Assembly: GCF_002563635.1 (NCBI RefSeq)
Contig: NZ_PDIZ01000003.1
Span: 248,001-312,000, forward strand
Length of the DNA: 64,000 bases
Origin: Bacillus sp. es.036
GTDB lineage: Bacteria; Bacillota; Bacilli; Bacillales; Guptibacillaceae
Direction of reading: 5' to 3'
In this document: one piece after another, positions 1 to 64,000 of the stretch
Layout of the letters: each line of letters opens with the position of its first letter
How positions within the stretch are numbered: position 1 is the first letter of the stretch
Made by a program: the position numbers and the translations under genes
Notes under the pieces: model-generated
What the model was told of the DNA's origin: nothing
Seen by the model: only the letters and a program-made list of their open reading frames with translations
Databases searched by the model: none

Positions 1-372
1 TTCTTACGTCAGTACATTCAAACGACGCTTCATCCAAGTTTAATTGAAGCTGCTCGAATTGACGGAGCAAGCGAATTGCGGATCTTCCATACGGTTGCGA
101 TTCCGATCATGATGCCAGCAGTGGCAACGATGTCGATCTTTACTTTCATCGGCTCATGGAACAACTACATTATGCCGTTAGTGATTCTATTTTCACCAGA
201 AAAGTACACGCTACCGGTTTTGATGGGATTCCTAAAAGGTTCACAGGTCGCACAAAATTTAGGTTCTATGTATCTAGGTATCGCCATTTCTGTTGTACCG
301 ATCATGATCGCCTTTCTATTTTTATCTAAGTACATCGTTAATAGTATTTCAGCAGGGGCTGTTAAAGAGTAG
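1..372 (+). CDS. Sugar ABC transporter permease, MalG type (5' end missing)
   Basis: This is the C-terminal 123 codons of a binding-protein-dependent ABC permease; the reading frame is already open at base 1. The first visible part carries the EAA loop (EAARIDGASELRIF), the cytoplasmic contact with the ATPase subunit. Several hydrophobic membrane segments follow, with the motif SWNNYIMPL and the ending VNSISAGAVKE, as in the MalG/CUT1 group of oligosaccharide permeases. The stop lies 14 bases before the GH1 gene, so it is very likely co-transcribed with the glucanase genes. It probably imports beta-gluco-oligosaccharides released by the secreted GH16 enzyme. The substrate is inferred from the neighbours only. 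Confidence 0.9.
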   Translation, partial: FLRQYIQTTLHPSLIEAARIDGASELRIFHTVAIPIMMPAVATMSIFTFIGSWNNYIMPLVILFSPEKYTLPVLMGFLKGSQVAQNLGSMYLGIAISVVPIMIAFLFLSKYIVNSISAGAVKE

Positions 373-386
373 GGGAGTGGAAGTAT

Positions 387-1733
387 ATGAATTTCAATAA
401 AGACTTTACGTTTGGAACGGCAACATCTTCGTATCAAATTGAAGGAGCCCACAACGAGGGAGGAAGAACTCCTTCCATCTGGGATATGTTCTGTGATATC
501 CCAGGTAAAGTGCATCAACAGCACAATGGTAATGTAGCTTGTGATCACTACCATCGCTATGAAGAAGACATCCAAATTATTAAAGAACTTGGGGTAGACA
601 GTTACCGCTTCTCCATCGCTTGGCCACGAATATTCCCAGCGAAGGGGGATTATAATCCAGAGGGAATGGCCTTCTACAAAACATTAGCAAAACGATTGCG
701 TGAAGAAGGCATTAAGCCAGCTGTTACTCTCTACCACTGGGACCTTCCAATGTGGGCACATGAAGAAGGCGGTTGGGTAAACCGAGATTCAGTCGAGTGG
801 TTCTTGGATTATGCAAAAGTTTGCTTCCGTGAGCTTGATGGATTAGTAGATTCATGGATTACGCACAACGAACCATGGTGTGCTGGCTTCCTTGGGTACC
901 ATATGGGCGTTCATGCTCCAGGACATACGAACTTAGATGAAGCTGTTCGTGCTGTTCACCATATGCTTTTATCTCATGGAGAAGCGGTGAATTTGTTGAA
1001 AAACGAATTTGCTTCGACGACATCCATTGGGATTACGTTAAATTTATCGCCTGTTTATCCGAAAACGGATTCGGTTAACGATCGCCTTGCAGCAAATAAC
1101 TCAGATGGTTACTCGAATCGCTGGTTCTTAGATCCAGTTTTTAAAGGAAGCTACCCGGTAGACATGATGAACTTGTTCTCTAAATATGTTCATAATTTTG
1201 ATTTTATTCAAGATGGCGATTTGCAGACAATATCCACTCAATGTGATTTCTTTGGTATTAACTTTTATAGCCGTGGTTTAGTCGAATTTAATGCGGCCAA
1301 TGATTTTATGACTCAGGGGGCATATTCTGATTACGAAAAAACTGGAATGGGATGGGATATTGCACCAAATGAATTTAAGGACCTCATTAGAAGATTAAGA
1401 AATGAATATACAGATCTCCCAATTTATATTACGGAAAATGGCGCAGCGTACGATGATAAGGTGGAAGACGGACGAGTTCACGATCAAAATCGAATCGATT
1501 ACGTTGAAAAGCATCTTCAAGCTGTTTCAGATTTAAATGAAGAAGGCATGAACATTCAGGGCTACTATTTGTGGTCGTTGCTTGATAATTTCGAATGGAG
1601 CTTTGGGTATGATAAGCGTTTTGGAATAATCTACGTGAATTATGAAACTCAGGAACGAATCTGGAAAGACAGTGCATTGTGGTATGCGGACATTGTGAAA
1701 AATAGAGGATCCGTTCTGCCACTTAATGCATAG
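387..1733 (+). CDS. GH1 beta-glucosidase
   Basis: A 448-residue glycoside hydrolase family 1 enzyme of normal length with no signal peptide, so cytoplasmic. The N-terminal signature FTFGTATSSYQIEGA is present. The acid/base is Glu162 in THNEPW and the nucleophile Glu350 in YITENG. The C-terminal SLLDNFEWSFGYDKRFG motif is typical of beta-glucosidases. The start has an AGGGGAGTGG ribosome binding site. It sits between the sugar permease and a GH30 gene. The likely role is hydrolysis of imported cello- or laminari-oligosaccharides to glucose. Family knowledge does not separate plain from 6-phospho-beta-glucosidases here, but an ABC rather than a PTS neighbour favours unphosphorylated substrates. 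Confidence 0.93.
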   Translation: MNFNKDFTFGTATSSYQIEGAHNEGGRTPSIWDMFCDIPGKVHQQHNGNVACDHYHRYEEDIQIIKELGVDSYRFSIAWPRIFPAKGDYNPEGMAFYKTLAKRLREEGIKPAVTLYHWDLPMWAHEEGGWVNRDSVEWFLDYAKVCFRELDGLVDSWITHNEPWCAGFLGYHMGVHAPGHTNLDEAVRAVHHMLLSHGEAVNLLKNEFASTTSIGITLNLSPVYPKTDSVNDRLAANNSDGYSNRWFLDPVFKGSYPVDMMNLFSKYVHNFDFIQDGDLQTISTQCDFFGINFYSRGLVEFNAANDFMTQGAYSDYEKTGMGWDIAPNEFKDLIRRLRNEYTDLPIYITENGAAYDDKVEDGRVHDQNRIDYVEKHLQAVSDLNEEGMNIQGYYLWSLLDNFEWSFGYDKRFGIIYVNYETQERIWKDSALWYADIVKNRGSVLPLNA

Positions 1734-1749
1734 AAGGAAGGGGCATTCT

Positions 1750-3090
1750 GTGAAAACAAAAACAATGACTCATATTCAATCGGCTAGAGATAATGGAGAT
1801 CTTCTTAACGTTAAAGAACCCCTAGAAGTCTCATCTCTTCCAAATGAAGATGCTACTCAGATTAAGCTTAATCCAAATGAAACATATCAAACAATACTAG
1901 GGTTTGGTGGTGCCTTTACAGAGGCATCTGCTCATACCCTTTCTCTTATTAGCGAAGAGAAAAGGAATGAAGTTATTCATCGCTATTTTCATCCAGAAGA
2001 AGGACTTGGCTATCGTTTCGGTCGTACTCATATGAATAGCTGTGATTTTTCGTTAGGCAACTATACGTATGTTGAAGATAATGATACATCTTTATCAACC
2101 TTTTCAATTGAGAGGGAAAAGGAACTTGTCATTCCATTGATAAAAGATGCGACTAAGGTAGCTGGGGACAGCTTGTCTATCGTTTCTTCGCCATGGAGTC
2201 CTCCGCATTGGATGAAAAGCAATAATGAAATGAATCATGGTGGAAAGCTTCTTCCAGAGTTTCAATCTACTTGGGCGAACTATTACATGAAGTATGTTGA
2301 CGCAATGGAAGCGGAGGGAATCCCGATTTGGGGATTAACAATCCAGAATGAACCTGAAGCAAAGCAAGTATGGGACTCTTGTCTTTATACAGCAGAAGAA
2401 GAACGAGATTTCATTAAAAACCACCTTGGACCCGAAATACGGAAGAACGGTAGAGACGATCTTAAAGTGATTATCTGGGATCACAATCGGGACGTTGTTT
2501 ATGAGCGGGCAAGTAAAGTGTTGTCTGACCCAGAAGCAGCTCAATATGTTTGGGGAACTGGACTTCATTGGTACGTTTCTGAGGAGTTCGAAAATCTTTC
2601 AAAAGTTCACAATGCTTTCCCTGATAAGCACCTTATCTTCACAGAAGGTTGCATTGAAGGAGGAGTGCAACTCGGTGCGTGGCATACTGGTGAGCGATAC
2701 GCGCGGAACATAATTGGAGACTTGAACAACTACTTAGAAGCATGGATTGATTGGAATATCGTATTGAATGAAGAAGGCGGTCCGAATCACGTAGGTAATT
2801 ATTGTGATGCACCGGTCATTGTTGATACGAAAACAGGTGAAGTTCATTACAATAGTTCTTTTTATTATATAGGTCACTTTAGCAAGTATGTAAAGCCTGG
2901 TGCCGTTCGGATATCATGTACTGCTTCTAACAATGATATTCAACTAACTGCTTTTCAAAATCCGTCTGGTGAAATAGTCGTTATCCTTATGAATGAAAAT
3001 GATGAAGAACATGCTGTTAATCTGGAGCTCGAGGAACAGAATGTAGCTGTTCTAATGCCTGGTCATTCGATCTCTACAATTCTCATATAA
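1750..3090 (+). CDS. GH30 glucosylceramidase-like / endo-beta-1,6-glucanase
   Basis: A glycoside hydrolase family 30 (clan GH-A) protein of 446 residues. It opens with the substrate-barrel motif GFGGAFTEASA. It carries SSPWSPPHWMK, the acid/base Glu201 in LTIQNEPE and the nucleophile Glu299 in HLIFTEG, and ends in the small beta-sandwich typical of the family. There is no signal peptide. The frame stays open to an ATG at 1726 overlapping the GH1 stop. I chose GTG 1750 because AAGGAAGGGG at 1734-1743 sits 6 bases before it. Between GH1 and GH16 genes, the likely role is cleavage of beta-1,6 branches of laminarin oligosaccharides in the cytoplasm. The exact linkage is inferred. Confidence 0.88.
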   Translation: MKTKTMTHIQSARDNGDLLNVKEPLEVSSLPNEDATQIKLNPNETYQTILGFGGAFTEASAHTLSLISEEKRNEVIHRYFHPEEGLGYRFGRTHMNSCDFSLGNYTYVEDNDTSLSTFSIEREKELVIPLIKDATKVAGDSLSIVSSPWSPPHWMKSNNEMNHGGKLLPEFQSTWANYYMKYVDAMEAEGIPIWGLTIQNEPEAKQVWDSCLYTAEEERDFIKNHLGPEIRKNGRDDLKVIIWDHNRDVVYERASKVLSDPEAAQYVWGTGLHWYVSEEFENLSKVHNAFPDKHLIFTEGCIEGGVQLGAWHTGERYARNIIGDLNNYLEAWIDWNIVLNEEGGPNHVGNYCDAPVIVDTKTGEVHYNSSFYYIGHFSKYVKPGAVRISCTASNNDIQLTAFQNPSGEIVVILMNENDEEHAVNLELEEQNVAVLMPGHSISTILI

Positions 3091-3125
3091 AGACATCTTT
3101 TAAAATTTGAGGAGGACCATTTTTT

Positions 3126-6100
3126 ATGCGAAGTGTTATACCCGTTCTACTTGCCGGTGTTCTTGCTTTAAGTCCTGCGATTCCAACCGCTGCCTCTAGT
3201 CACGATAAAGGAAAAGAAAAAAACGATAGTGAACAGGTTGTTGCGAAACCCTTTCATCCAGCTGTGATGAAAGGGAAAGTCCACGGAACAACAAAATTGA
3301 GAGCTTCTGTTCAAGATGATCTGCACCTTGCTGTGAAGATCTCAAATGAAGCAATCAAAGCTAAAGTAGGAGAAGCTGTGCCGAGTGATCGGACTGTTAC
3401 GAATCCTTATGTCTCTGGAACAGATTTATCTGGTGTGGATGAAGAAATTAACAAGTTCGTGATGGTTTATGTCCTTGATGAAGATAATGAAATCGTGGAC
3501 TTTAAGCAAATTGAGCTAAAGAAAAGCGACATTCAAAAAGAAGAATGGAACCTTGTATGGGAAGATGAATTTAATGGTGAGTCAATTAACGAAGAAAAGT
3601 GGAATTTTGTCGAAGGTGGCGGTGGTTATGGGAACAACGAGTGGCAAAATTACACCAATCGAGAAAAAAACGCTCGTGTGGAAGATGGATCTTTAGTAAT
3701 TGAGGCTCATAAGGAGCAATTCGGAGGAAACGACTATACATCTGCAAAGTTAACCACCCAGAATAAAGGCGATTGGACGTATGGACGTTATGAAATTAAA
3801 GCGAAACTTCCAAAAGGACAGGGGATGTGGCCAGCTATCTGGATGATGCCGACAGATTATGAGCTTTATTCAGGTTGGCCAGCAACTGGTGAAATCGATA
3901 TTATGGAGCTTCTCGGCCATGATCCTGATACCGTATATGGAACTCTACATTACGGAAAGCCGTGGAAGAATACTGGTGAGTCATATGATCTTCCAGTAGG
4001 TGATTTTTCTGATGAATATCATACGTTTACTTTGGACTGGGAACCAGGAGAGTTTCGCTGGTATGTAGATGGTATTCTCTATGCAAAGCAAAATGATTGG
4101 TTCACAAAGAATGAGAACGAAGCAGCTGCCTATACATATCCGGCTCCTTTCGATCGAGACTTTTTCTTGCAACTTAACTTAGCTGTAGGAGGAAATTGGC
4201 CTGGTTATCCTGATGAATCAACCAATTTTCCTAATAAAATGCTAGTTGATTACGTGAAAGTTTATGAGCTTGATGGAGACTATCGTGAAGCTGGGGAGCG
4301 TCCGGTAACAGAAGAAACCGTTGAAGATTTACGGGAGCCGGTAGATGGTGACTACGTTTATAACGGTCAATTTGATACAGATCTCGAGTACTGGGATTTT
4401 CAACCCTTTGAACCATCCGATTTATTTGGTGGTGCAGGAGATGTGACTGTAGTCGATGGAGAAGCAAACGTGACGATATCTGATCCAGGCGACCAGCCAT
4501 ATGCGATTCAATTTGTGCAACCCAATGTACCACTAGAGAATGGCGAGCGCTATAAGCTTTCATTTGATGCACGCTCCAGTGGTGATCGTGGAATGGTTGT
4601 TAATGTTTCTGGTCCTGAACAGGGATTTGCTAGGTATCTTTCAGATAAAAGTGTAGACCTGTCTTCAAAGAATGAGACATTTTCTTACGAATTTGAGATG
4701 GAAAATGGGACAGATCCGCATTCCCGCATCGAGTTCAACATGGGGCAGAGTTCGAAATTACCAGTATGGATTGATAATGTTAGTCTCGTTAAACTGCCTA
4801 AGGATCCGAATGCGTCGAAAAAAGTTCTTCCTACAGGAAACTATATTTACAATGGAACATTCGATCAAGGAGATGATCGAATGGTGTTCTGGAATGTCGA
4901 TCAGGATGGAAAGGCAAAAGCTAGTGCTTCTGTAGGTGAAGCAATTCCATCTCGTGAAATGACAGTAGATGTTAAAAAATCAAATGAACTTGAGGATGTA
5001 CGTCTTAGTCAGGATAAATTGAATGTAGAAGAAGGTGTTTACGTACTGACCTTCGATGCAAAAGCGGATGAAGCAAGAGCGATTGGAGTACGATTGACAG
5101 ATAAAGCTCGTTCACAGGAGTATGTTAGGGATGAGAACATTTCCATTACAGAAGAGATGAGCTCTTATCAAGTTATGATTGATATGAAAGAAACCGATTC
5201 TAAAACGGTATTTGAATTTTTACTAGGCGGAAGCAGTCGCTCGAGCGTTACGATTGATAATGTAGAAATGAAACGCGTAGCACCACCCGTTACGATTGAA
5301 GGCGTAACGAAAGTGGAGGCAGAAGATTTTCAATCGATGTCCGGCGTTCAGATTGGAGAAGATGGCAAAAGTGTTGGCTGGATTGATGAAGGCGATTGGA
5401 TGCAGTATGCCGTAGATGTAAAAGAAGAGGGCAATTATACTGTGCGCTATCAAGTCGCTTCAGGTCGAGATGGAGCTAACGTCACGCTGTTGAGTAAAGA
5501 AGGAAATGTGTATGATGGCACACGAGAAATGGGTGAAATTTTAGTTGGAGAAGCCGATCAACTAACTTCGATAGACGTCGCCCAAACAGGTGGATGGGGG
5601 ACTTGGAAAACTGTTACAGATACAATCTATTTAGAAAAGGGTCTTCAAACGCTTCAAGTTAATGCGGCTAACCTGAACATAGATTGGCTCGTCTTTTCAC
5701 CAGAGCAAACAGATACTGAAACGGTGATAAGAAATGGTGATTTTTCAGCTGGATTAACAAATTGGGGCTCATGGTGGGGAGATCAGTGGAGCGGTACAGC
5801 TGAAGGAGAGATCACTCATGAAGATGGCCAGATGAAGATCGTGGTTTCAAAAACGGGTGAGCAGTCATACAGTCCTCAAGTTTTCCAGGAGAAACTTTTC
5901 TTAGAAGAAGGGCAAACGTATAAAGTCTCCTTTGATGCTAAGGCTACAGTGGCAAAAGATATTAACCTTGTCATCGGTGAACCATTAACATCAGATCCAT
6001 GGTTCATACCGTTTATGGAAACAAAAAAGGTTTCTATTGGAGAAGAAATAGAAACGCATTCATTTACTTTCCAGATGAATCAAGCAACAAGTGCAAATGG

Positions 6101-6197
6101 CAAAATTGTCTTTGAAGTTGGAAAAATTGATGGTATTGCTACGCCATCAACTATCGTGTTAGACAACGTGGAGATAGTGCCTGTCACTACCCGATAA
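3126..6197 (+). CDS. Secreted multimodular GH16 endo-beta-1,3-glucanase (laminarinase)
   Basis: A 1023-residue exported protein. A short signal peptide ends near residue 23 (TAASS). An unassigned region (about 45-135) follows, then a GH16 catalytic domain (about 140-382). The catalytic signature GEIDIMELLGHD gives Glu256, Asp258 and Glu261, the usual nucleophile, assisting and acid/base residues. After it come two CBM4/9-like modules (about 410-556 and 572-716, each starting Y-NG-FD), a CBM6-like module (about 728-858, VEAEDFQSMSG, DEGDWMQY) and a third CBM4/9-like module (about 866-1020). There is no cell-wall anchor, so it is probably released. GAGGAGG at 3109-3115 precedes the ATG. It should cut laminarin outside the cell and feed the permease. 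Module borders are by eye. Confidence 0.92.
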   Translation: MRSVIPVLLAGVLALSPAIPTAASSHDKGKEKNDSEQVVAKPFHPAVMKGKVHGTTKLRASVQDDLHLAVKISNEAIKAKVGEAVPSDRTVTNPYVSGTDLSGVDEEINKFVMVYVLDEDNEIVDFKQIELKKSDIQKEEWNLVWEDEFNGESINEEKWNFVEGGGGYGNNEWQNYTNREKNARVEDGSLVIEAHKEQFGGNDYTSAKLTTQNKGDWTYGRYEIKAKLPKGQGMWPAIWMMPTDYELYSGWPATGEIDIMELLGHDPDTVYGTLHYGKPWKNTGESYDLPVGDFSDEYHTFTLDWEPGEFRWYVDGILYAKQNDWFTKNENEAAAYTYPAPFDRDFFLQLNLAVGGNWPGYPDESTNFPNKMLVDYVKVYELDGDYREAGERPVTEETVEDLREPVDGDYVYNGQFDTDLEYWDFQPFEPSDLFGGAGDVTVVDGEANVTISDPGDQPYAIQFVQPNVPLENGERYKLSFDARSSGDRGMVVNVSGPEQGFARYLSDKSVDLSSKNETFSYEFEMENGTDPHSRIEFNMGQSSKLPVWIDNVSLVKLPKDPNASKKVLPTGNYIYNGTFDQGDDRMVFWNVDQDGKAKASASVGEAIPSREMTVDVKKSNELEDVRLSQDKLNVEEGVYVLTFDAKADEARAIGVRLTDKARSQEYVRDENISITEEMSSYQVMIDMKETDSKTVFEFLLGGSSRSSVTIDNVEMKRVAPPVTIEGVTKVEAEDFQSMSGVQIGEDGKSVGWIDEGDWMQYAVDVKEEGNYTVRYQVASGRDGANVTLLSKEGNVYDGTREMGEILVGEADQLTSIDVAQTGGWGTWKTVTDTIYLEKGLQTLQVNAANLNIDWLVFSPEQTDTETVIRNGDFSAGLTNWGSWWGDQWSGTAEGEITHEDGQMKIVVSKTGEQSYSPQVFQEKLFLEEGQTYKVSFDAKATVAKDINLVIGEPLTSDPWFIPFMETKKVSIGEEIETHSFTFQMNQATSANGKIVFEVGKIDGIATPSTIVLDNVEIVPVTTR

Positions 6198-6215
6198 AGG
6201 GAAGAATTTGTCGAA

Positions 6216-6257
6216 AAAAAGAGTTGGATCAAGGTTTTACTTGGTCTAACTCTTTTT
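6216..6257 (+). terminator. Rho-independent terminator of the glucanase operon
   Basis: GAGTTGGATCAAG and CTTGGTCTAACTC form a 13-bp stem with two wobble pairs around a 4-base loop, flanked by A7 and TTTTT. It closes the beta-glucan operon and separates it from the Ter operon. Confidence 0.85.
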
Positions 6258-6367
6258 CATTTACTTTCGTACACCTTAGATAACTATTTTTTGACGAATA
6301 AAGGAGTATTTTGAAATCTGTCGAATGTTTAAAATTGGAATATGATTTTATGGATTGGGGTGGCGAA

Positions 6368-6985
6368 ATGATTGAATTGAAGAAAAAAGGCGATTCCATT
6401 AATCTTTCAAAAACAAGCATGCCTTTAGGCGAGATCCTCGTCAATCTTAATTGGAGTGTAGGAAGCAATGAGCAGTCATCTGGATTTTTCTCTAGTCTGT
6501 TTAAGAATAAAACACAAAATCAACATACAGACCTCGATCTTGGTTGCCTCTTTGAATTGAAGAACGGAAAAAAGGGGTGCGTTCAAGCGCTAGGGAACGC
6601 CTATGGATCTTTTGATCAAATCCCTTACATGCAATTGGATGCAGATGATCGAACGGGTGCAGTCACTGGTGGAGAGAACTTGCGAATTAATGGAAGTCGT
6701 ATTTCAGAAATTAAACGAGTGCTGATCTATTCGTTTATCTACGAAGGAGCTACCAATTGGTCCGAAGCTGATGGGGTTGTCACGTTAACATACGATGATG
6801 GAGAAGATATCACTGTGAAATTAGACGAGCATCTCAACGGACAAAATATGTGTGCCATTGCCATGATCGAAAATATTAATGATAAGACATTTAAAGTAAG
6901 AAGACTTGTAGAGTACTTCAGTGGACATCAACAAATGGATCGGGCCTACAAATGGAAGATGAAATGGACCGCAGGATCTAAATAG
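6368..6985 (+). CDS. TerA/TerD-family stress protein (divergent)
   Basis: A 205-residue protein beginning IELKKKGDSINLSK, matching the N-terminal strand of the TerD fold. It has an insertion after VNLNWSV and carries LDLGCLFEL in place of the usual FDLDAS. TGAVTGGENLRING resembles the calcium-loop region but lacks the canonical DDE acids. This pattern fits the TerA branch of the family. The frame is open to a TTG at 6311, which itself has AAGGAG 4 bases upstream. I chose ATG 6368 because it has GGGGTGG before it and starts at the domain boundary; the longer form cannot be excluded. It is first in the Ter operon, 26 bases before the ATP-grasp gene. Confidence 0.75.
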   Translation: MIELKKKGDSINLSKTSMPLGEILVNLNWSVGSNEQSSGFFSSLFKNKTQNQHTDLDLGCLFELKNGKKGCVQALGNAYGSFDQIPYMQLDADDRTGAVTGGENLRINGSRISEIKRVLIYSFIYEGATNWSEADGVVTLTYDDGEDITVKLDEHLNGQNMCAIAMIENINDKTFKVRRLVEYFSGHQQMDRAYKWKMKWTAGSK

Positions 6986-7011
6986 TTTTCATACAAAAGA
7001 AGGAGTAGAAC

Positions 7012-8046
7012 ATGACAAGAATATGGTTTAATCGATGGTTTACAACAGTTGCACATTACATAGAAATGATTCGACAGAACCATGACGGAAAGGTGTTCGA
7101 AGTATATGGTTCACACCCGAGTGAAGATGCCTTGTATTTACAGTATTGCGATCAAGCGTTTGTAGAACCTGATCTAAGTGGGCATGCGTACGTTGAGTAT
7201 TGCCTGCAGACTTGTATCCATAAGGAAATCGATTTGTTTATTCCGCGTAAAGAAAATGTCCTCATCTCAAGGAACCTTTCGAAATTCCACAGCATTGGCG
7301 TAAAAGTTCTCGTAAGTGATGCAGAACTGATGGCTCTTATGGACAATAAAGCTGCCATGTACCAATCCATTCTTACGAAGGAAAAAGAGCTGCAGAAATC
7401 AATTGTGCCTCTTCCAGACTATGTGGTTGTAAACAAAGTGGAAGACTTTAAAAAAGCGTATCATTTTCTTCGAGAGAAAGGTCATACGGTTTGTTTCAAA
7501 CCTGTAATCGGGGAAGGTGCAAATGGTTTCCGAGTGATCAAAGAAGGCCAGGAAACGATTGAAGAGCTTCTTACAGAAGGGGTATCGAGAAGAATTTCAT
7601 TTGAGCATGCCTGTTCCATTTTAGGTCAACAAGATTCGTTTCCAGACTTGATGGTCTTAGAGTACTTAGATGGGTATGAGTATAGCATTGACTGCCTTGC
7701 GTATGATGGAGAGTTGCATCTTGCCATTCCTCGTAAGAAAGTTGAGGGGAGAGTAAGAGAACTTGAGAACAATGAAGAGTTACTAGAAATTGCACGAGCT
7801 ATTCACAAGGAATATAGCATTGATTACATCTCAAATATTCAAGTTAAGTTCAGCAATGGAATTCCTAAGCTTCTTGAAATTAACCCAAGGATGGCCGGGG
7901 GCTTGAACATTAGTTGCTTATCTGGTGTAAACATCCCCTACGAAGCGATTAAATTATTGCAAAATGGAGGCAATCCATCTCTTAATTTAAAGCCAGAAAT
8001 GGGCATACGTGCTAGTCATATCGAGAAAGAAGTTGTCCTTTCTTAA
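7012..8046 (+). CDS. ATP-grasp enzyme of the Ter-associated biosynthetic module
   Basis: A 344-residue ATP-grasp ligase. The N-terminal part (MTRIWFNRWFTTVAHYIEMI) is a Rossmann-like pre-ATP-grasp domain. The central FKPVIGEGANGFRVI is the glycine-rich ATP loop. LEINPRMAGGLN near the end carries the metal-binding Glu and Asn. This corresponds to the ATP-grasp family described in Ter operons by comparative genomics. The proposed role is ligation of a carboxylate and amine during synthesis of a nucleoside-like metabolite. AAGGAGTAGAAC precedes the ATG and the next gene follows within 20 bases. The substrate is unknown and the pathway is a published inference, not seen here. Confidence 0.85.
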   Translation: MTRIWFNRWFTTVAHYIEMIRQNHDGKVFEVYGSHPSEDALYLQYCDQAFVEPDLSGHAYVEYCLQTCIHKEIDLFIPRKENVLISRNLSKFHSIGVKVLVSDAELMALMDNKAAMYQSILTKEKELQKSIVPLPDYVVVNKVEDFKKAYHFLREKGHTVCFKPVIGEGANGFRVIKEGQETIEELLTEGVSRRISFEHACSILGQQDSFPDLMVLEYLDGYEYSIDCLAYDGELHLAIPRKKVEGRVRELENNEELLEIARAIHKEYSIDYISNIQVKFSNGIPKLLEINPRMAGGLNISCLSGVNIPYEAIKLLQNGGNPSLNLKPEMGIRASHIEKEVVLS

Positions 8047-8065
8047 AAATAAAGGAGGTAGTCTG

Positions 8066-8731
8066 ATGAGTATTACATTAATGAAAAAGAATGCTGGGAT
8101 TGTATTAAAGAAAAAGAATCTAGATCAGGTTGTAGCCAGAGTAGGGCTTGTTCTAGATATCAGTGGATCAATGCGAAAACTATACAAAGAAGGGATCGTT
8201 CAAAAAGTAGTTGAGCGTGTTCTGGCCGTTGCGAGTCAATTTGATGATGATGGTTCATTAGATGTGTGGGTCTATGATAATGAATTTAGTCGGTTAAAAC
8301 CTGTAACAGAATTTGATTTCGAAGGATACGTAGATCATCAAATACTTTCGAACGACCTCGTTCATAAATTTGGTAGAAACGATGAACCTCAAGTAATGGA
8401 AGACGTTATCAGTAAATACGTTAAAGAAGACCCATCTAAAGAGCCGGTGCTCATTGTGTTTATTAATGATGGTGGCTGTAAACGTGGAATTAAGAAAGCT
8501 ATTGTTGAATCCTCAGACCAACCTCTTTTTTGGCAGTTTATTGGAATAGGAGATTCTAATTTTGATGTGCTAGAGAAATTGGATACCATGACGGGGAGGT
8601 TCATAGATAACGCCAACTTCTTCCATATAGAAGATATCGACCGGACAAGTGATGAAGTATTGTACAATAATCTTCTAAATGAATTTCCAGATTGGTTGAA
8701 AGAAGCAAGAGAAAAGAATGTGATACAGTAG
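8066..8731 (+). CDS. VWA-domain protein, TerF/TerY type
   Basis: A 221-residue von Willebrand A domain protein with a complete MIDAS motif, DISGSM at residues 31-36, and conserved downstream FINDGG. It lacks a signal peptide and should act in the cytoplasm as a metal-dependent protein-interaction module. It matches the VWA (TerF-type) component linked with TerD proteins. The frame extends back to 8009 over the end of the ATP-grasp gene. I chose ATG 8066 because AAAGGAGG lies 7 bases before it and the conserved fold begins just after. A 245-base gap with an ECF-type promoter follows, so this may be the last gene of the first transcript. Confidence 0.82.
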   Translation: MSITLMKKNAGIVLKKKNLDQVVARVGLVLDISGSMRKLYKEGIVQKVVERVLAVASQFDDDGSLDVWVYDNEFSRLKPVTEFDFEGYVDHQILSNDLVHKFGRNDEPQVMEDVISKYVKEDPSKEPVLIVFINDGGCKRGIKKAIVESSDQPLFWQFIGIGDSNFDVLEKLDTMTGRFIDNANFFHIEDIDRTSDEVLYNNLLNEFPDWLKEAREKNVIQ

Positions 8732-8868
8732 CGTTAACAGAATCGACAAAATCTTTTCAATTTATTAGAGTTGACCAAGGGTTAAAGGATTCATTTTAGC
8801 TGAAAATATGTTAGTTTTAAATAGAAAGAATCTGTTTTTGCTGTTAAAACAATTTTTTTGTTGAAACT

Positions 8869-8895
8869 TGAAACTTTTCGAAGTTAGGCACGTAT
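8869..8895 (+). promoter_or_regulatory. ECF sigma (SigW/SigM-type) promoter for the yceC-like genes
   Basis: TGAAAC at 8869-8874 and CGTAT at 8891-8895 are separated by exactly 16 bases, the ECF consensus used by Bacillus SigW and SigM. It lies 82 bases before the first TerD gene. In B. subtilis the homologous yceCDEFGH operon is known to be controlled by extracytoplasmic-function and general-stress sigma factors, which supports the call. A second TGAAAC occurs 7 bases upstream (8862). Confidence 0.75.
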
Positions 8896-8976
8896 TACAG
8901 AATAGGCAGCTAACGATTAAATTTAATACGCACAATATCATAATCGATTTAAATCTACTAACAGGAGTGAAACGAT

Positions 8977-9582
8977 TTGACAATTTCTTTGCAGAAAGGT
9001 CAACGAATTGACTTAACAAAAGGAAATGCCGGCTTATCGAAAATTATGGTTGGTCTGGGTTGGGATCCAGTTGAGCAAAAGAAAGGTGGCCTTCTAGGCG
9101 GTCTTTTTGGAGGCGGAAGCGGCGGCGCTAACGTTGACTGTGATGCTTCAATCTTAATGCTTGAAGATGATAAGTTAACTTCTAAGAAAGATTTAATTTA
9201 TTTTGGTAATTTAAAAAGCGCATGTGGAAGTATTAATCACACAGGTGACAACTTAACGGGTGCAGGAGACGGTGATGATGAACAAATCATCATAGATCTC
9301 GGACAAGTTCCACAACGCATTACGAAGCTCGTTTTTGTTGTTAATATTTATGATGCCGTAAAACGCAAACAGGATTTTGGTATGATTCAGAACGCGTTTA
9401 TTCGCGTGGTCAATCAGTCAAATCAAGAAGAGATGCTTAAATTTAATCTTACAGATAACTACTCTGGTAAGACAAGCCTATTCGTTGCAGAAATCTATCG
9501 CCACGGTAGTGAATGGAAATTTGCTGCTATTGGAAATGGAACGAACGATGCAGGGTTAAGCGATATTGCGAAAAAATACTAA
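8977..9582 (+). CDS. TerD-family calcium-binding stress protein (YceC-like)
   Basis: A 201-residue TerD protein starting [16 protein letters not shown]. It has a glycine-rich insertion (GGLLGGLFGGGSGG) between the first strands and the acidic loop VDCDAS. The second loop, GDNLTGAGDGDDEQ, supplies calcium ligands in this family. The TTG start has AGGAGTG 7 bases upstream. Three TerD genes follow one another, 30 and 69 bases apart, and precede terC, the order of yceC-yceD-yceE-yceF in B. subtilis. TerD proteins are cytosolic and thought to cooperate with membrane TerC. The gene was named by order and similarity, so the exact orthology is inferred. Confidence 0.88.
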   Translation: MTISLQKGQRIDLTKGNAGLSKIMVGLGWDPVEQKKGGLLGGLFGGGSGGANVDCDASILMLEDDKLTSKKDLIYFGNLKSACGSINHTGDNLTGAGDGDDEQIIIDLGQVPQRITKLVFVVNIYDAVKRKQDFGMIQNAFIRVVNQSNQEEMLKFNLTDNYSGKTSLFVAEIYRHGSEWKFAAIGNGTNDAGLSDIAKKY

Positions 9583-9612
9583 ACTACTAAAATATTAAAG
9601 GGGCTGACTAGC

Positions 9613-10194
9613 ATGGCTGTATCATTATCTAAAGGACAAAAAGTAGATTTAACAAAAACAAATCCTGGACTTTCAAAAGTTATCGTAGGACTTGGTTGGG
9701 ACACGAACAAATATGATGGTGGAAAGGACTTTGACCTGGACGCAAGCATCTTCCTATTAGATAGCACTGGTAAGTGTTCTTCTGATAAAGATTTTGTTTT
9801 CTATAATCAAACTGAAGGTGGTGGCGGTTCGGTTGTTCATACTGGTGATAACCGTACTGGTGAAGGTGCAGGAGATGACGAGCAAGTAAAAGTTCATCTT
9901 CAAGATGTACCGGCTGAAATTGAGAAAATTTCATTCGTCATTACGATTCATGATGCTGAAGCACGTAGCCAGAATTTCGGTCAAGTATCGAATGCATTTG
10001 TACGCATTCTAAATGAAGAATCAAATGAAGAGCTCATCCGTTACGACCTAGGAGAAGATTTCTCAATTGAAACGGCGATTATTGTAGGTGAATTATACCG
10101 TCATAGCGGCGAATGGAAATTCTCTGCAGTTGGTTCAGGTTATCAAGGTGGACTTGCTAGAATTGCAACTGATTTTGGTTTACAAGTCGGATAA
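9613..10194 (+). CDS. TerD-family stress protein (YceD-like)
   Basis: A 193-residue canonical TerD protein: [18 protein letters not shown], then FDLDASIFLLD and [15 protein letters not shown], the two acidic calcium-binding loops. It ends in the conserved block GELYRHSGEWKFSAVGSGY. There is no insertion in the first hairpin, unlike the preceding paralogue. GGGGCTGA precedes the ATG. It shares most motif blocks with the next gene, so the pair is a tandem duplication. It is expected in the cytosol, in calcium-dependent assemblies linked with TerC. Confidence 0.92.
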   Translation: MAVSLSKGQKVDLTKTNPGLSKVIVGLGWDTNKYDGGKDFDLDASIFLLDSTGKCSSDKDFVFYNQTEGGGGSVVHTGDNRTGEGAGDDEQVKVHLQDVPAEIEKISFVITIHDAEARSQNFGQVSNAFVRILNEESNEELIRYDLGEDFSIETAIIVGELYRHSGEWKFSAVGSGYQGGLARIATDFGLQVG

Positions 10195-10206
10195 ATTCTT
10201 CTTTTT

Positions 10207-10231
10207 GGCAAGAGGGACACTCCCTCTTGCC
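10207..10231 (+). other. Strong hairpin between two terD genes
   Basis: GGCAAGAGGGA and TCCCTCTTGCC form a perfect 11-bp stem with a 3-base loop. No T-run follows, so it is unlikely to terminate efficiently. It could stabilise or mark processing of the upstream mRNA segment. Confidence 0.6.
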
Positions 10232-10263
10232 ATTCCAATATAAACGCGAATTGGGGGATCACA

Positions 10264-10842
10264 TTGGGAATTCAACTATCTAAAGGACAGAGAATTGATT
10301 TAACAAAAACGAATCCAGGACTCGTTAAAGGACTTATTGGACTTGGTTGGGATACGAATAAATATCAAGGTGGTTCGGACTTTGATTTGGATGCATCAGC
10401 TTTTCTAGTTGATGCAAATAATCGTTGTCAGGATGATTTGGATTTCATTTTCTATAACAATTTAGAACACCCAAGTAAATCCGTCATTCATACAGGTGAT
10501 AACCGTACAGGTGAAGGGGATGGAGATGATGAGCAGCTGATCGTCGATTTTTCCAAAATCCCAGCTCATGTTGATAAAATCGGGATTACCGTTACGATTC
10601 ACGATGGTGAGGGGCGGCATCAGAACTTCGGACAAGTATCGAACGCATTTGTTCGTCTTGCGGATGAATCCACTGGAGAAGAGCTATTGCGCTTTGACCT
10701 TGGAGAAGACTTCTCAATTGAAACGGCAGTTGTCGTTTGTGAGCTTTATCGCCACGGTAGCGAATGGAAGTTCAATGCAATTGGAAGTGGGTTCTCAGGC
10801 GGACTTGCTTCGCTTTGCAAAAATTATGGCCTTGAGGTTTAA
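10264..10842 (+). CDS. TerD-family stress protein (YceE-like)
   Basis: The third TerD paralogue, 192 residues. It has [29 protein letters not shown] and [16 protein letters not shown], and near its end [20 protein letters not shown]. Both calcium loops are intact. The TTG start lies after GGGGGATCACA. It is followed after 34 bases by terC. It is close in sequence to the preceding gene, consistent with tandem duplication. Function beyond calcium binding and stress protection is inferred from the family. Confidence 0.92.
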
Positions 10843-10876
10843 GGCTTAGCTAGTTGACATTAGGAGGAAACATCAA

Positions 10877-11656
10877 GTGGAAATTTTACAAGAAATTCTA
10901 AACACATATGCCTCTTTCTTTGATTGGGAAATGTGGGGAGAAGTTTTAACAGACCCTGTTTCATGGGGGCTTATTGGTACATTGGTTCTTCTGGAAGGTT
11001 TGTTATCAGCTGATAACGCACTCGTTCTTGCCGTTATGGTTAAACACCTTCCTCCAGAGCAACGTAGAAAAGCATTAACGTATGGTTTAATCGGTGCTTA
11101 TTTCTTCCGATTCCTCTTTATTGGTATCGGAATGTTTCTTATTAAATTCTGGTGGATCAAAGTATTTGGTGCCGCATACCTTGCTTGGATTGTCATTCAA
11201 CACTTTAGAAATAAAGGTGGAGAAGAAGGCACAGAGGGTATGAAAAAAGATACCTGGCTTGTGCGTACATTTGGGTTGTTCTGGGCTACTGTCATTTCAG
11301 TAGAACTAATGGACATTGCATTCTCTGCTGATAGCATCTTAGCTGCATTAGCTATTTCAGAACAGGTATGGGTACTGTTACTTGGAGGAATGATTGGTAT
11401 TCTTCTTATGAGAACAGTAGCTGGCGTTTTCCTTAAATTGATTGAAAGAGTACCTGAAATGGAAAATACAGCATTTGTTTTGATTGCAATTATTGCCTTG
11501 AAGATGTTCTTAAGTGTTTTCCATATCGAAGTTCCTCACGTAGCATTCTTTGGTATCATCGTGCTTGCGTTCCTTGGAACATTTGTTGTTCATTATATTA
11601 ATAATCGAAATCGTCCTTACGCAGAAGAAACAGCTTCAGCAAAAGAGAACGAATAG
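10877..11656 (+). CDS. TerC-family integral membrane protein (YceF-like)
   Basis: A 259-residue polytopic protein with about seven membrane segments. It carries TerC hallmarks: LLEGLLSADNALVLAVMV in the first membrane pair and SVELMDIAFSADSILAALA in the middle. The buried acidic residues in these two motifs are thought to bind metal ions; TerC proteins are linked to Mn2+ efflux and insertion-coupled metalation in Bacillus. GTG start with AGGAGG upstream. It ends 5 bases before an intrinsic terminator that divides the TerD-TerC part from the biosynthetic genes. Confidence 0.92.
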   Translation: MEILQEILNTYASFFDWEMWGEVLTDPVSWGLIGTLVLLEGLLSADNALVLAVMVKHLPPEQRRKALTYGLIGAYFFRFLFIGIGMFLIKFWWIKVFGAAYLAWIVIQHFRNKGGEEGTEGMKKDTWLVRTFGLFWATVISVELMDIAFSADSILAALAISEQVWVLLLGGMIGILLMRTVAGVFLKLIERVPEMENTAFVLIAIIALKMFLSVFHIEVPHVAFFGIIVLAFLGTFVVHYINNRNRPYAEETASAKENE

Positions 11657-11660
11657 CAGA

Positions 11661-11695
11661 AAAAGGAGGAGACGCTGGTGCTCTCCTTCTTTTTT
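11661..11695 (+). terminator. Internal terminator/attenuator after terC
   Basis: AAGGAGGAGA and TCTCCTTCTT make a 10-bp stem (one wobble) with a 9-base loop, followed by T5. It would reduce transcription into the downstream lyase-PRTase genes unless read through. Confidence 0.75.
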
Positions 11696-11739
11696 ATACG
11701 GTTAAACCGGTTTTTGTAAATAAGAAGTGATTACAGGGG

Positions 11740-12900
11740 GTGAAGAAGCTGGAATATTTTCAATACCTATCAGAAATACAGAAAGAGCATATCTTCTTTA
11801 AGAAGCCAGCTCCAATGAGTAAACATGTAGGACGAGAACAGCTTGCTTATGCGGTTGGGGCTGCTTTATATATGCCTGCAATACGAAAAGATATTGCAAC
11901 GATCGTGATCCAAGAAAAGTATAAAGAAGTGGTGACAATTGTTCTTGATCTTGAAGATGCGATTGGAGACAACCGTGTCGATGAGGCGATCGATCAAACG
12001 GTGGAACATCTATCAGCCATTGAAGAAGCGATGGTTTGTGGGACACTAAATTGGGAGAGCTTGCCCCTCTTATTTATTCGCGTTCGCTCTGCCAATCAAC
12101 TAAAAGAAGTGGCAAGAAAATTAGAAACTTCCATTCATTATTTAACAGGATTTGTGTTTCCTAAGTTCTCCACAAGTAATGGTAGAGATTACTTACATAC
12201 TTTACGAGAGGTGGAAATGACCGCAGGAACACGATTATACGGGATGCCAATATTAGAGTCTCCAGAGCTTTTCTATAAGGAAACACGCTACACGGAGTTT
12301 CATTCTCTTTCATTATTGTTCCAAGAATATGAATCTTCCATACTAAATGTACGTATCGGGGCCACAGATCTTTGTGGACTTTATGGAATACGTCGAAGTG
12401 CACAGTCAACGATTTATGATATTTCAGTAATGAGAGATTTTATAGCAGATATGGTCAACTATTTTGGGAGAAGCTTTGTCGTTTCTGGTCCTGTTTGGGA
12501 GTATTTCAATAATCGACAGGAATTAAGAGAGCATGGAGAGCAGAACGTCTCTGATTATAATACTGGGCTATTGAATGAGGCGTTACTTGATTTAACCAAT
12601 GGTTTGATTGGCAAGACGGTTATTCATCCCTCGCACCTTACCGTGGTGCAAAGCGTGAATGTTGTATCGAAAGAAGAGTACCTTGATGCACTTAGTATTC
12701 TTGAAAATGCAACTGGTGAAATAGGTGTTCTAAAAAGTAACTCACAGAACAAAATGAATGAGATTAAGCCGCATCATAAATGGGCAGTAAAAGTTATTAT
12801 GAAATCAACGATCTATGGGGTGTATCATGACAAGTATAATTTCTTCAAAATGCTCACCGAAACAATACCATTTTCCGATCCTGTCGGATATGAGCGTTAA
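11740..12900 (+). CDS. CitE/HpcH-like C-C bond lyase of the Ter biosynthetic module
   Basis: A 386-residue TIM-barrel lyase of the HpcH/CitE superfamily. Motifs are VLDLEDAIGDNRVDEAI (metal-binding acids), FIRVRS, FVFPKFS, MPILESPEL and a conserved NGLIGKTVIHPSHL near the end. This corresponds to the lyase described in Ter-associated biosynthetic gene sets. The start is uncertain: GTG 11740 immediately follows GGGG, and a slightly later start is possible. It overlaps the following PRTase gene by 74 bases if that gene starts at 12827, which suggests translational coupling. The substrate is unknown; aldol cleavage or condensation is inferred from the superfamily. Confidence 0.82.
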   Translation: MKKLEYFQYLSEIQKEHIFFKKPAPMSKHVGREQLAYAVGAALYMPAIRKDIATIVIQEKYKEVVTIVLDLEDAIGDNRVDEAIDQTVEHLSAIEEAMVCGTLNWESLPLLFIRVRSANQLKEVARKLETSIHYLTGFVFPKFSTSNGRDYLHTLREVEMTAGTRLYGMPILESPELFYKETRYTEFHSLSLLFQEYESSILNVRIGATDLCGLYGIRRSAQSTIYDISVMRDFIADMVNYFGRSFVVSGPVWEYFNNRQELREHGEQNVSDYNTGLLNEALLDLTNGLIGKTVIHPSHLTVVQSVNVVSKEEYLDALSILENATGEIGVLKSNSQNKMNEIKPHHKWAVKVIMKSTIYGVYHDKYNFFKMLTETIPFSDPVGYER

Positions 12901-14170
12901 TCTAGAAATCACGCAAAATGCATTGAGCATACCAATCAATGAATTTTTTAATATGGCAGCACGAATTAATAAAAAACGAGGTTTTCTATTTGTTAGTAAG
13001 ATACTAGGAAAGCATCTTCCGGTCAATCCCTATAAGCCATTGCTTGCTTCAGGACTTCTTGCTTCTACTTATTATGAACGAGTCACAGGTCATGTTGTTG
13101 ATGATCTTTCAGACATTCGAAAAGGGTTTTTAAGTAATCAAAGGGAAGAGATTGAGAAAGCATATGAGCTCTTGCAAATGAATCCTCTTACCCTTCAAGA
13201 ACCTCCAATTGTAATCGGATTTGCTGAAACAGCCACTGCGCTTGGCCATGCAGTGTTTGATTGCTTTCAACAAGGCTACTATATTCACACAACACGTGAG
13301 AATGTAGGCGGACTCGCACCAGAGTTCAACTTTAAAGAAGAACACTCTCATGCAGTAGATCAACGCTGTTATGCCAATCGCTCAATTCTTTACAAACAAC
13401 ATCCAATCTTATTAGTGGATGATGAAATTACGACGGGTAAAACGTGTCTTAACATTATCCGTGAGCTTCACGCTAAATATCCTCGCGAGCATTATGCGGT
13501 TCTTTCTTTATTAGATTGGCGATCGGAAGAAAACATGGAACAATATCAGGCATTGGAAAAAGAGCTCGGCATAACGATACGTGTTGAATCGCTTCTTAAA
13601 GGAACGATTGCGTTTGAAGGGAAGCCACTTGAACGCCCGATCAATGAGTTTCATGCTAATGAAGATCCGAGTAAGGAAACGGTTATCAATCGAATAAACC
13701 TGGCATCTGAGTTTCAGTCTTTACCTGAGAGTGGCTATCTTTCTTATAGCGGGAGGTTTGGCATTAACGAAACGGATCAAGCAGTGATAGAAGCGTCGTG
13801 TCAGCAGGCTTCAAAGATTTTAAACAAAGAACAACATGGTGGAAAGACGTTATGTCTTGGAACGGGAGAGTTTATGTACATTCCAATGAAGATTGCATCT
13901 TACTTGGATGGAGATATCTCCTATCATTCTACTACGAGAAGTCCTATCCAACCGGTTAAGCTTGAGGATTATGCCATAACAGAAGGCTTCACTTTTCAAA
14001 ATCCAGAAGATCATGCCATTCAACACTATGTCTATAACATTCCAAAAGGCGAATATGACGAGGCATTTGTTTTCTTTGAAAAACGGGTTTCAGACGACAA
14101 TGTTATGGAATTCGCAACATTATTAAAAGAACGAGAAATCAAAACGGTTCATATCGTTACGTGTTCGTGA
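12827..14170 (+). CDS. Phosphoribosyltransferase with C-terminal TRSP domain
   Basis: A 447-residue two-domain protein. The N-terminal PRTase domain has the PRPP-binding motif VDDEITTGKT (Asp198 and Asp199). The C-terminal domain contains the name-giving TRSP tetrapeptide at residues 370-373. This is the PRTase-TRSP architecture reported in Ter operons, proposed to attach phosphoribose to a base-like precursor. Start choice: ATG 12827 has GGGGTG five bases upstream. The segment before Met at 12890 (YHFPILSD) looks like part of the conserved N-terminus, so the shorter start is less likely. It overlaps both neighbours slightly. Confidence 0.83.
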   Translation: MTSIISSKCSPKQYHFPILSDMSVNLEITQNALSIPINEFFNMAARINKKRGFLFVSKILGKHLPVNPYKPLLASGLLASTYYERVTGHVVDDLSDIRKGFLSNQREEIEKAYELLQMNPLTLQEPPIVIGFAETATALGHAVFDCFQQGYYIHTTRENVGGLAPEFNFKEEHSHAVDQRCYANRSILYKQHPILLVDDEITTGKTCLNIIRELHAKYPREHYAVLSLLDWRSEENMEQYQALEKELGITIRVESLLKGTIAFEGKPLERPINEFHANEDPSKETVINRINLASEFQSLPESGYLSYSGRFGINETDQAVIEASCQQASKILNKEQHGGKTLCLGTGEFMYIPMKIASYLDGDISYHSTTRSPIQPVKLEDYAITEGFTFQNPEDHAIQHYVYNIPKGEYDEAFVFFEKRVSDDNVMEFATLLKEREIKTVHIVTCS

Positions 14171-14178
14171 AGAAAGGA

Positions 14179-15294
14179 ATGAAAGAATTGACTGCACAGA
14201 TTACTAGAATGGGAAGCTATCCTGAGCAAGATGTCATTTTTCTTTTAAAAGATTTATCAGAAATAACGATGGAAAAAAGCACCGATGAAAGAGAGCAAGC
14301 GATCCAACAAGGAACGCACTATTCAGAAATGCTACCAATTGAATATAACCCTACCGAAGAATACATGAAGCTGTTCTACGCTTCACTTGAGGAAACAAAA
14401 CATAAAGTCGCCGTAGCCGTAGGCGTGGTGGCCGAACAAATCGTAGCGGAAAGAGGCTTTCAAACCGTACTGGTTTCTTTAGCTCGAGCAGGAACGCCAA
14501 TTGGAGTTCTGATCAAACGCTATCTTTTTTATAAGTACGATCAAAGTTTCCCTCATTACAGCATCTCGATCATTCGCGATAGAGGGATTGATGAGGAAGC
14601 ACTTCGGTATATTTTAAATGAACATCCTGGTTCTTCGATTTCATTTATTGATGGCTGGACGGGTAAGGGAGCCATTACAAATGAATTAACAAAGTCAGTT
14701 GATGAATTCAATACAATGACTGGAGAGAACTTATCAAGTGAGTTAGCTGTTTTAGCTGACCCTGGTGACTGCTCGTCTCTCTTTGGAACGCGTGAAGATT
14801 TTCTTATTCCAAGTGCCTGTTTAAATTCAACTGTTTCAGGACTTGTTAGTCGTACCGTGTTAAATAAACGCTGGATCCATAAAGGTGATTTCCATGGAGC
14901 GAAGTACTACTCAGAGCTAGCTTCAGAAGATGTTTCAAATTTGTATGTCGATACGATTTGCAGTCAGTTTCCTCTCATAGATAATGAGGTGAAAAGCGGA
15001 TTAGAAGAGATCAAAAAGCAGAAGCGGAAGCCTGAGTGGAAAGGGCTAGAATCAATTGAGAATATCCAGCGCGATTTTGGTATAACGAATAGCCACCTCA
15101 TTAAACCAGGTGTTGGAGAAACAACGAGAGTTTTGCTGCGACGGGTGCCCTGGAAGATCCTCGTTCATCCAAACGCTGAAATGAATCTTGAACATATTCT
15201 CATTTTGGCAAGGGATCGGGGCGTGCCAATAGAAGAGTACTCTAATATGTCTTATTCATGCTGTGGGCTCATTAAGCCACTGGATAAAGAATAA
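14179..15294 (+). CDS. PRTase-like/StiP-family protein with PELOTA RNA-binding domain
   Basis: About 371 residues. The N-terminal domain (to about 270) has LARAGTPIGVLIKRYL and FIDGWTGKGAITNEL. This family was first described as a phosphoribosyltransferase and later named StiP cysteine protease in domain databases; I cannot decide between them. The C-terminal 60 residues (VLLRRVPWKILVHP to SYSCCGLIKPL) fit the PELOTA RNA-binding fold. The start is ambiguous: GTG 14161 and 14167 overlap the previous gene, and TTG 14188 is best spaced from AAAGGA. ATG 14179 is a compromise. The stop TAA shares a base with the next ATG. Confidence 0.78.
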   Translation: MKELTAQITRMGSYPEQDVIFLLKDLSEITMEKSTDEREQAIQQGTHYSEMLPIEYNPTEEYMKLFYASLEETKHKVAVAVGVVAEQIVAERGFQTVLVSLARAGTPIGVLIKRYLFYKYDQSFPHYSISIIRDRGIDEEALRYILNEHPGSSISFIDGWTGKGAITNELTKSVDEFNTMTGENLSSELAVLADPGDCSSLFGTREDFLIPSACLNSTVSGLVSRTVLNKRWIHKGDFHGAKYYSELASEDVSNLYVDTICSQFPLIDNEVKSGLEEIKKQKRKPEWKGLESIENIQRDFGITNSHLIKPGVGETTRVLLRRVPWKILVHPNAEMNLEHILILARDRGVPIEEYSNMSYSCCGLIKPLDKE

Positions 15295-16106
15295 TGAGGG
15301 CTTTTGCGAGCGATTTAGATCGCACTTTAATTTATTCTCATCGCATGATTGATCCTAGTACTGCAACAGACGTTCATTTGATTGAAACGCTTGATGGAAA
15401 AGATATTTCTTATATTTCGAGTTATTCGCGTAAAGCTTTGCAGAAACTGAATAATGAAATCTACTTTATTCCTGTCACAACGAGAACAATTGAACAATAC
15501 CAACGAATTACGCTGTTTCAAACAGCCATTCAACCAGAATATGCTATAACGAGCAATGGTGGTCATATTTTAAAGGATGGGAATGTTGTAAAGGGGTGGT
15601 CAGATCAGTTAAAAGCATCACTCGAAACGTGTTTATCTCTTCCTGTTTTTATACGTCAACTAGAGGAACGAATTACAGGGAACTGGGTGGAGCGAATTCG
15701 TCAGGCCGATCATCTCTTTATTTATCTCATTATTCAACGTGATCAAGTATCCCGAGAAGAACTTTCTTCATTGTTTGAATGGGCACGTGAACAAGGTTGG
15801 CAACCGAGTCTTCAGGGAAAAAAGCTGTACTTTGTACCAAATCCAGTAAACAAATGGAAAGCGGTCGAGTATCTGAAGAATGAGCTAGGGCTTTCTTACG
15901 TTTATACAGCCGGAGACTCATTATTAGACTATGAGCTTGTTAAGTATGGCGATTATGGATTTGTTCCGTTGCATGGTGAAGTTCTTGAAAGCTATCCAGG
16001 TTTACATAAAACAGAAGCACATGGAATGCCTGCTTCAGACGAGATTCTATTATCAATTACGGAAGACTTATCGTTAAGCAAGCTCACTTCAGAACAAAAC
16101 AGTTAA
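15294..16106 (+). CDS. HAD-superfamily phosphatase of the Ter module
   Basis: A 270-residue haloacid dehalogenase hydrolase of the Cof/sucrose-phosphatase type. Motif I is DLDRT (Asp7 nucleophile, Asp9), motif II VTTRT, and motif IV GDSLLDYELVKYGDYGFVP. A cap domain lies between motifs II and III. Its ATG overlaps the preceding stop (TAATG), indicating tight translational coupling. In the published model of Ter biosynthetic modules the HAD enzyme removes a phosphate from the ribosylated product; the actual substrate is unknown. A 151-base non-coding gap follows. Confidence 0.87.
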   Translation: MRAFASDLDRTLIYSHRMIDPSTATDVHLIETLDGKDISYISSYSRKALQKLNNEIYFIPVTTRTIEQYQRITLFQTAIQPEYAITSNGGHILKDGNVVKGWSDQLKASLETCLSLPVFIRQLEERITGNWVERIRQADHLFIYLIIQRDQVSREELSSLFEWAREQGWQPSLQGKKLYFVPNPVNKWKAVEYLKNELGLSYVYTAGDSLLDYELVKYGDYGFVPLHGEVLESYPGLHKTEAHGMPASDEILLSITEDLSLSKLTSEQNS

Positions 16107-16198
16107 GCATGGAAGAAATAGTATGTTATTCTGAAAGATAGAAAATGTTATATTGAGGGAAAGAGTGCGAGTACGTTTTAAAAATTGTAGGAATGTAA

Positions 16199-16227
16199 GG
16201 AGGATTGATCCTAATAGACCATCCTCC
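16199..16227 (+). other. Inverted repeat upstream of the yceG-like gene
   Basis: GGAGGAT (16199-16205) and ATCCTCC (16221-16227) can pair around a 15-base loop, 30 bases before the start codon. The left arm resembles a Shine-Dalgarno sequence. There is no T-run. It may be an mRNA leader structure. Otherwise I see nothing definite in the 151-base gap. Confidence 0.4.
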
Positions 16228-16257
16228 GGAAAGGAATGAGAAAGCGGGGAGAACACC

Positions 16258-17871
16258 ATGAGTTACTATGATCAAATTCTGATCAAAAAAGCATCGCTTG
16301 ATGATGAGAATCTAAAAGAACGGTTACTTCAGTCGTTTCCAGAGCGTGATTTTTATGAGAATGGAAAAGAACTACACATTACGCAAATAGTTGGTAGATT
16401 TCTCGGAAGCTACTATGATGAGAATGACTATTTCTTACAATTGCATGATCTGTACAAGTCAAATCAATTTCATGTGCTAAGCGAAGAATTGAACAAAGTG
16501 ATAAGTCCTGAGCGACTTCAAGCGATACAATCGATCCATTCGATTAACCAAAAAGAAAACGGACTCTCGGCAAATCGGTTCGTTGCTTTCCTAGAAGGTG
16601 CTAAGCTTATTCCGTCTCATCAAAATCCATCTTTACATCGCCATATACGAAAATCATTAATTGCAACCCTTACTCTTTTTGAAAAACAGCACCAGGATGG
16701 ATTTAGTCATCCTGAATTCCGCAGGGTCCTTGTTGATTTAATGAAATGGACGTGGAATCACCTCGATCCGTGGCTAGCAGAAACTCAGTTTGAAATCAAA
16801 ATGCCCGGTGTTGTTTGGTACGGAGAAGCAACAACTAGTCAGCAATACTTCTTACTTTATTTAGTTGAACTTGGATGTGATGTGCTTTATTTCCATCCTG
16901 AAGGCATCGATTCGTTTCAGGAAATCGATCCGAATGGAGATTTCATGGAGAAGCGCAAACTACCTGCAACTGCTAAACTAGAAGCTTTTCCGATCGAAAA
17001 GCCGGAGAGACGTTCTACTGTCGCCTATCGGGCAACGAAAGAAATGGATATGGTCCTTCACCATGAAGGCTCCCAGTTGTTTAAACCATGGCAATTAAGA
17101 AGTTATGCTCCAAAGTCCGTCACATTAAAAACCACCTATGATGAAATGTTCTTAATTGCAAAGGAAAAAGCATTCATTCGGCCAAATTTCAAAGTGGATA
17201 ACGGAAGCGTTCACATCCCGTCTTTATTTGCCAAGGTTATGGGAGTTTCAGAGAATAAGAAGGAATATTGGAACAGACTTCAAGATATCAGCGAAATGAA
17301 ATCAACTGTTATGATACGTCAATTCCCTTTTACTCAGGAAACGAGAGCCAATCAAAAGTTTCACTATCAACATGCATTAAATCAAGAAGGTGTATTGGAT
17401 CCGGAAATCATGATGCAAGGTAACTGGTGGCAATATAAGCACTTGCCAAATGAAACGCAAAAGGCAATTGGACAGGCGATTTCGAGAATGTGCAACAACC
17501 CTAAGTTACTTCCTGAAGGTAATGAGTCAGAAGAAGAAATAAAACTTTATCTTTTTTCACAAACCACCAATATTTCTGAAGAGTTTGTTCATTTAATTCA
17601 AACGTTCGATTACTCTCAGGAAGTACCAAAAGTTGTTTTATATAATACAGAAATGAATGGCACGCTTTCTCGATCCGATGCAGCCGTTTTACATCTGCTA
17701 AATGAATTTGGTATTGATATTATTCTTTACAATCCACCAGGCCACCAATGTATCGAGCGCTTTATTGATGCAAATCAATTTGATATTCATTGGCTAGAGG
17801 AAATGGCATATCGTCAGGATTTTAAAGAACCTTCTGTTATTCGGAAGCTGTTTAAATCAATTAAATTATAA
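16258..17871 (+). CDS. YceG-like component of the Ter biosynthetic module
   Basis: A 537-residue protein matching the YceG family, annotated in domain databases as a putative component of the Ter biosynthetic module. I see no signal peptide or membrane segment. There is no recognisable catalytic motif by eye, although MPGVVWYGEATTSQQYFLLYLVELGCDVLYFHPEG suggests an alternating alpha/beta core. It has GGGGAG before the ATG. Its position directly before a TelA/YceH-type gene matches the yceG-yceH pair of B. subtilis. Biochemical function is unknown. Confidence 0.82.
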   Translation: MSYYDQILIKKASLDDENLKERLLQSFPERDFYENGKELHITQIVGRFLGSYYDENDYFLQLHDLYKSNQFHVLSEELNKVISPERLQAIQSIHSINQKENGLSANRFVAFLEGAKLIPSHQNPSLHRHIRKSLIATLTLFEKQHQDGFSHPEFRRVLVDLMKWTWNHLDPWLAETQFEIKMPGVVWYGEATTSQQYFLLYLVELGCDVLYFHPEGIDSFQEIDPNGDFMEKRKLPATAKLEAFPIEKPERRSTVAYRATKEMDMVLHHEGSQLFKPWQLRSYAPKSVTLKTTYDEMFLIAKEKAFIRPNFKVDNGSVHIPSLFAKVMGVSENKKEYWNRLQDISEMKSTVMIRQFPFTQETRANQKFHYQHALNQEGVLDPEIMMQGNWWQYKHLPNETQKAIGQAISRMCNNPKLLPEGNESEEEIKLYLFSQTTNISEEFVHLIQTFDYSQEVPKVVLYNTEMNGTLSRSDAAVLHLLNEFGIDIILYNPPGHQCIERFIDANQFDIHWLEEMAYRQDFKEPSVIRKLFKSIKL

Positions 17872-17889
17872 TCATAGGAGTGATCGTCC

Positions 17890-18990
17890 ATGACGAATGA
17901 AACAGGTTTAACAACGCTTGATAAAAACGAAGAGATCACAGAAGCGAAGGCGGAAGATGTCCGTCTGAAGCTTCGTGAGGAGCAAGAAGTTCAGAAGCTC
18001 GCAGGTGAAATTGATGTAAGAGATCAAATGGCTTTACTTGAGTTCGGTAAAGAACCTGCTGTTGAGATTTCGAAGTTCTCCGATAAAATTTTATCAATGA
18101 TGCGCACAACAAGCGTTACTGATTCTGGAGAAATGCTGAAGCAGCTCGGGAAAATTATGGATCGATTCGATAAAAAAGACTTTGAAGAGCCGAAAACAGG
18201 CTTTCTTTCAAAATTCTTCAAAAAAGGCAATGATATGGTTGAGAAGATTTTTGGCAAATATCAAACGCTTGGTGGAGAAATTGAGAAAGTACATGTTGAA
18301 ATTTCGAAATATAAAGATGAAATGTCACGTTCAACAGGTACACTAGATGAAATGTACCAACATAATCTAAACTATTATGTAGAACTAGAGAAATACGTTG
18401 TTGCAGGTCAAATTAAACTTGAAGAGCTTCAAGACAAAGTTCCTGCTATTCAGCAGAAAGTTAGCGCTGGTGATCAGATGGCGCAAATGGAACTGGATAC
18501 GTTAAATAATGCGATTCAAACGCTTGAGGAACGCATATATGATCTTGAAATGGCAAGAATGGTGGCCATTCAAACAGCTCCACAAATACGTCTTCTGCAA
18601 CGAGGAAATACAAAGTTGATTGGGAAAATCAATTCAGCCTTCATTATTACCATTCCAGTTTTCAAAAATGGTGTCATTCAAGCTGTAACAGCTAAGCGCC
18701 AAAAGCTTGTTGCTGACTCTATGAATGAGTTGGATCGTCGTACAAATGAAATGTTGAAAAACAATGCGCAGAATATCTCAAATCAAAGTGTTGAGATTGC
18801 GAAATTGTCAGGTAGACCGAGTGTGAAGATTGAAACGATTGAGGAATCCTGGAACACAATCGTAAAAGGGATGGAAGAAACGCGTGCGATTGAGGACGAA
18901 AATAAACGTTTACGTGATGAAGGTACGAAGCGTATTTTAGAACTTCAAGATAATATGAAGAAGATCGGGAATAATTCAGGTCGATCCTAA
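17890..18990 (+). CDS. TelA/YceH-family toxic-anion resistance protein
   Basis: A 366-residue, highly charged, mostly helical cytosolic protein of the TelA family, named for tellurite resistance. Typical features are the N-terminal region ending ISKFSDKILSMMRTTSVTDSGEM, a long coiled-coil middle, and the conserved QTAPQIRLLQRGNTKLIGKI block followed by VEIAKLSGRPSVKIETIEESW. AGGAGTGATCGTCC precedes the ATG. It is the last gene of the Ter operon and is followed by a very strong terminator. TelA proteins are also linked to resistance to some antimicrobials and cell-envelope stress; the mechanism is not known. Confidence 0.92.
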   Translation: MTNETGLTTLDKNEEITEAKAEDVRLKLREEQEVQKLAGEIDVRDQMALLEFGKEPAVEISKFSDKILSMMRTTSVTDSGEMLKQLGKIMDRFDKKDFEEPKTGFLSKFFKKGNDMVEKIFGKYQTLGGEIEKVHVEISKYKDEMSRSTGTLDEMYQHNLNYYVELEKYVVAGQIKLEELQDKVPAIQQKVSAGDQMAQMELDTLNNAIQTLEERIYDLEMARMVAIQTAPQIRLLQRGNTKLIGKINSAFIITIPVFKNGVIQAVTAKRQKLVADSMNELDRRTNEMLKNNAQNISNQSVEIAKLSGRPSVKIETIEESWNTIVKGMEETRAIEDENKRLRDEGTKRILELQDNMKKIGNNSGRS

Positions 18991-19036
18991 AGAAAAAGGA
19001 AAGGAGAGCGGTTTCGCTCTCCTTTCCTTTTCTTTT
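18991..19036. terminator. Bidirectional terminator between telA-like and csbD
   Basis: AAAAGGAAAGGAGAGC pairs perfectly with GCTCTCCTTTCCTTTT around a 6-base loop. T-rich tracts occur on both sides, so it can end the Ter operon and the convergent csbD transcript. Confidence 0.92.
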
Positions 19037-19037
19037 C

Positions 19038-19211
19038 TTAGTTCTTTAAATTTCCTTTACGATCCTGGTATTCGCCTTTCGACTTATCGCGCTTACCTTC
19101 TTCTTGAAGGCGATGGTCATTCTTTGCGTTCCCAACCTGATCTTTTACTTCACCTTTTGTTTTGGAAACAGCACCTTTTACTTTGTCACTTAACCCTTTA
19201 TTGTTACTCAT
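19038..19211 (-). CDS. csbD: CsbD-family general stress protein
   Basis: A 57-residue, very hydrophilic protein, MSNNKGLSDKVKGAVSKTKG at its N-terminus and ending YQDRKGNLKN. The K-G-(A/E)-V-K-(D/G)-x-x-G-N repeats are the CsbD signature. AAAGGAG stands 9 bases before the ATG. CsbD of B. subtilis belongs to the SigB general stress regulon. A matching SigB promoter lies just upstream here, inside the terminator of the upstream symporter gene. The function of the protein is unknown. Confidence 0.92.
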   Translation of the reverse strand: MSNNKGLSDKVKGAVSKTKGEVKDQVGNAKNDHRLQEEGKRDKSKGEYQDRKGNLKN

Positions 19212-19239
19212 AAGATAAACCGCTCCTTTCGTGTTTCTA

Positions 19240-19294
19240 TAAAAGAAAATACCCCATGAAAAGAGTTACCAAACAGGCTTTTCCTTCATGGGGT
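19240..19294 (-). terminator. Terminator of the sodium/alanine symporter gene
   Basis: On the minus strand ACCCCATGAA and TTCATGGGGT form a 10-bp stem with a 23-base loop, followed by ATTTTCTTTT. The long loop makes it less certain than most in the window. Confidence 0.65.
19249..19274 (-). promoter_or_regulatory. SigB promoter of csbD embedded in the symporter terminator
   Basis: On the minus strand GTTTGG (19274-19269) and GGGTAT (19254-19249) are separated by 14 bases, matching the SigB consensus GTTTAA-N12-15-GGGTAT except for two bases of the -35. The -10 overlaps the 3' arm of the upstream terminator stem. Confidence 0.7.
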
Positions 19295-19307
19295 GAAAAA
19301 TAGTCAT

Positions 19308-20726
19308 TTAGTTGGATTTGTCTTTCACTGGCTTATTCGTCCATATATCTGATTTTAATCCTTTAATCGTATCCGCATAGAACTGAGGATCTTTCCCAGC
19401 TTTACGCTGATCTCGATAATCTTTAAGAGCAACAAAGGCAACTTTACCTATAATTGAGATAACAATTAAGTTAAGAAGCGCCATTAGTCCCATGGAGAGA
19501 TCAGCCATGCCCCACACGATACCAAATCCAGCTTTAGCACCAAACATGACCATAGCAAGTACGGCGAGTCGGTAAATAAGAAGGGCGGTTTTACTAGATT
19601 TAATAAATTCGATATTCGTCTCACCATAATAATAGTTACCAATAATGGAACTAAAGGCGAATAGAAGAACGGCGACGGCAACGAAGATTCCTGCACCACT
19701 ACCTAAATGCTGGTTCATTGCTTCTTGTGTCAGTTGGACGCCATCTAGTTTTGAGTCAACATAACCGTCTGACATTAAAATCATAAAGGCTGTAGCTGTT
19801 GCAATTAGTAGCGTATCAACAAACACACCAAGCGCCTGAATAAGACCCTGTTTTACCGGGTGAGACACGTCCGCAGTAGCTGCTGCGTTTGGAGCACTAC
19901 CCATACCTGCTTCGTTAGAGAAGAGACCGCGTTTAATACCTAGTAGCATTGCAGCTCCAACTCCTCCTCCAGTTACTTCTTTAAATCCAAAAGCGTGTTG
20001 GAAAATAAGAGCAATCATTGCAGGGATTTCAGTAAAGTTTACGATTAGAACAAAAGCTGCAACAATGACGTAAATGCCGGCCATTATTGGAACAATGATC
20101 TGTGAAACGACTGCAATTCTACGAACGCCACCGAAAATAATGATGGCAGTTGCCACAGTCAAGATTGCACCCAATACCCATCGGTTTACATCAAAAGAAT
20201 TTTCAAAGGCAAGTGCAATCGTATTTGATTGAACAGAGTTAAATACAAGTCCAAAACTGAACGTAATTAAAACAGCGAAAATGATCCCTAACCAACGAGC
20301 ATTTAATGCGCGTTGCATATAGTAAGCAGGTCCGCCTCGGAAGTCATCTCCATCACGAACTTTATATATTTGAGCAAGCGTACTTTCGACAAATCCACTA
20401 GCTGCTCCGAGTAGAGCAATGACCCACATCCAGAAAACAGCACCGGGGCCACCAATACTAACGGCAGAGGCTACGCCTGCAAGGTTTCCAGTCCCGACAC
20501 GAGATGCCGTACTAATAAAGAAAGCTTGTAAACTCGAGACTGAGTTCTTTCTTCCTTTCATCGTTTCTTTTTCTGAGAGTACATGAAACATTTCACCAAA
20601 CAGGCGAAATTGAACGAATCGTGAACGAATCGTGAAATAAAGACCGACACCAATGAGAATAACAATTAAAATGTTTGACCAGATGAGTTCATTACCAGCA
20701 TCAACAATCGTTTTTAGAATATCCAT
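19308..20726 (-). CDS. Sodium:alanine symporter (AGCS family), copy 1
   Basis: A 472-residue membrane protein of the alanine/glycine:cation symporter family (AlsT-like). The N-terminus ILVGVGLYFTIRSRFVQFR-type block, SRVGTGNLAGVASA, GPGAVFWMWVIALLGAA, RGGPAYYM and LFSNEAGMGSAPNAAATA are the family signature motifs. About ten membrane helices are evident. It is monocistronic, with a 730-base region upstream. A second AGCS gene lies at 31.2 kb. It should import alanine or glycine (or glutamine) with Na+. Substrate assignment is at family level only. Confidence 0.92.
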   Translation of the reverse strand: MDILKTIVDAGNELIWSNILIVILIGVGLYFTIRSRFVQFRLFGEMFHVLSEKETMKGRKNSVSSLQAFFISTASRVGTGNLAGVASAVSIGGPGAVFWMWVIALLGAASGFVESTLAQIYKVRDGDDFRGGPAYYMQRALNARWLGIIFAVLITFSFGLVFNSVQSNTIALAFENSFDVNRWVLGAILTVATAIIIFGGVRRIAVVSQIIVPIMAGIYVIVAAFVLIVNFTEIPAMIALIFQHAFGFKEVTGGGVGAAMLLGIKRGLFSNEAGMGSAPNAAATADVSHPVKQGLIQALGVFVDTLLIATATAFMILMSDGYVDSKLDGVQLTQEAMNQHLGSGAGIFVAVAVLLFAFSSIIGNYYYGETNIEFIKSSKTALLIYRLAVLAMVMFGAKAGFGIVWGMADLSMGLMALLNLIVISIIGKVAFVALKDYRDQRKAGKDPQFYADTIKGLKSDIWTNKPVKDKSN

Positions 20727-21012
20727 ATGTAAGTCCCTTCTATAAAAAGATTTAGGAAAGAGGAATGGAAGATATTATCACACTTCCCTTATTTGTTCAG
20801 AATCTAACGCGGGCTAGGAATCTTTTTTTTAAAATAATGGAAAAAATAACGTATTTTCTGATAATAACAACAATACGTTAGAATCTGTCGCACAAATGTT
20901 CATTATACATGTTCTTTCATAAAGTAGTAACACATAACGTGAGAAAATCTAACATTATAAAACTTGGTATGTAACCTCAAATGACTACAGTGAGGATTAG
21001 GTATAATGGAAT

Positions 21013-21231
21013 TACACTGATCATCAAGAATTCCTTAATAATCGATTTTAAGAAAGAGCTGTTAAAATTGCTTCTCTTTCATTACCTTCTGGAATGGAAG
21101 GGAAGTCTCCTGCTATTGTGATGACTCATGGCAGCGGAACTGTCGATTGAAATGAGAATACAAAGAAGCTAAAGATAAATGCATTCAAGGAAATGACACG
21201 CCGTTTTAAATCGATTCTCAAGTATTATGAA
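21013..21231 (+). pseudogene. Decayed alpha/beta-hydrolase fragment
   Basis: Within the 733-base region 20727-21459, one frame reads ERAVKIASLSLPSGMEGK, then SPAIVMTHGSGTVD, a TGA, then NENTKKLKINAFKEMTRRFKS. This matches the start of a dienelactone-hydrolase-like protein: the beta-strand, the HGSG oxyanion loop, and the following helix. In-frame TAA (21049) and TGA (21148; probably from an Arg CGA) interrupt it. Homology fades near 21220, and the catalytic Ser, Asp and His regions are absent. It is a remnant, not a working gene. Nothing else definite was found in the region apart from AT-rich promoter-like DNA upstream of the symporter. Confidence 0.7.
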
Positions 21232-21459
21232 TGATTACAAAATCAGGTAAAAAGTCCGATCGAACCCGAAATAAAGCAATTGGTAATGAGCTGGATACGG
21301 AAGCTATAGAAGCTAGAAGGGAGGCAAGCCTGTCTTTCTTAAATTCGTTTGTTCGACTTACTTTCTGCAAGGAGGGATTGTTCGCTTTATTCCTATGCAA
21401 CAGAGTGGTAGAATAAAGGTGGAAGGTATCAAATTCAGCTCTGCCCGGGAGGGATTTCA

Positions 21460-22845
21460 ATGATCGAGCAACCTCAAAGTGTTACTGTCATCTCGAATCA
21501 ACGACAAGTCCAATTACGTGTAGAACGCCTAGCGATTCATCACAGAATGAAAATTCTTGAAGCAGAGAAGGTAGACGGAAGCAAATTTTATCTTTTCTTC
21601 TATAAAGATGATTTTATTACAGGAAAAACAGCCGAAATGAAGAGTGGTTCTCTCGTTGAGAAAGCTTTCCAGAATGGCATCGTACTTCAAGCTTCACATC
21701 CGCTTATAGATCATTTTTTGTCTAATCGAACGCTTCTCCTCAAATCCACTAAGCAAGTCTTTCAATCTGTCCAAAAGCATTACACTCCTCAAGAGACAGC
21801 CTTTATTTTTTCTTACTTTGACTCATTTCTCTCGAACGATACGATTATCAAGTTAATGCGAAAGCACTTCTACGAGTACCGACGGAACGGGCAATTGCGC
21901 TTAGCGTTTCAAATTCTAGCTACAATGCTACATTTTGATCCAACAAATAAGTGGGCACTTGAGCTAGCGCGCAAGTTAGAATACCAAACAATAAGAAATA
22001 TATATGAAGGAGATTACAGTGAGCTTGTAGAGGCAGATCCCCTGTTTGCTGAAATCAAGGCTTACGACGATTTGAAGCTAAATCACACCTCTCTTGAAAC
22101 GATCTTTCGTAAAGAAAAACGTATGTTTGAATTATCCGCATTGCGACTCCACCTATATCTCCAGTCTCCTTGTGAGGAAGAATTGGACCCACAATCCCTT
22201 ATCCATGTCACACTCTCTGAACCTGAGAGAGCTCGTCTGCTTTGGTTAATGTACGCTGAAGCGCCTCACCACTTACAACTCAGGAAAAATGCTTTTGAAG
22301 CGCTCATGTATTTGAATAAAACAAGCGAAGCGATTCATTTATTATCCGAAAAACAGAGAGCGATCTTACAAAGTGAATATGAACTTCTACTAAAAGCCTT
22401 TCAAGATGAAAGCATCTCCATGGCAGCTATTGATTTCATTTCTCTACAAAATTTACTTGGACATAAAGAAAATCGACCTTACCTAGATGGTTTGCTTCAT
22501 GCGCTTATACCAAGAATGCTCCATGAATTTGGATTAAGCTACGTCTATAGTTGGGTGAAGCCTTTTATTGAGAAAAACAACGATCTCTCGATACTATCAA
22601 CGGTGCAAACGATGGTAGATATTCAGGATGATCCCGATAAGCAATTTCAGTTAGGAAAACTTTATCATAAAATGAAGCAGTATGATGAAGCGATTACCTG
22701 CTTTGATTGGGAGATGGAGCTTCATCCAACAGACCCAACTCCAGTACAATGGTTAACGAAAGTTTACCGTGAGATGGGTAAGGTAGAAGAATCCAATACG
22801 TATATGTCAATCTATTCACAGATGCAAAGGACTTCACAGCAATAG
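21460..22845 (+). CDS. TPR-like hypothetical protein
   Basis: A 461-residue protein with no signal peptide or membrane helix. The first 80 residues look like a small beta domain (VTVISNQRQVQLRVERLAI, FYLFFYKDDFITGKTAE). The rest is helical, with tetratricopeptide-like repeats, clearest near the C-terminus (FQLGKLYHKMKQYDEAITCFDWEMELHPTDPTP). GGGAGG lies 7 bases before the ATG. It stands alone between the hydrolase remnant and a terminator. I do not recognise an orthologue. A scaffold or protein-interaction role is inferred from the TPR repeats. Confidence 0.8.
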   Translation: MIEQPQSVTVISNQRQVQLRVERLAIHHRMKILEAEKVDGSKFYLFFYKDDFITGKTAEMKSGSLVEKAFQNGIVLQASHPLIDHFLSNRTLLLKSTKQVFQSVQKHYTPQETAFIFSYFDSFLSNDTIIKLMRKHFYEYRRNGQLRLAFQILATMLHFDPTNKWALELARKLEYQTIRNIYEGDYSELVEADPLFAEIKAYDDLKLNHTSLETIFRKEKRMFELSALRLHLYLQSPCEEELDPQSLIHVTLSEPERARLLWLMYAEAPHHLQLRKNAFEALMYLNKTSEAIHLLSEKQRAILQSEYELLLKAFQDESISMAAIDFISLQNLLGHKENRPYLDGLLHALIPRMLHEFGLSYVYSWVKPFIEKNNDLSILSTVQTMVDIQDDPDKQFQLGKLYHKMKQYDEAITCFDWEMELHPTDPTPVQWLTKVYREMGKVEESNTYMSIYSQMQRTSQQ

Positions 22846-22880
22846 CGCGGGGCTAAGCCTTGCGCTATTTTCTCTTTTTC
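22841..22880 (+). terminator. Terminator of the TPR gene
   Basis: AATAGCGC and GCGCTATT pair, with an inner GGCT/AGCC stem, followed by TTCTCTTTTT. The left arm overlaps the stop codon. Confidence 0.8.
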
Positions 22881-22914
22881 TCAACGTATTAAATAATCGA
22901 AAGGGTGACTACGT

Positions 22915-22933
22915 TAATATTTGATAAATATTA
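22915..22933. promoter_or_regulatory. Palindrome upstream of the threonine/serine exporter genes
   Basis: TAATATTT-GAT-AAATATTA is a perfect 8-bp inverted repeat 58 bases before the first exporter gene. It could be an operator. No cognate regulator gene is adjacent. Confidence 0.4.
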
Positions 22934-22991
22934 GCAGGTTCATATAAACTAAGTGTCATTAAGATTATTTTAAGCTTGTCAGGAGCGAGGT

Positions 22992-23753
22992 ATGGAAAAT
23001 CAATCGAGTTATGCGTACGACATTATACAAGTGTGTCTATTGGCAGGAAAGGTCATGCTACAAAACGGTGGAGAGACGTATCGAGTAGAAGATACGATGA
23101 CGCGAATAGCGGACGCTTACGGTGCTTCTCATTCGAATAGTTACGTAACACCAACGGGTATTATTTTTTCAATTGAAGGTCCTGAACCTTCCAAAACGCA
23201 GTTAATCCGCATATCAGATCGAACGACTGATCTCGATAAGGTGACAAAAGTAAATAGTATTTCCAGACGGATAAGTAGCGGCGATTTATCGATTCAAGAA
23301 GCATACAATGAGCTTTATCGTCTTGATAAGATGACCGAGCGCTATACCTTTCCGAAACAATTCATTGCTGCCGCGGTTGCCAGCGGTTGTTTCTTAATTA
23401 TGTTCGAAGGTCAGTGGAATGATTTTGTGCCTGCCGTTCTTGCTGGCGGAGGTGGCTTTTATAGTGTAACCCTATTTAATCGTCTCGTACCTATAAAGTT
23501 TTTTGCTGAATTTCTTGCTTCATTCGTAATTGGTCTACTTGCTGTTCTATTTGTTTCGATCGGACTTGGTGAACAACTCGATAAAATTATTATTGGTTCG
23601 GTTATGCCACTTGTTCCGGGTTTGTTAATTACAAACGCTGTAAGGGATTTAATGGCTGGACATCTTATTTCCGGGTTATCAAAAGGCGCAGAAGCTTTTT
23701 TAACAGCTTTTGCAATCGGAGCCGGTATTGCGCTTGTCGTATCATTTTTGTAG
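22992..23753 (+). CDS. Threonine/serine exporter subunit, ThrE N-terminal type (YjjP-like)
   Basis: A 253-residue protein of the ThrE N-terminal family. The cytoplasmic N-terminal domain (about 1-120) contains LLAGKVMLQNGGETYRVEDTM and SYVTPTGIIFSIE, the conserved blocks of the family. Five membrane segments follow, with the motif MPLVPGLLITNAVRDLMAGH. ThrE is one protein in actinobacteria; here, as in many Firmicutes and E. coli YjjP/YjjB, it is split over two genes. The second half begins 16 bases downstream. The expected role is proton-driven export of threonine, serine or small dicarboxylates; the substrate is inferred. Confidence 0.9.
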   Translation: MENQSSYAYDIIQVCLLAGKVMLQNGGETYRVEDTMTRIADAYGASHSNSYVTPTGIIFSIEGPEPSKTQLIRISDRTTDLDKVTKVNSISRRISSGDLSIQEAYNELYRLDKMTERYTFPKQFIAAAVASGCFLIMFEGQWNDFVPAVLAGGGGFYSVTLFNRLVPIKFFAEFLASFVIGLLAVLFVSIGLGEQLDKIIIGSVMPLVPGLLITNAVRDLMAGHLISGLSKGAEAFLTAFAIGAGIALVVSFL

Positions 23754-23768
23754 AAAGGAAGTAAGGAA

Positions 23769-24218
23769 ATGACATTTGTTGCTCAGATTGTAACGAGCTT
23801 TGTGGCAAGCGCAGCTTTTGGCTTGTTGTTTAATGCACCGAAATCCTCCCTAATAAAAGGTGGGTTTGTCGGCATGTGCGGTTGGATGATTTATTATGTT
23901 ATGGAAGCGTTAGGAATCGATGTAGTCGTTGCAACGGTGACCGCTTCTTTCTTTATTGCTGTGATTAGTCAGGTTTTTGCAAAAATGTACCGGACGCCCG
24001 TTATTATTTTTAGCGTAGCGGGAATTATTCCGCTTGTTCCTGGTGGATTAGCGTATGATGCGATGCGGAATTTTGTCCAAAATGACTATAACAATGCCAT
24101 TAACCTCGCAGCAAAAGCTTTTATGATTTCAGGTTCGATTGCAGTCGGATTAGTATTCTCAGAAGTGATTAACCAGATCATCCGTCATTCGACACTTACA
24201 AGACGTCAAAAGCAGTGA
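23769..24218 (+). CDS. Threonine/serine exporter subunit, ThrE C-terminal type (YjjB-like)
   Basis: A 149-residue membrane protein with about five helices, the partner half of the ThrE exporter. Characteristic blocks are FVASAAFGLLFNAPKSSL near the N-terminus and the conserved FSVAGIIPLVPGGLAYDAMRN, which mirrors the MPLVPG motif of the first subunit. AGGAAGTAAGGA precedes the ATG. Co-transcription with the upstream subunit is indicated by the 15-base gap. Confidence 0.9.
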   Translation: MTFVAQIVTSFVASAAFGLLFNAPKSSLIKGGFVGMCGWMIYYVMEALGIDVVVATVTASFFIAVISQVFAKMYRTPVIIFSVAGIIPLVPGGLAYDAMRNFVQNDYNNAINLAAKAFMISGSIAVGLVFSEVINQIIRHSTLTRRQKQ

Positions 24219-24327
24219 AAAATAGGTCGTAATCCTTTTGCGTCATAGCCATTCCCTATGATAACGTTTAAGCGGATGACTCTGTCGAACGGTGTCAAAT
24301 AATGTTAGTATCTGGGGAGGATCAGCG

Positions 24328-24744
24328 ATGAAAACCTATCCCCATCTCGGATTGTTAACAATTCGATTGGTCGTAGGTGTGCTTTTTTTTGTTCATGGGT
24401 TTTTAAAGTTTTCTGGAGGTATTGAAAACACAATAGCATTCTTTGAAACAATTGGGATTGCTGGTTTTCTAGCTTATGTTGTTGCTGTTATTGAGATAGC
24501 TGGAGGAGTTTTAATGATTCTTGGCATAGGAACACGTTTCATTAGCGTGTTATTTTCTATGATTCTAATCGGCGCGCTTCTTACAGTAAAAAGGTCAACA
24601 GGTATGCTTGGCGGCTATGAGTTAGATATCGCTTTTCTAGCGATGTCGGTCTCGCTTTTTTTAAGCGGAGGCGGGCCTTATAGCCTTTCCAACTGCTTGA
24701 TCAGGTCGTTACCATTTAACCAGGAGTCGGAATCGAAGGATTAA
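24328..24744 (+). CDS. DoxX-family membrane protein
   Basis: A 138-residue DoxX-family protein with four membrane helices. LLTIRLVVGVLFFVHGFLKF is the first helix with its conserved Arg and His-Gly. GIAGFLAYVVAVIEIAGGVLMILGIGTR is the second pair, and a GGYELDIAF loop follows. ATG 24328 has GGGGAGG 7 bases before it; the frame is open 12 codons further upstream without a ribosome binding site. It sits 15 bases before a DsbA-like gene. DoxX homologues (for example B. subtilis CatD/MhqP types) are linked to quinone and thiol stress. The pairing with a thiol oxidoreductase fits, but the function is inferred. Confidence 0.87.
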   Translation: MKTYPHLGLLTIRLVVGVLFFVHGFLKFSGGIENTIAFFETIGIAGFLAYVVAVIEIAGGVLMILGIGTRFISVLFSMILIGALLTVKRSTGMLGGYELDIAFLAMSVSLFLSGGGPYSLSNCLIRSLPFNQESESKD

Positions 24745-24759
24745 AGAGGAAGTGAGTGA

Positions 24760-25416
24760 ATGGCTAAACCTAAAAAGAAGTTAAAACGAAGTGCCAGATG
24801 GTTTTTCTTAATTGTAGGTATTGTGCTTGTCCTTTTGGTTATTAGCATGCGATTTAAGCCATTTGCTGATACGAAAGGCTTTCAGTTAGAAAATCAACCT
24901 TTTCTAGGAGAAGAAACGGCTCCGGTAGAATTGGTGGCTTTTGGTGACTATCGGTGCCCTTCCTGTCAATCATTTAATCATTCTTTCCTTCCATTGATTC
25001 AAGAAGAACTAATTGCTACGGGGAAAGTTAAATTTTACTTCGTTCAGCACCCATTTGTAGGTGAGGATTCAACTAAAGCAGCTGAGTTTGCTGAAGTGGT
25101 TTATCAAGAACTTGGTAACGATGTTTTCTGGCAATTTCACCACGTTGTCTATGATGAGCTTCAGGTAGATAAAAACAAACCAACTTTGTCGTTTTTAACC
25201 GAAACTCTTAGTGGATTGGTGAGTGAGGAAGAAACAGATAAGGTTGTTGCTGCCTATAAAGGTGGAGCCGGTGAAAAAGCAGTAGAAGCTGATCTTGCTT
25301 ATGCAAACAAGCAAAATGTTTCGGCAACCTCTGCCTTACTGGTTGATGGAAAACGATTCGAGGGAAACAGCCTATCAGAATTAAATAATATGGTTGAGAA
25401 CTCTACGAGTGAATGA
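24760..25416 (+). CDS. Membrane-anchored DsbA-like thiol-disulfide oxidoreductase (BdbD type)
   Basis: A 218-residue protein with a lysine/arginine-rich N-terminus, one membrane helix (about 13-30) and an extracytoplasmic thioredoxin-fold domain. The active site is Cys66-Pro-Ser-Cys69 in FGDYRCPSCQSF, the CPxC form of DsbA/BdbD-type proteins. The cis-Pro loop is probably NVSATSALLVDGK, where the usual TPT is changed to a SATSA-like sequence. It likely forms disulfides in exported proteins. A BdbC-type partner is not adjacent; the DoxX protein next to it could supply quinone coupling, which is speculation. Confidence 0.87.
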   Translation: MAKPKKKLKRSARWFFLIVGIVLVLLVISMRFKPFADTKGFQLENQPFLGEETAPVELVAFGDYRCPSCQSFNHSFLPLIQEELIATGKVKFYFVQHPFVGEDSTKAAEFAEVVYQELGNDVFWQFHHVVYDELQVDKNKPTLSFLTETLSGLVSEEETDKVVAAYKGGAGEKAVEADLAYANKQNVSATSALLVDGKRFEGNSLSELNNMVENSTSE

Positions 25417-25421
25417 CTATT

Positions 25422-25447
25422 AGGCGCCTAAATGGCGTCTTTTTTTT
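25422..25447 (+). terminator. Terminator of the doxX-dsbA operon
   Basis: AGGCGCC and GGCGTCT form a 7-bp stem (one wobble) with a 5-base loop followed by T7. Confidence 0.85.
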
Positions 25448-25457
25448 AGACATTTTG

Positions 25458-25477
25458 TTAAACAAACGTTTGATTAA
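25458..25477. promoter_or_regulatory. 20-bp palindromic operator, copy A
   Basis: TTAAACAAACGTTTGATTAA, with the 10-bp core CAAACGTTTG a perfect palindrome. An identical copy starts 32 bases later, and a third (reverse orientation) is at 61932-61951. The form suits a TetR-type dimer. No regulator gene is nearby. Confidence 0.65.
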
Positions 25478-25489
25478 TAAAAAAAGAGA

Positions 25490-25509
25490 TTAAACAAACG
25501 TTTGATTAA
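25490..25509. promoter_or_regulatory. 20-bp palindromic operator, copy B
   Basis: Identical in all 20 bases to copy A and displaced by 32 bp, about three helical turns, so two dimers would bind the same DNA face. It lies 64 bases before the cobalamin riboswitch. TTGACT at 25519-25524 could be a -35, though no good -10 follows. Confidence 0.65.
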
Positions 25510-25573
25510 GGACGTGTCTTGACTTTGTAAAGAAAGAAGTAAAGAATGAAGAAGTACAATTGAATAAATATGG

Positions 25574-25730
25574 AAAAGGTGTGCTGGATCCAGTACATAA
25601 TAGGGAAATTGGTGTAAATCCAATGCGGTCCCGCCACTGTAAGAAGTATAAACGATGCGTTATTTCACTTATCAATGATAGGGAAGGAGTATTCGTTCTA
25701 AGAAGCTTCAAGTCAGGAGACCTGCCTTTT
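25574..25730 (+). promoter_or_regulatory. Cobalamin (B12) riboswitch aptamer
   Basis: The 3' B12 box AAGTCAGGAGACCTGCC is at 25710-25726. The upstream conserved core GGGAAATTGGTGTAAATCCA and GGTCCCGCCACTGTAAG is at about 25602-25643. AAAAGGT (25574-25580) and GCCTTTT (25724-25730) close the P1 stem. The family binds adenosyl- or aquocobalamin and normally shuts down B12 uptake, synthesis or B12-independent isozymes. An intrinsic terminator lies 70 bases downstream, so control is probably by premature termination. The next gene is a thioesterase, an unexpected target. Confidence 0.93.
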
Positions 25731-25798
25731 CTAAAGCACTGATTGACCTACGGATGATAGGGGGGTGTATCGAGAAGGCTAGATGATGCCTATTCGTT

Positions 25799-25834
25799 AT
25801 GCATGCTCTTATGTGAAGAGGATGCATTTTTTAT
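25799..25834 (+). terminator. Terminator of the cobalamin riboswitch
   Basis: ATGCATGCTCTT and AAGAGGATGCAT pair over 12 positions with one mismatch around a 5-base loop, followed by T6. It lies between aptamer and thioesterase start, as expected for an expression platform. Confidence 0.85.
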
Positions 25835-25856
25835 TGTTTGGAAAAGGAGAGAGGAT

Positions 25857-26351
25857 ATGAAAAAGACAGTAAGCGAATCAAGAGTCTATAAGAGCAGTCG
25901 TATTTTTCCACCGGACTTGAACAGTCACGGAACCTTATTTGGAGGGAAATTACTTGCGGACATGGATATGTTAGCATCAATCGCAGCAACAAGGCATTCT
26001 CGTCTAGAATGCGTCACGGTATCAATGGATACAGTTGAGTTTTTGCATCCTATTACCGAAGAAGATTCGATTCATTATGAAGCATTTGTCATTTGGACAG
26101 GAAAAAGTTCTATGGAAGTTTTTGTGAAAGTAACCGCTGAACATTTATTGACAGGTGCAAATCGTATAGCAGCTACGTGCTTTATTTCGTTTGTTGCTTT
26201 GCTTGAAGGAAAGCCGATGCAAGTCCCTGGAATCGAACCAGAAACAGAAGGGGAGAGGCAACTTAATGTGCTGGCGCAAAAACGAGCTCAAAAACGATTG
26301 GAACGTAAAGTAACAAGTAAGAACTTAGCGGAAATTTTAACCATGTTATAA
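25857..26351 (+). CDS. Acyl-CoA thioesterase, hotdog fold (YciA/ACOT type)
   Basis: A 164-residue single hotdog-domain thioesterase. FPPDLNSHGTLFGGKLLADMD is the hallmark N-terminal block, with the catalytic Asn-His-Gly region and the long helix. VSMDTVEFLHPI and GANRIAATCFISFVAL complete the fold. A basic C-terminal tail (QKRAQKRLERK) follows. The real start is ATG 25857 behind AAAGGAGAG; the frame is open upstream through the riboswitch terminator, which would not make sense as coding. It should hydrolyse acyl-CoAs in the cytosol. Its transcript carries, or starts after, a cobalamin riboswitch, a pairing I do not know from elsewhere. Confidence 0.88.
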   Translation: MKKTVSESRVYKSSRIFPPDLNSHGTLFGGKLLADMDMLASIAATRHSRLECVTVSMDTVEFLHPITEEDSIHYEAFVIWTGKSSMEVFVKVTAEHLLTGANRIAATCFISFVALLEGKPMQVPGIEPETEGERQLNVLAQKRAQKRLERKVTSKNLAEILTML

Positions 26352-26358
26352 CAAAAAT

Positions 26359-26390
26359 GGGGGAGCGGAGTTATCCGTCTCTCCTTTCTT
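26359..26390 (+). terminator. Weak terminator after the thioesterase gene
   Basis: GGGGGAGCGG and CCGTCTCTCC pair at nine of ten positions, three as wobbles, followed by TTTCTT. Confidence 0.5.
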
Positions 26391-26505
26391 ACGTTTTCAT
26401 CCTGATTACTTGGAATAAGAAACTTTTTTTGAAAACGAAGTTAGGAAAAGATAGTTGAGTGGTATAGGAGTTAGAGTGCAACGAAATAACCAAAGGAGAC
26501 GACCA

Positions 26506-27585
26506 ATGTGGATTAAACATGATTTTTTTAAGTATATTACAGGTATAATTCTATTATTAATTTGTTTCTTCTTTTTAACGGAGTTAGGTTTAGTAAAACC
26601 AGTAAAAACAATTATCGGTACACTTTTCTACCCCGTTCTTATTGCTGGCTTTTTATACTATGCGATTAAGCCAATTGTTAAGTTAATGAAGAAAATTCCC
26701 TATGTGTCGGATCTTGCGGCGATATTAGTCGTGTTTTTAGCGATTGCAGGTATCCTCTATACAGGTTTTACTTTTCTAGCAAATCCGATTCAAAGCCAGG
26801 TATCTGAGTTTTCAAAGGAATTACCTGAGAAGTTGAAGGAATCAGCAAAAGATGCAGAAAAGATGATGGAGAATAAGGATATGGGAATGTTTTCGGTAGA
26901 AAATCTCCAACAAAAAGCAACAGGCTTTTTAGGGAATTTAACACAAAATTTGGGTGATCATATAATGCAAGTTGTTAGTGCATTAACAAGTGCCACCACA
27001 GTTCTTGTCATTGTGCCTTTTGTTCTGTTTTATTTCCTTAAGGATGATCACAAATTAAGTCCTTTTCTGTTGAAGTTAATCCCTAATAAACATCAAGGGG
27101 AAGGGCGAAAGATTCTTCATAAGATAGATGAAACGCTATCTGCTTATATCATCGGGCAAATTATTGTAGCGATTGTAGACGGTATCTTAATGTATGTGGG
27201 CTATTTAATTATTGGCCTACCTTATGCATTAATATTAGGACTGTTTGTTATGGTCACAGCTGTGGTTCCATTCTTTGGACCTATCATTGGAGTTATCCCA
27301 GCACTTGTGGTGGCTTTAACTCAAGAACCTATTTTAGCGTTGTATGTGATTATTATTACAATAGTCGTTCAACAACTAGAAGGAAACCTGGTAGCCCCTG
27401 TAGTACTTGGCAAAAGGTTAAACATTCATCCTTTAACGATTATTTTACTACTCATTGTAGCAGCTGCTTTATATGGCTTTATTGGAATGCTGATTGCTAT
27501 CCCACTTTATTCAGTTATTAAAGTCATTGTTAAGAATTTCTATGAATTCTATCGCATACGGCATCGAGCGGAATTAACTGAATAA
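26506..27585 (+). CDS. AI-2E/UPF0118-family permease
   Basis: A 359-residue membrane protein of the AI-2E exporter-like (UPF0118) family. Two or three N-terminal helices are followed by a soluble, helical segment (about 95-155) and a second set of helices. Conserved motifs are VVPFFGPIIGVIPA and QQLEGNLVAPVVLGKRLNIHPLTI, the strongest family signature. ATG 26506 has AAAGGAG 8 bases upstream; the frame opens earlier at 26455 without a site. Family members include the AI-2 exporter TqsA and sodium/proton antiporters of halophiles, so the substrate is open. It is monocistronic. Confidence 0.88.
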   Translation: MWIKHDFFKYITGIILLLICFFFLTELGLVKPVKTIIGTLFYPVLIAGFLYYAIKPIVKLMKKIPYVSDLAAILVVFLAIAGILYTGFTFLANPIQSQVSEFSKELPEKLKESAKDAEKMMENKDMGMFSVENLQQKATGFLGNLTQNLGDHIMQVVSALTSATTVLVIVPFVLFYFLKDDHKLSPFLLKLIPNKHQGEGRKILHKIDETLSAYIIGQIIVAIVDGILMYVGYLIIGLPYALILGLFVMVTAVVPFFGPIIGVIPALVVALTQEPILALYVIIITIVVQQLEGNLVAPVVLGKRLNIHPLTIILLLIVAAALYGFIGMLIAIPLYSVIKVIVKNFYEFYRIRHRAELTE

Positions 27586-27590
27586 TGATG

Positions 27591-27631
27591 AACTCCCCTA
27601 ATTCGTTTAAGAATAGGGGAGTTTGTCTTTT
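27591..27631 (+). terminator. Terminator of the AI-2E permease gene
   Basis: AACTCCCCTA and TAGGGGAGTT form a perfect 10-bp stem with a 13-base loop followed by TGTCTTTT. Confidence 0.85.
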
Positions 27632-27647
27632 AGATGTCTTTATAAAT

Positions 27648-27870
27648 GGCTCTTTTCGTAGATATTGTTGCTTTTAGATAAGCGGTTAATTTCCGCTCCT
27701 ACCCGCTTTCCGCGGGGCGGGCGGTGAGCCTCCTCGTCGCTTTCGCTCCTGTGGGGTCTCACCTGTCCCGCTAGTCCCGCAGGAGTCGAGCATCCTTCCG
27801 CTACAATTAGCGAAGCGTGGTTTTTTATTCAATAATTGATTCAAAAGCAACAATCTAATAGAAAAGAGCC
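27648..27870. mobile_element. MITE-like GC-rich repeat element with target-site duplication
   Basis: A 223-bp non-coding element. Its ends, GGCTCTTTTC and GAAAAGAGCC, are perfect inverted repeats. Similarity continues inward to about 30 bases (ATTGTTGCTTTT on both sides). It is flanked by TTATAAAT at 27640-27647 and 27871-27878, an 8-bp direct repeat that fits a target duplication. The core is far richer in G+C than its surroundings (CCGCTTTCCGCGGGGCGGGC). I recognise it as a dispersed Bacillaceae intergenic repeat. It has no transposase. It separates two convergent genes, and the right duplication contains the stop codon of the LLM gene. Confidence 0.85.
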
Positions 27871-28866
27871 TTATAAATAAAGGTGTGCAAGGCGTTCATA
27901 TGAATTTTTCCGTTCTTTAGGGTCGTGTAAGTTTGTCAGTACCATAAATTCTTCTGTCTCATAAAGCTCGCCCAAGTCATCGATTTTCTTTTTTACTGTA
28001 GACGGAGAACCAATAATCATTCGCTTTCGGTTTATCTCTATCCTTTCCTTTTCGGAAGCTGTATATCGATATTTCCTTGCTTCTTCAGGAGAGGGAATAC
28101 GACTATCGAGGCCTTTTTCAACACGTAAAAGCCAGAGGTCCTGGCTTTGAGCAAGTTCCTCAGCATGTTCATCTGTTTCTCCACAAACAACAAAAAGCGC
28201 TATGATTGCTGATGGGGATGAACTATAGTAGGTTGATGTGAACAATTCATAGTAGGTTTTTAACGTATTTTCTCCTCGATCGGGTTTAATGAAGTGGCCA
28301 AAAACATAGCCAATGCCTAACTCTGCTGCTTTTTTTGCACTATTTTCTCCCATGCCCAGAAGCCAGAGAGAAGGCGGGGTATTAGTTTGTGGTGCTGCTT
28401 TGATACCAGCATATTCATGTCCGCTAGGCATGGAATCAGTTAAGTAGTGAGAAAGCTCTTTTAACTGACGAGGAAACTCATTTAAGTTTTTATTTACGCC
28501 ATCTGTTAAAGCAAGTCTCGTTTTTGCTGTACCTCCAGGAGAACGTCCTACGCCAAGGTCAATTCGACCGGGGTGCAGAGCTTCTAACTGACGAAAGTTT
28601 TCGGCTACTTTAAAAGGACTGTATTGTGGGAGTAAGACACCTCCCGAACCTACTTTAATGCGATTTGTTGAGGCTGCGATATGTGCCATCATAATCTCAG
28701 GAGCTGTGCTAGCTAGCCCTTTTGTGCTGTGGTGTTCTGCAAACCAGTATCGTTTATATCCTAGATCTTCTGCTAAAATCGCAAGGTTTCGTGTATTTTC
28801 AAGGGTTGTATATGAGTCACTTCCTGAGGGAATGGGAGCTTGATCAAGAATACTTAAGTTTATCAA
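27871..28866 (-). CDS. LLM-class flavin-dependent monooxygenase (YceB-like)
   Basis: A luciferase-like monooxygenase of about 331 residues. It begins INLSILDQAPIPSG and contains YWFAEHHS, GSGGVLLPQYSPFKVAENF and RIDLGVGRSPGG, the signature of the bacterial single-component subgroup that uses FMNH2. The frame is open to TTG 28908. TTG 28866 is preferred because homologues begin right at LSxLDQ and GAAGGAG lies 11 bases upstream. The stop codon falls in the 8-bp duplication made by the adjoining MITE-like element, so the protein end was preserved. The substrate is unknown. Confidence 0.85.
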   Translation of the reverse strand: MINLSILDQAPIPSGSDSYTTLENTRNLAILAEDLGYKRYWFAEHHSTKGLASTAPEIMMAHIAASTNRIKVGSGGVLLPQYSPFKVAENFRQLEALHPGRIDLGVGRSPGGTAKTRLALTDGVNKNLNEFPRQLKELSHYLTDSMPSGHEYAGIKAAPQTNTPPSLWLLGMGENSAKKAAELGIGYVFGHFIKPDRGENTLKTYYELFTSTYYSSSPSAIIALFVVCGETDEHAEELAQSQDLWLLRVEKGLDSRIPSPEEARKYRYTASEKERIEINRKRMIIGSPSTVKKKIDDLGELYETEEFMVLTNLHDPKERKNSYERLAHLYL

Positions 28867-28973
28867 TCGTCCTGCATCTCCTTCTATTCGCTTTGTTAGT
28901 ATAAGCAATCTCCTTCTATCCTAACGCTTTGTATAGAGATGGGATAGTGATACGACTTCTTCTTGAGAATATA

Positions 28974-28991
28974 TTGTGAAATATTGAGCAA
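28974..28991. promoter_or_regulatory. Rex box, distal (partial)
   Basis: TTGTGAAATATTGAGCAA: the first 12 bases equal the Rex consensus TTGTGAAATATTTCACAA and the last 6 match in part. It lies just upstream of the putative -35. Confidence 0.55.
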
Positions 28992-28996
28992 ATTGA

Positions 28997-29025
28997 TTGC
29001 GACTATGGAAGAGATATCGTATACT
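28997..29025 (+). promoter_or_regulatory. SigA promoter of the NADH oxidase gene
   Basis: TTGCGA (28997-29002) and TATACT (29020-29025) with a 17-base spacer. Rex-like sites lie on both sides. Confidence 0.6.
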
Positions 29026-29038
29026 AAGAATATAGAAA

Positions 29039-29088
29039 TTGTGAAATTCATCACATACCTACTGTTTTATATGTGAAATTATTCACAA
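29039..29088. promoter_or_regulatory. Two Rex operators upstream of NADH oxidase
   Basis: TTGTGAAATTCATCACAT (29039-29056) and ATGTGAAATTATTCACAA (29071-29088) match the Rex consensus TTGTGAA-N4-TTCACAA closely; the second differs at one outer base. Rex is the NADH/NAD+-sensing repressor of Gram-positive bacteria, and an NADH oxidase is a classical target. Binding just after the promoter would block transcription until NADH rises. Confidence 0.82.
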
Positions 29089-29108
29089 TTTAATAAGGAG
29101 GAGTTTTG

Positions 29109-30437
29109 ATGAAGGTAGCAGTAGTTGGATGTACACATGCCGGAACAGCGGCAGTTACAAATATAGCAAGACGTTATCCAGAAGCTAGTATTACTGTTTA
29201 TGAGCGTAATGATAATGTATCCTTCTTATCATGTGGAATTGCTCTATATGTAGGTGGAGTTGTAAAGGATCCGCAGGGGTTATTCTACTCATCTCCTGAA
29301 AAATTAGAAGAGATGGGCGTAACGATGAAAATGAAGCACGAAGTATTGCAAATTGATTCTAAAAATAATCGTATTCGTATTAAAAATATAAAAACAAACG
29401 AAGTGTTTGAAGATGATTACGATAAACTAGTGATGGCGACTGGTTCATGGCCAATCGTACCGCCAATTGAAGGAATTCAACTTCATAATATCCTTTTATC
29501 TAAAAATTACACCCAAGCCAATACAATTATTGAAAAAGCGAAAGATGCTAAGCGCGTCACCGTAATTGGTGCAGGCTATATTGGCGTTGAATTAGTAGAG
29601 GCTTTTCGGAAGTATGGAAAAGAAGTAACGCTTATCGATGGAGAAGACCGTATTTTAAGTAAATATCTTGATCCTGAATTCACAAATGTTATAGAAGAAG
29701 ACTTTAGAGAGCGTGGGATAAAGCTTGCTCTTAATGAAACGGTAACTCGCTTCGAAGGTGAAGAGACCGTCTCTAAAGTGGTAACAACTAAAGGTGAATA
29801 TGAAACAGATCTCGTTATCCTTTCAGTAGGTTTTCGTCCAAATACAGATCTTCTTAAAGGTCAAGTAGATATGATGCCAAACGGTGCCATTATTGTGGAT
29901 GAATATATGAGAACGAGTCAACATACGATTTTTGCTGCGGGCGATAGCTGTGCGATTCGTTATAATCCAACTGGCGAAAATGCTTATATTCCTCTAGCTA
30001 CAAATGCGGTTCGAATGGGAACGCTCGTTGGACATAACATTATGGAGCCGACAATCAGATATATGGGTACTCAAGGAACGTCAGGGTTGCATCTTTTTGA
30101 TTATAGTATGGCTTCTACTGGATTAACCGAGAAGGCAGCTCTTCGTGCGGGAAAGAATGTGAAAACAATCACAATCGAAGAAAATAACCGTCCTGAATTT
30201 ATGCCAGATTATGAAGTCATTACGTTAAAAGTTGTCTATGAAGAAGAGAACAGGAGAATTTTAGGTGCGCAGGTGATCTCTAAAGCTGATGTAACGCAAT
30301 CGATTAATACACTATCTGTGTGCATTCAAAACAGCATGACAATTGATGAACTAGGATACATTGATTTCTTTTTCCAGCCACACTTTAATAAACCCTGGAA
30401 TTTTCTTAATCAGGCCGGTCTCCAGGCGGCTTTATAA
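29109..30437 (+). CDS. FAD-dependent NADH oxidase / CoA-disulfide reductase family
   Basis: A 442-residue pyridine nucleotide-disulfide oxidoreductase. Features are the FAD-binding VAVVGCTHAGTAAV, the single redox Cys42 in SFLSCGIAL, the NADH-binding VTVIGAGYIGVELVEAF, the second FAD motif IFAAGDSCAI and the C-terminal dimerisation domain. The single cysteine places it with water-forming NADH oxidase, NADH peroxidase and CoA-disulfide reductase, not classical disulfide reductases. ATG 29109 follows TAAGGAGGAG. Rex operators upstream favour the NADH-oxidising role: regenerating NAD+ with oxygen. CoA-disulfide reduction remains possible. Confidence 0.9.
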   Translation: MKVAVVGCTHAGTAAVTNIARRYPEASITVYERNDNVSFLSCGIALYVGGVVKDPQGLFYSSPEKLEEMGVTMKMKHEVLQIDSKNNRIRIKNIKTNEVFEDDYDKLVMATGSWPIVPPIEGIQLHNILLSKNYTQANTIIEKAKDAKRVTVIGAGYIGVELVEAFRKYGKEVTLIDGEDRILSKYLDPEFTNVIEEDFRERGIKLALNETVTRFEGEETVSKVVTTKGEYETDLVILSVGFRPNTDLLKGQVDMMPNGAIIVDEYMRTSQHTIFAAGDSCAIRYNPTGENAYIPLATNAVRMGTLVGHNIMEPTIRYMGTQGTSGLHLFDYSMASTGLTEKAALRAGKNVKTITIEENNRPEFMPDYEVITLKVVYEEENRRILGAQVISKADVTQSINTLSVCIQNSMTIDELGYIDFFFQPHFNKPWNFLNQAGLQAAL

Positions 30438-30443
30438 TTGTCT

Positions 30444-30481
30444 GTCCTCTGGCATCACACTATGCCAGAGGACTTCTTTTA
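30444..30481 (+). terminator. Terminator of the NADH oxidase gene
   Basis: GTCCTCTGGCAT and ATGCCAGAGGAC form a perfect 12-bp stem followed by TTCTTTT. Confidence 0.9.
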
Positions 30482-30560
30482 TATTCTGCGATGCTTGCAT
30501 CCTAACCTTTCGATAGCCATAATAAAGGATAGAAAATGTGTAGGAGAGAGTGAAGAAACA

Positions 30561-31214
30561 GTGACTAATAAAAATTCGGATATAAATGTAGAACAAAAGC
30601 ATACACGGATTTACCTCATTCGCCATGGTGAAAGTGAATGGAACGCAGCAGGAGACCTCTATTGTGGGCGAACGGATATCGGGCTTTCTAAAGAAGGTGT
30701 CACACAAGCGAAGAATGCAGGCGACTTTCTTAGTTCAGTGGCATTTGATCGGGCATACGCGTCCCCATTGATTCGAGCACGTGATACAGCTGAACTTATT
30801 TTAGGAGAACGGAATTTACCGATTCAACTAGACGAACGGATTTATGAAGGAGATTTTGGCGAGTGGGAAGGACGATCCAAAGCAGCTTTTATAAAAGAAG
30901 ATCCTGATTCATGGGAGAGTTGGATGGCGAATCCCTGGGAAACAAGAGCTGGTAGAACTGGTGAAACTGCGCGAGAAATGTATGAGAGAGCATCGGCTTT
31001 CTTTAAGGAAGTTAGTGACAAACATCCAGGTGAAACTGTACTCGTTGTCGCTCATAACAACACCATTCGCTTCTTCCTTGCGGGTATTTTAGGGATGCCT
31101 TTTTCAAACTATCGTCGCATCTTTCAAGATAATACAGGTATCAATGTTCTCGATGTGGATGGCGATGATCTTCTCATACGTAGTCTGAATATCAATGCTC
31201 ATCTAAATGATTGA
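30561..31214 (+). CDS. Histidine phosphatase family protein (phosphoglycerate-mutase-like)
   Basis: About 217 residues. IYLIRHGESEWN carries the catalytic RHG, followed by GRTDIGLSKEG, YASPLIRARDTAE, YEGDFGEWEGR and VLVVAHNNTIRFFLAG with the second catalytic His. This is the cofactor-independent-of-DPG, broad phosphatase type (CobC/YhfR/GpmB-like). The frame is open back to 30438 through the NADH oxidase terminator, so I take GTG 30561 after GGAGAGAGTGAAG. The spacing is long and the start is not certain. The substrate is unknown; alpha-ribazole phosphate is one option given the family, but no cobalamin genes adjoin it. Confidence 0.83.
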   Translation: MTNKNSDINVEQKHTRIYLIRHGESEWNAAGDLYCGRTDIGLSKEGVTQAKNAGDFLSSVAFDRAYASPLIRARDTAELILGERNLPIQLDERIYEGDFGEWEGRSKAAFIKEDPDSWESWMANPWETRAGRTGETAREMYERASAFFKEVSDKHPGETVLVVAHNNTIRFFLAGILGMPFSNYRRIFQDNTGINVLDVDGDDLLIRSLNINAHLND

Positions 31215-31221
31215 ATAGAAA

Positions 31222-31250
31222 AAAGCGATGCAGCTGCATCGCTTTCTTCT
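31222..31250. terminator. Bidirectional terminator between phosphatase and symporter genes
   Basis: AAAGCGATGCAG and CTGCATCGCTTT are perfect complements, flanked by A- and T-rich tracts. The genes on both sides converge here. Confidence 0.88.
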
Positions 31251-32571
31251 ATCGAGAAAGTTCTTTGTATGATTTTTTGACAACGCTACTTAAAGCGATC
31301 AGAGCAATGACGTTCGGTAATACCATAAATGCGTTAAATGTATCGGCAAGTTGCCAAACGAACGGAACGTTTAGGACCGTCCCAAGAACGATGAAGATAA
31401 GCACAGCGGCACGATAATACGGCACACTTTTTTCACCAAATAAATAGTTCACGTTTGTTTCACCAAAGTAAGCCCATCCTAAAATCGTTGTAAAGCTAAA
31501 GAACAATAAACTAAACGCAATAAAGTAAACACCAAAGCTTCCGAGCCCACTAGTAAAACTGGCCTGAGTTAATTCGATGCCAGTTAAATTGGAACTTGCA
31601 CCGTCAGTTACGAGAATAACGAGGGCTGTAACGGTACAAATAATCACGGTATCAATGAGAACACCGACCATGGCCACAAATCCTTGTTGAGCAGGGTGTT
31701 TCACTTCTGCCACAGCGTGGGCGTGAGGTGTTGACCCCATACCTGCTTCGTTGGAGAATAGCCCTCTTGCAACGCCATATCGAATGGCTTCTTTAATAGA
31801 AGCACCAAGCACTCCGCCTCCAGCAGATTCAGGAGTGAAAGCTGACTCCACGATAAGTGATAACGCTGGAAGTACTTGATCAAAATGTAAGACAAGAATC
31901 ATAAGGGCCCCAATGATGTAGAGTAATGCCATGATTGGAACAACATTTCCAGCAAATCGGGCGATGCGATTGATACCACCGAATAGAATTAAACTAATTA
32001 ATATCGCAACGCCGAAACCGATCACAAGCGGTGGAATTTGAAAAGCGGTTTGAAACGCTTCTGCAATTGAATTGGATTGTACCATATTCCCGACAAATCC
32101 AAGTGCACAAATAATGGCTATGGCAAAGAAAGCGGCTAGTTTTTTACTACCTAGACCGTCGCGGATATAGTAAGCAGGTCCGCCTTTCACAACTCCGTTT
32201 TCTTTAACGCGAAACTTCTGAGCTAGCACAGCTTCCGCAAAGATCGTGGCCATACCAAGAAAGGAAGAGATCCACATCCAAAAAATAGCTCCTGGTCCAC
32301 CTGCTGCAATCGCAGTGGCCACTCCGGCTAAGTTTCCTGTTCCTACTTGAGCGGCAATGGCTGTTGAGAGCGCCTGGTAAGATGATATGCCGTTTTGTTT
32401 CTTTTTCGAGAAAAGGGGGCCAAATGTTTGACGAAACCCTTCTTTTAAACCTGTAAACTGGATAAACCCAAGACGTATCGTGAAGAATAGTCCAGTTCCA
32501 AGAAGAAGGGAAATCATAATAGGTCCCCACAGAATCTCATTTATTGCTTCTATTGCTTGCACTGTTGTCAA
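31249..32571 (-). CDS. Sodium:alanine symporter (AGCS family), copy 2
   Basis: An alanine/glycine:cation symporter of about 440 residues with roughly ten helices. It contains GTGLFFTIRLGFIQF, AQVGTGNLAGVATAIAAGGPGA, KGGPAYYI and LFSNEAGMGSTPHAHA. The frame is open to TTG 32631, but family members start just before the EAINEILWG block. TTG 32571 or GTG 32562 are more likely; none has a strong ribosome binding site. It is a paralogue of the symporter at 19.3 kb, and the two differ substantially. Expected to couple uptake of alanine, glycine or a related amino acid to Na+. Confidence 0.88.
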   Translation of the reverse strand: MTTVQAIEAINEILWGPIMISLLLGTGLFFTIRLGFIQFTGLKEGFRQTFGPLFSKKKQNGISSYQALSTAIAAQVGTGNLAGVATAIAAGGPGAIFWMWISSFLGMATIFAEAVLAQKFRVKENGVVKGGPAYYIRDGLGSKKLAAFFAIAIICALGFVGNMVQSNSIAEAFQTAFQIPPLVIGFGVAILISLILFGGINRIARFAGNVVPIMALLYIIGALMILVLHFDQVLPALSLIVESAFTPESAGGGVLGASIKEAIRYGVARGLFSNEAGMGSTPHAHAVAEVKHPAQQGFVAMVGVLIDTVIICTVTALVILVTDGASSNLTGIELTQASFTSGLGSFGVYFIAFSLLFFSFTTILGWAYFGETNVNYLFGEKSVPYYRAAVLIFIVLGTVLNVPFVWQLADTFNAFMVLPNVIALIALSSVVKKSYKELSR

Positions 32572-32660
32572 CTCGCTCTCATGAAAAAATAAGATTCTCC
32601 AATGATAGCTTATTTTTTCACTATACTTCAACCCATTAAATCACTATGGTAACCATTTCC

Positions 32661-33851
32661 TTAGTAATTTGTTTGTGATTGAAGACGTTTTTCTGTTTTC
32701 TTCTGTTTTTGGATCCATTGATAAAAGAACAAAATTCCAATAACAAAGATGCCGAGCATCATGTAAAGATTTGCATATCCTAAAGTGGTTACGATAATCC
32801 CAAGTATAAACGATCCGGTTGCAATTCCCGTATCGAAAAAAGTGAAAAACGTGGCAGTGGCGTGTGCACTTCTTGATTCAGGAGCGGCTTGTATGGCTAA
32901 CGTCTGAAAGCTTGGGACAATTGAGCCATAACCTAACCCGATTAACGCACCTGCAAGAAGTAACATCCATGACTCGGTTGTTAAGCTAAGTGTAACGAGA
33001 CCGAGCGCAAATAGAACGAATGCAGGCAAGATGACCGTATTCGGTCCTCTTACGTCAAACATTCTGCCAGTGAAAGGTCTTGAGACGAGCATCGCTACAG
33101 CAAATACGGCGAAAAAGAATCCTGCAGCTTCAAGAAGACCAATTGATTTCGCATAGAGCGAAATAAATGAAATAACGCTCGCATATGAGAATGCGACGAA
33201 GAGGCCAACGATTGCAATAGGAAATGATTTTTTCTCAAAAAGATCATTGAACGTTAATTTATGGGTCGGTGCGGGTTCACTATTTTCAATTACTTTCACC
33301 CCGAGTGTACAGAGAACGCCAATCATCATAATTCCACTAAGGACAAGGAAAATTGTCATATATGAAACATATTGAAGAAGCGTAAGGGCGATAAATGGTC
33401 CTGTAACAACTGCTAGATTCATAGACATCGCAAAGTAACCAAGGCCTTCTCCGCGTCGTTCACGTGGAATGGTGTCTGCTGCAATTCCCCCAGCTGCGGT
33501 TGTCACAATACTAAACCAAACCCCATGAAAGAAGCGAAGAAAAAGCAACGCAACATAGTTATCGACTAATGGGTATAAAAAGGAGGATGCTGCAAAAAAA
33601 GCTGCGCTTGTAACAAGCATTTTCTTTTTCCCAAACCGATCAATTAATCTACCAGAAAAAGGCCGCACAATAATGGCAGATAACAAGAAGATTGTAATGA
33701 TAAGACCAGCTTCAGATTCACTCCCACCAATTTCTTCTGTAACGTAAATTGGAAGTAGTGTTAGTAGCGCATAGAAAACGATGAAAATAAATAGATTACT
33801 AATGGAGATGTTTAAAAAACTTTTGGTCCAAATCGGTTGTTTATTAGACAT
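32661..33851 (-). CDS. MFS transporter (drug/efflux type)
   Basis: A 396-residue major facilitator superfamily protein with twelve predicted helices. Features are SEAGLIITIFLLSAIIVRPFSGRLIDRFGKKK (motif A between helices 2 and 3) and a similar RPFTGRMFDVRGPN between helices 8 and 9. ATG 33851 follows GGAGAGGAG and overlaps the stop of the marR gene by 8 bases, so the two are translationally coupled. Regulation by the MarR protein is very likely. It probably exports a toxic compound or metabolite; the substrate is unknown. Confidence 0.9.
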   Translation of the reverse strand: MSNKQPIWTKSFLNISISNLFIFIVFYALLTLLPIYVTEEIGGSESEAGLIITIFLLSAIIVRPFSGRLIDRFGKKKMLVTSAAFFAASSFLYPLVDNYVALLFLRFFHGVWFSIVTTAAGGIAADTIPRERRGEGLGYFAMSMNLAVVTGPFIALTLLQYVSYMTIFLVLSGIMMIGVLCTLGVKVIENSEPAPTHKLTFNDLFEKKSFPIAIVGLFVAFSYASVISFISLYAKSIGLLEAAGFFFAVFAVAMLVSRPFTGRMFDVRGPNTVILPAFVLFALGLVTLSLTTESWMLLLAGALIGLGYGSIVPSFQTLAIQAAPESRSAHATATFFTFFDTGIATGSFILGIIVTTLGYANLYMMLGIFVIGILFFYQWIQKQKKTEKRLQSQTNY

Positions 33852-34275
33852 GTTGCTCCTCTCCTTTCTTTGCTCCAATTTGTTTTAAAAGATAATAAAA
33901 ATGAGCTTGCTCTTCAGATGATAATTGCGACAGGAGTGACTCTTCCAATTTTTGAATGGATTCTTTAATAACAGGTAAGAGGTTTTCTGCTTCCTGCGTG
34001 AGACGAACAATCCGTTCCCGTTTATCAGAACCTTCTGTTCGTGTAATCCAATTGCTTTTCTCCATTCGCACGAGCGTGCGTGTTGTAGTAGGAGCTTCAA
34101 CATTTAAATATTTCCAAATGTCTGTCTGTTTCATTGGTCCAAATTGATCAAGGCAGTACAAAATGGTCCATTGAGAACTATAGAGGTGGTAGTGTTTTAG
34201 CAATTCGTTCACTTCTTTTGTGATAAAGCGAACTTGTTGATGTAAGTTGTGAAAAATATCGCTCGTTGAAATCAT
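33844..34275 (-). CDS. MarR-family transcriptional regulator
   Basis: A 143-residue winged-helix protein. The HTH region is MKQTDIWKYLNVEAPTTTRTLVRMEKSNWI, and the wing RTEGSDKRERIVRLTQEAE carries the DxR motif of MarR proteins. It starts 23 bases downstream of a 20-bp near-palindrome that could be its own operator. It is the first gene of a two-gene operon with the MFS transporter, and so probably represses itself and the transporter, with release by the exported compound. Confidence 0.9.
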   Translation of the reverse strand: MISTSDIFHNLHQQVRFITKEVNELLKHYHLYSSQWTILYCLDQFGPMKQTDIWKYLNVEAPTTTRTLVRMEKSNWITRTEGSDKRERIVRLTQEAENLLPVIKESIQKLEESLLSQLSSEEQAHFYYLLKQIGAKKGEEQHV

Positions 34276-34298
34276 ATTTCCTCCGTGGAATTTTCATT

Positions 34299-34318
34299 TT
34301 ATTTACCTGGGTAAATAA
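34299..34318. promoter_or_regulatory. Putative MarR operator
   Basis: TTATTTACCTGGGTAAATAA, symmetric at 18 of 20 positions, lies immediately upstream of the marR gene. Size and position suit autoregulation. Confidence 0.65.
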
Positions 34319-34382
34319 TCACATAAGGTACAGTCTAGCGACATTCTTACCAGTTGTAAAGCAAAGGTGCTTGAGAAAAAAT

Positions 34383-34407
34383 AAAAAAGCCAATAATGGC
34401 TTTTTTT
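34383..34407. terminator. Terminator at the 3' end of the Rieske oxidoreductase gene
   Basis: AAAAAAGCCA-ATAA-TGGCTTTTTTT; on the minus strand the run of T is followed by ATTTTTT. It overlaps the last base pairs of the stop codon region. Confidence 0.8.
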
Positions 34408-35938
34408 AATCAAGCTCGTCTTTTAAATTTATTAGTGGCTTATCCGCAGGTCCTTCAAGCACATCGCCATCAATACTGAAGCGAGATCCATGACAGGGGC
34501 AATCCCATGTACGGTCATCGTCATTCCACTTCACTTCGCAATACAAATGAGTACATGTTGTATCAACAACATGGAGGTCTCCTTCAGGACCTTTATATGC
34601 ACCAGCTTTTTTCCCATTAACTCGAACGATCGCAGCTTCATCATTTGCAAGTTCTGAAATCTCTTTAGTAAATGATAATTTGCCTTTGATCATTTCACTT
34701 GCAACATTTGCATTTTGCATAAGAAATGTTTTGATGCTTGGGTCTGCATGAAAGCGAGAGGGAGAGAAAAGATCAACATATGGATTGTCTTTATCTAACA
34801 GATAGTCTCGGAATAGTAAGGCTGCTGCCGTGCCGTTCGTCATCCCCCATTTATGAAATCCGGTTGCAATAAGGATGTTTGGCTCGTTTTTTGTAACAGG
34901 CCCTATGTACGGAAGTTTATCAAGTGTAAAGAGATCTTGTGCTGACCATCTATTTACTATTTCAGACAAGCCAAACGTTTCTTCACCAAAAAATTTCAAG
35001 GCCTGATAGTGATCTGTCACTTGATGTCCTTGACCTGCCTTGTGACTTTCACCTCCGAACAAAACAATGTTTTCTCCATTCATTTGATAGCTTCTAAGGG
35101 AGCGCTTTGGCATATCGGCACTAAGATACATGCCACCTGGATAGGCTTGCTTTGTTTTTGCTGCAATGACATAGGATCTTTCTGCATACATCCTAGAGAA
35201 ATAAAGAGCATTGCCATCATAAAATGGAAAATGCGTACAAGCAATGACTGTTTGACATGAGATTTTTGCTCCATTCTTTGTCACTACAATAGGATTTAAT
35301 CCTTTTTCAACATTGACTGCGACGGTTTGTTCGAATATCTGACCCTGCTGCTCTTTAATCTTCTGTACAAGTGGAGAAAGGTAAGCTACCGGATTGAAAT
35401 GAGCTTGATTTTTCATTACAATCGCAGCTTTAATTGAGATATCAATTGGGAGGTGATTCTGAAATTCACTGTGAATTCCTAATTTATTGTAAGCGTTCAT
35501 TTCATTCGTTAGTTTACGCGCGTAGTTATCTGTCGTCGTATAAAGGTAGGAATCTTCCTCTGTGAAAGAGCACTGAATGGATAACTCATCTATTGTTTGT
35601 CGTATAAACTGAAACGCTTCGTTGTTTGCATCGTAATATTTTCTCGCTTTCTCCTTTCCGAAGTGGTTAAATAATTCATCATAAATAAGGTCATGCTGCG
35701 CAGTGATTTTCGCTGTCGTATGTCCAGTCGTACCATTCAAGAGTTGATTTGCCTCAAGAAGAACCACCTTCTTGCCGACTTTTGAGAGAAGGTAGGCGGT
35801 TGTTATACCAGTAATTCCACCACCAACGACCACAACATCAGTGGAAATGGATTCAGTAAGTGTTGGATTATTTTCATGGCGACTATCGCTTCGCCAGATC
35901 GGCTCAGGATTTTCTGGCCATGTGCTGTTAACGTTCAA
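34406..35938 (-). CDS. yhfW: FAD-dependent oxidoreductase with C-terminal Rieske domain (YhfW-like)
   Basis: A 510-residue fusion. The N-terminal DAO-type FAD domain opens with DVVVVGGGITGITTAYLLSK and continues through ANQLLNGTTGHTTAKITAQHD. IGPVTKNEPNILIATGFHKWGMTNG is the second FAD contact. The C-terminal Rieske [2Fe-2S] domain has CTHLYC and CPCHGSRFSIDG, with both Cys-His ligand pairs. TTG start after GGGGGG. The architecture and length match B. subtilis YhfW. It is monocistronic. The electron donor and substrate are unknown. Confidence 0.9.
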   Translation of the reverse strand: MNVNSTWPENPEPIWRSDSRHENNPTLTESISTDVVVVGGGITGITTAYLLSKVGKKVVLLEANQLLNGTTGHTTAKITAQHDLIYDELFNHFGKEKARKYYDANNEAFQFIRQTIDELSIQCSFTEEDSYLYTTTDNYARKLTNEMNAYNKLGIHSEFQNHLPIDISIKAAIVMKNQAHFNPVAYLSPLVQKIKEQQGQIFEQTVAVNVEKGLNPIVVTKNGAKISCQTVIACTHFPFYDGNALYFSRMYAERSYVIAAKTKQAYPGGMYLSADMPKRSLRSYQMNGENIVLFGGESHKAGQGHQVTDHYQALKFFGEETFGLSEIVNRWSAQDLFTLDKLPYIGPVTKNEPNILIATGFHKWGMTNGTAAALLFRDYLLDKDNPYVDLFSPSRFHADPSIKTFLMQNANVASEMIKGKLSFTKEISELANDEAAIVRVNGKKAGAYKGPEGDLHVVDTTCTHLYCEVKWNDDDRTWDCPCHGSRFSIDGDVLEGPADKPLINLKDELD

Positions 35939-36040
35939 TTCGATTCCCCCCTATAAGTTTTTGTTCCTCTCCTATTTTTTCCATCAAGAAGCTTTTCATT
36001 CATTTAGAGGGTGAAAAAGGAACGAGTGCAATTGAATCAA

Positions 36041-36069
36041 TTAAATAATATATGGAAAATCGGTATAAT
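36041..36069 (+). promoter_or_regulatory. Candidate SigA promoter of the c-di-GMP/exopolysaccharide locus
   Basis: TATAAT (36064-36069) is perfect; TTAAAT (36041-36046) is a moderate -35 with a 17-base spacer. It lies about 90 bases before the GGDEF gene. Confidence 0.45.
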
Positions 36070-36160
36070 ATTTCTTGTAGAGGAACTTTAACTCAATTAT
36101 GATGAAGATATTTAATAGTTCGACAAAATTTACGCTTTATTTTAAGTAGGGGGCATTATC

Positions 36161-37753
36161 TTGGAGAAATACAAAAAGAAGTTTGTTTCAAATATGAAAG
36201 AAAAATACGACGAAATTAGTGCAAGAAATATAAGTATGACAGAAAAAGAATTATATGAGTTATTACATACATTTAAAGGTACTGCCGGAACAGTTGGCTA
36301 TCAGGTGTCGGCTGATAAGGCAGAAGCGTTGTTGTCCAAGATGAATCTTGAAAGTGAACGGATTGTATCAAAGGAAGAAACCATTCATCTTCTTGACACT
36401 GTCATGGAGGAGGTTCTAGAAGCGGCTATAGAAAATAAAGAAAAAGAGCCAACAATACAGAAGATGATCATGTTAATTAACCCAAACCCAATGGTGCTAA
36501 TTGAGCGAAAAGCTCAGTTGGAGCAAGAGGGCTATATTGTTTTTGCAGCGATGGATCTTAAGAAGGCACAAACTGCGTTATACGATATGAATCCCGATTG
36601 TATCATTGTAGACTACCAGTTAATTGAAACGGATCAATCAGATATTGCTAAAGAAGTGAGAGAAAAAGCCGAGTTACAGTTTATCCCTTTTATTATGACG
36701 GACTCAGTTAGTTCTGCTACAAATCGCATTAATGGGTATCGTTTTGGAGCGGATGATTTCCTGGATCATGAAGTGTCGTTAGAAGAGTATCTTCTACGAG
36801 TAAATGGAAAAATCGCGAAAAGAAAAACAATTGTCCACTCTGTCTTAACCGATGAGCTTACGGGCGCTTATAATCGAAAATACCTTGATAGCCAGCTAAA
36901 TTATATACGCTATGATCTTGTAAGAAATGATGAGAAAGCTTCGCTTGCTATTTTTGATATTGACCATTTTAAATCAATTAATGATAGATTTGGCCATTTA
37001 ATTGGGGATCAGGTCCTAAGAAAATTATCTCAATATATCATTGATGAGAAAAGACGTACGGATATTTTAATTCGATACGGTGGTGAAGAATTTGTATTGC
37101 TATTACCTGATACCACAGCAGTGCAAGCTGACCAATTTCTACAAAGGTTGTTAAATGGGTTTCGAACAAAAAACTTTCGATGTAAAGAAGAGACTTTCTC
37201 CGTAACGTTTTCTGGAGGGATTGTGGATATTGACGGCTCTTCTACTAATAAAAAACTATTGAACAAGGCGGATGAAGCACTCTATCGAGCTAAGGCAAAT
37301 GGGCGGAATCAAATGGTTATCTATGAAAGCAACCTAACAGACATAAAGTCTGTTAAAACGATTCGTATTGCGGTAGTAGACGATGATGAAATTATCCGGA
37401 CGCTACTTACATCTCAGCTCCAACAGTTTCAAACGGATGAAAACTATGAAATTGAAGTGAAAAGCTATCGTGAAGGCGAAAGTTTCTTCGAAGATAGCTG
37501 GCATAAAGTAGGCCCTTCTTGTCTAGTTTTACTCGATGGAATTATGCCGAGAATGGATGGCATTGAGGTATTGCGGAAATTACGTCATGAAAGTAGTCAA
37601 GGCAAATATACAGTAATGATGCTAACAGGACGCAAAGCGGAGAAAGATATTGTTAAAGCTTTGGAACTTGGTGCCGATGACTATATTACAAAGCCATTTA
37701 GTATGGGGGAATTAGAAGCTAGAATTAAAAGGTTGATTCAGAAGATGCTCTAA
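36161..37753 (+). CDS. HPt-REC-GGDEF-REC diguanylate cyclase
   Basis: A 530-residue soluble signalling protein with four domains. The N-terminal HPt-like helix bundle has a candidate phospho-His36 (LLHTFKGTAGTVGY). A first receiver domain (about 102-218, Asp151) follows. The GGDEF domain (about 230-390) has GGEEF at 307-311 and an inhibitory RxxD I-site at 298-301, five residues before it. A C-terminal receiver (about 400-528) has Asp407-409, Asp459 and Lys511. It should make cyclic di-GMP under phosphorelay control, with product inhibition. The operon continues with HEAT, glycosyltransferase and glycosidase genes, so it probably controls polysaccharide production. A TTG start follows AGGGGGC. 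Confidence 0.92.
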   Translation: MEKYKKKFVSNMKEKYDEISARNISMTEKELYELLHTFKGTAGTVGYQVSADKAEALLSKMNLESERIVSKEETIHLLDTVMEEVLEAAIENKEKEPTIQKMIMLINPNPMVLIERKAQLEQEGYIVFAAMDLKKAQTALYDMNPDCIIVDYQLIETDQSDIAKEVREKAELQFIPFIMTDSVSSATNRINGYRFGADDFLDHEVSLEEYLLRVNGKIAKRKTIVHSVLTDELTGAYNRKYLDSQLNYIRYDLVRNDEKASLAIFDIDHFKSINDRFGHLIGDQVLRKLSQYIIDEKRRTDILIRYGGEEFVLLLPDTTAVQADQFLQRLLNGFRTKNFRCKEETFSVTFSGGIVDIDGSSTNKKLLNKADEALYRAKANGRNQMVIYESNLTDIKSVKTIRIAVVDDDEIIRTLLTSQLQQFQTDENYEIEVKSYREGESFFEDSWHKVGPSCLVLLDGIMPRMDGIEVLRKLRHESSQGKYTVMMLTGRKAEKDIVKALELGADDYITKPFSMGELEARIKRLIQKML

Positions 37754-37778
37754 TAAAAAGATTGAGGCGATTGAACGT

Positions 37779-38822
37779 ATGAGTGCTATTTTCATTATTT
37801 TTCAGGTGTTTTTAATCCTATTTGTTGTATTAACCGTTCTTTTTCTTTTCTTAATCGGTCAGAAAGTTCGATCGAACCGTTTTGATAGGAAGAAGAGTGA
37901 GTGGAAAAAATATTATCTTGAACATATTACTAGCGCTATTCAAGGGAAAGAGGAGTTACGACTGCCAGAAAATTATCCTATGATTGAAGCTTTTGAAGAA
38001 GTCATTACACGGTATTATTCATTAATAAAAGGGAAGGCTTCCACTGATCAAATGGAAGAATTAGTGGAAAAGACGCTGCATGATCATTATAAAAAAAGGC
38101 TACACCATCATCGGTGGAGTATACGTATGAACACGCTACATCGAATTGAAAAGTTACGTATGGTTTCGCTAGTTGAAGAATGTGTGAGTTTATTAGACAT
38201 AAAACGAACGAGCGAATTAGAAGTGATTCAAGTATTGCGGATTCTTGCAAACTTACAAGATGATCGTCTTTATATGATTCTATTAGATGAAGAAAAGGAA
38301 TATCCGAACTTTTATTATCTGGATCTATTTCGGCGCCTGGATGATATTCACTTAGACTACTTTATTGATTCGATAACTAACTTTCCTCATTGGGTTCAAT
38401 TCGCTCTTATTGAAGTAATGGGGGAGCTGGGGGAGTATAAATATTTAAGAACAATTGAATCTTTTATAACGTCAAACGACACGGAATTTCGAATTCGTTC
38501 ACTAAAGTCTCTTGTGAAAGTTGGCTATGTGACAGATGCAATGAAGGTTAAGGCATCACTCCATGCAGAAAGCTGGCAAGAAAGGATGATGTCAGCTAGG
38601 TTGTTTAAATTGGTGAGAGATCACCGTTTTCTCGAAGATTTGTTAAACCTTCTATCTGATGAAAGCTGGTGGGTTAGAACCACTGCAGCCGAATCGCTTC
38701 TAGCTCAGGAAAACGGTCGAGCGTTGTTGGAAGAGGTTGCGGCAACTCATATTGATCCATTTGCGCGTGATACTGCAAAAGAATGGTTAGTTAGAGGAGG
38801 TGTAGATCGTGTCTATCGCTAG
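37779..38822 (+). CDS. HEAT-repeat protein with N-terminal membrane anchor
   Basis: A 347-residue protein. Residues about 3-28 form one membrane helix (FIIFQVFLILFVVLTVLFLFL), followed by a basic juxtamembrane stretch. The remainder is helical, with HEAT-like repeats, clearest at IRSLKSLVKVGYVTDAM and WVRTTAAESLLAQ. It overlaps the glycosyltransferase gene by 14 bases, so the products are likely made together. A role as scaffold or partner of the synthase at the inner face of the membrane is inferred from context. I do not know a characterised homologue. Confidence 0.83.
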   Translation: MSAIFIIFQVFLILFVVLTVLFLFLIGQKVRSNRFDRKKSEWKKYYLEHITSAIQGKEELRLPENYPMIEAFEEVITRYYSLIKGKASTDQMEELVEKTLHDHYKKRLHHHRWSIRMNTLHRIEKLRMVSLVEECVSLLDIKRTSELEVIQVLRILANLQDDRLYMILLDEEKEYPNFYYLDLFRRLDDIHLDYFIDSITNFPHWVQFALIEVMGELGEYKYLRTIESFITSNDTEFRIRSLKSLVKVGYVTDAMKVKASLHAESWQERMMSARLFKLVRDHRFLEDLLNLLSDESWWVRTTAAESLLAQENGRALLEEVAATHIDPFARDTAKEWLVRGGVDRVYR

Positions 38823-40224
38823 TGTGTTTTCTACCATGCTACTTATATTTACTATTTTTGTAGCTGTGTATATGGTTGGAATTATTTTATTTTACCTTAT
38901 CCTCTTTGTCATCTCTGCTATCCAACTAAGGAAAGAATACAAACTTGATCAGTACGAGCCATATGAAGAATTGTCTCAATCCTCTTTTACAAGACCTGTG
39001 TCGATTCTAGTACCTGCTTATAATGAGGAGGCTGGTATTGTACCAAGCGTGCGATCACTTCTTAGTATTAATTACCCTGAGTATGAAGTGGTCGTTATTA
39101 ACGATGGATCAAAAGATCAAACATTAGAAGTCGTTATTAAGTCCTTTGAAATGGTTAAGGTTGAGAAAGTTATTCGAAAACAAATTAAGTCGAACGAAAT
39201 TATTAGCGTCTATCAATCAACCATTTATGAAAACTTATATGCTATCGATAAAGTAAATGGAGGGAAGGCTGATGCCCTTAATGCGGGAATAAACATTGCT
39301 CATTATCCCTATTTTTGTTCACTGGATGGTGACTCAATTATTGAGCGAGATGCCTTTGCGAAAGTGATGAAGCCAATCATAGACTCGAAAGAAGAAATTG
39401 TGGCAGTTGGTGGAAGTGTGCGAATCGCAAATGGTTGTAAAATTGAGCGAGGAGAAGTAATGAAGGTTGAATTATCAAAAACTCCGCTTGTCGTTATGCA
39501 AGTAATCGAATATTTTCGAGCTTTTCTTATGGGAAGAATTGGACTCTCGAGACACAATCTCTTATTAATCATTTCGGGTGCATTTGGCGTCTTTCACAGA
39601 GAGAGTGTTGTTAAAGTAAACGGTTATCGCACGGACACGGTCGGTGAAGATATGGATCTTGTCGTTCGACTTCATAAACAAATTAAAGAAGAGAAATCAG
39701 GTAAGAGAATTGTATATGTTCCGGATCCCGTCTGTTGGACGGAAGCACCAGAATCTTCGAAGATCCTAAGAAGACAACGAAGTCGTTGGCACAGAGGGCT
39801 TTTCGAAAGTCTCTGGCACAATAAGAAAATGCTATGTAATCCTAAGTATGGTCTTGTAGGTGTCGTTTCAATGCCATACTTTTTAATTGTTGAATTTCTA
39901 GGTCCGGTCATTGAGTTATTAGGCTATATCATTATAATTATTTCCCCATTTCTTGGAGGGATTTACACTTCTTTTGCAGTCCTTCTCTTCCTTCTAGCAG
40001 TTATTTATGGGTCGCTTTTATCAATGAGTGCTGTCCTGCTAGAAGAATGGAGCTTAAGAAGGTATACAAAAGTACAAGATTTAATTCGACTATATTTCTA
40101 TTCTTTATCTGAAGCGTTTTGGTTTAGGCCGTTAACTGTATTATGGAGAGTGGAAGGAATTATTCAGCTTATTCGTCGAAACAACAGTTGGGGAGAAATG
40201 AGTAGAAAAGGGGTTTCAAAATAA
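38809..40224 (+). CDS. Processive family 2 glycosyltransferase (polysaccharide synthase)
   Basis: A 471-residue membrane glycosyltransferase. One N-terminal helix precedes the GT-A domain with SILVPAYNEEAGI, VVINDGSKDQT, NGGKADALNAG and SLDGDS (the DxD-type site). GEDMDL supplies the catalytic acid and RRQRSRWHRG is the Q/RxxRW motif of processive synthases. Three or four C-terminal helices form the export channel region. It resembles IcaA/PgaA and other beta-glycan synthases. GTG start with GAGGAGG upstream. The sugar polymerised cannot be told; no deacetylase or PilZ domain is adjacent. Confidence 0.92.
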   Translation: MSIASVFSTMLLIFTIFVAVYMVGIILFYLILFVISAIQLRKEYKLDQYEPYEELSQSSFTRPVSILVPAYNEEAGIVPSVRSLLSINYPEYEVVVINDGSKDQTLEVVIKSFEMVKVEKVIRKQIKSNEIISVYQSTIYENLYAIDKVNGGKADALNAGINIAHYPYFCSLDGDSIIERDAFAKVMKPIIDSKEEIVAVGGSVRIANGCKIERGEVMKVELSKTPLVVMQVIEYFRAFLMGRIGLSRHNLLLIISGAFGVFHRESVVKVNGYRTDTVGEDMDLVVRLHKQIKEEKSGKRIVYVPDPVCWTEAPESSKILRRQRSRWHRGLFESLWHNKKMLCNPKYGLVGVVSMPYFLIVEFLGPVIELLGYIIIIISPFLGGIYTSFAVLLFLLAVIYGSLLSMSAVLLEEWSLRRYTKVQDLIRLYFYSLSEAFWFRPLTVLWRVEGIIQLIRRNNSWGEMSRKGVSK

Positions 40225-43200
40225 GTGAGTCACATAAAGCGCAAGACGATCATTGGTTTCCTACTTGGAGTAATAGCACTAGTACTTATTCTGTTGTCTC
40301 CTGTCCTGCTTTGGTTTATGAGTAATGAATCTACCAGTGATATTGTCATTATTGATAAAACCATTCCAGATAAAACGTATCGTGAACATAAAGGACTTAC
40401 ATGGATTTTGAATCATAAGAAGTGGATAAAGAATAATGGAACGCCATACAACGCATCAGAAGATTATATAGGATTCCACCCAGGAGATGGTGAGGAGTAT
40501 AGCATTGACTCTTTTCCAGATTCGTTAGTAGGTAATGACCTCATCTATTTAGCGGATTCCTATGGCGTATACGAAGACGATTGGTATGGGAAAGCATCCG
40601 AAGGTGATCGTTCTGAAAATATTTACGGTGGAATGACTCCAGAAGAAGTGAGTTTGATTTCAGAAGCTGTGCAGAAGGGGTCAACCTTTATTGCTGAATT
40701 TAATGCATTTGGTAGTCCGACTGAAGAGAAGGCACGGCAGGGTCTTTATTCAACTTTAAACCTTGAGTGGTCAGGGTGGATTGGGCGATATTTCGATGAT
40801 CTTTCGGTCGGTGGTGAAGTGCCGGGTTGGGCTATTGATAACTATGAAAAAAAGTATGATGGGAAGTGGGACTTTTCGGATCATGGGCTTGTTTTTGTGA
40901 ACGAAGATGACTCGATCATTGTCATTGAGAAAGAAGGCATTGGAGATCAAACAGTCCAATTTTCATTCAATGATAAAGGATTGGAATGGATTGAAGATTC
41001 TTTAGTGAAAGAGTCGATGTCATATCATTATTGGTTTGACATCGTGGAACCAATTGACGAGGAAGACGTGCTTGCAAACTATACAGTAGATGTGAGTCAA
41101 GAAGCAGAAAAATCACTTGAAGACGCTGGAATTCCGCTATCTTTTCCAGCTGTTATGAAACACAATCACTCTTATTATTTTGCGGGTGATTACGCCGATT
41201 ATGATGGTGACTTGAATTTTCACCAATATAAGTGGTTACCGGCCATTAATCGCTTATTGACAACAGGTGATAACGAAACGGTTGAAGCTTTCTACTGGAA
41301 AGTTTATATGCCGATGATGGAAACAATCTTACAAAACCTTAAAGACTCTGATAAAAAGGAAGAAAGTTATGTGAATATCCCTACTATAAAAGGTGTGCAG
41401 GTTGCGAGTAAAGTCGGTGACGATAAAATTCAAGTGTTTCAAGATGGAGAGTGGTCAGACCTTATTATTAAAGGCGTTAATATGGGGATCGCAAAACCAG
41501 GTTACTTTCCAGGGGAAGCAGCGATCACAAAATCAGAATACAAACGATGGTTCGATCAAATCTCTGACATGAATGCAAATGCTGTGCGGATTTATACCAT
41601 TCATCCGCCCGCTTTTTATGAGGCACTATTAGAACACAATAAAGAAGCAGATAAGCCGCTATATATATTTCATGGTGTATGGGTAGAGGAAGAACCGTTA
41701 CTTAAGACTCAAGATGCTTATGCGAATGAAAATACGCAGCTTCTTGAAAAAGCAACGAAAGATACGGTTGATCTTATTCATGGGAATGCAATGATTGAAA
41801 AGAAGGTGGGTCATGCAGGAGGCCGTTATACGGCAGATGTGTCACCATACATACTTGGCTGGGTACTTGGAATTGAGTGGGATCCTGAAGTCGTTGTAGC
41901 TACAAATGAAAAGCATCGTGACATGAAGCAATATAATGGCAGCTTCATCACGACAAAGGATGCGAGTCCTTTTGAAATATGGATCGCAAATATGATGGAT
42001 GATACGGTTCATTATGAGATGGAAAAATACAACTATCAAAGACCTGTAAGCTTTACAAATTGGGTGACGACTGATTTACTCGATCATCCTGCAGAACCCT
42101 CTAAAAAAGAAGATTTGGTTTCCGTTGATCCGAATGTCATTCAATTAAAGGAAGACTATTATGCAGGGCAATTCGCTTCTTATCATATTTATCCTTATTA
42201 TCCAGACTTCCTAAATTACGAAGAAGAATACGTAAATTATGTTGATGAGAGCGGTGAGAAAAACAATTATGCAGGCTACCTTAATGCACTTAGAAAAGTG
42301 CATAAGATGCCAGTTGTAGTTGCTGAGTTTGGTGTACCGGCTTCGAGAGGGATGACGCATCGGAATGTCTACGGCATGAATCAGGGCGGAAACTCTGAGG
42401 AGAAGCAGGGAAAGACAGATGCCAAATTGTTTGAGAACATCGTTGCGGAAAATTATGCAGGTGGAATGGTGTTTTCCTGGCAGGATGAATGGTTTAAACG
42501 AACATGGAACACAATGGATTTCGATAATGCAGATCGTCGACCATTCTGGTCAAATGATCAAACAAATGAACAGCAGTTTGGATTACTAAGTTTTGATCCT
42601 GGTGAAAAGCTGAAAATAAAAGTGGACGGAGATGTAACGGATTGGGAAGGTGAAGAGCCTTTATTTGAATCAACTGTTAAAACTCAAAACCTCCAACGTT
42701 TCTTTATGACTAGCGATGAGAAATCTATTTACTTCCGACTAGACTATCAAAACATGTCACCAGAACGAATGGAACAGGATAAGACGATGCTACTGTTTGA
42801 TACGATTAACGGACAGGGAAGCAAGGATATTTCTAAAGATCCAGAATTAAAAACTTCGTCTGGAATTGATTTTATACTTAACCTGACTGGAGAAGAAACT
42901 TCACGACTTACCGTACACAGCTACTATGATGCATTCTACTACCAGTATGCTGAAGACCTTGGTCTGATTGAGGAAAAAAACTATGCCAGTAAAAAGGATA
43001 ACGATGTGTTTCATCCAATACGTTTAGCCTTGAACAAGCAACTAACGATTCCGAGCACAAGAGAAACGCTTCCATTTGATGATTATGAAACAGGCATCCT
43101 AACCTATGGTAATGGAAATCCAGAGAGTGAGGATTACAATTCCCTTTCAGATTTTATTGTGAAAGGAAATTCTATCGAAATACGATTACCGTGGGCTCTT

Positions 43201-43497
43201 TTCAATGTGAAGGATCCAAGTGAAAAAGAAATCATGGAGGATATGTGGAAAGACGGTCTGAGTGCTTCAAAGACAATAGACAGTTTTAAGGTTGGTGTGG
43301 TGATGTACGAAGGAGATGAGGAGGATGCAAGTCTCTCGCTCACTTCTATTAATGAAACAAAACCGGTTACTAAAAACGGACAGTTGGACGAATTGTATGA
43401 ATTTACTTGGGACAAATGGGAAGAACCTCATTATCATGAAAGATTAAAACAATCTTACTATATTATGCAGGAAGAGTTTAGCCGATATAAGGAATAG
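40225..43497 (+). CDS. Large membrane-anchored glycosidase-like protein with C-terminal CBM9-like domain
   Basis: A 1090-residue protein, its GTG directly adjacent to the synthase stop. An N-terminal helix (about 9-31) anchors it outside. Residues about 35-400 are unassigned, with a hint of a GATase1-like fold (DLIYLADSYGVYEDD, GSTFIAEFNAFGSP). Residues about 412-770 look like a clan GH-A TIM barrel: IKGVNMGIAKPGYFPGE, NANAVRIYTIHPP, LGWVLGIEWDPE and VVVAEFGVPASRG give two candidate catalytic Glu. The C-terminus (from about 790) begins KIKVDGDVTDWEGEEP, a CBM9-like start. It may trim, release or transfer the nascent polysaccharide. I know no characterised homologue. Confidence 0.8.
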   Translation: MSHIKRKTIIGFLLGVIALVLILLSPVLLWFMSNESTSDIVIIDKTIPDKTYREHKGLTWILNHKKWIKNNGTPYNASEDYIGFHPGDGEEYSIDSFPDSLVGNDLIYLADSYGVYEDDWYGKASEGDRSENIYGGMTPEEVSLISEAVQKGSTFIAEFNAFGSPTEEKARQGLYSTLNLEWSGWIGRYFDDLSVGGEVPGWAIDNYEKKYDGKWDFSDHGLVFVNEDDSIIVIEKEGIGDQTVQFSFNDKGLEWIEDSLVKESMSYHYWFDIVEPIDEEDVLANYTVDVSQEAEKSLEDAGIPLSFPAVMKHNHSYYFAGDYADYDGDLNFHQYKWLPAINRLLTTGDNETVEAFYWKVYMPMMETILQNLKDSDKKEESYVNIPTIKGVQVASKVGDDKIQVFQDGEWSDLIIKGVNMGIAKPGYFPGEAAITKSEYKRWFDQISDMNANAVRIYTIHPPAFYEALLEHNKEADKPLYIFHGVWVEEEPLLKTQDAYANENTQLLEKATKDTVDLIHGNAMIEKKVGHAGGRYTADVSPYILGWVLGIEWDPEVVVATNEKHRDMKQYNGSFITTKDASPFEIWIANMMDDTVHYEMEKYNYQRPVSFTNWVTTDLLDHPAEPSKKEDLVSVDPNVIQLKEDYYAGQFASYHIYPYYPDFLNYEEEYVNYVDESGEKNNYAGYLNALRKVHKMPVVVAEFGVPASRGMTHRNVYGMNQGGNSEEKQGKTDAKLFENIVAENYAGGMVFSWQDEWFKRTWNTMDFDNADRRPFWSNDQTNEQQFGLLSFDPGEKLKIKVDGDVTDWEGEEPLFESTVKTQNLQRFFMTSDEKSIYFRLDYQNMSPERMEQDKTMLLFDTINGQGSKDISKDPELKTSSGIDFILNLTGEETSRLTVHSYYDAFYYQYAEDLGLIEEKNYASKKDNDVFHPIRLALNKQLTIPSTRETLPFDDYETGILTYGNGNPESEDYNSLSDFIVKGNSIEIRLPWALFNVKDPSEKEIMEDMWKDGLSASKTIDSFKVGVVMYEGDEEDASLSLTSINETKPVTKNGQLDELYEFTWDKWEEPHYHERLKQSYYIMQEEFSRYKE

Positions 43498-43547
43498 AGG
43501 GGAGACCCTTCTATTCTTCTTTCAATTAATTGAAAAGGGTGATTTTC

Positions 43548-43913
43548 GTGGCTCCAAAGTTGTTAGTCGCAGAAGATGAAGAAATTCTACGAATGTTAAT
43601 CGTTGATACGCTTGAAGACGATGATTATGAAATCGATGAAGCTGAAGATGGCGCTGAAGCATATGACTATATTCAAAGCAAAGCGTATGACCTCGTTTTA
43701 CTTGATTATATGATGCCAGAAATGACCGGTCTTGAAGTGATTAAAAAGGTTCGAGAGCAAGGGAATCACAATGTTAAAATAATGATGCTTACTGCAAAAG
43801 CGCAAAAAAAAGATGAAGAGATTGCAAGAGGGGCAGGAGCGGATTACTTTATTTCTAAACCGTTTAGTCCAGTGGAACTCGCAAACGTAGTAGGGGACAT
43901 TTTAGGTGAATAG
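43548..43913 (+). CDS. Single-domain response regulator (CheY-like)
   Basis: A 121-residue stand-alone receiver domain with no output domain: Asp10-Glu11-Glu12 in VAEDEE, phospho-acceptor Asp53 in LVLLDYMMPEM, and Lys104 in FISKPF. GTG 43548 lies 6 bases after AAAGGGTG; an in-frame TTG upstream at 43530 is less likely. It overlaps the hybrid kinase gene by 8 bases. It is probably a phosphoryl shuttle between the hybrid kinase and the HPt-containing cyclase, or an effector on the membrane proteins encoded upstream. Confidence 0.88.
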   Translation: MAPKLLVAEDEEILRMLIVDTLEDDDYEIDEAEDGAEAYDYIQSKAYDLVLLDYMMPEMTGLEVIKKVREQGNHNVKIMMLTAKAQKKDEEIARGAGADYFISKPFSPVELANVVGDILGE

Positions 43914-46794
43914 ACAATGGAAAAGTAGTTTATCTCGACAATTTGTCTGGTTTATGAGTGGATTTTTGTTTTTAATTTTAATTGCGGCAGCTGGGCTGGG
44001 GCTTTATAGTCAGTCAATAGAAGCAAAGTATGAGGAGAAAGTGGTAGACCTTCGACAAAAACAACAGTATGCAGTTGAACTCGAAGATAGTTTAAATGAT
44101 ATGTTTTTTGAAGCTCGAGGGTATTTAGGATTCCGTTTAGAGGAACCTTTTTTAAGAAATTATGTTACTCAAAAAAATATGATTGCAAATAAGATCAAAC
44201 AGCTTGAACCAGAGCTAGAAAGTAGAGGAGAAAAGGAATATATTTCAGACCTTCAAGGTGAATTGGTTAATTATTATAATCTTTTTGAAGACGCGAAAAT
44301 ACAGGTAGCTTCAGATAATACAGAAGGGTTGCAAAATCTTTCTCAAGATCAGGGCGGGAGTAATTTAGTCTATGATTTAAGAGCTCAAACGCGTGATCTC
44401 GTTTCTGATGTGGAGAGCGAAATCTATGCAACTGAGCAAGATTTGGTTGATCGCTTATCGAATTTACAGATGCTTTTCGTCTCATTTGTTATTTTCCTTC
44501 TATTAATTGCAACGATACTTGCTGGTATTATGGCTAGGCGTATTGGAAAACCACTTCAGGAATTGGCGTTAGCTTCTAGTCAAGTATCTTCAGGAGAAAA
44601 TGTGGAAATGCCCCATGTGAGAAGATCAGATGAACTAGGGGAGCTTGCACGATCATTTAATTTAATGGTTAAAAATATCCAGCAAAATGAGAGGGCACTC
44701 ATTACTTCGAACGATGCATTAGTCGAGCAGAGCGAAGAACTTAAAGGAAGTAAATTCACGCTTGAACAAAATGTAAAAGCGATGAATGTACAAAAAAAAG
44801 TGTTAGAGCATCGCAATGAATTAAATCGTTCGCTTGCGTCTACCTTAACGAAAAGTGAACTATTGCAAAGTATCATTACGAACATGATTCATATCCTTAA
44901 CTCTGATAAGGGTATTATCGTTATGCTAAATCAAGGGAAAGACTATGCATCGCTAGGCGTTAGTCAAGAGAAAGTCCACGAGTGGATTGATCATTTAATA
45001 GACGGACCTGGCGTTAAAGCAATCGAGCAAAAGAAATTTCATACTGTTCAAAGACAGGCTTCAATTGGGGAAGCAGGTTATCATGGAGTAGAAGAAATTT
45101 CAAATGATATTTACATTCCAGTTCTTTCTGATAACGAACCAGTTGCTTTACTTTGTATTACGAGAATAGGTGGAGAATTTACGACTGATGAAGTAACGGA
45201 ACTATCCGATTTGTCGCGTCAAATTTCGCTCGCTCTCGATAAGCTTCGATTATATGAAACGACTGAGAATGAGCGTCAAATCAATAGAGAGATCTTAAAT
45301 ACGATTCGTGAAGGGATTCAGCTCGTTGACAGAGAAGGAACAACTCGTGCTGTGAATGATCAAATGTGTACGATGTTGGATGCGTGCTTTCCTGATGGTG
45401 CGAATGAAAAACCGTTTACTGAGTGGAGTTCTAAGTTCCTTATGCAAGTCGATTTAAATGATCGGGATGCAGTGAATTCATATGTTCAAGATGTTATTGC
45501 AGGGGTTAAGCCTAAACAGAGTGAACTTATCTATCAAACGAATACGGAACCTTCCCTATTTATCCAAATGTACTACGAGCATTTATATACTGACGGTAAA
45601 TTTATTGGTTCGATTTTCGTCCATCGGGATATAACCCGTGAACATGAAGTAGATGAAATGAAGAACGAATTTGTCAGTACGGTAAGTCATGAACTTCGTA
45701 CACCCCTGTCGAGTGTCCTTGGTTTTACGGAGCTCATGCTATCCAAAGAGTTAAAACCTGATAAGCAGAAAAAATATTTAAATACGATCTATAAAGAAGC
45801 AAAGCGTTTAACATCTCTAATCAATGATTTTCTTGATATTCAGCGGATGGAAGCTGGTAAGCAAAACTATGATAAAACGCGAATTGATCTTAAAGAGATG
45901 ATAGAAGAAGTACTCGATAGTTACCGTGATCATTCCAAGCTCCATTCTTTTACTATTGAAGATTTAGCGGATAAACATGAGATTATTGGTGATGGGGATA
46001 AAATTAAACAGGTGTTCAATAACTTTGTCAGCAATGCAGTTAAATATTCTCCAGAAGGCGGCACTATATTAACGAGATTTAGAGTAGAGAATGATGAGCT
46101 TTACGTGGATATTAGAGATGAAGGTCTTGGGATTCCACAGGATGCACTCTCCAAATTATTTACAAAGTTCTTTCGTGTTGATAATTCAGACCGACGCCAA
46201 ATTGGTGGAACCGGACTAGGACTTGCCATATCAAAGGAGATCATGACTGCTCATAATGGCGACGTTCTCGTAACATCAGAATTGGGAAAAGGGAGTACGT
46301 TTACCCTTGTTTTCCCACTAGGAATCGAAAAGCAGTCGGTAGACTCTAAATCTGGAGAACTTCAAGATTCTGGCGTTTTGATTGTAGAGGATGATGAGAG
46401 TCTCGCTCTCTTATTGATGGAGGAAATTACCGGAAACGGGTTTGCTGTCCGTCATTGTAGAAGTGGTGAAGACGCGATTGAGCTCCTTGAGCAAATGACA
46501 CCTGAGGGAATCGTCCTTGATATAATGTTAGATGGTCGTATGAGTGGTTGGGACGTGTTGAAAACAGTAAAAGAAACAGAGCGGACAAAAAATATACCGA
46601 TCTTTGTTTCAACCGTGAGTGAAGAGAAGCAGCGTGGATTTGAACTAGGGGCAAAAGACTACCTTATTAAACCGTATCCTCCCAAAAACTTGACGAAATC
46701 GTTGATTAAATCTCTTGTGAACAAGAATAACAATGGAAAAATATTAGTACCTGATTATTCGATTGAAGATAAAGAAGAGGGCTTATCCGATTAA
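43906..46794 (+). CDS. Hybrid sensor histidine kinase (CHASE3-like, HAMP, GAF, PAS, HisKA, HATPase, REC)
   Basis: A 962-residue membrane kinase. Helices at about 10-33 and 185-207 bracket an extracellular helical sensor of CHASE3 type. HAMP follows (about 208-262), then a coiled coil, a GAF domain (about 305-455) and a PAS domain (about 465-585). HisKA has phospho-His595 (VSTVSHELRTPLSS). The ATPase domain has NNFVSNAVKYSPEGG and DEGLGIP, TGLGLAIS. The C-terminal receiver has Asp872. GTG start with TAGGGGAC upstream. It encodes the input end of the apparent phosphorelay: kinase receiver, HPt of the cyclase, then receivers. The signal is unknown. Confidence 0.92.
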   Translation: MNRQWKSSLSRQFVWFMSGFLFLILIAAAGLGLYSQSIEAKYEEKVVDLRQKQQYAVELEDSLNDMFFEARGYLGFRLEEPFLRNYVTQKNMIANKIKQLEPELESRGEKEYISDLQGELVNYYNLFEDAKIQVASDNTEGLQNLSQDQGGSNLVYDLRAQTRDLVSDVESEIYATEQDLVDRLSNLQMLFVSFVIFLLLIATILAGIMARRIGKPLQELALASSQVSSGENVEMPHVRRSDELGELARSFNLMVKNIQQNERALITSNDALVEQSEELKGSKFTLEQNVKAMNVQKKVLEHRNELNRSLASTLTKSELLQSIITNMIHILNSDKGIIVMLNQGKDYASLGVSQEKVHEWIDHLIDGPGVKAIEQKKFHTVQRQASIGEAGYHGVEEISNDIYIPVLSDNEPVALLCITRIGGEFTTDEVTELSDLSRQISLALDKLRLYETTENERQINREILNTIREGIQLVDREGTTRAVNDQMCTMLDACFPDGANEKPFTEWSSKFLMQVDLNDRDAVNSYVQDVIAGVKPKQSELIYQTNTEPSLFIQMYYEHLYTDGKFIGSIFVHRDITREHEVDEMKNEFVSTVSHELRTPLSSVLGFTELMLSKELKPDKQKKYLNTIYKEAKRLTSLINDFLDIQRMEAGKQNYDKTRIDLKEMIEEVLDSYRDHSKLHSFTIEDLADKHEIIGDGDKIKQVFNNFVSNAVKYSPEGGTILTRFRVENDELYVDIRDEGLGIPQDALSKLFTKFFRVDNSDRRQIGGTGLGLAISKEIMTAHNGDVLVTSELGKGSTFTLVFPLGIEKQSVDSKSGELQDSGVLIVEDDESLALLLMEEITGNGFAVRHCRSGEDAIELLEQMTPEGIVLDIMLDGRMSGWDVLKTVKETERTKNIPIFVSTVSEEKQRGFELGAKDYLIKPYPPKNLTKSLIKSLVNKNNNGKILVPDYSIEDKEEGLSD

Positions 46795-46812
46795 ACGGAT
46801 AAGCCCTTTTTT
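46779..46812 (+). terminator. Terminator of the c-di-GMP/polysaccharide locus
   Basis: GGGCTTATCCG and CGGATAAGCCC form an 11-bp stem with a 6-base loop followed by T6. The left arm lies in the end of the kinase gene, and the convergent yfmM gene stops just beyond. Confidence 0.92.
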
Positions 46813-48369
46813 CTATACTAACTTTGTTGTCCAATCTTCACAGTTCCAGACATCGGTTGCAATGTCCTGGTAAAATTCAGGTTCGTGAGAGATCAAAATG
46901 ATGCTTCCTTTGTATTCATTTAATGCGCGTTTTAGTTCAGCTTTAGCTTCAACATCAAGGTGGTTTGTTGGCTCATCAAATACTAATAAGTTTGATTCTG
47001 TATTCATTAATTTACAAAGTCTAAGCTTTGCTTTTTCACCACCACTAAGAACATCAACCTTGCTCTCAATATGTTTTGTCGTCAGACCGCATTTCGATAA
47101 AGCAGCGCGAATTTGCGCCTGGCTGTAGTGTGGGAACTCTCGCCACATTTCTTCAATACAAGTGTTTGATGTTCTTGTTTTGATTTCTTGCTCGAAATAA
47201 CCAGTATAAAGGTAATCACCAAGCTCAACGGATCCTTCAATTGGTTTGATTTCGCCAAGAATACTGCGAAGCAGGGTTGTTTTACCAATACCATTTGCAC
47301 CCATGAGGGCTATTTTTTGACCTCTTTCCATTGAAAGGTTTAATGGACGAGATAGTGGCTCATCGTAACCAATCACAAGATCCTTTGTTTCAAAAATAAG
47401 CTTGCCAGAAGCACGAGCTTGTTTGAAATGAAATTCTGGTTTTGGCTTTTCTTTTGCGATCTCGATAACATCCATTTTATCAAGCTTTTTTTGTCTGGAC
47501 ATGGCCATATTACGTGTGGCAACGCGTGCTTTGTTACGAGCAACAAAGTCCTTGAGCTGAGAGATTTCTTGTTGCTGTTTCTTAAATGCGGCTTCAACTT
47601 GTTGCTTCTTCACTTCGTATACTGACAAGAAGTTATCATAGTCACCAACATATCTTGTTAATTCTTGATTTTCCATATGATAAATCAAGTTGATGACACT
47701 GTTTAAGAAAGGAATATCATGTGAAATAAGGATAAACGCATTCTCATATTCCTGGAGATACCGTCTGAGCCAGACGATGTGCTGCTCATCAAGGTAGTTC
47801 GTTGGCTCATCGAGAAGAAGAATATCTGGTTTTTCAAGAAGTAGTTTAGCAAGAAGGACCTTTGTTCGTTGCCCACCACTTAAATCCTGAACATCTTTTT
47901 CAAGGCCTATTTCATCAAGTCCAAGCCCACGTGCAATTTCTTCTACTTTTGCATCAATAACGTAGAAATCATTGTTAGCAAGCATATCTTGCATCGTTCC
48001 TGTTTCTTCTAATAACTTCTCTAGTTCTTCTGGAGAAGCTTCCCCCATTTTCGCAAACAGTTCATTCATCTCTGATTCGTAATCAAATAGATATTGAAAA
48101 GCACCTTTCAGTGCGTCGCGAATTGTCATGCCTCGCTCAAGAACAGTATGCTGATCAAGATAGCCGACTCTCACATTTTTAGACCATTCTACAGAACCTT
48201 CATCAGGTTCCAGCTTACCTGTAATAATATTCATGAACGTTGATTTACCTTCGCCGTTCGCTCCAACTAATCCAATATGTTCACCTTTTAATAGACGAAA
48301 AGATACATCATCAAAGATGGCACGGTCACCGAATCCGTGCGTAAGGTTTTTCACGGTTAATATACTCAT
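46813..48369 (-). CDS. yfmM: ABC-F family ATPase YfmM
   Basis: A 518-residue protein with two ABC ATPase domains and no membrane part. Walker A motifs are GANGEGKST and GANGIGKTT, signatures LSGGQRTKV and LSGGEKAKL, and Walker B sites LLLDEPTNYLD and LVFDEPTNHLD. The interdomain linker (about 245-315) is helical and basic (KKQQVEAAFKKQQQEIS, MAMSRQKKLDKMD). Length and sequence, including the ending NCEDWTTKLV, match B. subtilis YfmM. ABC-F proteins act on ribosomes, resolving stalls or protecting from antibiotics. It is monocistronic, and I see no leader-peptide attenuator upstream. Confidence 0.93.
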   Translation of the reverse strand: MSILTVKNLTHGFGDRAIFDDVSFRLLKGEHIGLVGANGEGKSTFMNIITGKLEPDEGSVEWSKNVRVGYLDQHTVLERGMTIRDALKGAFQYLFDYESEMNELFAKMGEASPEELEKLLEETGTMQDMLANNDFYVIDAKVEEIARGLGLDEIGLEKDVQDLSGGQRTKVLLAKLLLEKPDILLLDEPTNYLDEQHIVWLRRYLQEYENAFILISHDIPFLNSVINLIYHMENQELTRYVGDYDNFLSVYEVKKQQVEAAFKKQQQEISQLKDFVARNKARVATRNMAMSRQKKLDKMDVIEIAKEKPKPEFHFKQARASGKLIFETKDLVIGYDEPLSRPLNLSMERGQKIALMGANGIGKTTLLRSILGEIKPIEGSVELGDYLYTGYFEQEIKTRTSNTCIEEMWREFPHYSQAQIRAALSKCGLTTKHIESKVDVLSGGEKAKLRLCKLMNTESNLLVFDEPTNHLDVEAKAELKRALNEYKGSIILISHEPEFYQDIATDVWNCEDWTTKLV

Positions 48370-48523
48370 AGGAAAACACCCTTTATTTATGGTTTAACAA
48401 TCCTCATTGATTATATCGGACAATGAGCTTTGATGAAAGTCAGGAAGAGGGGAAAACGATGGGAATTTTCGTCAGAGCAACATTTGTAGTAAAAAAGACT
48501 TGGTTTTATTCAACCTAATACAT

Positions 48524-48552
48524 TTGACCTATTAAAAATAAAGGAATATTTA
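48524..48552 (+). promoter_or_regulatory. Candidate promoter of the secreted nuclease gene
   Basis: TTGACC (48524-48529) and TATTTA (48547-48552), spacer 17. It lies in the 271-base divergent gap 48370-48640, in which I see nothing else definite. Confidence 0.45.
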
Positions 48553-48640
48553 CATCGTGTTACCACTGGCTAAATCGTGTACGTTTAAACTAAAAGAAGC
48601 TTCATGAACAAGAAGCAATTATAAAGGGGAGGGAAGCATA

Positions 48641-49807
48641 ATGAACACGGCACATCGTACGTATGGAACAGTAGTTTTTATGTTAGTTGTTTCGTTAATT
48701 ATGATGTATTTTACAATTACACCATCATTTGCAGATGGCTCAGGAACATCGTCATCACCATATTCGGTTACACAGGGGATTGCAAATCAGGGGAGTAGTG
48801 GAGCAGTCGAAGGGATTATTGTAGGAAAACCAGAATCAACATCCTCCATTGCAACATCTAGTTTCTCAGATGACTATGCGATTGCAATTGCTGACCAGGT
48901 AGATGAAACGAATATCAATGAGATGCTTTTTGTCCAGGTTCCATCCTCGTTAAGAAGTGATTTTGGGTTAAAAAGTAATCCGGATTTAATAGGTGAATCA
49001 GTTGTTGTAAGTGGAAGTTTAACAGATTACTTTGCTCATGCGGGAGTTAAAAGTGTTTCAACGATCGAATTATCTGACAGCGGAGGTACTGATGAAACTG
49101 GAGAAGGCGGGTCTTCTCCTTATGATGATACATACTATCGCTCTGCTGTTGGAAAAACAGGCAGTTCTTTGAAAACAGAATTGCATACGATTATCGATGA
49201 TCATACAGAGCTTTCTTATAGTGGCGTGTGGGATGCCTTGAGGGTGACAGATGAAGATCCATTAAATCCTAATAATGTGCTTCTTCTTTATAGTGGAAGA
49301 TCTCAAAGTAAGTATGAAAACGGTGGAAATGTAGACGACTGGAATCGTGAACACGTATGGGCAAAATCTCATGGAGATTTTGGAACATCGATGGGACCAG
49401 GAACAGACATTCATCACCTGCGCCCAACTGATGTTACCGTTAATAGCTCACGTGGTAATCTTGATTTTGATAACGGTGGCTCTCCCCAATCAGAAGCACC
49501 TGGAAACTACTATGATAGCGATTCCTGGGAGCCGCGCGATCGTGTAAAAGGGGACGTGGCTCGAATGATTTTCTATATGGCGGTTCGTTACGAAGGCGAT
49601 AGCGGTGAAGTTGATCTTGAGGTGAATGACCTTGTAAACAATGGATCATCACCATATATCGGTAAGGTCTCTGTACTGAAGGCTTGGAATGAAATGGATC
49701 CAGTAGATTCTTTTGAAGAAAATCGAAACAATGTGATCTATGACCAGTACCAACACAACCGGAATCCGTTTATTGACCATCCTGAATGGGTGGAAGCGAT
49801 CTGGTAG
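48641..49807 (+). CDS. Secreted endonuclease I-family nuclease with N-terminal OB-like domain
   Basis: A 388-residue exported protein. The signal peptide ends near residue 32 (SFADGS). An N-terminal domain (about 35-150; SPYSVTQGIANQGSSGAVEGIIVG) of the OB-like type is often found in bacterial surface nucleases. A Ser/Gly/Glu linker leads to the endonuclease I domain, with DDWNREHVWAKSHG holding the catalytic His238 of the beta-beta-alpha-metal site and DIHHLRPTDVTVNSSRGN. It resembles B. subtilis Bsn/YurI-type extracellular nucleases. It probably degrades external DNA or RNA for nutrients. GGGGAGGG precedes the ATG. Confidence 0.92.
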   Translation: MNTAHRTYGTVVFMLVVSLIMMYFTITPSFADGSGTSSSPYSVTQGIANQGSSGAVEGIIVGKPESTSSIATSSFSDDYAIAIADQVDETNINEMLFVQVPSSLRSDFGLKSNPDLIGESVVVSGSLTDYFAHAGVKSVSTIELSDSGGTDETGEGGSSPYDDTYYRSAVGKTGSSLKTELHTIIDDHTELSYSGVWDALRVTDEDPLNPNNVLLLYSGRSQSKYENGGNVDDWNREHVWAKSHGDFGTSMGPGTDIHHLRPTDVTVNSSRGNLDFDNGGSPQSEAPGNYYDSDSWEPRDRVKGDVARMIFYMAVRYEGDSGEVDLEVNDLVNNGSSPYIGKVSVLKAWNEMDPVDSFEENRNNVIYDQYQHNRNPFIDHPEWVEAIW

Positions 49808-49848
49808 AAAAAAGTACCTGCCGAAACTGAGGCAGGTACTTTTTTTTA
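49808..49848. terminator. Bidirectional terminator between nuclease and Mn-catalase genes
   Basis: AAAAAAGTACCTGCC pairs with GGCAGGTACTTTTTT around an 8-base loop, with T-runs on both strands. Confidence 0.92.
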
Positions 49849-50736
49849 TAAATTTCTTAATAACCGCTTGGCAATCTGTTCATAATGATCCTTCGTAATT
49901 CCGGGTGCAAATTCTTCTGGAAGATCATCCAGATTAGGAATCGGCGCTCCTTCTGGAGCTCCTTCTATCACGCGCAGCCGTTCCCCATTTTCTGGATTCG
50001 TACCTTTCCAAATCTGTTTAATTCCTAGATAATCTCCTTCGCTCCAAGTGTAAAGAACATTGTTTAATCCCTTTTCTTCAAATTTTCGTGCATAGTCGAA
50101 TTTGGAGTTATCAAGACTTGGTATTGGGAGCATTTTTGTTAAGTCTGTACCTGTCGCGATCTCAATCGCTTTTGCGTATGCAAGTACATGAGTTCCGCCA
50201 CGTACGAGTAAGTAACCGATCATTTCACGTGCGGTTGGATGATCTGTCATTTCATAGACGCGCATTTTATGGGTTCGTGCACCAACCTCAAGAAAAAAGT
50301 TGTGAAGGAGATCAAGAACAAGATTTCCGCTACTGAAGACATAATCGCCACGCCATGAATTGCCCATACTATCAGCTGCAAGAGCTGTCTGGGCTGTAGC
50401 AACAAATTGAGCTGTATTACGCAGGTCCTTGGCATTTTGTAACGGGGTTAAATCAGGTGGAGCTTGAAAAGAACTTCCTGTGGTTAACAGATTAATTGAG
50501 GTTGTGACCAATTCCACATGTCCGAATTCTTCTGCAGTAATACTGGCAACAAGATCATAAAAAGGTTTTAACTTTTTTTTCTCACGAAAGCTAAATGACT
50601 GGAACATGTAGTTATTTAACGTAGATAACTCTCCAAAGCGTCCACCAAGCAAATCCTGTACAGCAGCTGCGGCATTCGCATCGCCATGCTCTGGTATCGG
50701 AAGTTCAATCAACTGCTTATCAAATCGCTTAAACAT
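49846..50736 (-). CDS. Manganese catalase
   Basis: A 296-residue non-haem catalase of the dimanganese four-helix-bundle type. Metal ligands are expected in FGELSTLNNYMFQSF, TAEEFGHVELVTT, FFLEVGARTHKMRVYEM and THVLAYAKAIE, which contain the regularly spaced Glu and His. It resembles B. subtilis YdbD and is shorter at the N-terminus than none of the usual forms. It is translated 14 bases after a small DUF2642 gene, so the two form an operon. Mn-catalases in bacilli are often spore- or stress-linked. It should dismutate hydrogen peroxide. Confidence 0.92.
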   Translation of the reverse strand: MFKRFDKQLIELPIPEHGDANAAAAVQDLLGGRFGELSTLNNYMFQSFSFREKKKLKPFYDLVASITAEEFGHVELVTTSINLLTTGSSFQAPPDLTPLQNAKDLRNTAQFVATAQTALAADSMGNSWRGDYVFSSGNLVLDLLHNFFLEVGARTHKMRVYEMTDHPTAREMIGYLLVRGGTHVLAYAKAIEIATGTDLTKMLPIPSLDNSKFDYARKFEEKGLNNVLYTWSEGDYLGIKQIWKGTNPENGERLRVIEGAPEGAPIPNLDDLPEEFAPGITKDHYEQIAKRLLRNL

Positions 50737-50750
50737 GTCATCCCCCCCTA

Positions 50751-50963
50751 TTAATTAGGAAATACCCAGACGATTTGTTGAATTCGAACAAAAAAAGGGG
50801 TTTCATTCACTTCCAAAACAATATGATCTGGCATCACGGATTGCAGCATCCCTTGGAGCGATCCATTTGTTGTTTGTACTGTAATCATTCTTCCTTCAAT
50901 CGACAGGAGTGTTTGATAGACATACGGGTCTACAGAGCTGATTAATTGAGGCTGTTGACTCAA
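50751..50963 (-). CDS. Small DUF2642-family protein (YuzF-like)
   Basis: A 70-residue protein: DPYVYQTLLSIEGRMITVQT followed by NGSLQGMLQSVMPDHIVLEV and FFVRIQQIVWVFP. The pattern of short strands with G-x-L-x-G and D-H-I-V-L-E is that of the Bacillus DUF2642/YuzF group, related to spore-coat-associated Sm-like folds. A TTG start with GAGAGGATGAG upstream. It lies just before the Mn-catalase gene, so it may accompany it in the forespore or coat; the role is unknown. Confidence 0.8.
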   Translation of the reverse strand: MSQQPQLISSVDPYVYQTLLSIEGRMITVQTTNGSLQGMLQSVMPDHIVLEVNETPFFVRIQQIVWVFPN

Positions 50964-51098
50964 ATTCTCTCATCCTCTCAAAAAAAGGTTTTTACTGCTA
51001 TTAATTTACGCAATGAATAGGTTGTCATAGTCTATAAGAATGAAATGAACCTATCTCTATGATTGCCCATAACCTGTTAGGGGAGAGGGTGATCGCAA

Positions 51099-51545
51099 GT
51101 GAAACAGCAACCTACAGTGACGTATCGTGATGGGATGAACGGAAACAAATGTGTATTAAGAAGAAAATACACATTAACACACTCTGATATCACTGGTGAG
51201 CTATTTTTAACTATTGGAAAAGAATATGCCATTGATCGTATTTCTTTCATTCGAGATGAGGTGCTTGGAAGCTTTCGAAACGACTGTGGATTGTATTATT
51301 ACGCATATGTTTTAGTGGATGATCCAACTGAAGAAGGGAGAGAACAAGTAAGGAATCGTATATTTCGAAAAGAGTTGCCAGGGGCATTATCTGCTATAAG
51401 AGTAGGAGATACGGGGTTATTTCAAACTTATCCGGAACTTGATGATGTACCGATTTGGATTTACTTTGATTCTAATGAAGAACAGTGGGAAGCTTACGAA
51501 TACTATGGATCATTTAGAGAATATAGAAACAGCCAGCACAAATAG
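51099..51545 (+). CDS. STAY-GREEN-family protein (bacterial Mg-dechelatase homologue)
   Basis: A 148-residue protein. LRRKYTLTHSDITGELFLTIG is the conserved opening of the STAY-GREEN family, followed by DEVLGSFRNDCGLYYYAYV, RIFRKELPGALSAIRVGD and the terminal aromatic-rich EYYGSFREY. In plants the family removes Mg from chlorophyll a. Bacterial homologues occur in non-photosynthetic Firmicutes, where the natural substrate is unknown. GTG start behind GGGGAGAGGGTG. It is monocistronic with its own terminator. The homology is clear to me by eye; activity is inferred. Confidence 0.85.
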   Translation: MKQQPTVTYRDGMNGNKCVLRRKYTLTHSDITGELFLTIGKEYAIDRISFIRDEVLGSFRNDCGLYYYAYVLVDDPTEEGREQVRNRIFRKELPGALSAIRVGDTGLFQTYPELDDVPIWIYFDSNEEQWEAYEYYGSFREYRNSQHK

Positions 51546-51560
51546 GCTGGCTGTTTTTCT
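51527..51560 (+). terminator. Terminator of the STAY-GREEN homologue
   Basis: AAACAGCCAGC and GCTGGCTGTTT form an 11-bp stem with an 8-base loop followed by TTCTTT. The left arm lies in the end of the gene. Confidence 0.9.
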
Positions 51561-51599
51561 TTATTTACAATTCACTGAAAATGATAGGGGAATATCCGT

Positions 51600-52316
51600 T
51601 TATGGGTTTGTTGTCCACAAACCTGCTGTCTTAATGAAAACACGCTTGTTCATCTTTAGTTGGGCAACGATAAATTCGGCCATATCTTCTGGCTGGAGCA
51701 TATTGTCCTGCTGTCCATCTGTTAAGTTATTCTCTACTGCAAGATCAGTGGAAACGGTACTTGGTGTTAGTGCACTAACACGAATATCATGCTTGCGAAC
51801 TTCTTGAGCAAGTGATTCAGTTAGTCCCATTAATCCAAATTTAGAAGCGCTATAGGCACTTGTTACTGGGGCACCTTTTTGTCCTGCTGTAGAAGAAATA
51901 TTGATAATATCTCCTGATTGCCGTTCGATCATGTCTGGCAGTACAGCCCGAGTGACATAATAAGCACCCAGTAAGTTAACCTGAATGATTTTTTCCCATT
52001 CTGCGATATCAAGATCCATGAAGCCCCCAAATTTTGCTATACCGGCATTATTAATAAGAATGTCGGTCTCACCAAGCTCGTCTTTAATCTTAGCAACTGC
52101 TGTTGTCACTTCTTCATTAGAAGAAACATCTGCAATTGCGTAAGAAGTTTTGACACCTACAGCTTCAATTTCTTTCGCAACGTTTTGAAGTGTTTCTTCT
52201 GTACGTGCGATCAGTCCAATATTGACGCCTTCTTTTGCAAGAGCGATCGCTACTGCACGACCAATCCCTCGAGCTGCTCCAGTAATGAGCGCTGTTTTTC
52301 CTTTTAGTGCTACCAT
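51600..52316 (-). CDS. yoxD: Short-chain dehydrogenase/reductase YoxD
   Basis: A 238-residue SDR: NAD(P)-binding [23 protein letters not shown] at the centre, and the catalytic Ser-Tyr-Lys in NISSTAGQ and SAYSASKFG. Length and sequence, including the ending [12 protein letters not shown], match B. subtilis YoxD, annotated as a 3-oxoacyl-ACP reductase-like enzyme. AAGGAGGAG precedes the ATG. It is divergent from the sigma-54 activator and monocistronic. The true substrate is not established. Confidence 0.9.
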
Positions 52317-52436
52317 GGTGACTCCTCCTTAAGTCTGTTCAAGTTCCATTCCACCGTATATTCTAGTCGTTCATTTTATTGCTGAAAAGAATTTTGCTTG
52401 AATTAACGCCTTGTATGATAAGATATGAATGTAATA

Positions 52437-52454
52437 TTATTCAAAAATGAATAA
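52437..52454. promoter_or_regulatory. Palindrome upstream of the sigma-54 activator, copy 1
   Basis: TTATTCA-AAAA-TGAATAA, a perfect 7-bp inverted repeat. A near-identical copy lies at 52501-52516. Probably an operator pair. Confidence 0.5.
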
Positions 52455-52500
52455 TAACTAACGAGAATATAAGGCACTTTGTAAGAGGATGACTGAAAAA

Positions 52501-52516
52501 TATTCAAAAATGAATA
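52501..52516. promoter_or_regulatory. Palindrome upstream of the sigma-54 activator, copy 2
   Basis: TATTCAAAAATGAATA repeats the core of the first palindrome, 62 bases downstream of it. It falls inside the longest possible reading frame of the activator, which favours the later start at 52531. Confidence 0.5.
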
Positions 52517-52530
52517 AGTGGGGTGTTTAT

Positions 52531-53895
52531 TTGACAGAGTGGAACGAATATAAAGCGATCTTTCATTCTTTGCAAGACGATATTCTAGTAACAGATCGAA
52601 ATGGAATTATCGTCAAAGTTAGTGAAGGAACGGGTATGGTGTATGGCGTGAAAGCCAGTGACTTGATGGGTAGATCCGTTTATGAGCTTGAGAAAGAAGG
52701 ATTATTTACACCACTAGCAACGCCGCTAGTAGTGAAAGAAAAGAAGCGCGTCACGTTTGTACAAACCGGTCCTGATGGGAGAAAGCTTCTTGTTACCGGC
52801 CTTCCTGTTTTCAATGATCGCGGGGAGCTTGTAAGGATTGTCAGTTATTCACACGATATCACGGAATTAATGGAAATTAAGGCTGGAATGGAAGAGATGT
52901 CTTCTGAGATGGAGCGTGTTAGAAGTGAGCTTGAACAGCTCAAACAACAGCAGGATGAAGGAGGGTTGATTGCAAGAAGTGATTCTATGAGAAAAATACT
53001 GGCTACTGGAAAGCAGGTTGCTGGGGTAGATGTGAACGTTCTTCTACTAGGTGAGTCAGGGGTAGGGAAGACAGAACTTGCACGCTACATTCATTCTAAA
53101 AGTGAACGGAAAGAGGCGCCTTTTATTGAAGTGAATTGTGGAGCCATTCCTGAGTCTTTATTTGAAGCGGAACTTTTCGGATATGAAGATGGCGCATTTA
53201 CTGGAGCTAGAAAAGGCGGCCGCATTGGTCTTGCTGAAATGGCAGCTAGTGGAACGCTTTTTCTTGATGAGATTGGAGAACTTTCGCCACAAAATCAAGT
53301 GAAGGTATTGAAACTTATACAAGAAAAACGTTTTTATCGTTTAGGAGGCAGAAAGGAGATTAGCTCAGATTTTCGAATCATCAGTGCGACGAATAAAGAT
53401 TTAGAACTAGCAGTACGTGAGAAAGTGTTTCGAGAAGATTTATATTTTCGATTGAATGTTGTTCCGTTAGTGATCCCCCCTTTACGAGAGAGAAAAGAAG
53501 ACATCCTTCCTCTCATCCAATCGTTTGTTGATCACTTCTGCAAGGCGTACAAACGAAAGCGGATATTGAATAAAGTTGTTATTCATGAATTAACACAGCA
53601 TGTGTGGAGAGGGAATGTACGAGAGCTGATGAATTTAATTGAACGCCTTATTGTTACTTCAGATGCATTCGTTATACACGAAGAAGATTTGCCTTCTACA
53701 TATAAAAAAGCAACAGAATTTTATTCAGAAATGAATAATTTTAATGAGACATTACAAGAAACAGTAGAGAAAGTTGAGAAAGAACGCCTCGAGCAAGCAA
53801 GACGATATTTTCGTACGACAACAAAAATAGCTGAGGCGCTAGGAATGAGTCAACCTACAGTGGTTAGAAAACTCAAAAAATACAGAATAAAATAA
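52531..53895 (+). CDS. Sigma-54-dependent transcriptional activator with PAS sensor
   Basis: About 454 residues. An N-terminal PAS domain (EYKAIFHSLQDDILVTDRNG to SYSHDITELMEI) is followed by a coiled coil. The AAA+ domain has Walker A GESGVGKTE, the sigma-54-contacting GAFTGA, and Walker B GTLFLDEIGEL, with an RLNVVPLVIPPLRERKEDI sensor region. The C-terminal HTH is TTTKIAEALGMSQPTVVRKLKK. The frame begins at ATG 52489; TTG 52531 has GTGGGGTG five bases upstream and is preferred. A sigma-54 promoter follows directly, so it likely activates the permease-aminotransferase operon, as GABA-type activators do in Bacillus. Confidence 0.9.
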   Translation: MTEWNEYKAIFHSLQDDILVTDRNGIIVKVSEGTGMVYGVKASDLMGRSVYELEKEGLFTPLATPLVVKEKKRVTFVQTGPDGRKLLVTGLPVFNDRGELVRIVSYSHDITELMEIKAGMEEMSSEMERVRSELEQLKQQQDEGGLIARSDSMRKILATGKQVAGVDVNVLLLGESGVGKTELARYIHSKSERKEAPFIEVNCGAIPESLFEAELFGYEDGAFTGARKGGRIGLAEMAASGTLFLDEIGELSPQNQVKVLKLIQEKRFYRLGGRKEISSDFRIISATNKDLELAVREKVFREDLYFRLNVVPLVIPPLRERKEDILPLIQSFVDHFCKAYKRKRILNKVVIHELTQHVWRGNVRELMNLIERLIVTSDAFVIHEEDLPSTYKKATEFYSEMNNFNETLQETVEKVEKERLEQARRYFRTTTKIAEALGMSQPTVVRKLKKYRIK

Positions 53896-53899
53896 CTTA

Positions 53900-53915
53900 T
53901 GGCACAATACTTGCA
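53900..53915 (+). promoter_or_regulatory. Sigma-54 (SigL) promoter of the permease-aminotransferase operon
   Basis: TGGCACAATACTTGCA matches the -24/-12 consensus TGGCAC-N5-TTGC exactly. The activator gene ends five bases upstream. The predicted start of transcription is near 53926. Confidence 0.93.
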
Positions 53916-53919
53916 TGTT

Positions 53920-53957
53920 AAAAGAAGCAAAGAGTGAAAATTTCTCTTGCTTCTTTT
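53920..53957 (+). terminator. Terminator of the activator gene, overlapping the sigma-54 start site
   Basis: AAAAGAAGCAAAGAG and CTCTTGCTTCTTTT pair over 14 bp with one bulged A. The predicted sigma-54 transcription start (about 53926) lies within the left arm, so only transcripts from upstream would form the full hairpin. Confidence 0.8.
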
Positions 53958-54013
53958 CTAATTTATATGCAAGAATATGAATTAATATTAAATTTGTCGA
54001 AGGAGAGTGAAAA

Positions 54014-55411
54014 ATGGAAGTTAAACAGGAAAAGTCGTATTCTCTTGAAAGTGCCAGTCAATCGGTAAATGCTTCTCATTCAAAAAAAGCATATTCGTGG
54101 TTTATCATTCCTTCTCTAATTGGTATCTTACTATTTCTTGTCCCTGTTCCTTTTAATGGGAAAATGACGATTGGTGTAGGAATTCTAGCCGAATCTATTC
54201 AAATAAAACTGGCTCCAATTCTACCTGGCTTTATGACTGCTATACTCATTTTATCTGCTATTATACCTATTGTTACAAAAGCGTTTGAACCTAAGGCAAT
54301 CATGCTTCGTCCTTTTCTTAAGCAACTATTCTATGTGAACTGGTTCTGGATCGGAACCAGATTGGTAGGAGCGCTCTTTGCGGTCATGACGTTATTTAAG
54401 TTTGGACCAGAATTTATCATTTCAGATGTATCAGGTGGGACGATGCTGTACTCCCTTGTACCTGTTCTTGCAGCATGGTTTCTCTTTGCAGGACTTTTAA
54501 TGCCACTCCTACTGGAATTTGGATTAATGGATTTCTTTGGAACAGCCCTTCGCCATGTGATGCGCCCATTATTTAAATTACCTGGTCGCTCATCCATCGA
54601 TGCGCTTGCTTCCTGGATGGGAGCCGGGACCGTTGGTGTATTGATTACAACGAAACAGTATGAAGAAGGTTACTATACAAAAAGAGAAGCGGCTGTTATT
54701 GCAACAAACTTTTCGATCAATTCGATTGCATTCAGTCTTGTTGTGATTAGTTTTATTGGTTTAGAAGATATGTTTATTCCTTTTTACTTTACGGTTGTCG
54801 TTGCAGGGTTAGTTGCTGCATTTGTTTGTCCTCGAATCCCACCGCTATCTCGTAAAGCGGACACGTATTATGAAGGGACAGGAAAACAGATTTCAGAAGA
54901 TGTTCCTCAAGGTGTTTCTAGCTTTAAATGGGGAATGCAGAAAGCGCTCGAGAAGGCTTCAGAAGTAAAAGGTGTTAAGTATATAGCAGGGCAAGGTGTG
55001 AATACAGTGCTAGATATTTACTTCGCTTTGATCCCACTAGTGATGGCTCTTGGTACCATTGCACTGATCATTGCTGAATTCACTCCTTTCTTTACGTATT
55101 TATCGATGCCGATAGTCCCTGTACTAGAACTGATGCAGATTCCTGAAGCAGCTGCTGCAGCTCCAGCCATGCTCGTTGGTTTTGCAGATATGTTTTTACC
55201 TGCTGTAATTGGGACGGGTATCGAAAGTGAACTTACCCGTTTTGTTATCGCGGCTGTTTCGTTAACTCAGCTTATCTACATGTCGGAGATTGGGATTTTG
55301 CTAGTAAAATCTAAGATTCCGATTTCAGTTCTTGAACTAGCGATTATTTTCTTACAACGTACAGTTATTACGCTCCCGATTATCGTCGTTATGGCTCATT
55401 TCTTTTTATAA
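54014..55411 (+). CDS. YjiH-family nucleoside-recognition-domain membrane protein (permease)
   Basis: A 465-residue polytopic protein of the YjiH/Gate-domain group. About ten helices are evident. GFMTAILILSAIIPIV, DFFGTALRHVMRPLFKLPGRSSIDALASWMG and the C-terminal MLVGFADMFLPAVIGTGIESELTRFVIAAVSL are the conserved blocks. GGAGAG precedes the ATG. It is the first gene behind the sigma-54 promoter and is followed 32 bases later by an aminotransferase. It probably imports the amino compound that the aminotransferase uses; the substrate is inferred. Confidence 0.88.
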   Translation: MEVKQEKSYSLESASQSVNASHSKKAYSWFIIPSLIGILLFLVPVPFNGKMTIGVGILAESIQIKLAPILPGFMTAILILSAIIPIVTKAFEPKAIMLRPFLKQLFYVNWFWIGTRLVGALFAVMTLFKFGPEFIISDVSGGTMLYSLVPVLAAWFLFAGLLMPLLLEFGLMDFFGTALRHVMRPLFKLPGRSSIDALASWMGAGTVGVLITTKQYEEGYYTKREAAVIATNFSINSIAFSLVVISFIGLEDMFIPFYFTVVVAGLVAAFVCPRIPPLSRKADTYYEGTGKQISEDVPQGVSSFKWGMQKALEKASEVKGVKYIAGQGVNTVLDIYFALIPLVMALGTIALIIAEFTPFFTYLSMPIVPVLELMQIPEAAAAAPAMLVGFADMFLPAVIGTGIESELTRFVIAAVSLTQLIYMSEIGILLVKSKIPISVLELAIIFLQRTVITLPIIVVMAHFFL

Positions 55412-55443
55412 AATAAAAGCTGAATTTAAAGGAGGAGATCACA

Positions 55444-56769
55444 TTGTCTACATCATTTGAACAGAGATACAGCAACATGTCAGACTATCTAGCACCTAGT
55501 ATGGCGAAAGATCATCCTAATTTACCTGTCGTGAAAGAAGAAGGATGCTATTACTATGGTGCTGATGGAAAGACCTACCTTGATTTTACTTCTGGGATTG
55601 CTGTTGCAAATACAGGACATCGTCACCCAAAAGTGATACAGGCAATCAAAGATGGTGCGGATTCTCTGATGCACGGACCATCTGGAGTTATTATGTATGA
55701 CTCCATTCTTCAACTAGCTGAACGACTGCAAGGGATTATGCCCAAAGGTTTGGATTGCTTTTTCTTTGCAAACAGCGGTACTGAGGCCATTGAAGGGGCG
55801 TTGAAATTAGCGAAATATGTAACGAAGCGACAGTACGTTATTTCATTTACAGGATGTTTCCATGGTCGATCGCTGGGAGCGCTGGGTGTGAGTACATCCA
55901 AAAGCAAGTATCGAAAGTTTTTGCAACCGAATGGACTAACGTATCAAATTCCATATGCTGATACTGCTAGTTGTCCCGAAGATCAAAGCGTTGAAGACTA
56001 TTGTGTGAAAGAACTTGAGAAGGATTTTGAGCGTCTTTTTGATCATCAGGTTACTCCTGAGGAAGTTGCGTGTGTTATCGTGGAGCCGGTACTAGGAGAG
56101 GGCGGTTACTTAATTCCTCCAAAAGAATGGCTACAGAAAGTGAGAGAGATTTGTGATCGACACGGCATGTTACTCATTTTTGATGAGGTTCAAACAGGAT
56201 TCGGGCGTACAGGGGATTGGTTTGCTGCGCAAACGTTTGATGTCACACCGGACATTATGGCGATTGCAAAAGGAATTGCTTCTGGGATGCCATTGAGTGC
56301 TACTGTCGCTTCAAAAGAATTAATGAGTCAGTGGCCAATGGGGACACACGGGACAACATTTGGCGGGAATCCAATCGCATGTTCAGCAGCGCTTGCAACT
56401 CTTGATGTGATTGAAGAGGAAGGATTACTTCAAAACTCCCGGGAAATGGGGGCATATGCTTTAGAAAAACTGGCGTTAATAAAGGAAAAGCATCAAGTGA
56501 TTGGTGATGTGCGTGGTGTAGGCTTAATGATAGGCATCGAAATTGTCGACCCTGAAACAGGTGCACCTGATGGAAACGGGATGATGCGTGTTCTAGACTT
56601 ATCACTTGAAAAAGGTGTGCTATTTTATCTTTGCGGGAAGCATCAGGAAGTTATTCGAATGATTCCTCCGCTCATTATTACAAAAGAACAGTTGGATGAA
56701 GGTCTGCGCGTTTTTGAGGAAGCTGTAACTGCTTTTGAACAAGAAAAGGCTGTCCCTATAGGATCGTAA
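55444..56769 (+). CDS. Class III aminotransferase (4-aminobutyrate aminotransferase-like)
   Basis: A 441-residue PLP enzyme. [23 protein letters not shown] binds the cofactor phosphate. [16 protein letters not shown] stacks on the ring. [15 protein letters not shown] holds the Asp to the pyridine nitrogen, and the Schiff-base Lys276 is in [16 protein letters not shown] start with GGAGGAGA upstream. Its closest relatives by pattern are GABA, ornithine and related omega-aminotransferases. With a sigma-54 activator and a permease it forms a nitrogen-source catabolism unit; no succinate-semialdehyde dehydrogenase gene is adjacent. Confidence 0.9.
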
Positions 56770-56776
56770 TAAGGTT

Positions 56777-56808
56777 AACCCTATCATCAAGTTGATGATA
56801 GGGTTTTT
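56777..56808 (+). terminator. Terminator of the permease-aminotransferase operon
   Basis: AACCCTATCATCAA and TTGATGATAGGGTT form a 14-bp inverted repeat with almost no spacer, followed by TTTGCTTTT. Confidence 0.88.
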
Positions 56809-56855
56809 GCTTTTACAAAACTTTTCCGTATCTAAACAAAATTCGTGCAGATTTG

Positions 56856-56894
56856 ATCATTTCCGCGGAAATATTTATCATATCCGCGAAATAT
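56856..56894. repeat. Tandem pair of 19-bp CCGCG repeats
   Basis: ATCATTTCCGCGGAAATAT (56856-56874) and ATCATATCCGCGAAATAT (56877-56894) are direct repeats 21 bases apart. The first contains the palindrome TTTCCGCGGAAA. They may be operators or part of a dispersed intergenic repeat. Confidence 0.6.
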
Positions 56895-56936
56895 AGATTA
56901 AAAATTCGATTGGAAGATTAAAACAAACTTATTTCG

Positions 56937-56961
56937 GTTTCGTACTTGGAGATCAGGGAAT
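56937..56961 (+). promoter_or_regulatory. Candidate SigB promoter of the dedA-selenoprotein operon
   Basis: GTTTCG (56937-56942) and GGGAAT (56956-56961) with a 13-base spacer resemble the SigB consensus GTTTAA-N12-15-GGGTAT. Four of six -35 bases match. Confidence 0.45.
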
Positions 56962-57001
56962 TGAATAGATAGTTTTAAATAGAGAGTAAAGGAGATCCAA
57001 T

Positions 57002-57613
57002 ATGTTGGAATTTCTGATTCAATTCCTGAAAGAGCTTGGCATCTGGGGTCTTTTAATTAGCAATGCGCTTGAAGCGTCATCTTTACCTTTCCCTGGTGGT
57101 ATGATGACGTTAACGTATGGTTACTTATTAAATGCTTCCATTATTGAAATGGTCGGTTTTGCATTTCTGACAAGCGTAATCTATACCATTTTTAGTTTTA
57201 TTCCTTATGGGATCGGTTTGAAAGTTAAGGATAAAGTAGAGAAAAAGCTTAAGAAGAAGAAAGTAGAACGTGTACAAAAGTGGTTTAGAAAGTGCGGATC
57301 ATGGAGTATTGCGATTACACGCCCGCTTGGTGTAGGAAATTATGTGTCCTACGTATCTGGTATGAGTAAAGTAAAGGCATGGGTATTTGCCGTACTTACC
57401 TTTGTGGGGATCTTTCCTTGGACAATTGCGATGTTGTGGATCGGAAAGAATGGAAATATCAAATCAGTCCAAGCCATTTTTGGAAGTATTCAGAAATACG
57501 TCTTCTTAATCTTAATCGTGGCAGTTATTGGATTCATTGGGTATCACTACTATCAAAAAAGGTGTAAAATTGAACACAAGAAACAGGTAATCAACACAGA
57601 TCAAACGTCATGA
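57002..57613 (+). CDS. DedA/VTT-family membrane protein
   Basis: A 203-residue membrane protein. EASSLPFPGGMMTLTYGYLL is the conserved acidic/proline re-entrant motif. The middle has FRKCGSWSIAITRPLGVGNYVSYVSGM, the R-x-x-P-G-x-R-like region, here with RPLG. It ends in a helix and a basic tail. AAAGGAGAT precedes the ATG. DedA proteins scramble or flip phospholipids such as undecaprenyl phosphate or phosphatidylethanolamine. The gene for the putative selenoprotein starts 19 bases downstream, suggesting co-expression. Confidence 0.88.
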   Translation: MLEFLIQFLKELGIWGLLISNALEASSLPFPGGMMTLTYGYLLNASIIEMVGFAFLTSVIYTIFSFIPYGIGLKVKDKVEKKLKKKKVERVQKWFRKCGSWSIAITRPLGVGNYVSYVSGMSKVKAWVFAVLTFVGIFPWTIAMLWIGKNGNIKSVQAIFGSIQKYVFLILIVAVIGFIGYHYYQKRCKIEHKKQVINTDQTS

Positions 57614-57632
57614 CAAGTAAGGAGAGGTTACT

Positions 57633-58193
57633 ATGGATCAATTAACTTATCAACTTGAAATTCCAGAAAGTAAAAATGTTACGCTTGCAGAGGTTATACA
57701 TCATAAGAAATCAATGGTTGTATTTGTACGTCATCTTGGCTGACCCGTTTGTCGTGCTTATCTTACGCAGTTGCGTAAGCGCGTAAATGAGATTGAGAAG
57801 GAAGGCTTTCAAATTATAGCGATTGCTCCTTCTAATGCCACATATATCGGTCAGTTCACAGAAGCCTTCGGAGAGTTTCCTTTTGTTATTGCGGGAGACC
57901 CGAAAAGAGAAGCCTATCGAGGGATGGGTCACCATACAATGCCGAAGTGGAAATTACTTGGACAAGCAGCCATTGGGTTCATCACTCGTAAGATGGATGG
58001 ATTTATCCCAAAAGAGCAAAAGAAGAAAGACTTTGTTCTTAAATCAATGAAAACTCAAGATGTTTATATACAAGGTGGGACATGGATTTATGATGATAGC
58101 GGGAAGCTAATTTGGCATCATATTGATCAGTCTCCGGAGGATCATGCAAAAATCGACTCTGTCATTGATGTGTTAAAAAAGTATAACGCATAG
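57633..58193 (+). CDS. Putative selenoprotein, SelL/AhpC-TSA-like redox protein (in-frame TGA as Sec37)
   Basis: From ATG 57633, with AAGGAGAGG at 57619-57627, a 186-residue product is encoded if TGA 57741-57743 is read as selenocysteine. The context is FVRHLG-U-PVCRAYLTQLR, which places U37 exactly where AhpC/TSA-like proteins of this type have the first active-site Cys of a CxxC; Cys40 is the second. The reading frame is intact for 150 codons on both sides combined, with a thioredoxin-fold end (GGTWIYDDSGKLIWHH). A hairpin follows the TGA at SECIS distance. It follows dedA by 19 bases. If the genome lacks selA/B/C/D it is a nonsense-mutated gene instead. Confidence 0.75.
57762..57779 (+). 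promoter_or_regulatory. Candidate bacterial SECIS hairpin
   Basis: CTTACGC and GCGTAAG form a perfect 7-bp stem with loop AGTT. The loop begins 25 bases after the TGA and has G in its second position. This fits published bacterial SECIS constraints (roughly 16-37 nt to the apical loop, a G in its first two bases). Confidence 0.6.
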
Positions 58194-58194
58194 C

Positions 58195-58229
58195 AAAATC
58201 GCTTCTAACAATGTTAGAAGCGATTTTTT
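58195..58229 (+). terminator. Terminator of the dedA-selenoprotein operon
   Basis: AAAATCGCTTCTAACA and TGTTAGAAGCGATTTT form a 16-bp stem with a single-base loop followed by more T. Confidence 0.92.
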
Positions 58230-58267
58230 ACGTATCAATTTATTTTAGGAGGAATATGATAGGTGGA

Positions 58268-59617
58268 TTACTGATTAACGACTTTTCTACGAATAGCAAA
58301 TGCTGATCCGGCTACAGCGAGGGAACCTACTGTAATCCAAAGAGCTGTTAGGTCAGATGACTGCTCACTCGCACCACCCATACCTGTCTTAGGCATATCA
58401 CCAGGCATTGCTTCTCCAGCGAACTTATCTGGCATTTGTTTCACAATCGCACCACCTAGAGATTCACCTACACCAAACATGAAAGCATAACCTTCGCGGA
58501 ATTGATCTGTGGATGCTTTAAAATCACCAGACATATATGATTCAAATGATCCGACAACTTGTTCTTCGTGAGCCATAAGTGCTTTAGTTGCTGCATCAGT
58601 TGGAAGGTTTTCTTCTGTTGCTGTTCCAAGGAAAGTACCGAAATTTTCAGGGAAAGTTGTTAAGAGACGTTCTTTAGCCATTTTCATCGTTTCTTCGTCT
58701 TCAGAAAGAGAGGCAACGACTAGATCAGCTTGTGCAGCGATATGATCTTCCTGCCAGATTTTTTCAAACTGAGCTGCACCTTCATCTCCGTAAATTGAAC
58801 CGATTGCAGCTTTAAAGTCAGCGGTGTTTCTGTCTTCCGCCCAGTTTACAAAGTCGTAGTCTTCTGATTGATCATAACCTTTTTCAAGACCAATGGAAGA
58901 AAGAGCAAAGTGTTCAGACGCCAGACTGTTTAGCGTTGATCGTAAATCGGCAGCTGGTGTATCAGCTTTCGTGTTTTCGAATTTATCAGGCATCTGCGTT
59001 ACGATCGCACTCGATAATGCTTTACTAATTGCAAACATATGCTTATGTCCTTCTCGGAATGTGGTATAAGCCTCTTCGTAATTTCCTTCCGTATATTCAT
59101 CAAATGTTGTTAGAACTTGGTCTTCATGGACTTCTAAAACATCTGCAGCAGCGTCTTTTGGAAGATTTCCTTCAGTTGCCGTATCAAGGAAAGTGGAGAA
59201 TTCATCAACAAATTCATCGACTTCTTTCTCAGCTTCTTTTCGAAGTTCTGCATCATCTTCTGTTGCCGCTTTTACGAAATCAGTAGAATAATCATTGTGC
59301 CCTCTAAAAATGTCATCAAATTGTTGCGCGGCTTCATCGCCATAAACAGATGCGATCGCTGGAGTCATATCAGCTGCGTTTTGATCGAGTGCTTCTGTCA
59401 CTTCTTCAGCATCCTCAGTGCCATCATACGATTTCGTCATCGACGTAACAGCTAGTACAAAATGTTCGGATAAGAGTTGATCAAGTGTGGCTCGTAGATC
59501 GGCAGCTGGTGTGCTTACTGTTGGTTCTGGGTCAGCTGCACCTGCAACTGTTGGAAACAATAGGGTTAGCCCTAGAGCCGGAACCATTAATTTTTTAAAT
59601 GCTTTTTTCATGTTCAT
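58268..59617 (-). CDS. Sortase-type anchored surface protein with two internal repeats
   Basis: A 449-residue exported protein. The signal peptide ends near Ala27 (VAGAADPEP). Two homologous segments of about 180 residues (about 36-216 and 220-398) share PAADLR-TL, SEHF-L, YGDE, GNLP/ENLP-DAA, HE-QV, FREG and QMPDKF. The C-terminus has MPKTGMGG, a membrane helix and a basic tail, which is a variant LPxTG cell-wall anchor. Regular His and acidic residues (SEHF, HEDQV, HEEQV) in helical context could bind metal, as in ferritin-like bundles; this is speculation. I do not recognise the repeat family. GAGGAGCG lies upstream of the start. Confidence 0.83.
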   Translation of the reverse strand: MNMKKAFKKLMVPALGLTLLFPTVAGAADPEPTVSTPAADLRATLDQLLSEHFVLAVTSMTKSYDGTEDAEEVTEALDQNAADMTPAIASVYGDEAAQQFDDIFRGHNDYSTDFVKAATEDDAELRKEAEKEVDEFVDEFSTFLDTATEGNLPKDAAADVLEVHEDQVLTTFDEYTEGNYEEAYTTFREGHKHMFAISKALSSAIVTQMPDKFENTKADTPAADLRSTLNSLASEHFALSSIGLEKGYDQSEDYDFVNWAEDRNTADFKAAIGSIYGDEGAAQFEKIWQEDHIAAQADLVVASLSEDEETMKMAKERLLTTFPENFGTFLGTATEENLPTDAATKALMAHEEQVVGSFESYMSGDFKASTDQFREGYAFMFGVGESLGGAIVKQMPDKFAGEAMPGDMPKTGMGGASEQSSDLTALWITVGSLAVAGSAFAIRRKVVNQ

Positions 59618-59750
59618 TTTTTCTTCACGCTCCTCGTTTTTTTTCCGTTAATTTTGATTACATACAGCTAACGAGGTGAAAAAGAGTTTGGATCATTTTA
59701 AGAACTATTTTTTTAGAAAAGATCATATTTTTAAATTTTCCAAAAATAAC

Positions 59751-59780
59751 TTGGTAGATAAACTGCACTTATGGTAGTAT
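59751..59780 (+). promoter_or_regulatory. Candidate promoter of helD
   Basis: TTGGTA (59751-59756) and TAGTAT (59775-59780) with an 18-base spacer, 50 bases before the helD start. Confidence 0.5.
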
Positions 59781-59829
59781 TAAACTTCTGTCTCAGTTAA
59801 AGACAAATCTCAGAAGGAGGTAACTGATC

Positions 59830-61935
59830 TTGGATCATAAAAATCAAAGTGCCTATCGAAAAGAGAAGCAGCAACTCGATCAAATTGCTGCCGAGATTAC
59901 AAAACAACAAAAAACATTGGAAGGGTATCCCCGGTATTCAGGTGATAATGTAACCGAACAGGCTCTTGAAAGCATTCGTGAAGAAAATCGTCAATCACTT
60001 GCTATCGCTGCTAAAGAACCGTATTTTGCGAGAATGGATTTTCAAGAAGATGAGAAGTCATCACGCGCCTACTACATTGGGAAGGTTGGCGTAGCAGATG
60101 GTGATTCACAGGATTCTCTAGTCATTGATTGGCGAGCGCCTGTTGCAAGTATGTTCTATGCCTTTACTGGTCCAGAAGAAGATGTTTATTATTTGTCTCC
60201 AGATGGCGTGATTGAAGGGAATATCGAACTAAAAAGAAACATTGTGATTCGAGATAAAGAACTTCAGCGAGTGGTGGACACTTATGTAGAAGGAAGCGAT
60301 GATTTAAGTGGATCAGATGAGTTTCTACTCTATCGCCTCAGTGAAAATAAAGACAATCGCCTTCGCGACATTGTTTCTACAATACAAGCAAAACAAAATG
60401 ATATTATTCGTGCAGAACGATCGACACCCTTAATCATTCAAGGTGCAGCAGGAAGCGGTAAAACAACAGTTGCCTTGCATCGGTTAGCTTACTTGTTGTA
60501 CGAGTATCGAGATACGATACAAGCAGGAAGAATGATTATTTTTGCACCGAACCGTATGTTTCTTGACTATATTTCTGGTGTTCTTCCTGAGTTAGGGGTA
60601 GGAGGAATTCAACAATCGACTTTTACTGATTGGACATTAAGCATGATTGAGGAAAAAGTGAAATTAGATGCTACAGAAGACGACCTTCAAAAATGGTTCG
60701 CGAGAGAGCGGCCAGATATGAACTTAGCTGGGGGAAGGGTGAAAGGATCGATTCTTTTCAAAGACTGGATCGACAAAGCCCTATTCTTTTATAGCCAATC
60801 CGTAGGACCAGAAGGAGACTTCATTCCATTTGAAGGAAGTAAGCTGCCTGAAGTTAAAATTCAGCAGTGGCTAGAAGATCTCTCCGCATATCCTGTTGGA
60901 CGAAAGCGTGATATGATCATGAATCGCTTTAAGGTCTGGATCAAAGATGAGATTAAGTCAATTGATGGGAGTCATTTACAAAAAGAGTATCGTAAAGTTG
61001 CGAATACACAGCTAAACCTATATTTTAAAAGATGGCCGAAGCAAACAGCGCTTTCTTTTTATAAGGAATTGTTTCAGGCAAATCCTCCAGAGTATGTTCC
61101 TAAAACAAAACGAACGCAACTATTAGATGAAGGAATAATATCAGGAACATCTAAGCTATTAAAAAAGAAGAAAGTATCCCCATCTGACCTTGCTCCTCTT
61201 CTCTATATTCAATTTAAATTAAACGGCGTGCATAAAGACGATGTTTTTCAACACATTGTGATAGATGAGGCGCAGGACTTTTCCCCTTTTCAATTAGCTT
61301 TATTGATGGCAGTGAATCGATCGCAATCGTTTACGATTCTAGGCGATCTAGCTCAGGGTATTCATGCCTATAAAGGGATTCATCAATGGCAGGAATTCAA
61401 AGACCTCTTTCAGAAAAACGAGCTGTATATCGAATTAGAACAAAGCTATCGCTCTACATTAGAAATTATTGAATTTGCAAATGAAATTATTGCGCATGCT
61501 AACATACCTGTTCAACCTGCAGTCCCTGTATTTCGTAGTGGAGAGAGTGTTACCGTTCGTAAAATAGAGAAAGAAAGTTTATTCGATCGCTTGTTTGACA
61601 CAGCTCAGGAAATGAAAAGTCGAGGGATGAAAACGATTGCCATTGTTGGAAGAACTGAAGAAGAATGTGAGCAGTTGTATCAAAAGTTTGCTAAGGAGAA
61701 AGATGTCAATCTTCTTACAAAAGAAGATCGCTCATATGAAGGCGACATTTCCATAGTACCGATCTATCTAACAAAGGGTTTAGAATTCGATGGGGTTATC
61801 ATAGCAAATGCGAATGAAGGAAATTACGGATCCAATGTGGAAGATGCAAAACTATTATATGTGGGTTGTACGCGAGCATTGCACGAGCTCAAACTGTTTT
61901 ATACAGAGGTTCCTTCAACGTTGTTACCAAGTTAA
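59830..61935 (+). CDS. helD: HelD-type superfamily 1 helicase-like ATPase (RNA polymerase recycling)
   Basis: A 701-residue UvrD-like protein. The N-terminal region (1-60) is a charged coiled coil, the part that reaches into RNA polymerase in HelD. SLVIDWRAPVASMFYAF is the conserved pre-helicase block of the family. Walker A is GAAGSGKTTVALHR (about 205), motif II IVIDEAQDFSPFQ, motif III LGDLAQGIHAY, and motif VI LYVGCTRALHEL. It is somewhat shorter than the 774-residue B. subtilis HelD. TTG start with AAGGAGG. It should free stalled RNA polymerase from nucleic acid using ATP. One of the three 20-bp palindromes overlaps its stop codon. Confidence 0.83.
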   Translation: MDHKNQSAYRKEKQQLDQIAAEITKQQKTLEGYPRYSGDNVTEQALESIREENRQSLAIAAKEPYFARMDFQEDEKSSRAYYIGKVGVADGDSQDSLVIDWRAPVASMFYAFTGPEEDVYYLSPDGVIEGNIELKRNIVIRDKELQRVVDTYVEGSDDLSGSDEFLLYRLSENKDNRLRDIVSTIQAKQNDIIRAERSTPLIIQGAAGSGKTTVALHRLAYLLYEYRDTIQAGRMIIFAPNRMFLDYISGVLPELGVGGIQQSTFTDWTLSMIEEKVKLDATEDDLQKWFARERPDMNLAGGRVKGSILFKDWIDKALFFYSQSVGPEGDFIPFEGSKLPEVKIQQWLEDLSAYPVGRKRDMIMNRFKVWIKDEIKSIDGSHLQKEYRKVANTQLNLYFKRWPKQTALSFYKELFQANPPEYVPKTKRTQLLDEGIISGTSKLLKKKKVSPSDLAPLLYIQFKLNGVHKDDVFQHIVIDEAQDFSPFQLALLMAVNRSQSFTILGDLAQGIHAYKGIHQWQEFKDLFQKNELYIELEQSYRSTLEIIEFANEIIAHANIPVQPAVPVFRSGESVTVRKIEKESLFDRLFDTAQEMKSRGMKTIAIVGRTEEECEQLYQKFAKEKDVNLLTKEDRSYEGDISIVPIYLTKGLEFDGVIIANANEGNYGSNVEDAKLLYVGCTRALHELKLFYTEVPSTLLPS

Positions 61936-61951
61936 TCAAACGTTTGTTTAA
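61932..61951. promoter_or_regulatory. 20-bp palindromic operator, copy C
   Basis: TTAATCAAACGTTTGTTTAA is the exact reverse complement of the two copies at 25.5 kb. It overlaps the helD stop codon and lies 120 bases before the c-di-GMP riboswitch. Confidence 0.6.
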
Positions 61952-62069
61952 GAAATAAGAGGCGGCATTCTTGAAGAATTAGCTGCACAGTATGATTTAA
62001 TATGCGATAAAATTTAGCTAAACTCTCACGATCTCTCTACCGATAATAAAAGTAGTTGGAAGATAAAAC

Positions 62070-62156
62070 TGAAAAAGGCATACCTATTGAAAAGTAGGGA
62101 GGCAAAGTTTTGGGGCTGCCCGCCATGTTGCGAATGGTTGCCAGACTGCCAGGGGT
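62070..62156 (+). promoter_or_regulatory. Cyclic-di-GMP-I (GEMM-I) riboswitch
   Basis: The conserved elements are in order. GGCATACC is followed by a GAAA tetraloop hairpin (CCTATT-GAAA-AGTAGG). GGGAGGCAAAG then TTTTGGGGCT matches the GACGCAAAG-TATGGGGCT core. ATGGTTGCCAGACTGCC closes the aptamer, its TGCC (62147-62150) pairing with GGCA (62077-62080). Downstream CCAGGG/CTCTGG can form a hairpin, with no T-run, so control may be translational. It lies 36 bases before the start of a secreted TIM-barrel protein gene. Confidence 0.87.
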
Positions 62157-62191
62157 TGAGCTCTGGGTTCAGAAAAAAGGAGAGCATACAT

Positions 62192-63094
62192 GTGAAAAAG
62201 GTACCTGTTGCTGTTGTTATTCTCTTTTTTGTACTGAGCGATTTTGTACAATCTATTGTATTGCCCGATGGGAGAGCTGAGGCGATCGAAATGGACAAAT
62301 CCCTTGCTACATGGATTTGGAACACAAGGGACATTGAAACAAAACCTGAAGAAATCCTTCAATTTATGGAAAAACAACAAGTTAGTGATGCGTATTTACA
62401 AATCAACCGATCCATTATAGCATCCTCATATCACACATTTATCGAACGAGCGACTGCTAGAGGGATACGTGTCCATGCGCTTGATGGAGCACCAAACTGG
62501 GCTACGCTTAAAGGTGCTACATATCAAGCGAATTTATTTAATTGGTTGAAAGCATATCAGGCCACTGCATCAGAGCTCCAAAAATTTAGCGGTGTTCACC
62601 TAGATATTGAGCCATATCTCCATTCTGGATGGACAAACAACTATCAGAATACAATCGCTTTTTATCAGGATCGATTAACAGATGGAAAAGCACGAGCCAA
62701 AGAGCTCGGTCTATCATTTGGAGTAGACACACCGTTCTGGTTTGATGAACAAACGTATCAAAATCGATATGGAAAAGGGAATTTGGCTGAATGGATTATT
62801 CAAATAGCTGATGTGACGACATTGATGGCTTATCGAGATCGTGCTGATGGAGGGAATGGGATTATTGCGCTTGTTCGTAATGAAATAGCATTCGCTGAAC
62901 AGTATGATAAAAAAATTTCTATCGGTGTAGAGACGGGAGAAACGTCAGAAGCTTCCTACATTACATTTTTTGAAGAAGGAGAAGCCAAAATGACTGAAGA
63001 GCTTCTCATAGTGAAAACAGCGTATGAAAATTCAACAGCTGTAGAAGGTTTTTCTATTCATTATCTCGATAGTTGGATGGCGTTAAAACCATAG
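62192..63094 (+). CDS. Exported TIM-barrel hydrolase-like protein under c-di-GMP riboswitch
   Basis: A 300-residue protein. The N-terminal signal (VPVAVVILFFVLSDFVQSIV) is followed by WIWNTRDI, HLDIEPY with two acidic residues at a strand end, SFGVDTPFWFDEQ, VTTLMAYRDRADG and a C-terminal GFSIHYLDSW. The arrangement resembles a glycoside-hydrolase-like (beta/alpha)8 barrel, with Asp and Glu in HLDIEPY as likely catalytic residues. GTG 62192 follows AAAAGGAGA; the frame extends back over the riboswitch, which is not coding. It may modify an extracellular polysaccharide. The family is not recognised by name. Confidence 0.8.
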   Translation: MKKVPVAVVILFFVLSDFVQSIVLPDGRAEAIEMDKSLATWIWNTRDIETKPEEILQFMEKQQVSDAYLQINRSIIASSYHTFIERATARGIRVHALDGAPNWATLKGATYQANLFNWLKAYQATASELQKFSGVHLDIEPYLHSGWTNNYQNTIAFYQDRLTDGKARAKELGLSFGVDTPFWFDEQTYQNRYGKGNLAEWIIQIADVTTLMAYRDRADGGNGIIALVRNEIAFAEQYDKKISIGVETGETSEASYITFFEEGEAKMTEELLIVKTAYENSTAVEGFSIHYLDSWMALKP

Positions 63095-63101
63095 GAAAGT
63101 G

Positions 63102-63133
63102 AAAACCCCCGGGAATTGTCCGGGGGTTTTTCT
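63102..63133. terminator. Bidirectional terminator after the TIM-barrel gene
   Basis: AAAACCCCCGG and CCGGGGGTTTTT form an 11-bp stem with a 7-base loop; it also serves the convergent ywbE gene. Confidence 0.9.
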
Positions 63134-63138
63134 ATTTA

Positions 63139-63333
63139 TTATGACAAAATTTCTTTTACACGACCAACTTGTCCATCTTCAAGACGTACCTTAATACCGT
63201 GTGGGTGAGTTGGAGACTTTGTTAAAATATCTTTCACAATTCCACGTGTTGTTTTACCTGATCGCTGATCTTGTTTCAAGACGATATCAACGGTTTTCCC
63301 AGGTGCTATATTACTCCGATTCTGTCCGTTCAT
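63139..63333 (-). CDS. ywbE: YwbE-family small protein
   Basis: A 64-residue protein matching the YwbE (DUF2196) family: VDIVLKQDQRSGKTTRGIVKDIL then HPHGIKVRLEDGQVGRVKEI, with conserved Gly-Ile-Val-Lys and His-Pro-His-Gly-Ile. The pattern suggests a small beta-barrel. Its ATG lies inside the end of the upstream ytzI-like gene (23-base overlap). Function is unknown. Confidence 0.9.
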   Translation of the reverse strand: MNGQNRSNIAPGKTVDIVLKQDQRSGKTTRGIVKDILTKSPTHPHGIKVRLEDGQVGRVKEILS

Positions 63334-63490
63334 GTTTACCCTCTTCCTCTGTCGTTTTGTGCCGATGCTCCTCTGGCAACGGATCGACAGTATGTTTGAC
63401 GCTGTATCCTTTTGATACAGCTATTCCAAAAGCAGCGGCAATGACAATTGTCATAATGATTACAACGATAATTGTAACAATAATAACCAT
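63311..63490 (-). CDS. ytzI: YtzI-like small membrane protein
   Basis: A 59-residue protein with one N-terminal membrane helix (VIIVTIIVVIIMTIVIAAAFGIAVS) and the conserved GYSVKHTVDPLPEEH typical of YtzI, then a very acidic/basic tail. ATG 63490 lies 7 bases behind AAAGGAG; the frame is open 11 codons further. The gene overlaps ywbE by 23 bases, implying translational coupling. The function is unknown. Confidence 0.78.
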   Translation of the reverse strand: MVIIVTIIVVIIMTIVIAAAFGIAVSKGYSVKHTVDPLPEEHRHKTTEEEGKHERTESE

Positions 63491-63683
63491 TCCCGAACTC
63501 CTTTCCGTGATGTCTGATTTCACTTTACCATGATTTGCTCGGTTAAGATAGAACAGGCACTAACCATATAAGTGACACTATCTATCATCTAACTAGGACT
63601 CAGGTCTTATGCAAAGATATAGCTCTAGCTCATTATGAAAGCTAATGCAAGAAAGTAGAATAAAAATATGAAAGGAGGCGATT

Positions 63684-64000
63684 ATGATGAAGAAAGCAGG
63701 TTTGTTATTAGTAGGGGTTATTGCTGCAGTTGTCTTACTATCGAACCTTGGATCGTTAGTAGGAATGATCATCAGCCTCGGTATCTTATACGTAGCTGCT
63801 AAGAAATTCCTTCAAACGGATTCAACATCAGGAAAGGTCATTTGGGGAATCATAGGGTTCATTGCTTTAAGCACGGCTGTAGCAAATATGCCAGCGATTC
63901 TTGGGCTTGTAGCAATCTACATCCTCTATGTTATTTATAAGAAGTGGGATGAACAAGATAAAGAAGAATCCGATGATCCGTTCACCAATTTTGAGAAGCA
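63684..64000 (+). CDS. Small multi-spanning membrane protein, Lmo0954/LiaI-like (3' end missing)
   Basis: At least 105 residues up to the window edge with no stop. Hydrophobic helices are LLLVGVIAAVVLLSNLG, MIISLGILYVAAKKF, VIWGIIGFIALSTAVAN and LGLVAIYILYVIYKKW, followed by an acidic tail. The pattern agrees with Lmo0954-type membrane proteins, which often precede a PspA/LiaH gene. AAAGGAGG precedes ATG 63684/63687; the second is better spaced. It is probably part of an envelope-stress response; the partner gene lies outside the window. Confidence 0.75.
   Translation, partial: MMKKAGLLLVGVIAAVVLLSNLGSLVGMIISLGILYVAAKKFLQTDSTSGKVIWGIIGFIALSTAVANMPAILGLVAIYILYVIYKKWDEQDKEESDDPFTNFEK

Follow-up and report, generated by a model that had tools for sequence, protein, structure and literature searches.

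We analyzed a stretch of 64,000 nucleotides of Bacillus sp. es.036 (the window) and conclude that positions 57633-58193 very probably encode a cytosolic peroxiredoxin-like (Prx-like) selenoenzyme, in which selenocysteine (Sec) at residue 37 would be inserted by means of a hairpin with an AGUU loop. Computed support for the Sec reading consists of a conserved UGA, a covarying hairpin, the presence of selA, selB, selC and selD in the genome, and co-occurrence of the gene with selA. The TGA and the hairpin are not due to chance: every one of the 70 homologous loci has the TGA, and 69 of them have an AGTT loop, the remaining one AGGT. A preliminary description, made from the letters of the window, had proposed a candidate selenoprotein here, and every check of this proposal that could be computed came out in its favour. 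Of the two results that it had named as refuting, missing sel genes or a Cys codon in isolates of the species, neither turned up, the codon comparison covering other species. The features are listed in Table 1.

Table 1. Coordinates of the predicted selenoprotein gene (Sec37 gene), its elements and its upstream neighbour in the window.
Feature	Position	Strand	Evidence
Predicted selenoprotein gene; Prx-like redox protein of 186 aa (AhpC-TSA_2 / SelL-related) with TGA read as Sec	57633..58193	+	frame, Pfam, NCBIfam, dN/dS
In-frame TGA, predicted Sec37, start of the U-P-V-C motif	57741..57743	+	TGA in 70/70 homologous loci covering the region
Cys40 codon, second residue of UxxC	57750..57752	+	sole Cys of the window protein; Tyr in 8/69 orthologs
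Bacterial-type SECIS hairpin, CTTACGC-AGTT-GCGTAAG	57762..57779	+	perfect stem of 7 bp with AGUU loop (57769-57772)
Ribosome binding site AAGGAG, 8 nt upstream of the selenoprotein ATG	57619..57624	+	direct sequence reading
Terminator-like hairpin after the selenoprotein stop, 15-bp stem, loop AAT, then T's	58195..58227	+	-18.6 kcal/mol
VTT/DedA-type membrane protein, upstream of the selenoprotein gene	57002..57613	+	19-nt gap to the selenoprotein ATG; ordinary TGA stop

The selenoprotein frame begins at the ATG, is interrupted by a single TGA, and closes with a TAG ending at 58193, as previously described; the strong ribosome binding site that had been noted before the ATG was located as well. 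Three Pfam families matched the window protein above their cut-offs, namely AhpC-TSA_2 (PF13911), the best match (53 bits, gathering cut-off 27), Redoxin (45 bits) and AhpC-TSA (PF00578; 44.6 bits, cut-off 26). Since a signal sequence is not obvious in the protein, it is predicted to reside in the cytosol. It had been expected that standard gene calling would truncate the gene, and the list of open reading frames indeed holds a truncated form, 57771-58193, that starts at a TTG inside the hairpin.

No conserved operon partner was seen in the short flanks of the 70 loci: the VTT/DedA-type gene adjoins nine of them (flanks of roughly 1-1.5 kb, or 5 kb at L045) and is a neighbour in part of the genus only, and the downstream protein was found in 12. 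The terminator-like hairpin is absent from the list of a consensus terminator scan. On the minus strand, 58268-59617 encodes a protein of 449 aa in which, judged by eye, a similar region occurs twice, and which has no Pfam match; its C-terminus consists of MPKTG, a hydrophobic stretch and RRK, a tail that presumably resembles a sortase anchor.

Orthologs were sought with a 15-row profile in 397 genomes of the order, the best candidates (up to eight) being scored in each genome. At the family level, the Sec37 gene was found in 14 of the 15 genomes searched, all 14 from one genus, with a single TGA at the same codon in every case. At the order level, a full-length ortholog was detected in 68 of 397 genomes (E <= 8.3e-46), again with the TGA at the same codon in 68 of 68. 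Together with the fragment L109 and the locus L045 (a contig named Bacillus), these 68 genomes make up the 70 loci, which come from 15 families and nearly all from different species genomes; throughout, the TGA occupies one and the same codon position, in the context R-H/Y-x-G-U-P. The loci L054 and L058 (from the genomes that also gave L035 and L036), L046-L052 (repeats of genus loci) and L110 (N-terminal half missing) were left out before counting; the named records L038-L044 are in alignment A1 and outside the sets of 69 and 70 rows, and L109 is outside the 69-row sets. The 56-row alignment A2 was obtained by removing near-identical rows and two rows with a stop sign in the segment. Apparent extra TGAs in two genomes (G347 and G328) and a TAG/TAA in two others (G387 and G366) were rejected as candidates, as they are, or fit, terminal stop codons (G387 by position alone).

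The preliminary description had advised aligning the TGA with Cys homologues. In the resulting comparison, which was made with other species, the TGA was conserved and no Cys ortholog was found in congeners or among the best candidates (up to eight per genome) of the 397 genomes of the order, a search that could miss a divergent one; the next stop-free matches were a C-terminal fragment at 54.6 bits and a distant Cys protein with CPLC at 43.8 bits. Likewise, no close Cys form was found among the best candidates (up to eight per genome) of 398 genomes of the phylum, in which the top stop-free match scored 48.2 bits. Sec/Cys pairing, which is a detection aid and not a requirement, was thus seen for the Sec37 family with distant Cys relatives only.

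The hairpin was found as it had been described, with a perfect 7-bp stem, an AGTT loop and a start 18 nt past the TGA; the loop lies 25 nt past the TGA. The limits printed for bacterial SECIS elements in PMC13188914 include a loop of 3-9 nt, a stem of 4-16 bp, a G at loop position 1 or 2, a UGA-to-loop distance of 16-37 nt and a minimum free energy (MFE) <= -7.5. The window hairpin falls within this range, as had been claimed (4-nt loop, 7-bp stem, G at position 2, 25 nt, -8.7). The 22-nt hairpin piece alone has an MFE of -8.7 kcal/mol, equalled by none of 200 shuffles; when 60 nt from the TGA are folded, the upper five pairs and the AGUU loop are kept, the remainder is rearranged, and two of 200 shuffles are as stable. 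Across the 70 loci, all seven pairs are standard in 64, the isolated hairpin reaches -7.5 kcal/mol or lower in 69, and the best 60-nt structure contains the complete hairpin in 51, a partial one (3-6 pairs, the window among them) in 13 and none in six.

The distance of the hairpin from the TGA is identical in the 69 aligned orthologs, with compensatory changes in the stem. Over these sequences (64 distinct), 98.7% of cells are paired versus 15.4-60.7% for slid versions of the hairpin, and three pairs have changes on both sides versus zero for slid versions, except two at +3. Covariation was 0.256 compared to 0.170 for shuffled alignments (0 of 500 as high), and the number of pair types was not above that of shuffles (6 vs 6.0) in the 69 sequences. 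Silent sites are frozen inside the hairpin: Gln is encoded by CAG in 69 of 69 cases, Thr by ACG in 33 of 33 and Ala by GCG in 34 of 34, compared to 291/630, 137/520 and 132/609, respectively, elsewhere in the same genes. For 12 congeners, the silent difference was 0.32 in the first 15 codons after the TGA, 0.55 before the TGA and 0.65 in codons 16-148. A whole-genome search with a SECIS model (150 of 1305 candidates scored; selD is part of the model) gave a correctly spaced TGA at the Sec37 gene and at selD only. The other hits (<=17.1 bits, one being the reverse strand of the Sec37 gene) were rejected because no suitable TGA frame was found on the hit strand; one hit, L146, has a TGA frame on the opposite strand.

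The host genome comprises 4.34 Mb in three contigs. Among named records, its close relatives include Pseudalkalibacillus hwajinpoensis, P. spartinae and Alkalihalobacillus macyae, besides members of Bacillus. All four genes for which a genome search had been advised were found: selC, selB, selA and selD are clustered at C1:1228113-1235850, each above its cut-off (tRNA-Sec 59.4 bits, with anticodon TCA by ARAGORN; selB 360.7, selA 564.8 and selD 409.9 bits). The selD gene itself contains one in-frame TGA, in STKGG-U-GCK, and 25 nt further on a stable hairpin whose loop region includes AGTT. An ABC transporter of the phosphonate type (PF12974 binding lipoprotein, permease and ATPase; L009:11606-14007, on C1 of the same genome) lies between selB and selD/selA, and our guess is that it may import a selenium compound.

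Sec use had been called uncommon in these bacteria; this does not hold for the order, in which selA was above the cut-off in 181 of the 397 genomes sampled. The selA gene was present in all 68 genomes with a full-length ortholog (E <= 2.1e-138). B. subtilis, which served as a control for the selA search in the host genome, gave no match. The co-occurrence has a hypergeometric log10 p of -26.9, uncorrected for shared descent and overstated by it, yet the orthologs span 15 families. No selenoprotein is tabulated for more organisms in PMC5029168 than the alpha subunit of formate dehydrogenase. Its gene is free of in-frame TGA codons in all 15 genomes of the family (G000-G014); therefore, Sec in this family serves other proteins.

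A lone in-frame TGA would look alike if a Cys-type gene had acquired a nonsense mutation or a sequencing error, and decayed copies do exist in two selA-positive genomes: L109 (G185) keeps the TGA and the hairpin and ends early, and L110 (G290) is a C-terminal piece only. Because these two genomes contain fragments only, the Sec37 gene is dispensable. However, a pseudogene is hardly credible for the window, given that the TGA occurs in every locus covering the region, nearly all of them from different species genomes, and that no Cys version was seen among the best candidates (up to eight per genome) in the order. Moreover, dN/dS among 12 congeners is 0.10 before the TGA and 0.04 after it, versus 0.69 past the stop codon, whereas alternative frames within the gene give 1.06-4.2. 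Purifying selection thus acts on both sides of the TGA, and therefore both sides are one protein. The same data bear on translation from the internal TTG at 57771, at which the mechanically derived frame begins and which would leave the upstream part untranslated in this frame. Conversely, the TTG codon is part of the hairpin, the two other frames before the TGA have dN/dS of 1.5-2.5, R33, G36, U37 and P38 are invariant in 56 sequences, and the ATG at 57633 has a good ribosome binding site; we give this start just as little credence as the pseudogene.

Read-through of the UGA as another amino acid, for example Trp, without Sec is marginally less improbable and still very unlikely: selA accompanies every full-length ortholog, although 216 of the 397 genomes have no selA above the cut-off, a SECIS-like hairpin is present, and the aligned residue is Cys in the CxxC relative 9us9. 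A change of the code to TGA = Trp was ruled out, as the gene directly upstream stops at TGA. The reading of the product as a selenoprotein leaves two kinds of chemistry, and there is only a little less than an even chance that its main activity is that of a peroxidase and not of a thiol:disulfide oxidoreductase, or vice versa. The Redoxin and AhpC-TSA matches favour peroxidase chemistry, the UxxC motif and the match to 9us9 favour chemistry of the dithiol type, and a one-Sec enzyme fits the Cys-less lineage described below. Ordinary Prx chemistry is disfavoured by the position of Sec37 outside the column of the catalytic Cys of the thiol peroxidase 2cx3: that Cys aligns with Cys40, and Ser is in the Sec37 column; therefore, Sec37 is not at the usual peroxidatic place of Prx.

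Sec is conserved more strongly than the second Cys of UxxC. The 56-sequence alignment has R33, G36, U37, P38, Q46, P66, P83, D89, P126, D143, G148, D165 and P168 invariant, and Cys40 is not included. The preliminary description had assigned the TGA to the first position of a U/C-x-x-C motif; this is true of the window protein (UPVC), but the second Cys is not essential, since the Cys40 column contains Tyr (UxxY) in 8 of 69 sequences, with UxxC in the window protein and in 61 of the 69. The eight Tyr rows are seven of one genus (g47) and L106 from another family. All seven g47 sequences have zero Cys in the aligned region; when their frames are read back to the preceding stop, six are fully Cys-free, and L097 has one Cys, in an N-terminal stretch ahead of the start that agrees with those of its relatives. 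In L106, the single Cys lies 10 residues N-terminal of Sec. Because the Tyr rows fall in the g47 genus and in the family of L106, Cys40 appears to have been lost at least twice; this is our reading of the tree, in which L106 is a long branch. With Cys40 replaced by Tyr and the aligned protein Cys-free in seven sequences, Sec can apparently suffice by itself as the redox centre, and in members without Cys40 it would have to act without its usual internal partner.

SelB recognises the SECIS loop. Here, the AGUU-loop hairpin behind the UGA would recruit SelB-GTP with Sec-tRNA-Sec, and Sec would be inserted at position 37, opening the active-site motif RHLG-U-P-V-C. Residues of CxxC motifs have catalytic roles, and bacillithiol is a thiol reductant. 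The Sec37 selenolate would attack a peroxide or disulfide substrate. Cys40, if present, would resolve the intermediate by forming an internal selenenylsulfide, a step that would have to be left to an outside thiol (thioredoxin or bacillithiol) in the Cys-less lineage; with these roles, the nucleophile Sec would be essential and the resolving residue Cys40 optional. We tentatively propose, at somewhat worse than even chances, that the Bacillales Prx-like family is Sec-obligate, with Sec as the sole catalytic residue and the resolving Cys lost at least twice, and that Sec in it has escaped the usual Sec/Cys exchange. As part of this proposal, selABCD of Pseudalkalibacillus may be kept mainly for the Sec37 enzyme, because formate dehydrogenase is TGA-free and the SECIS search gave only the Sec37 gene and selD. 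It should be noted that G001, a genome of the same family as the host, retains selA without a Sec37-gene ortholog, which speaks against this proposal.

Other TGA-bearing Prx-like genes were encountered in the searches. In L161:222-1550 (minus strand, G097), a Prx-like domain with an in-frame TGA (RGTW-U-PNC; AhpC-TSA 110.6 bits in the Pfam scan) is joined to a methyl-accepting chemotaxis signalling domain (MCPsignal 90.5 bits). Rows resembling it, judged by frame length and TGA alone, occur in G126, G249, G270, G290, G385 and G045; a Sec-bearing redox chemoreceptor would be unusual. Small Prx-like TGA frames with the motifs UPNC, UGLC or UPFC were found in L159 (G083), L162 (G029), L163 (G059) and L160 (G045), and their sequences suggest several other Sec-type redoxins in the order. 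The loops, read by eye, are AGTT in L160, AGTTC in L159, GGTCC in L161 and GGTTC in L163, and L162 differs (GTG loop). L113 (G761) and L114 (G629) each contain two adjoining TGA-bearing Prx-like genes, with SSG-U-ASC next to RHLG-U-MLG or RHLG-U-LLC; these are the top-scoring relatives from outside the order among the best candidates (up to eight per genome) of the 398 genomes of the phylum.

According to PMC13188914, nearly all selenoprotein families have Cys versions, and Cys/Sec pairing is a main detection route; searches for such pairs depend on Cys homologs (PMC1088965, PMC13188914). Because no Cys form was seen, the 69-sequence clade would be weakly visible to pairing. The family may be overlooked since pair searches need Cys homologs and a TTG start is offered inside the SECIS hairpin. 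We infer that in many Bacillales genomes the Sec37-family genes probably go unnoticed or are cut short, as no Cys form was seen and nothing scored above the cut-off of NF040769, the closest NCBIfam model, in 358 genomes of the order. If the Sec reading is true, these relatives of Bacillus are a system for asking why Sec resists replacement, and the Cys-less members are a clean test of one-Sec redox chemistry.

The preliminary assignment to SelL/AhpC-TSA-like proteins stood as to AhpC-TSA, with AhpC-TSA_2 the best Pfam match, and had to be loosened to SelL-related as to SelL: the top NCBIfam match, NF040769 (SelL-related redox protein), scored 94.9 bits, under its cut-off of 120, with the window protein covering 5-172 of 173 positions. 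The second match, thiol peroxidase, scored 19 bits versus a cut-off of 140. All 56 scanned clade members match NF040769 (E <= 0.001), but none of the 358 order genomes reaches 120 bits. A full-length Cys-type SelL-related protein with YYGCPLC does occur in the order (G356), at 84.1 bits to NF040769 and 43.8 bits to the Sec37 family. A plasmid search gave a single distant match, from Thermomicrobium (33%).

The best solved relative by sequence is prostamide/prostaglandin F synthase (PDB 9us9; E 1.7e-9), which we take to be of the PRXL2 type. The first Cys of its GCVVC aligns with Sec37; however, 9us9 is a Cys protein, and the likeness implies no shared substrate. The TxxC/TxxU pattern of classical peroxiredoxins, with Thr or Ser three residues ahead of the peroxidatic Cys/Sec, is not seen: all 70 loci have Sec in that column. 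Prx-like thiol:disulfide oxidoreductases with UxxC/UxxU (PF00578) are described as a known selenoprotein family in PMC13188914 and PMC9312934, and they are among the selenoproteins counted in PMC1794560 and PMC5029168 (28 organisms in the latter); a count of three Bacillales selenoproteins appears in Zhang 2006. The Sec37 family is like these oxidoreductases in its membership of the AhpC/TSA family, in Sec being first in U-x-x-C, in the window protein and 61 of the 69, and in the bacterial SECIS past the UGA. It is unlike them in forming a separate Bacillales clade, in having no Cys ortholog seen, and in the loss of the second Cys in 8 of 69 sequences. In the tree, the 69 sequences form one clade (support 100/99) against 10 Sec-containing Bacillota rows and five Cys rows as outgroups, with some outgroup branches long, bootstrap not settled, and the Cys relative of G356 left out. 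Prx-like proteins with Sec from other Bacillota (L113, L114, L116 and others) share the TGA in the same column, and L113, with U-M-L-G, is likewise without the second Cys, but they score at most 69.0 bits to the Sec37 family, and those in the tree lie outside the clade. With no claim of its being unpublished, the Bacillales clade is, on the sequences compared, best filed as a distinct variant of the known Prx-like / SelL-related redox selenoproteins.
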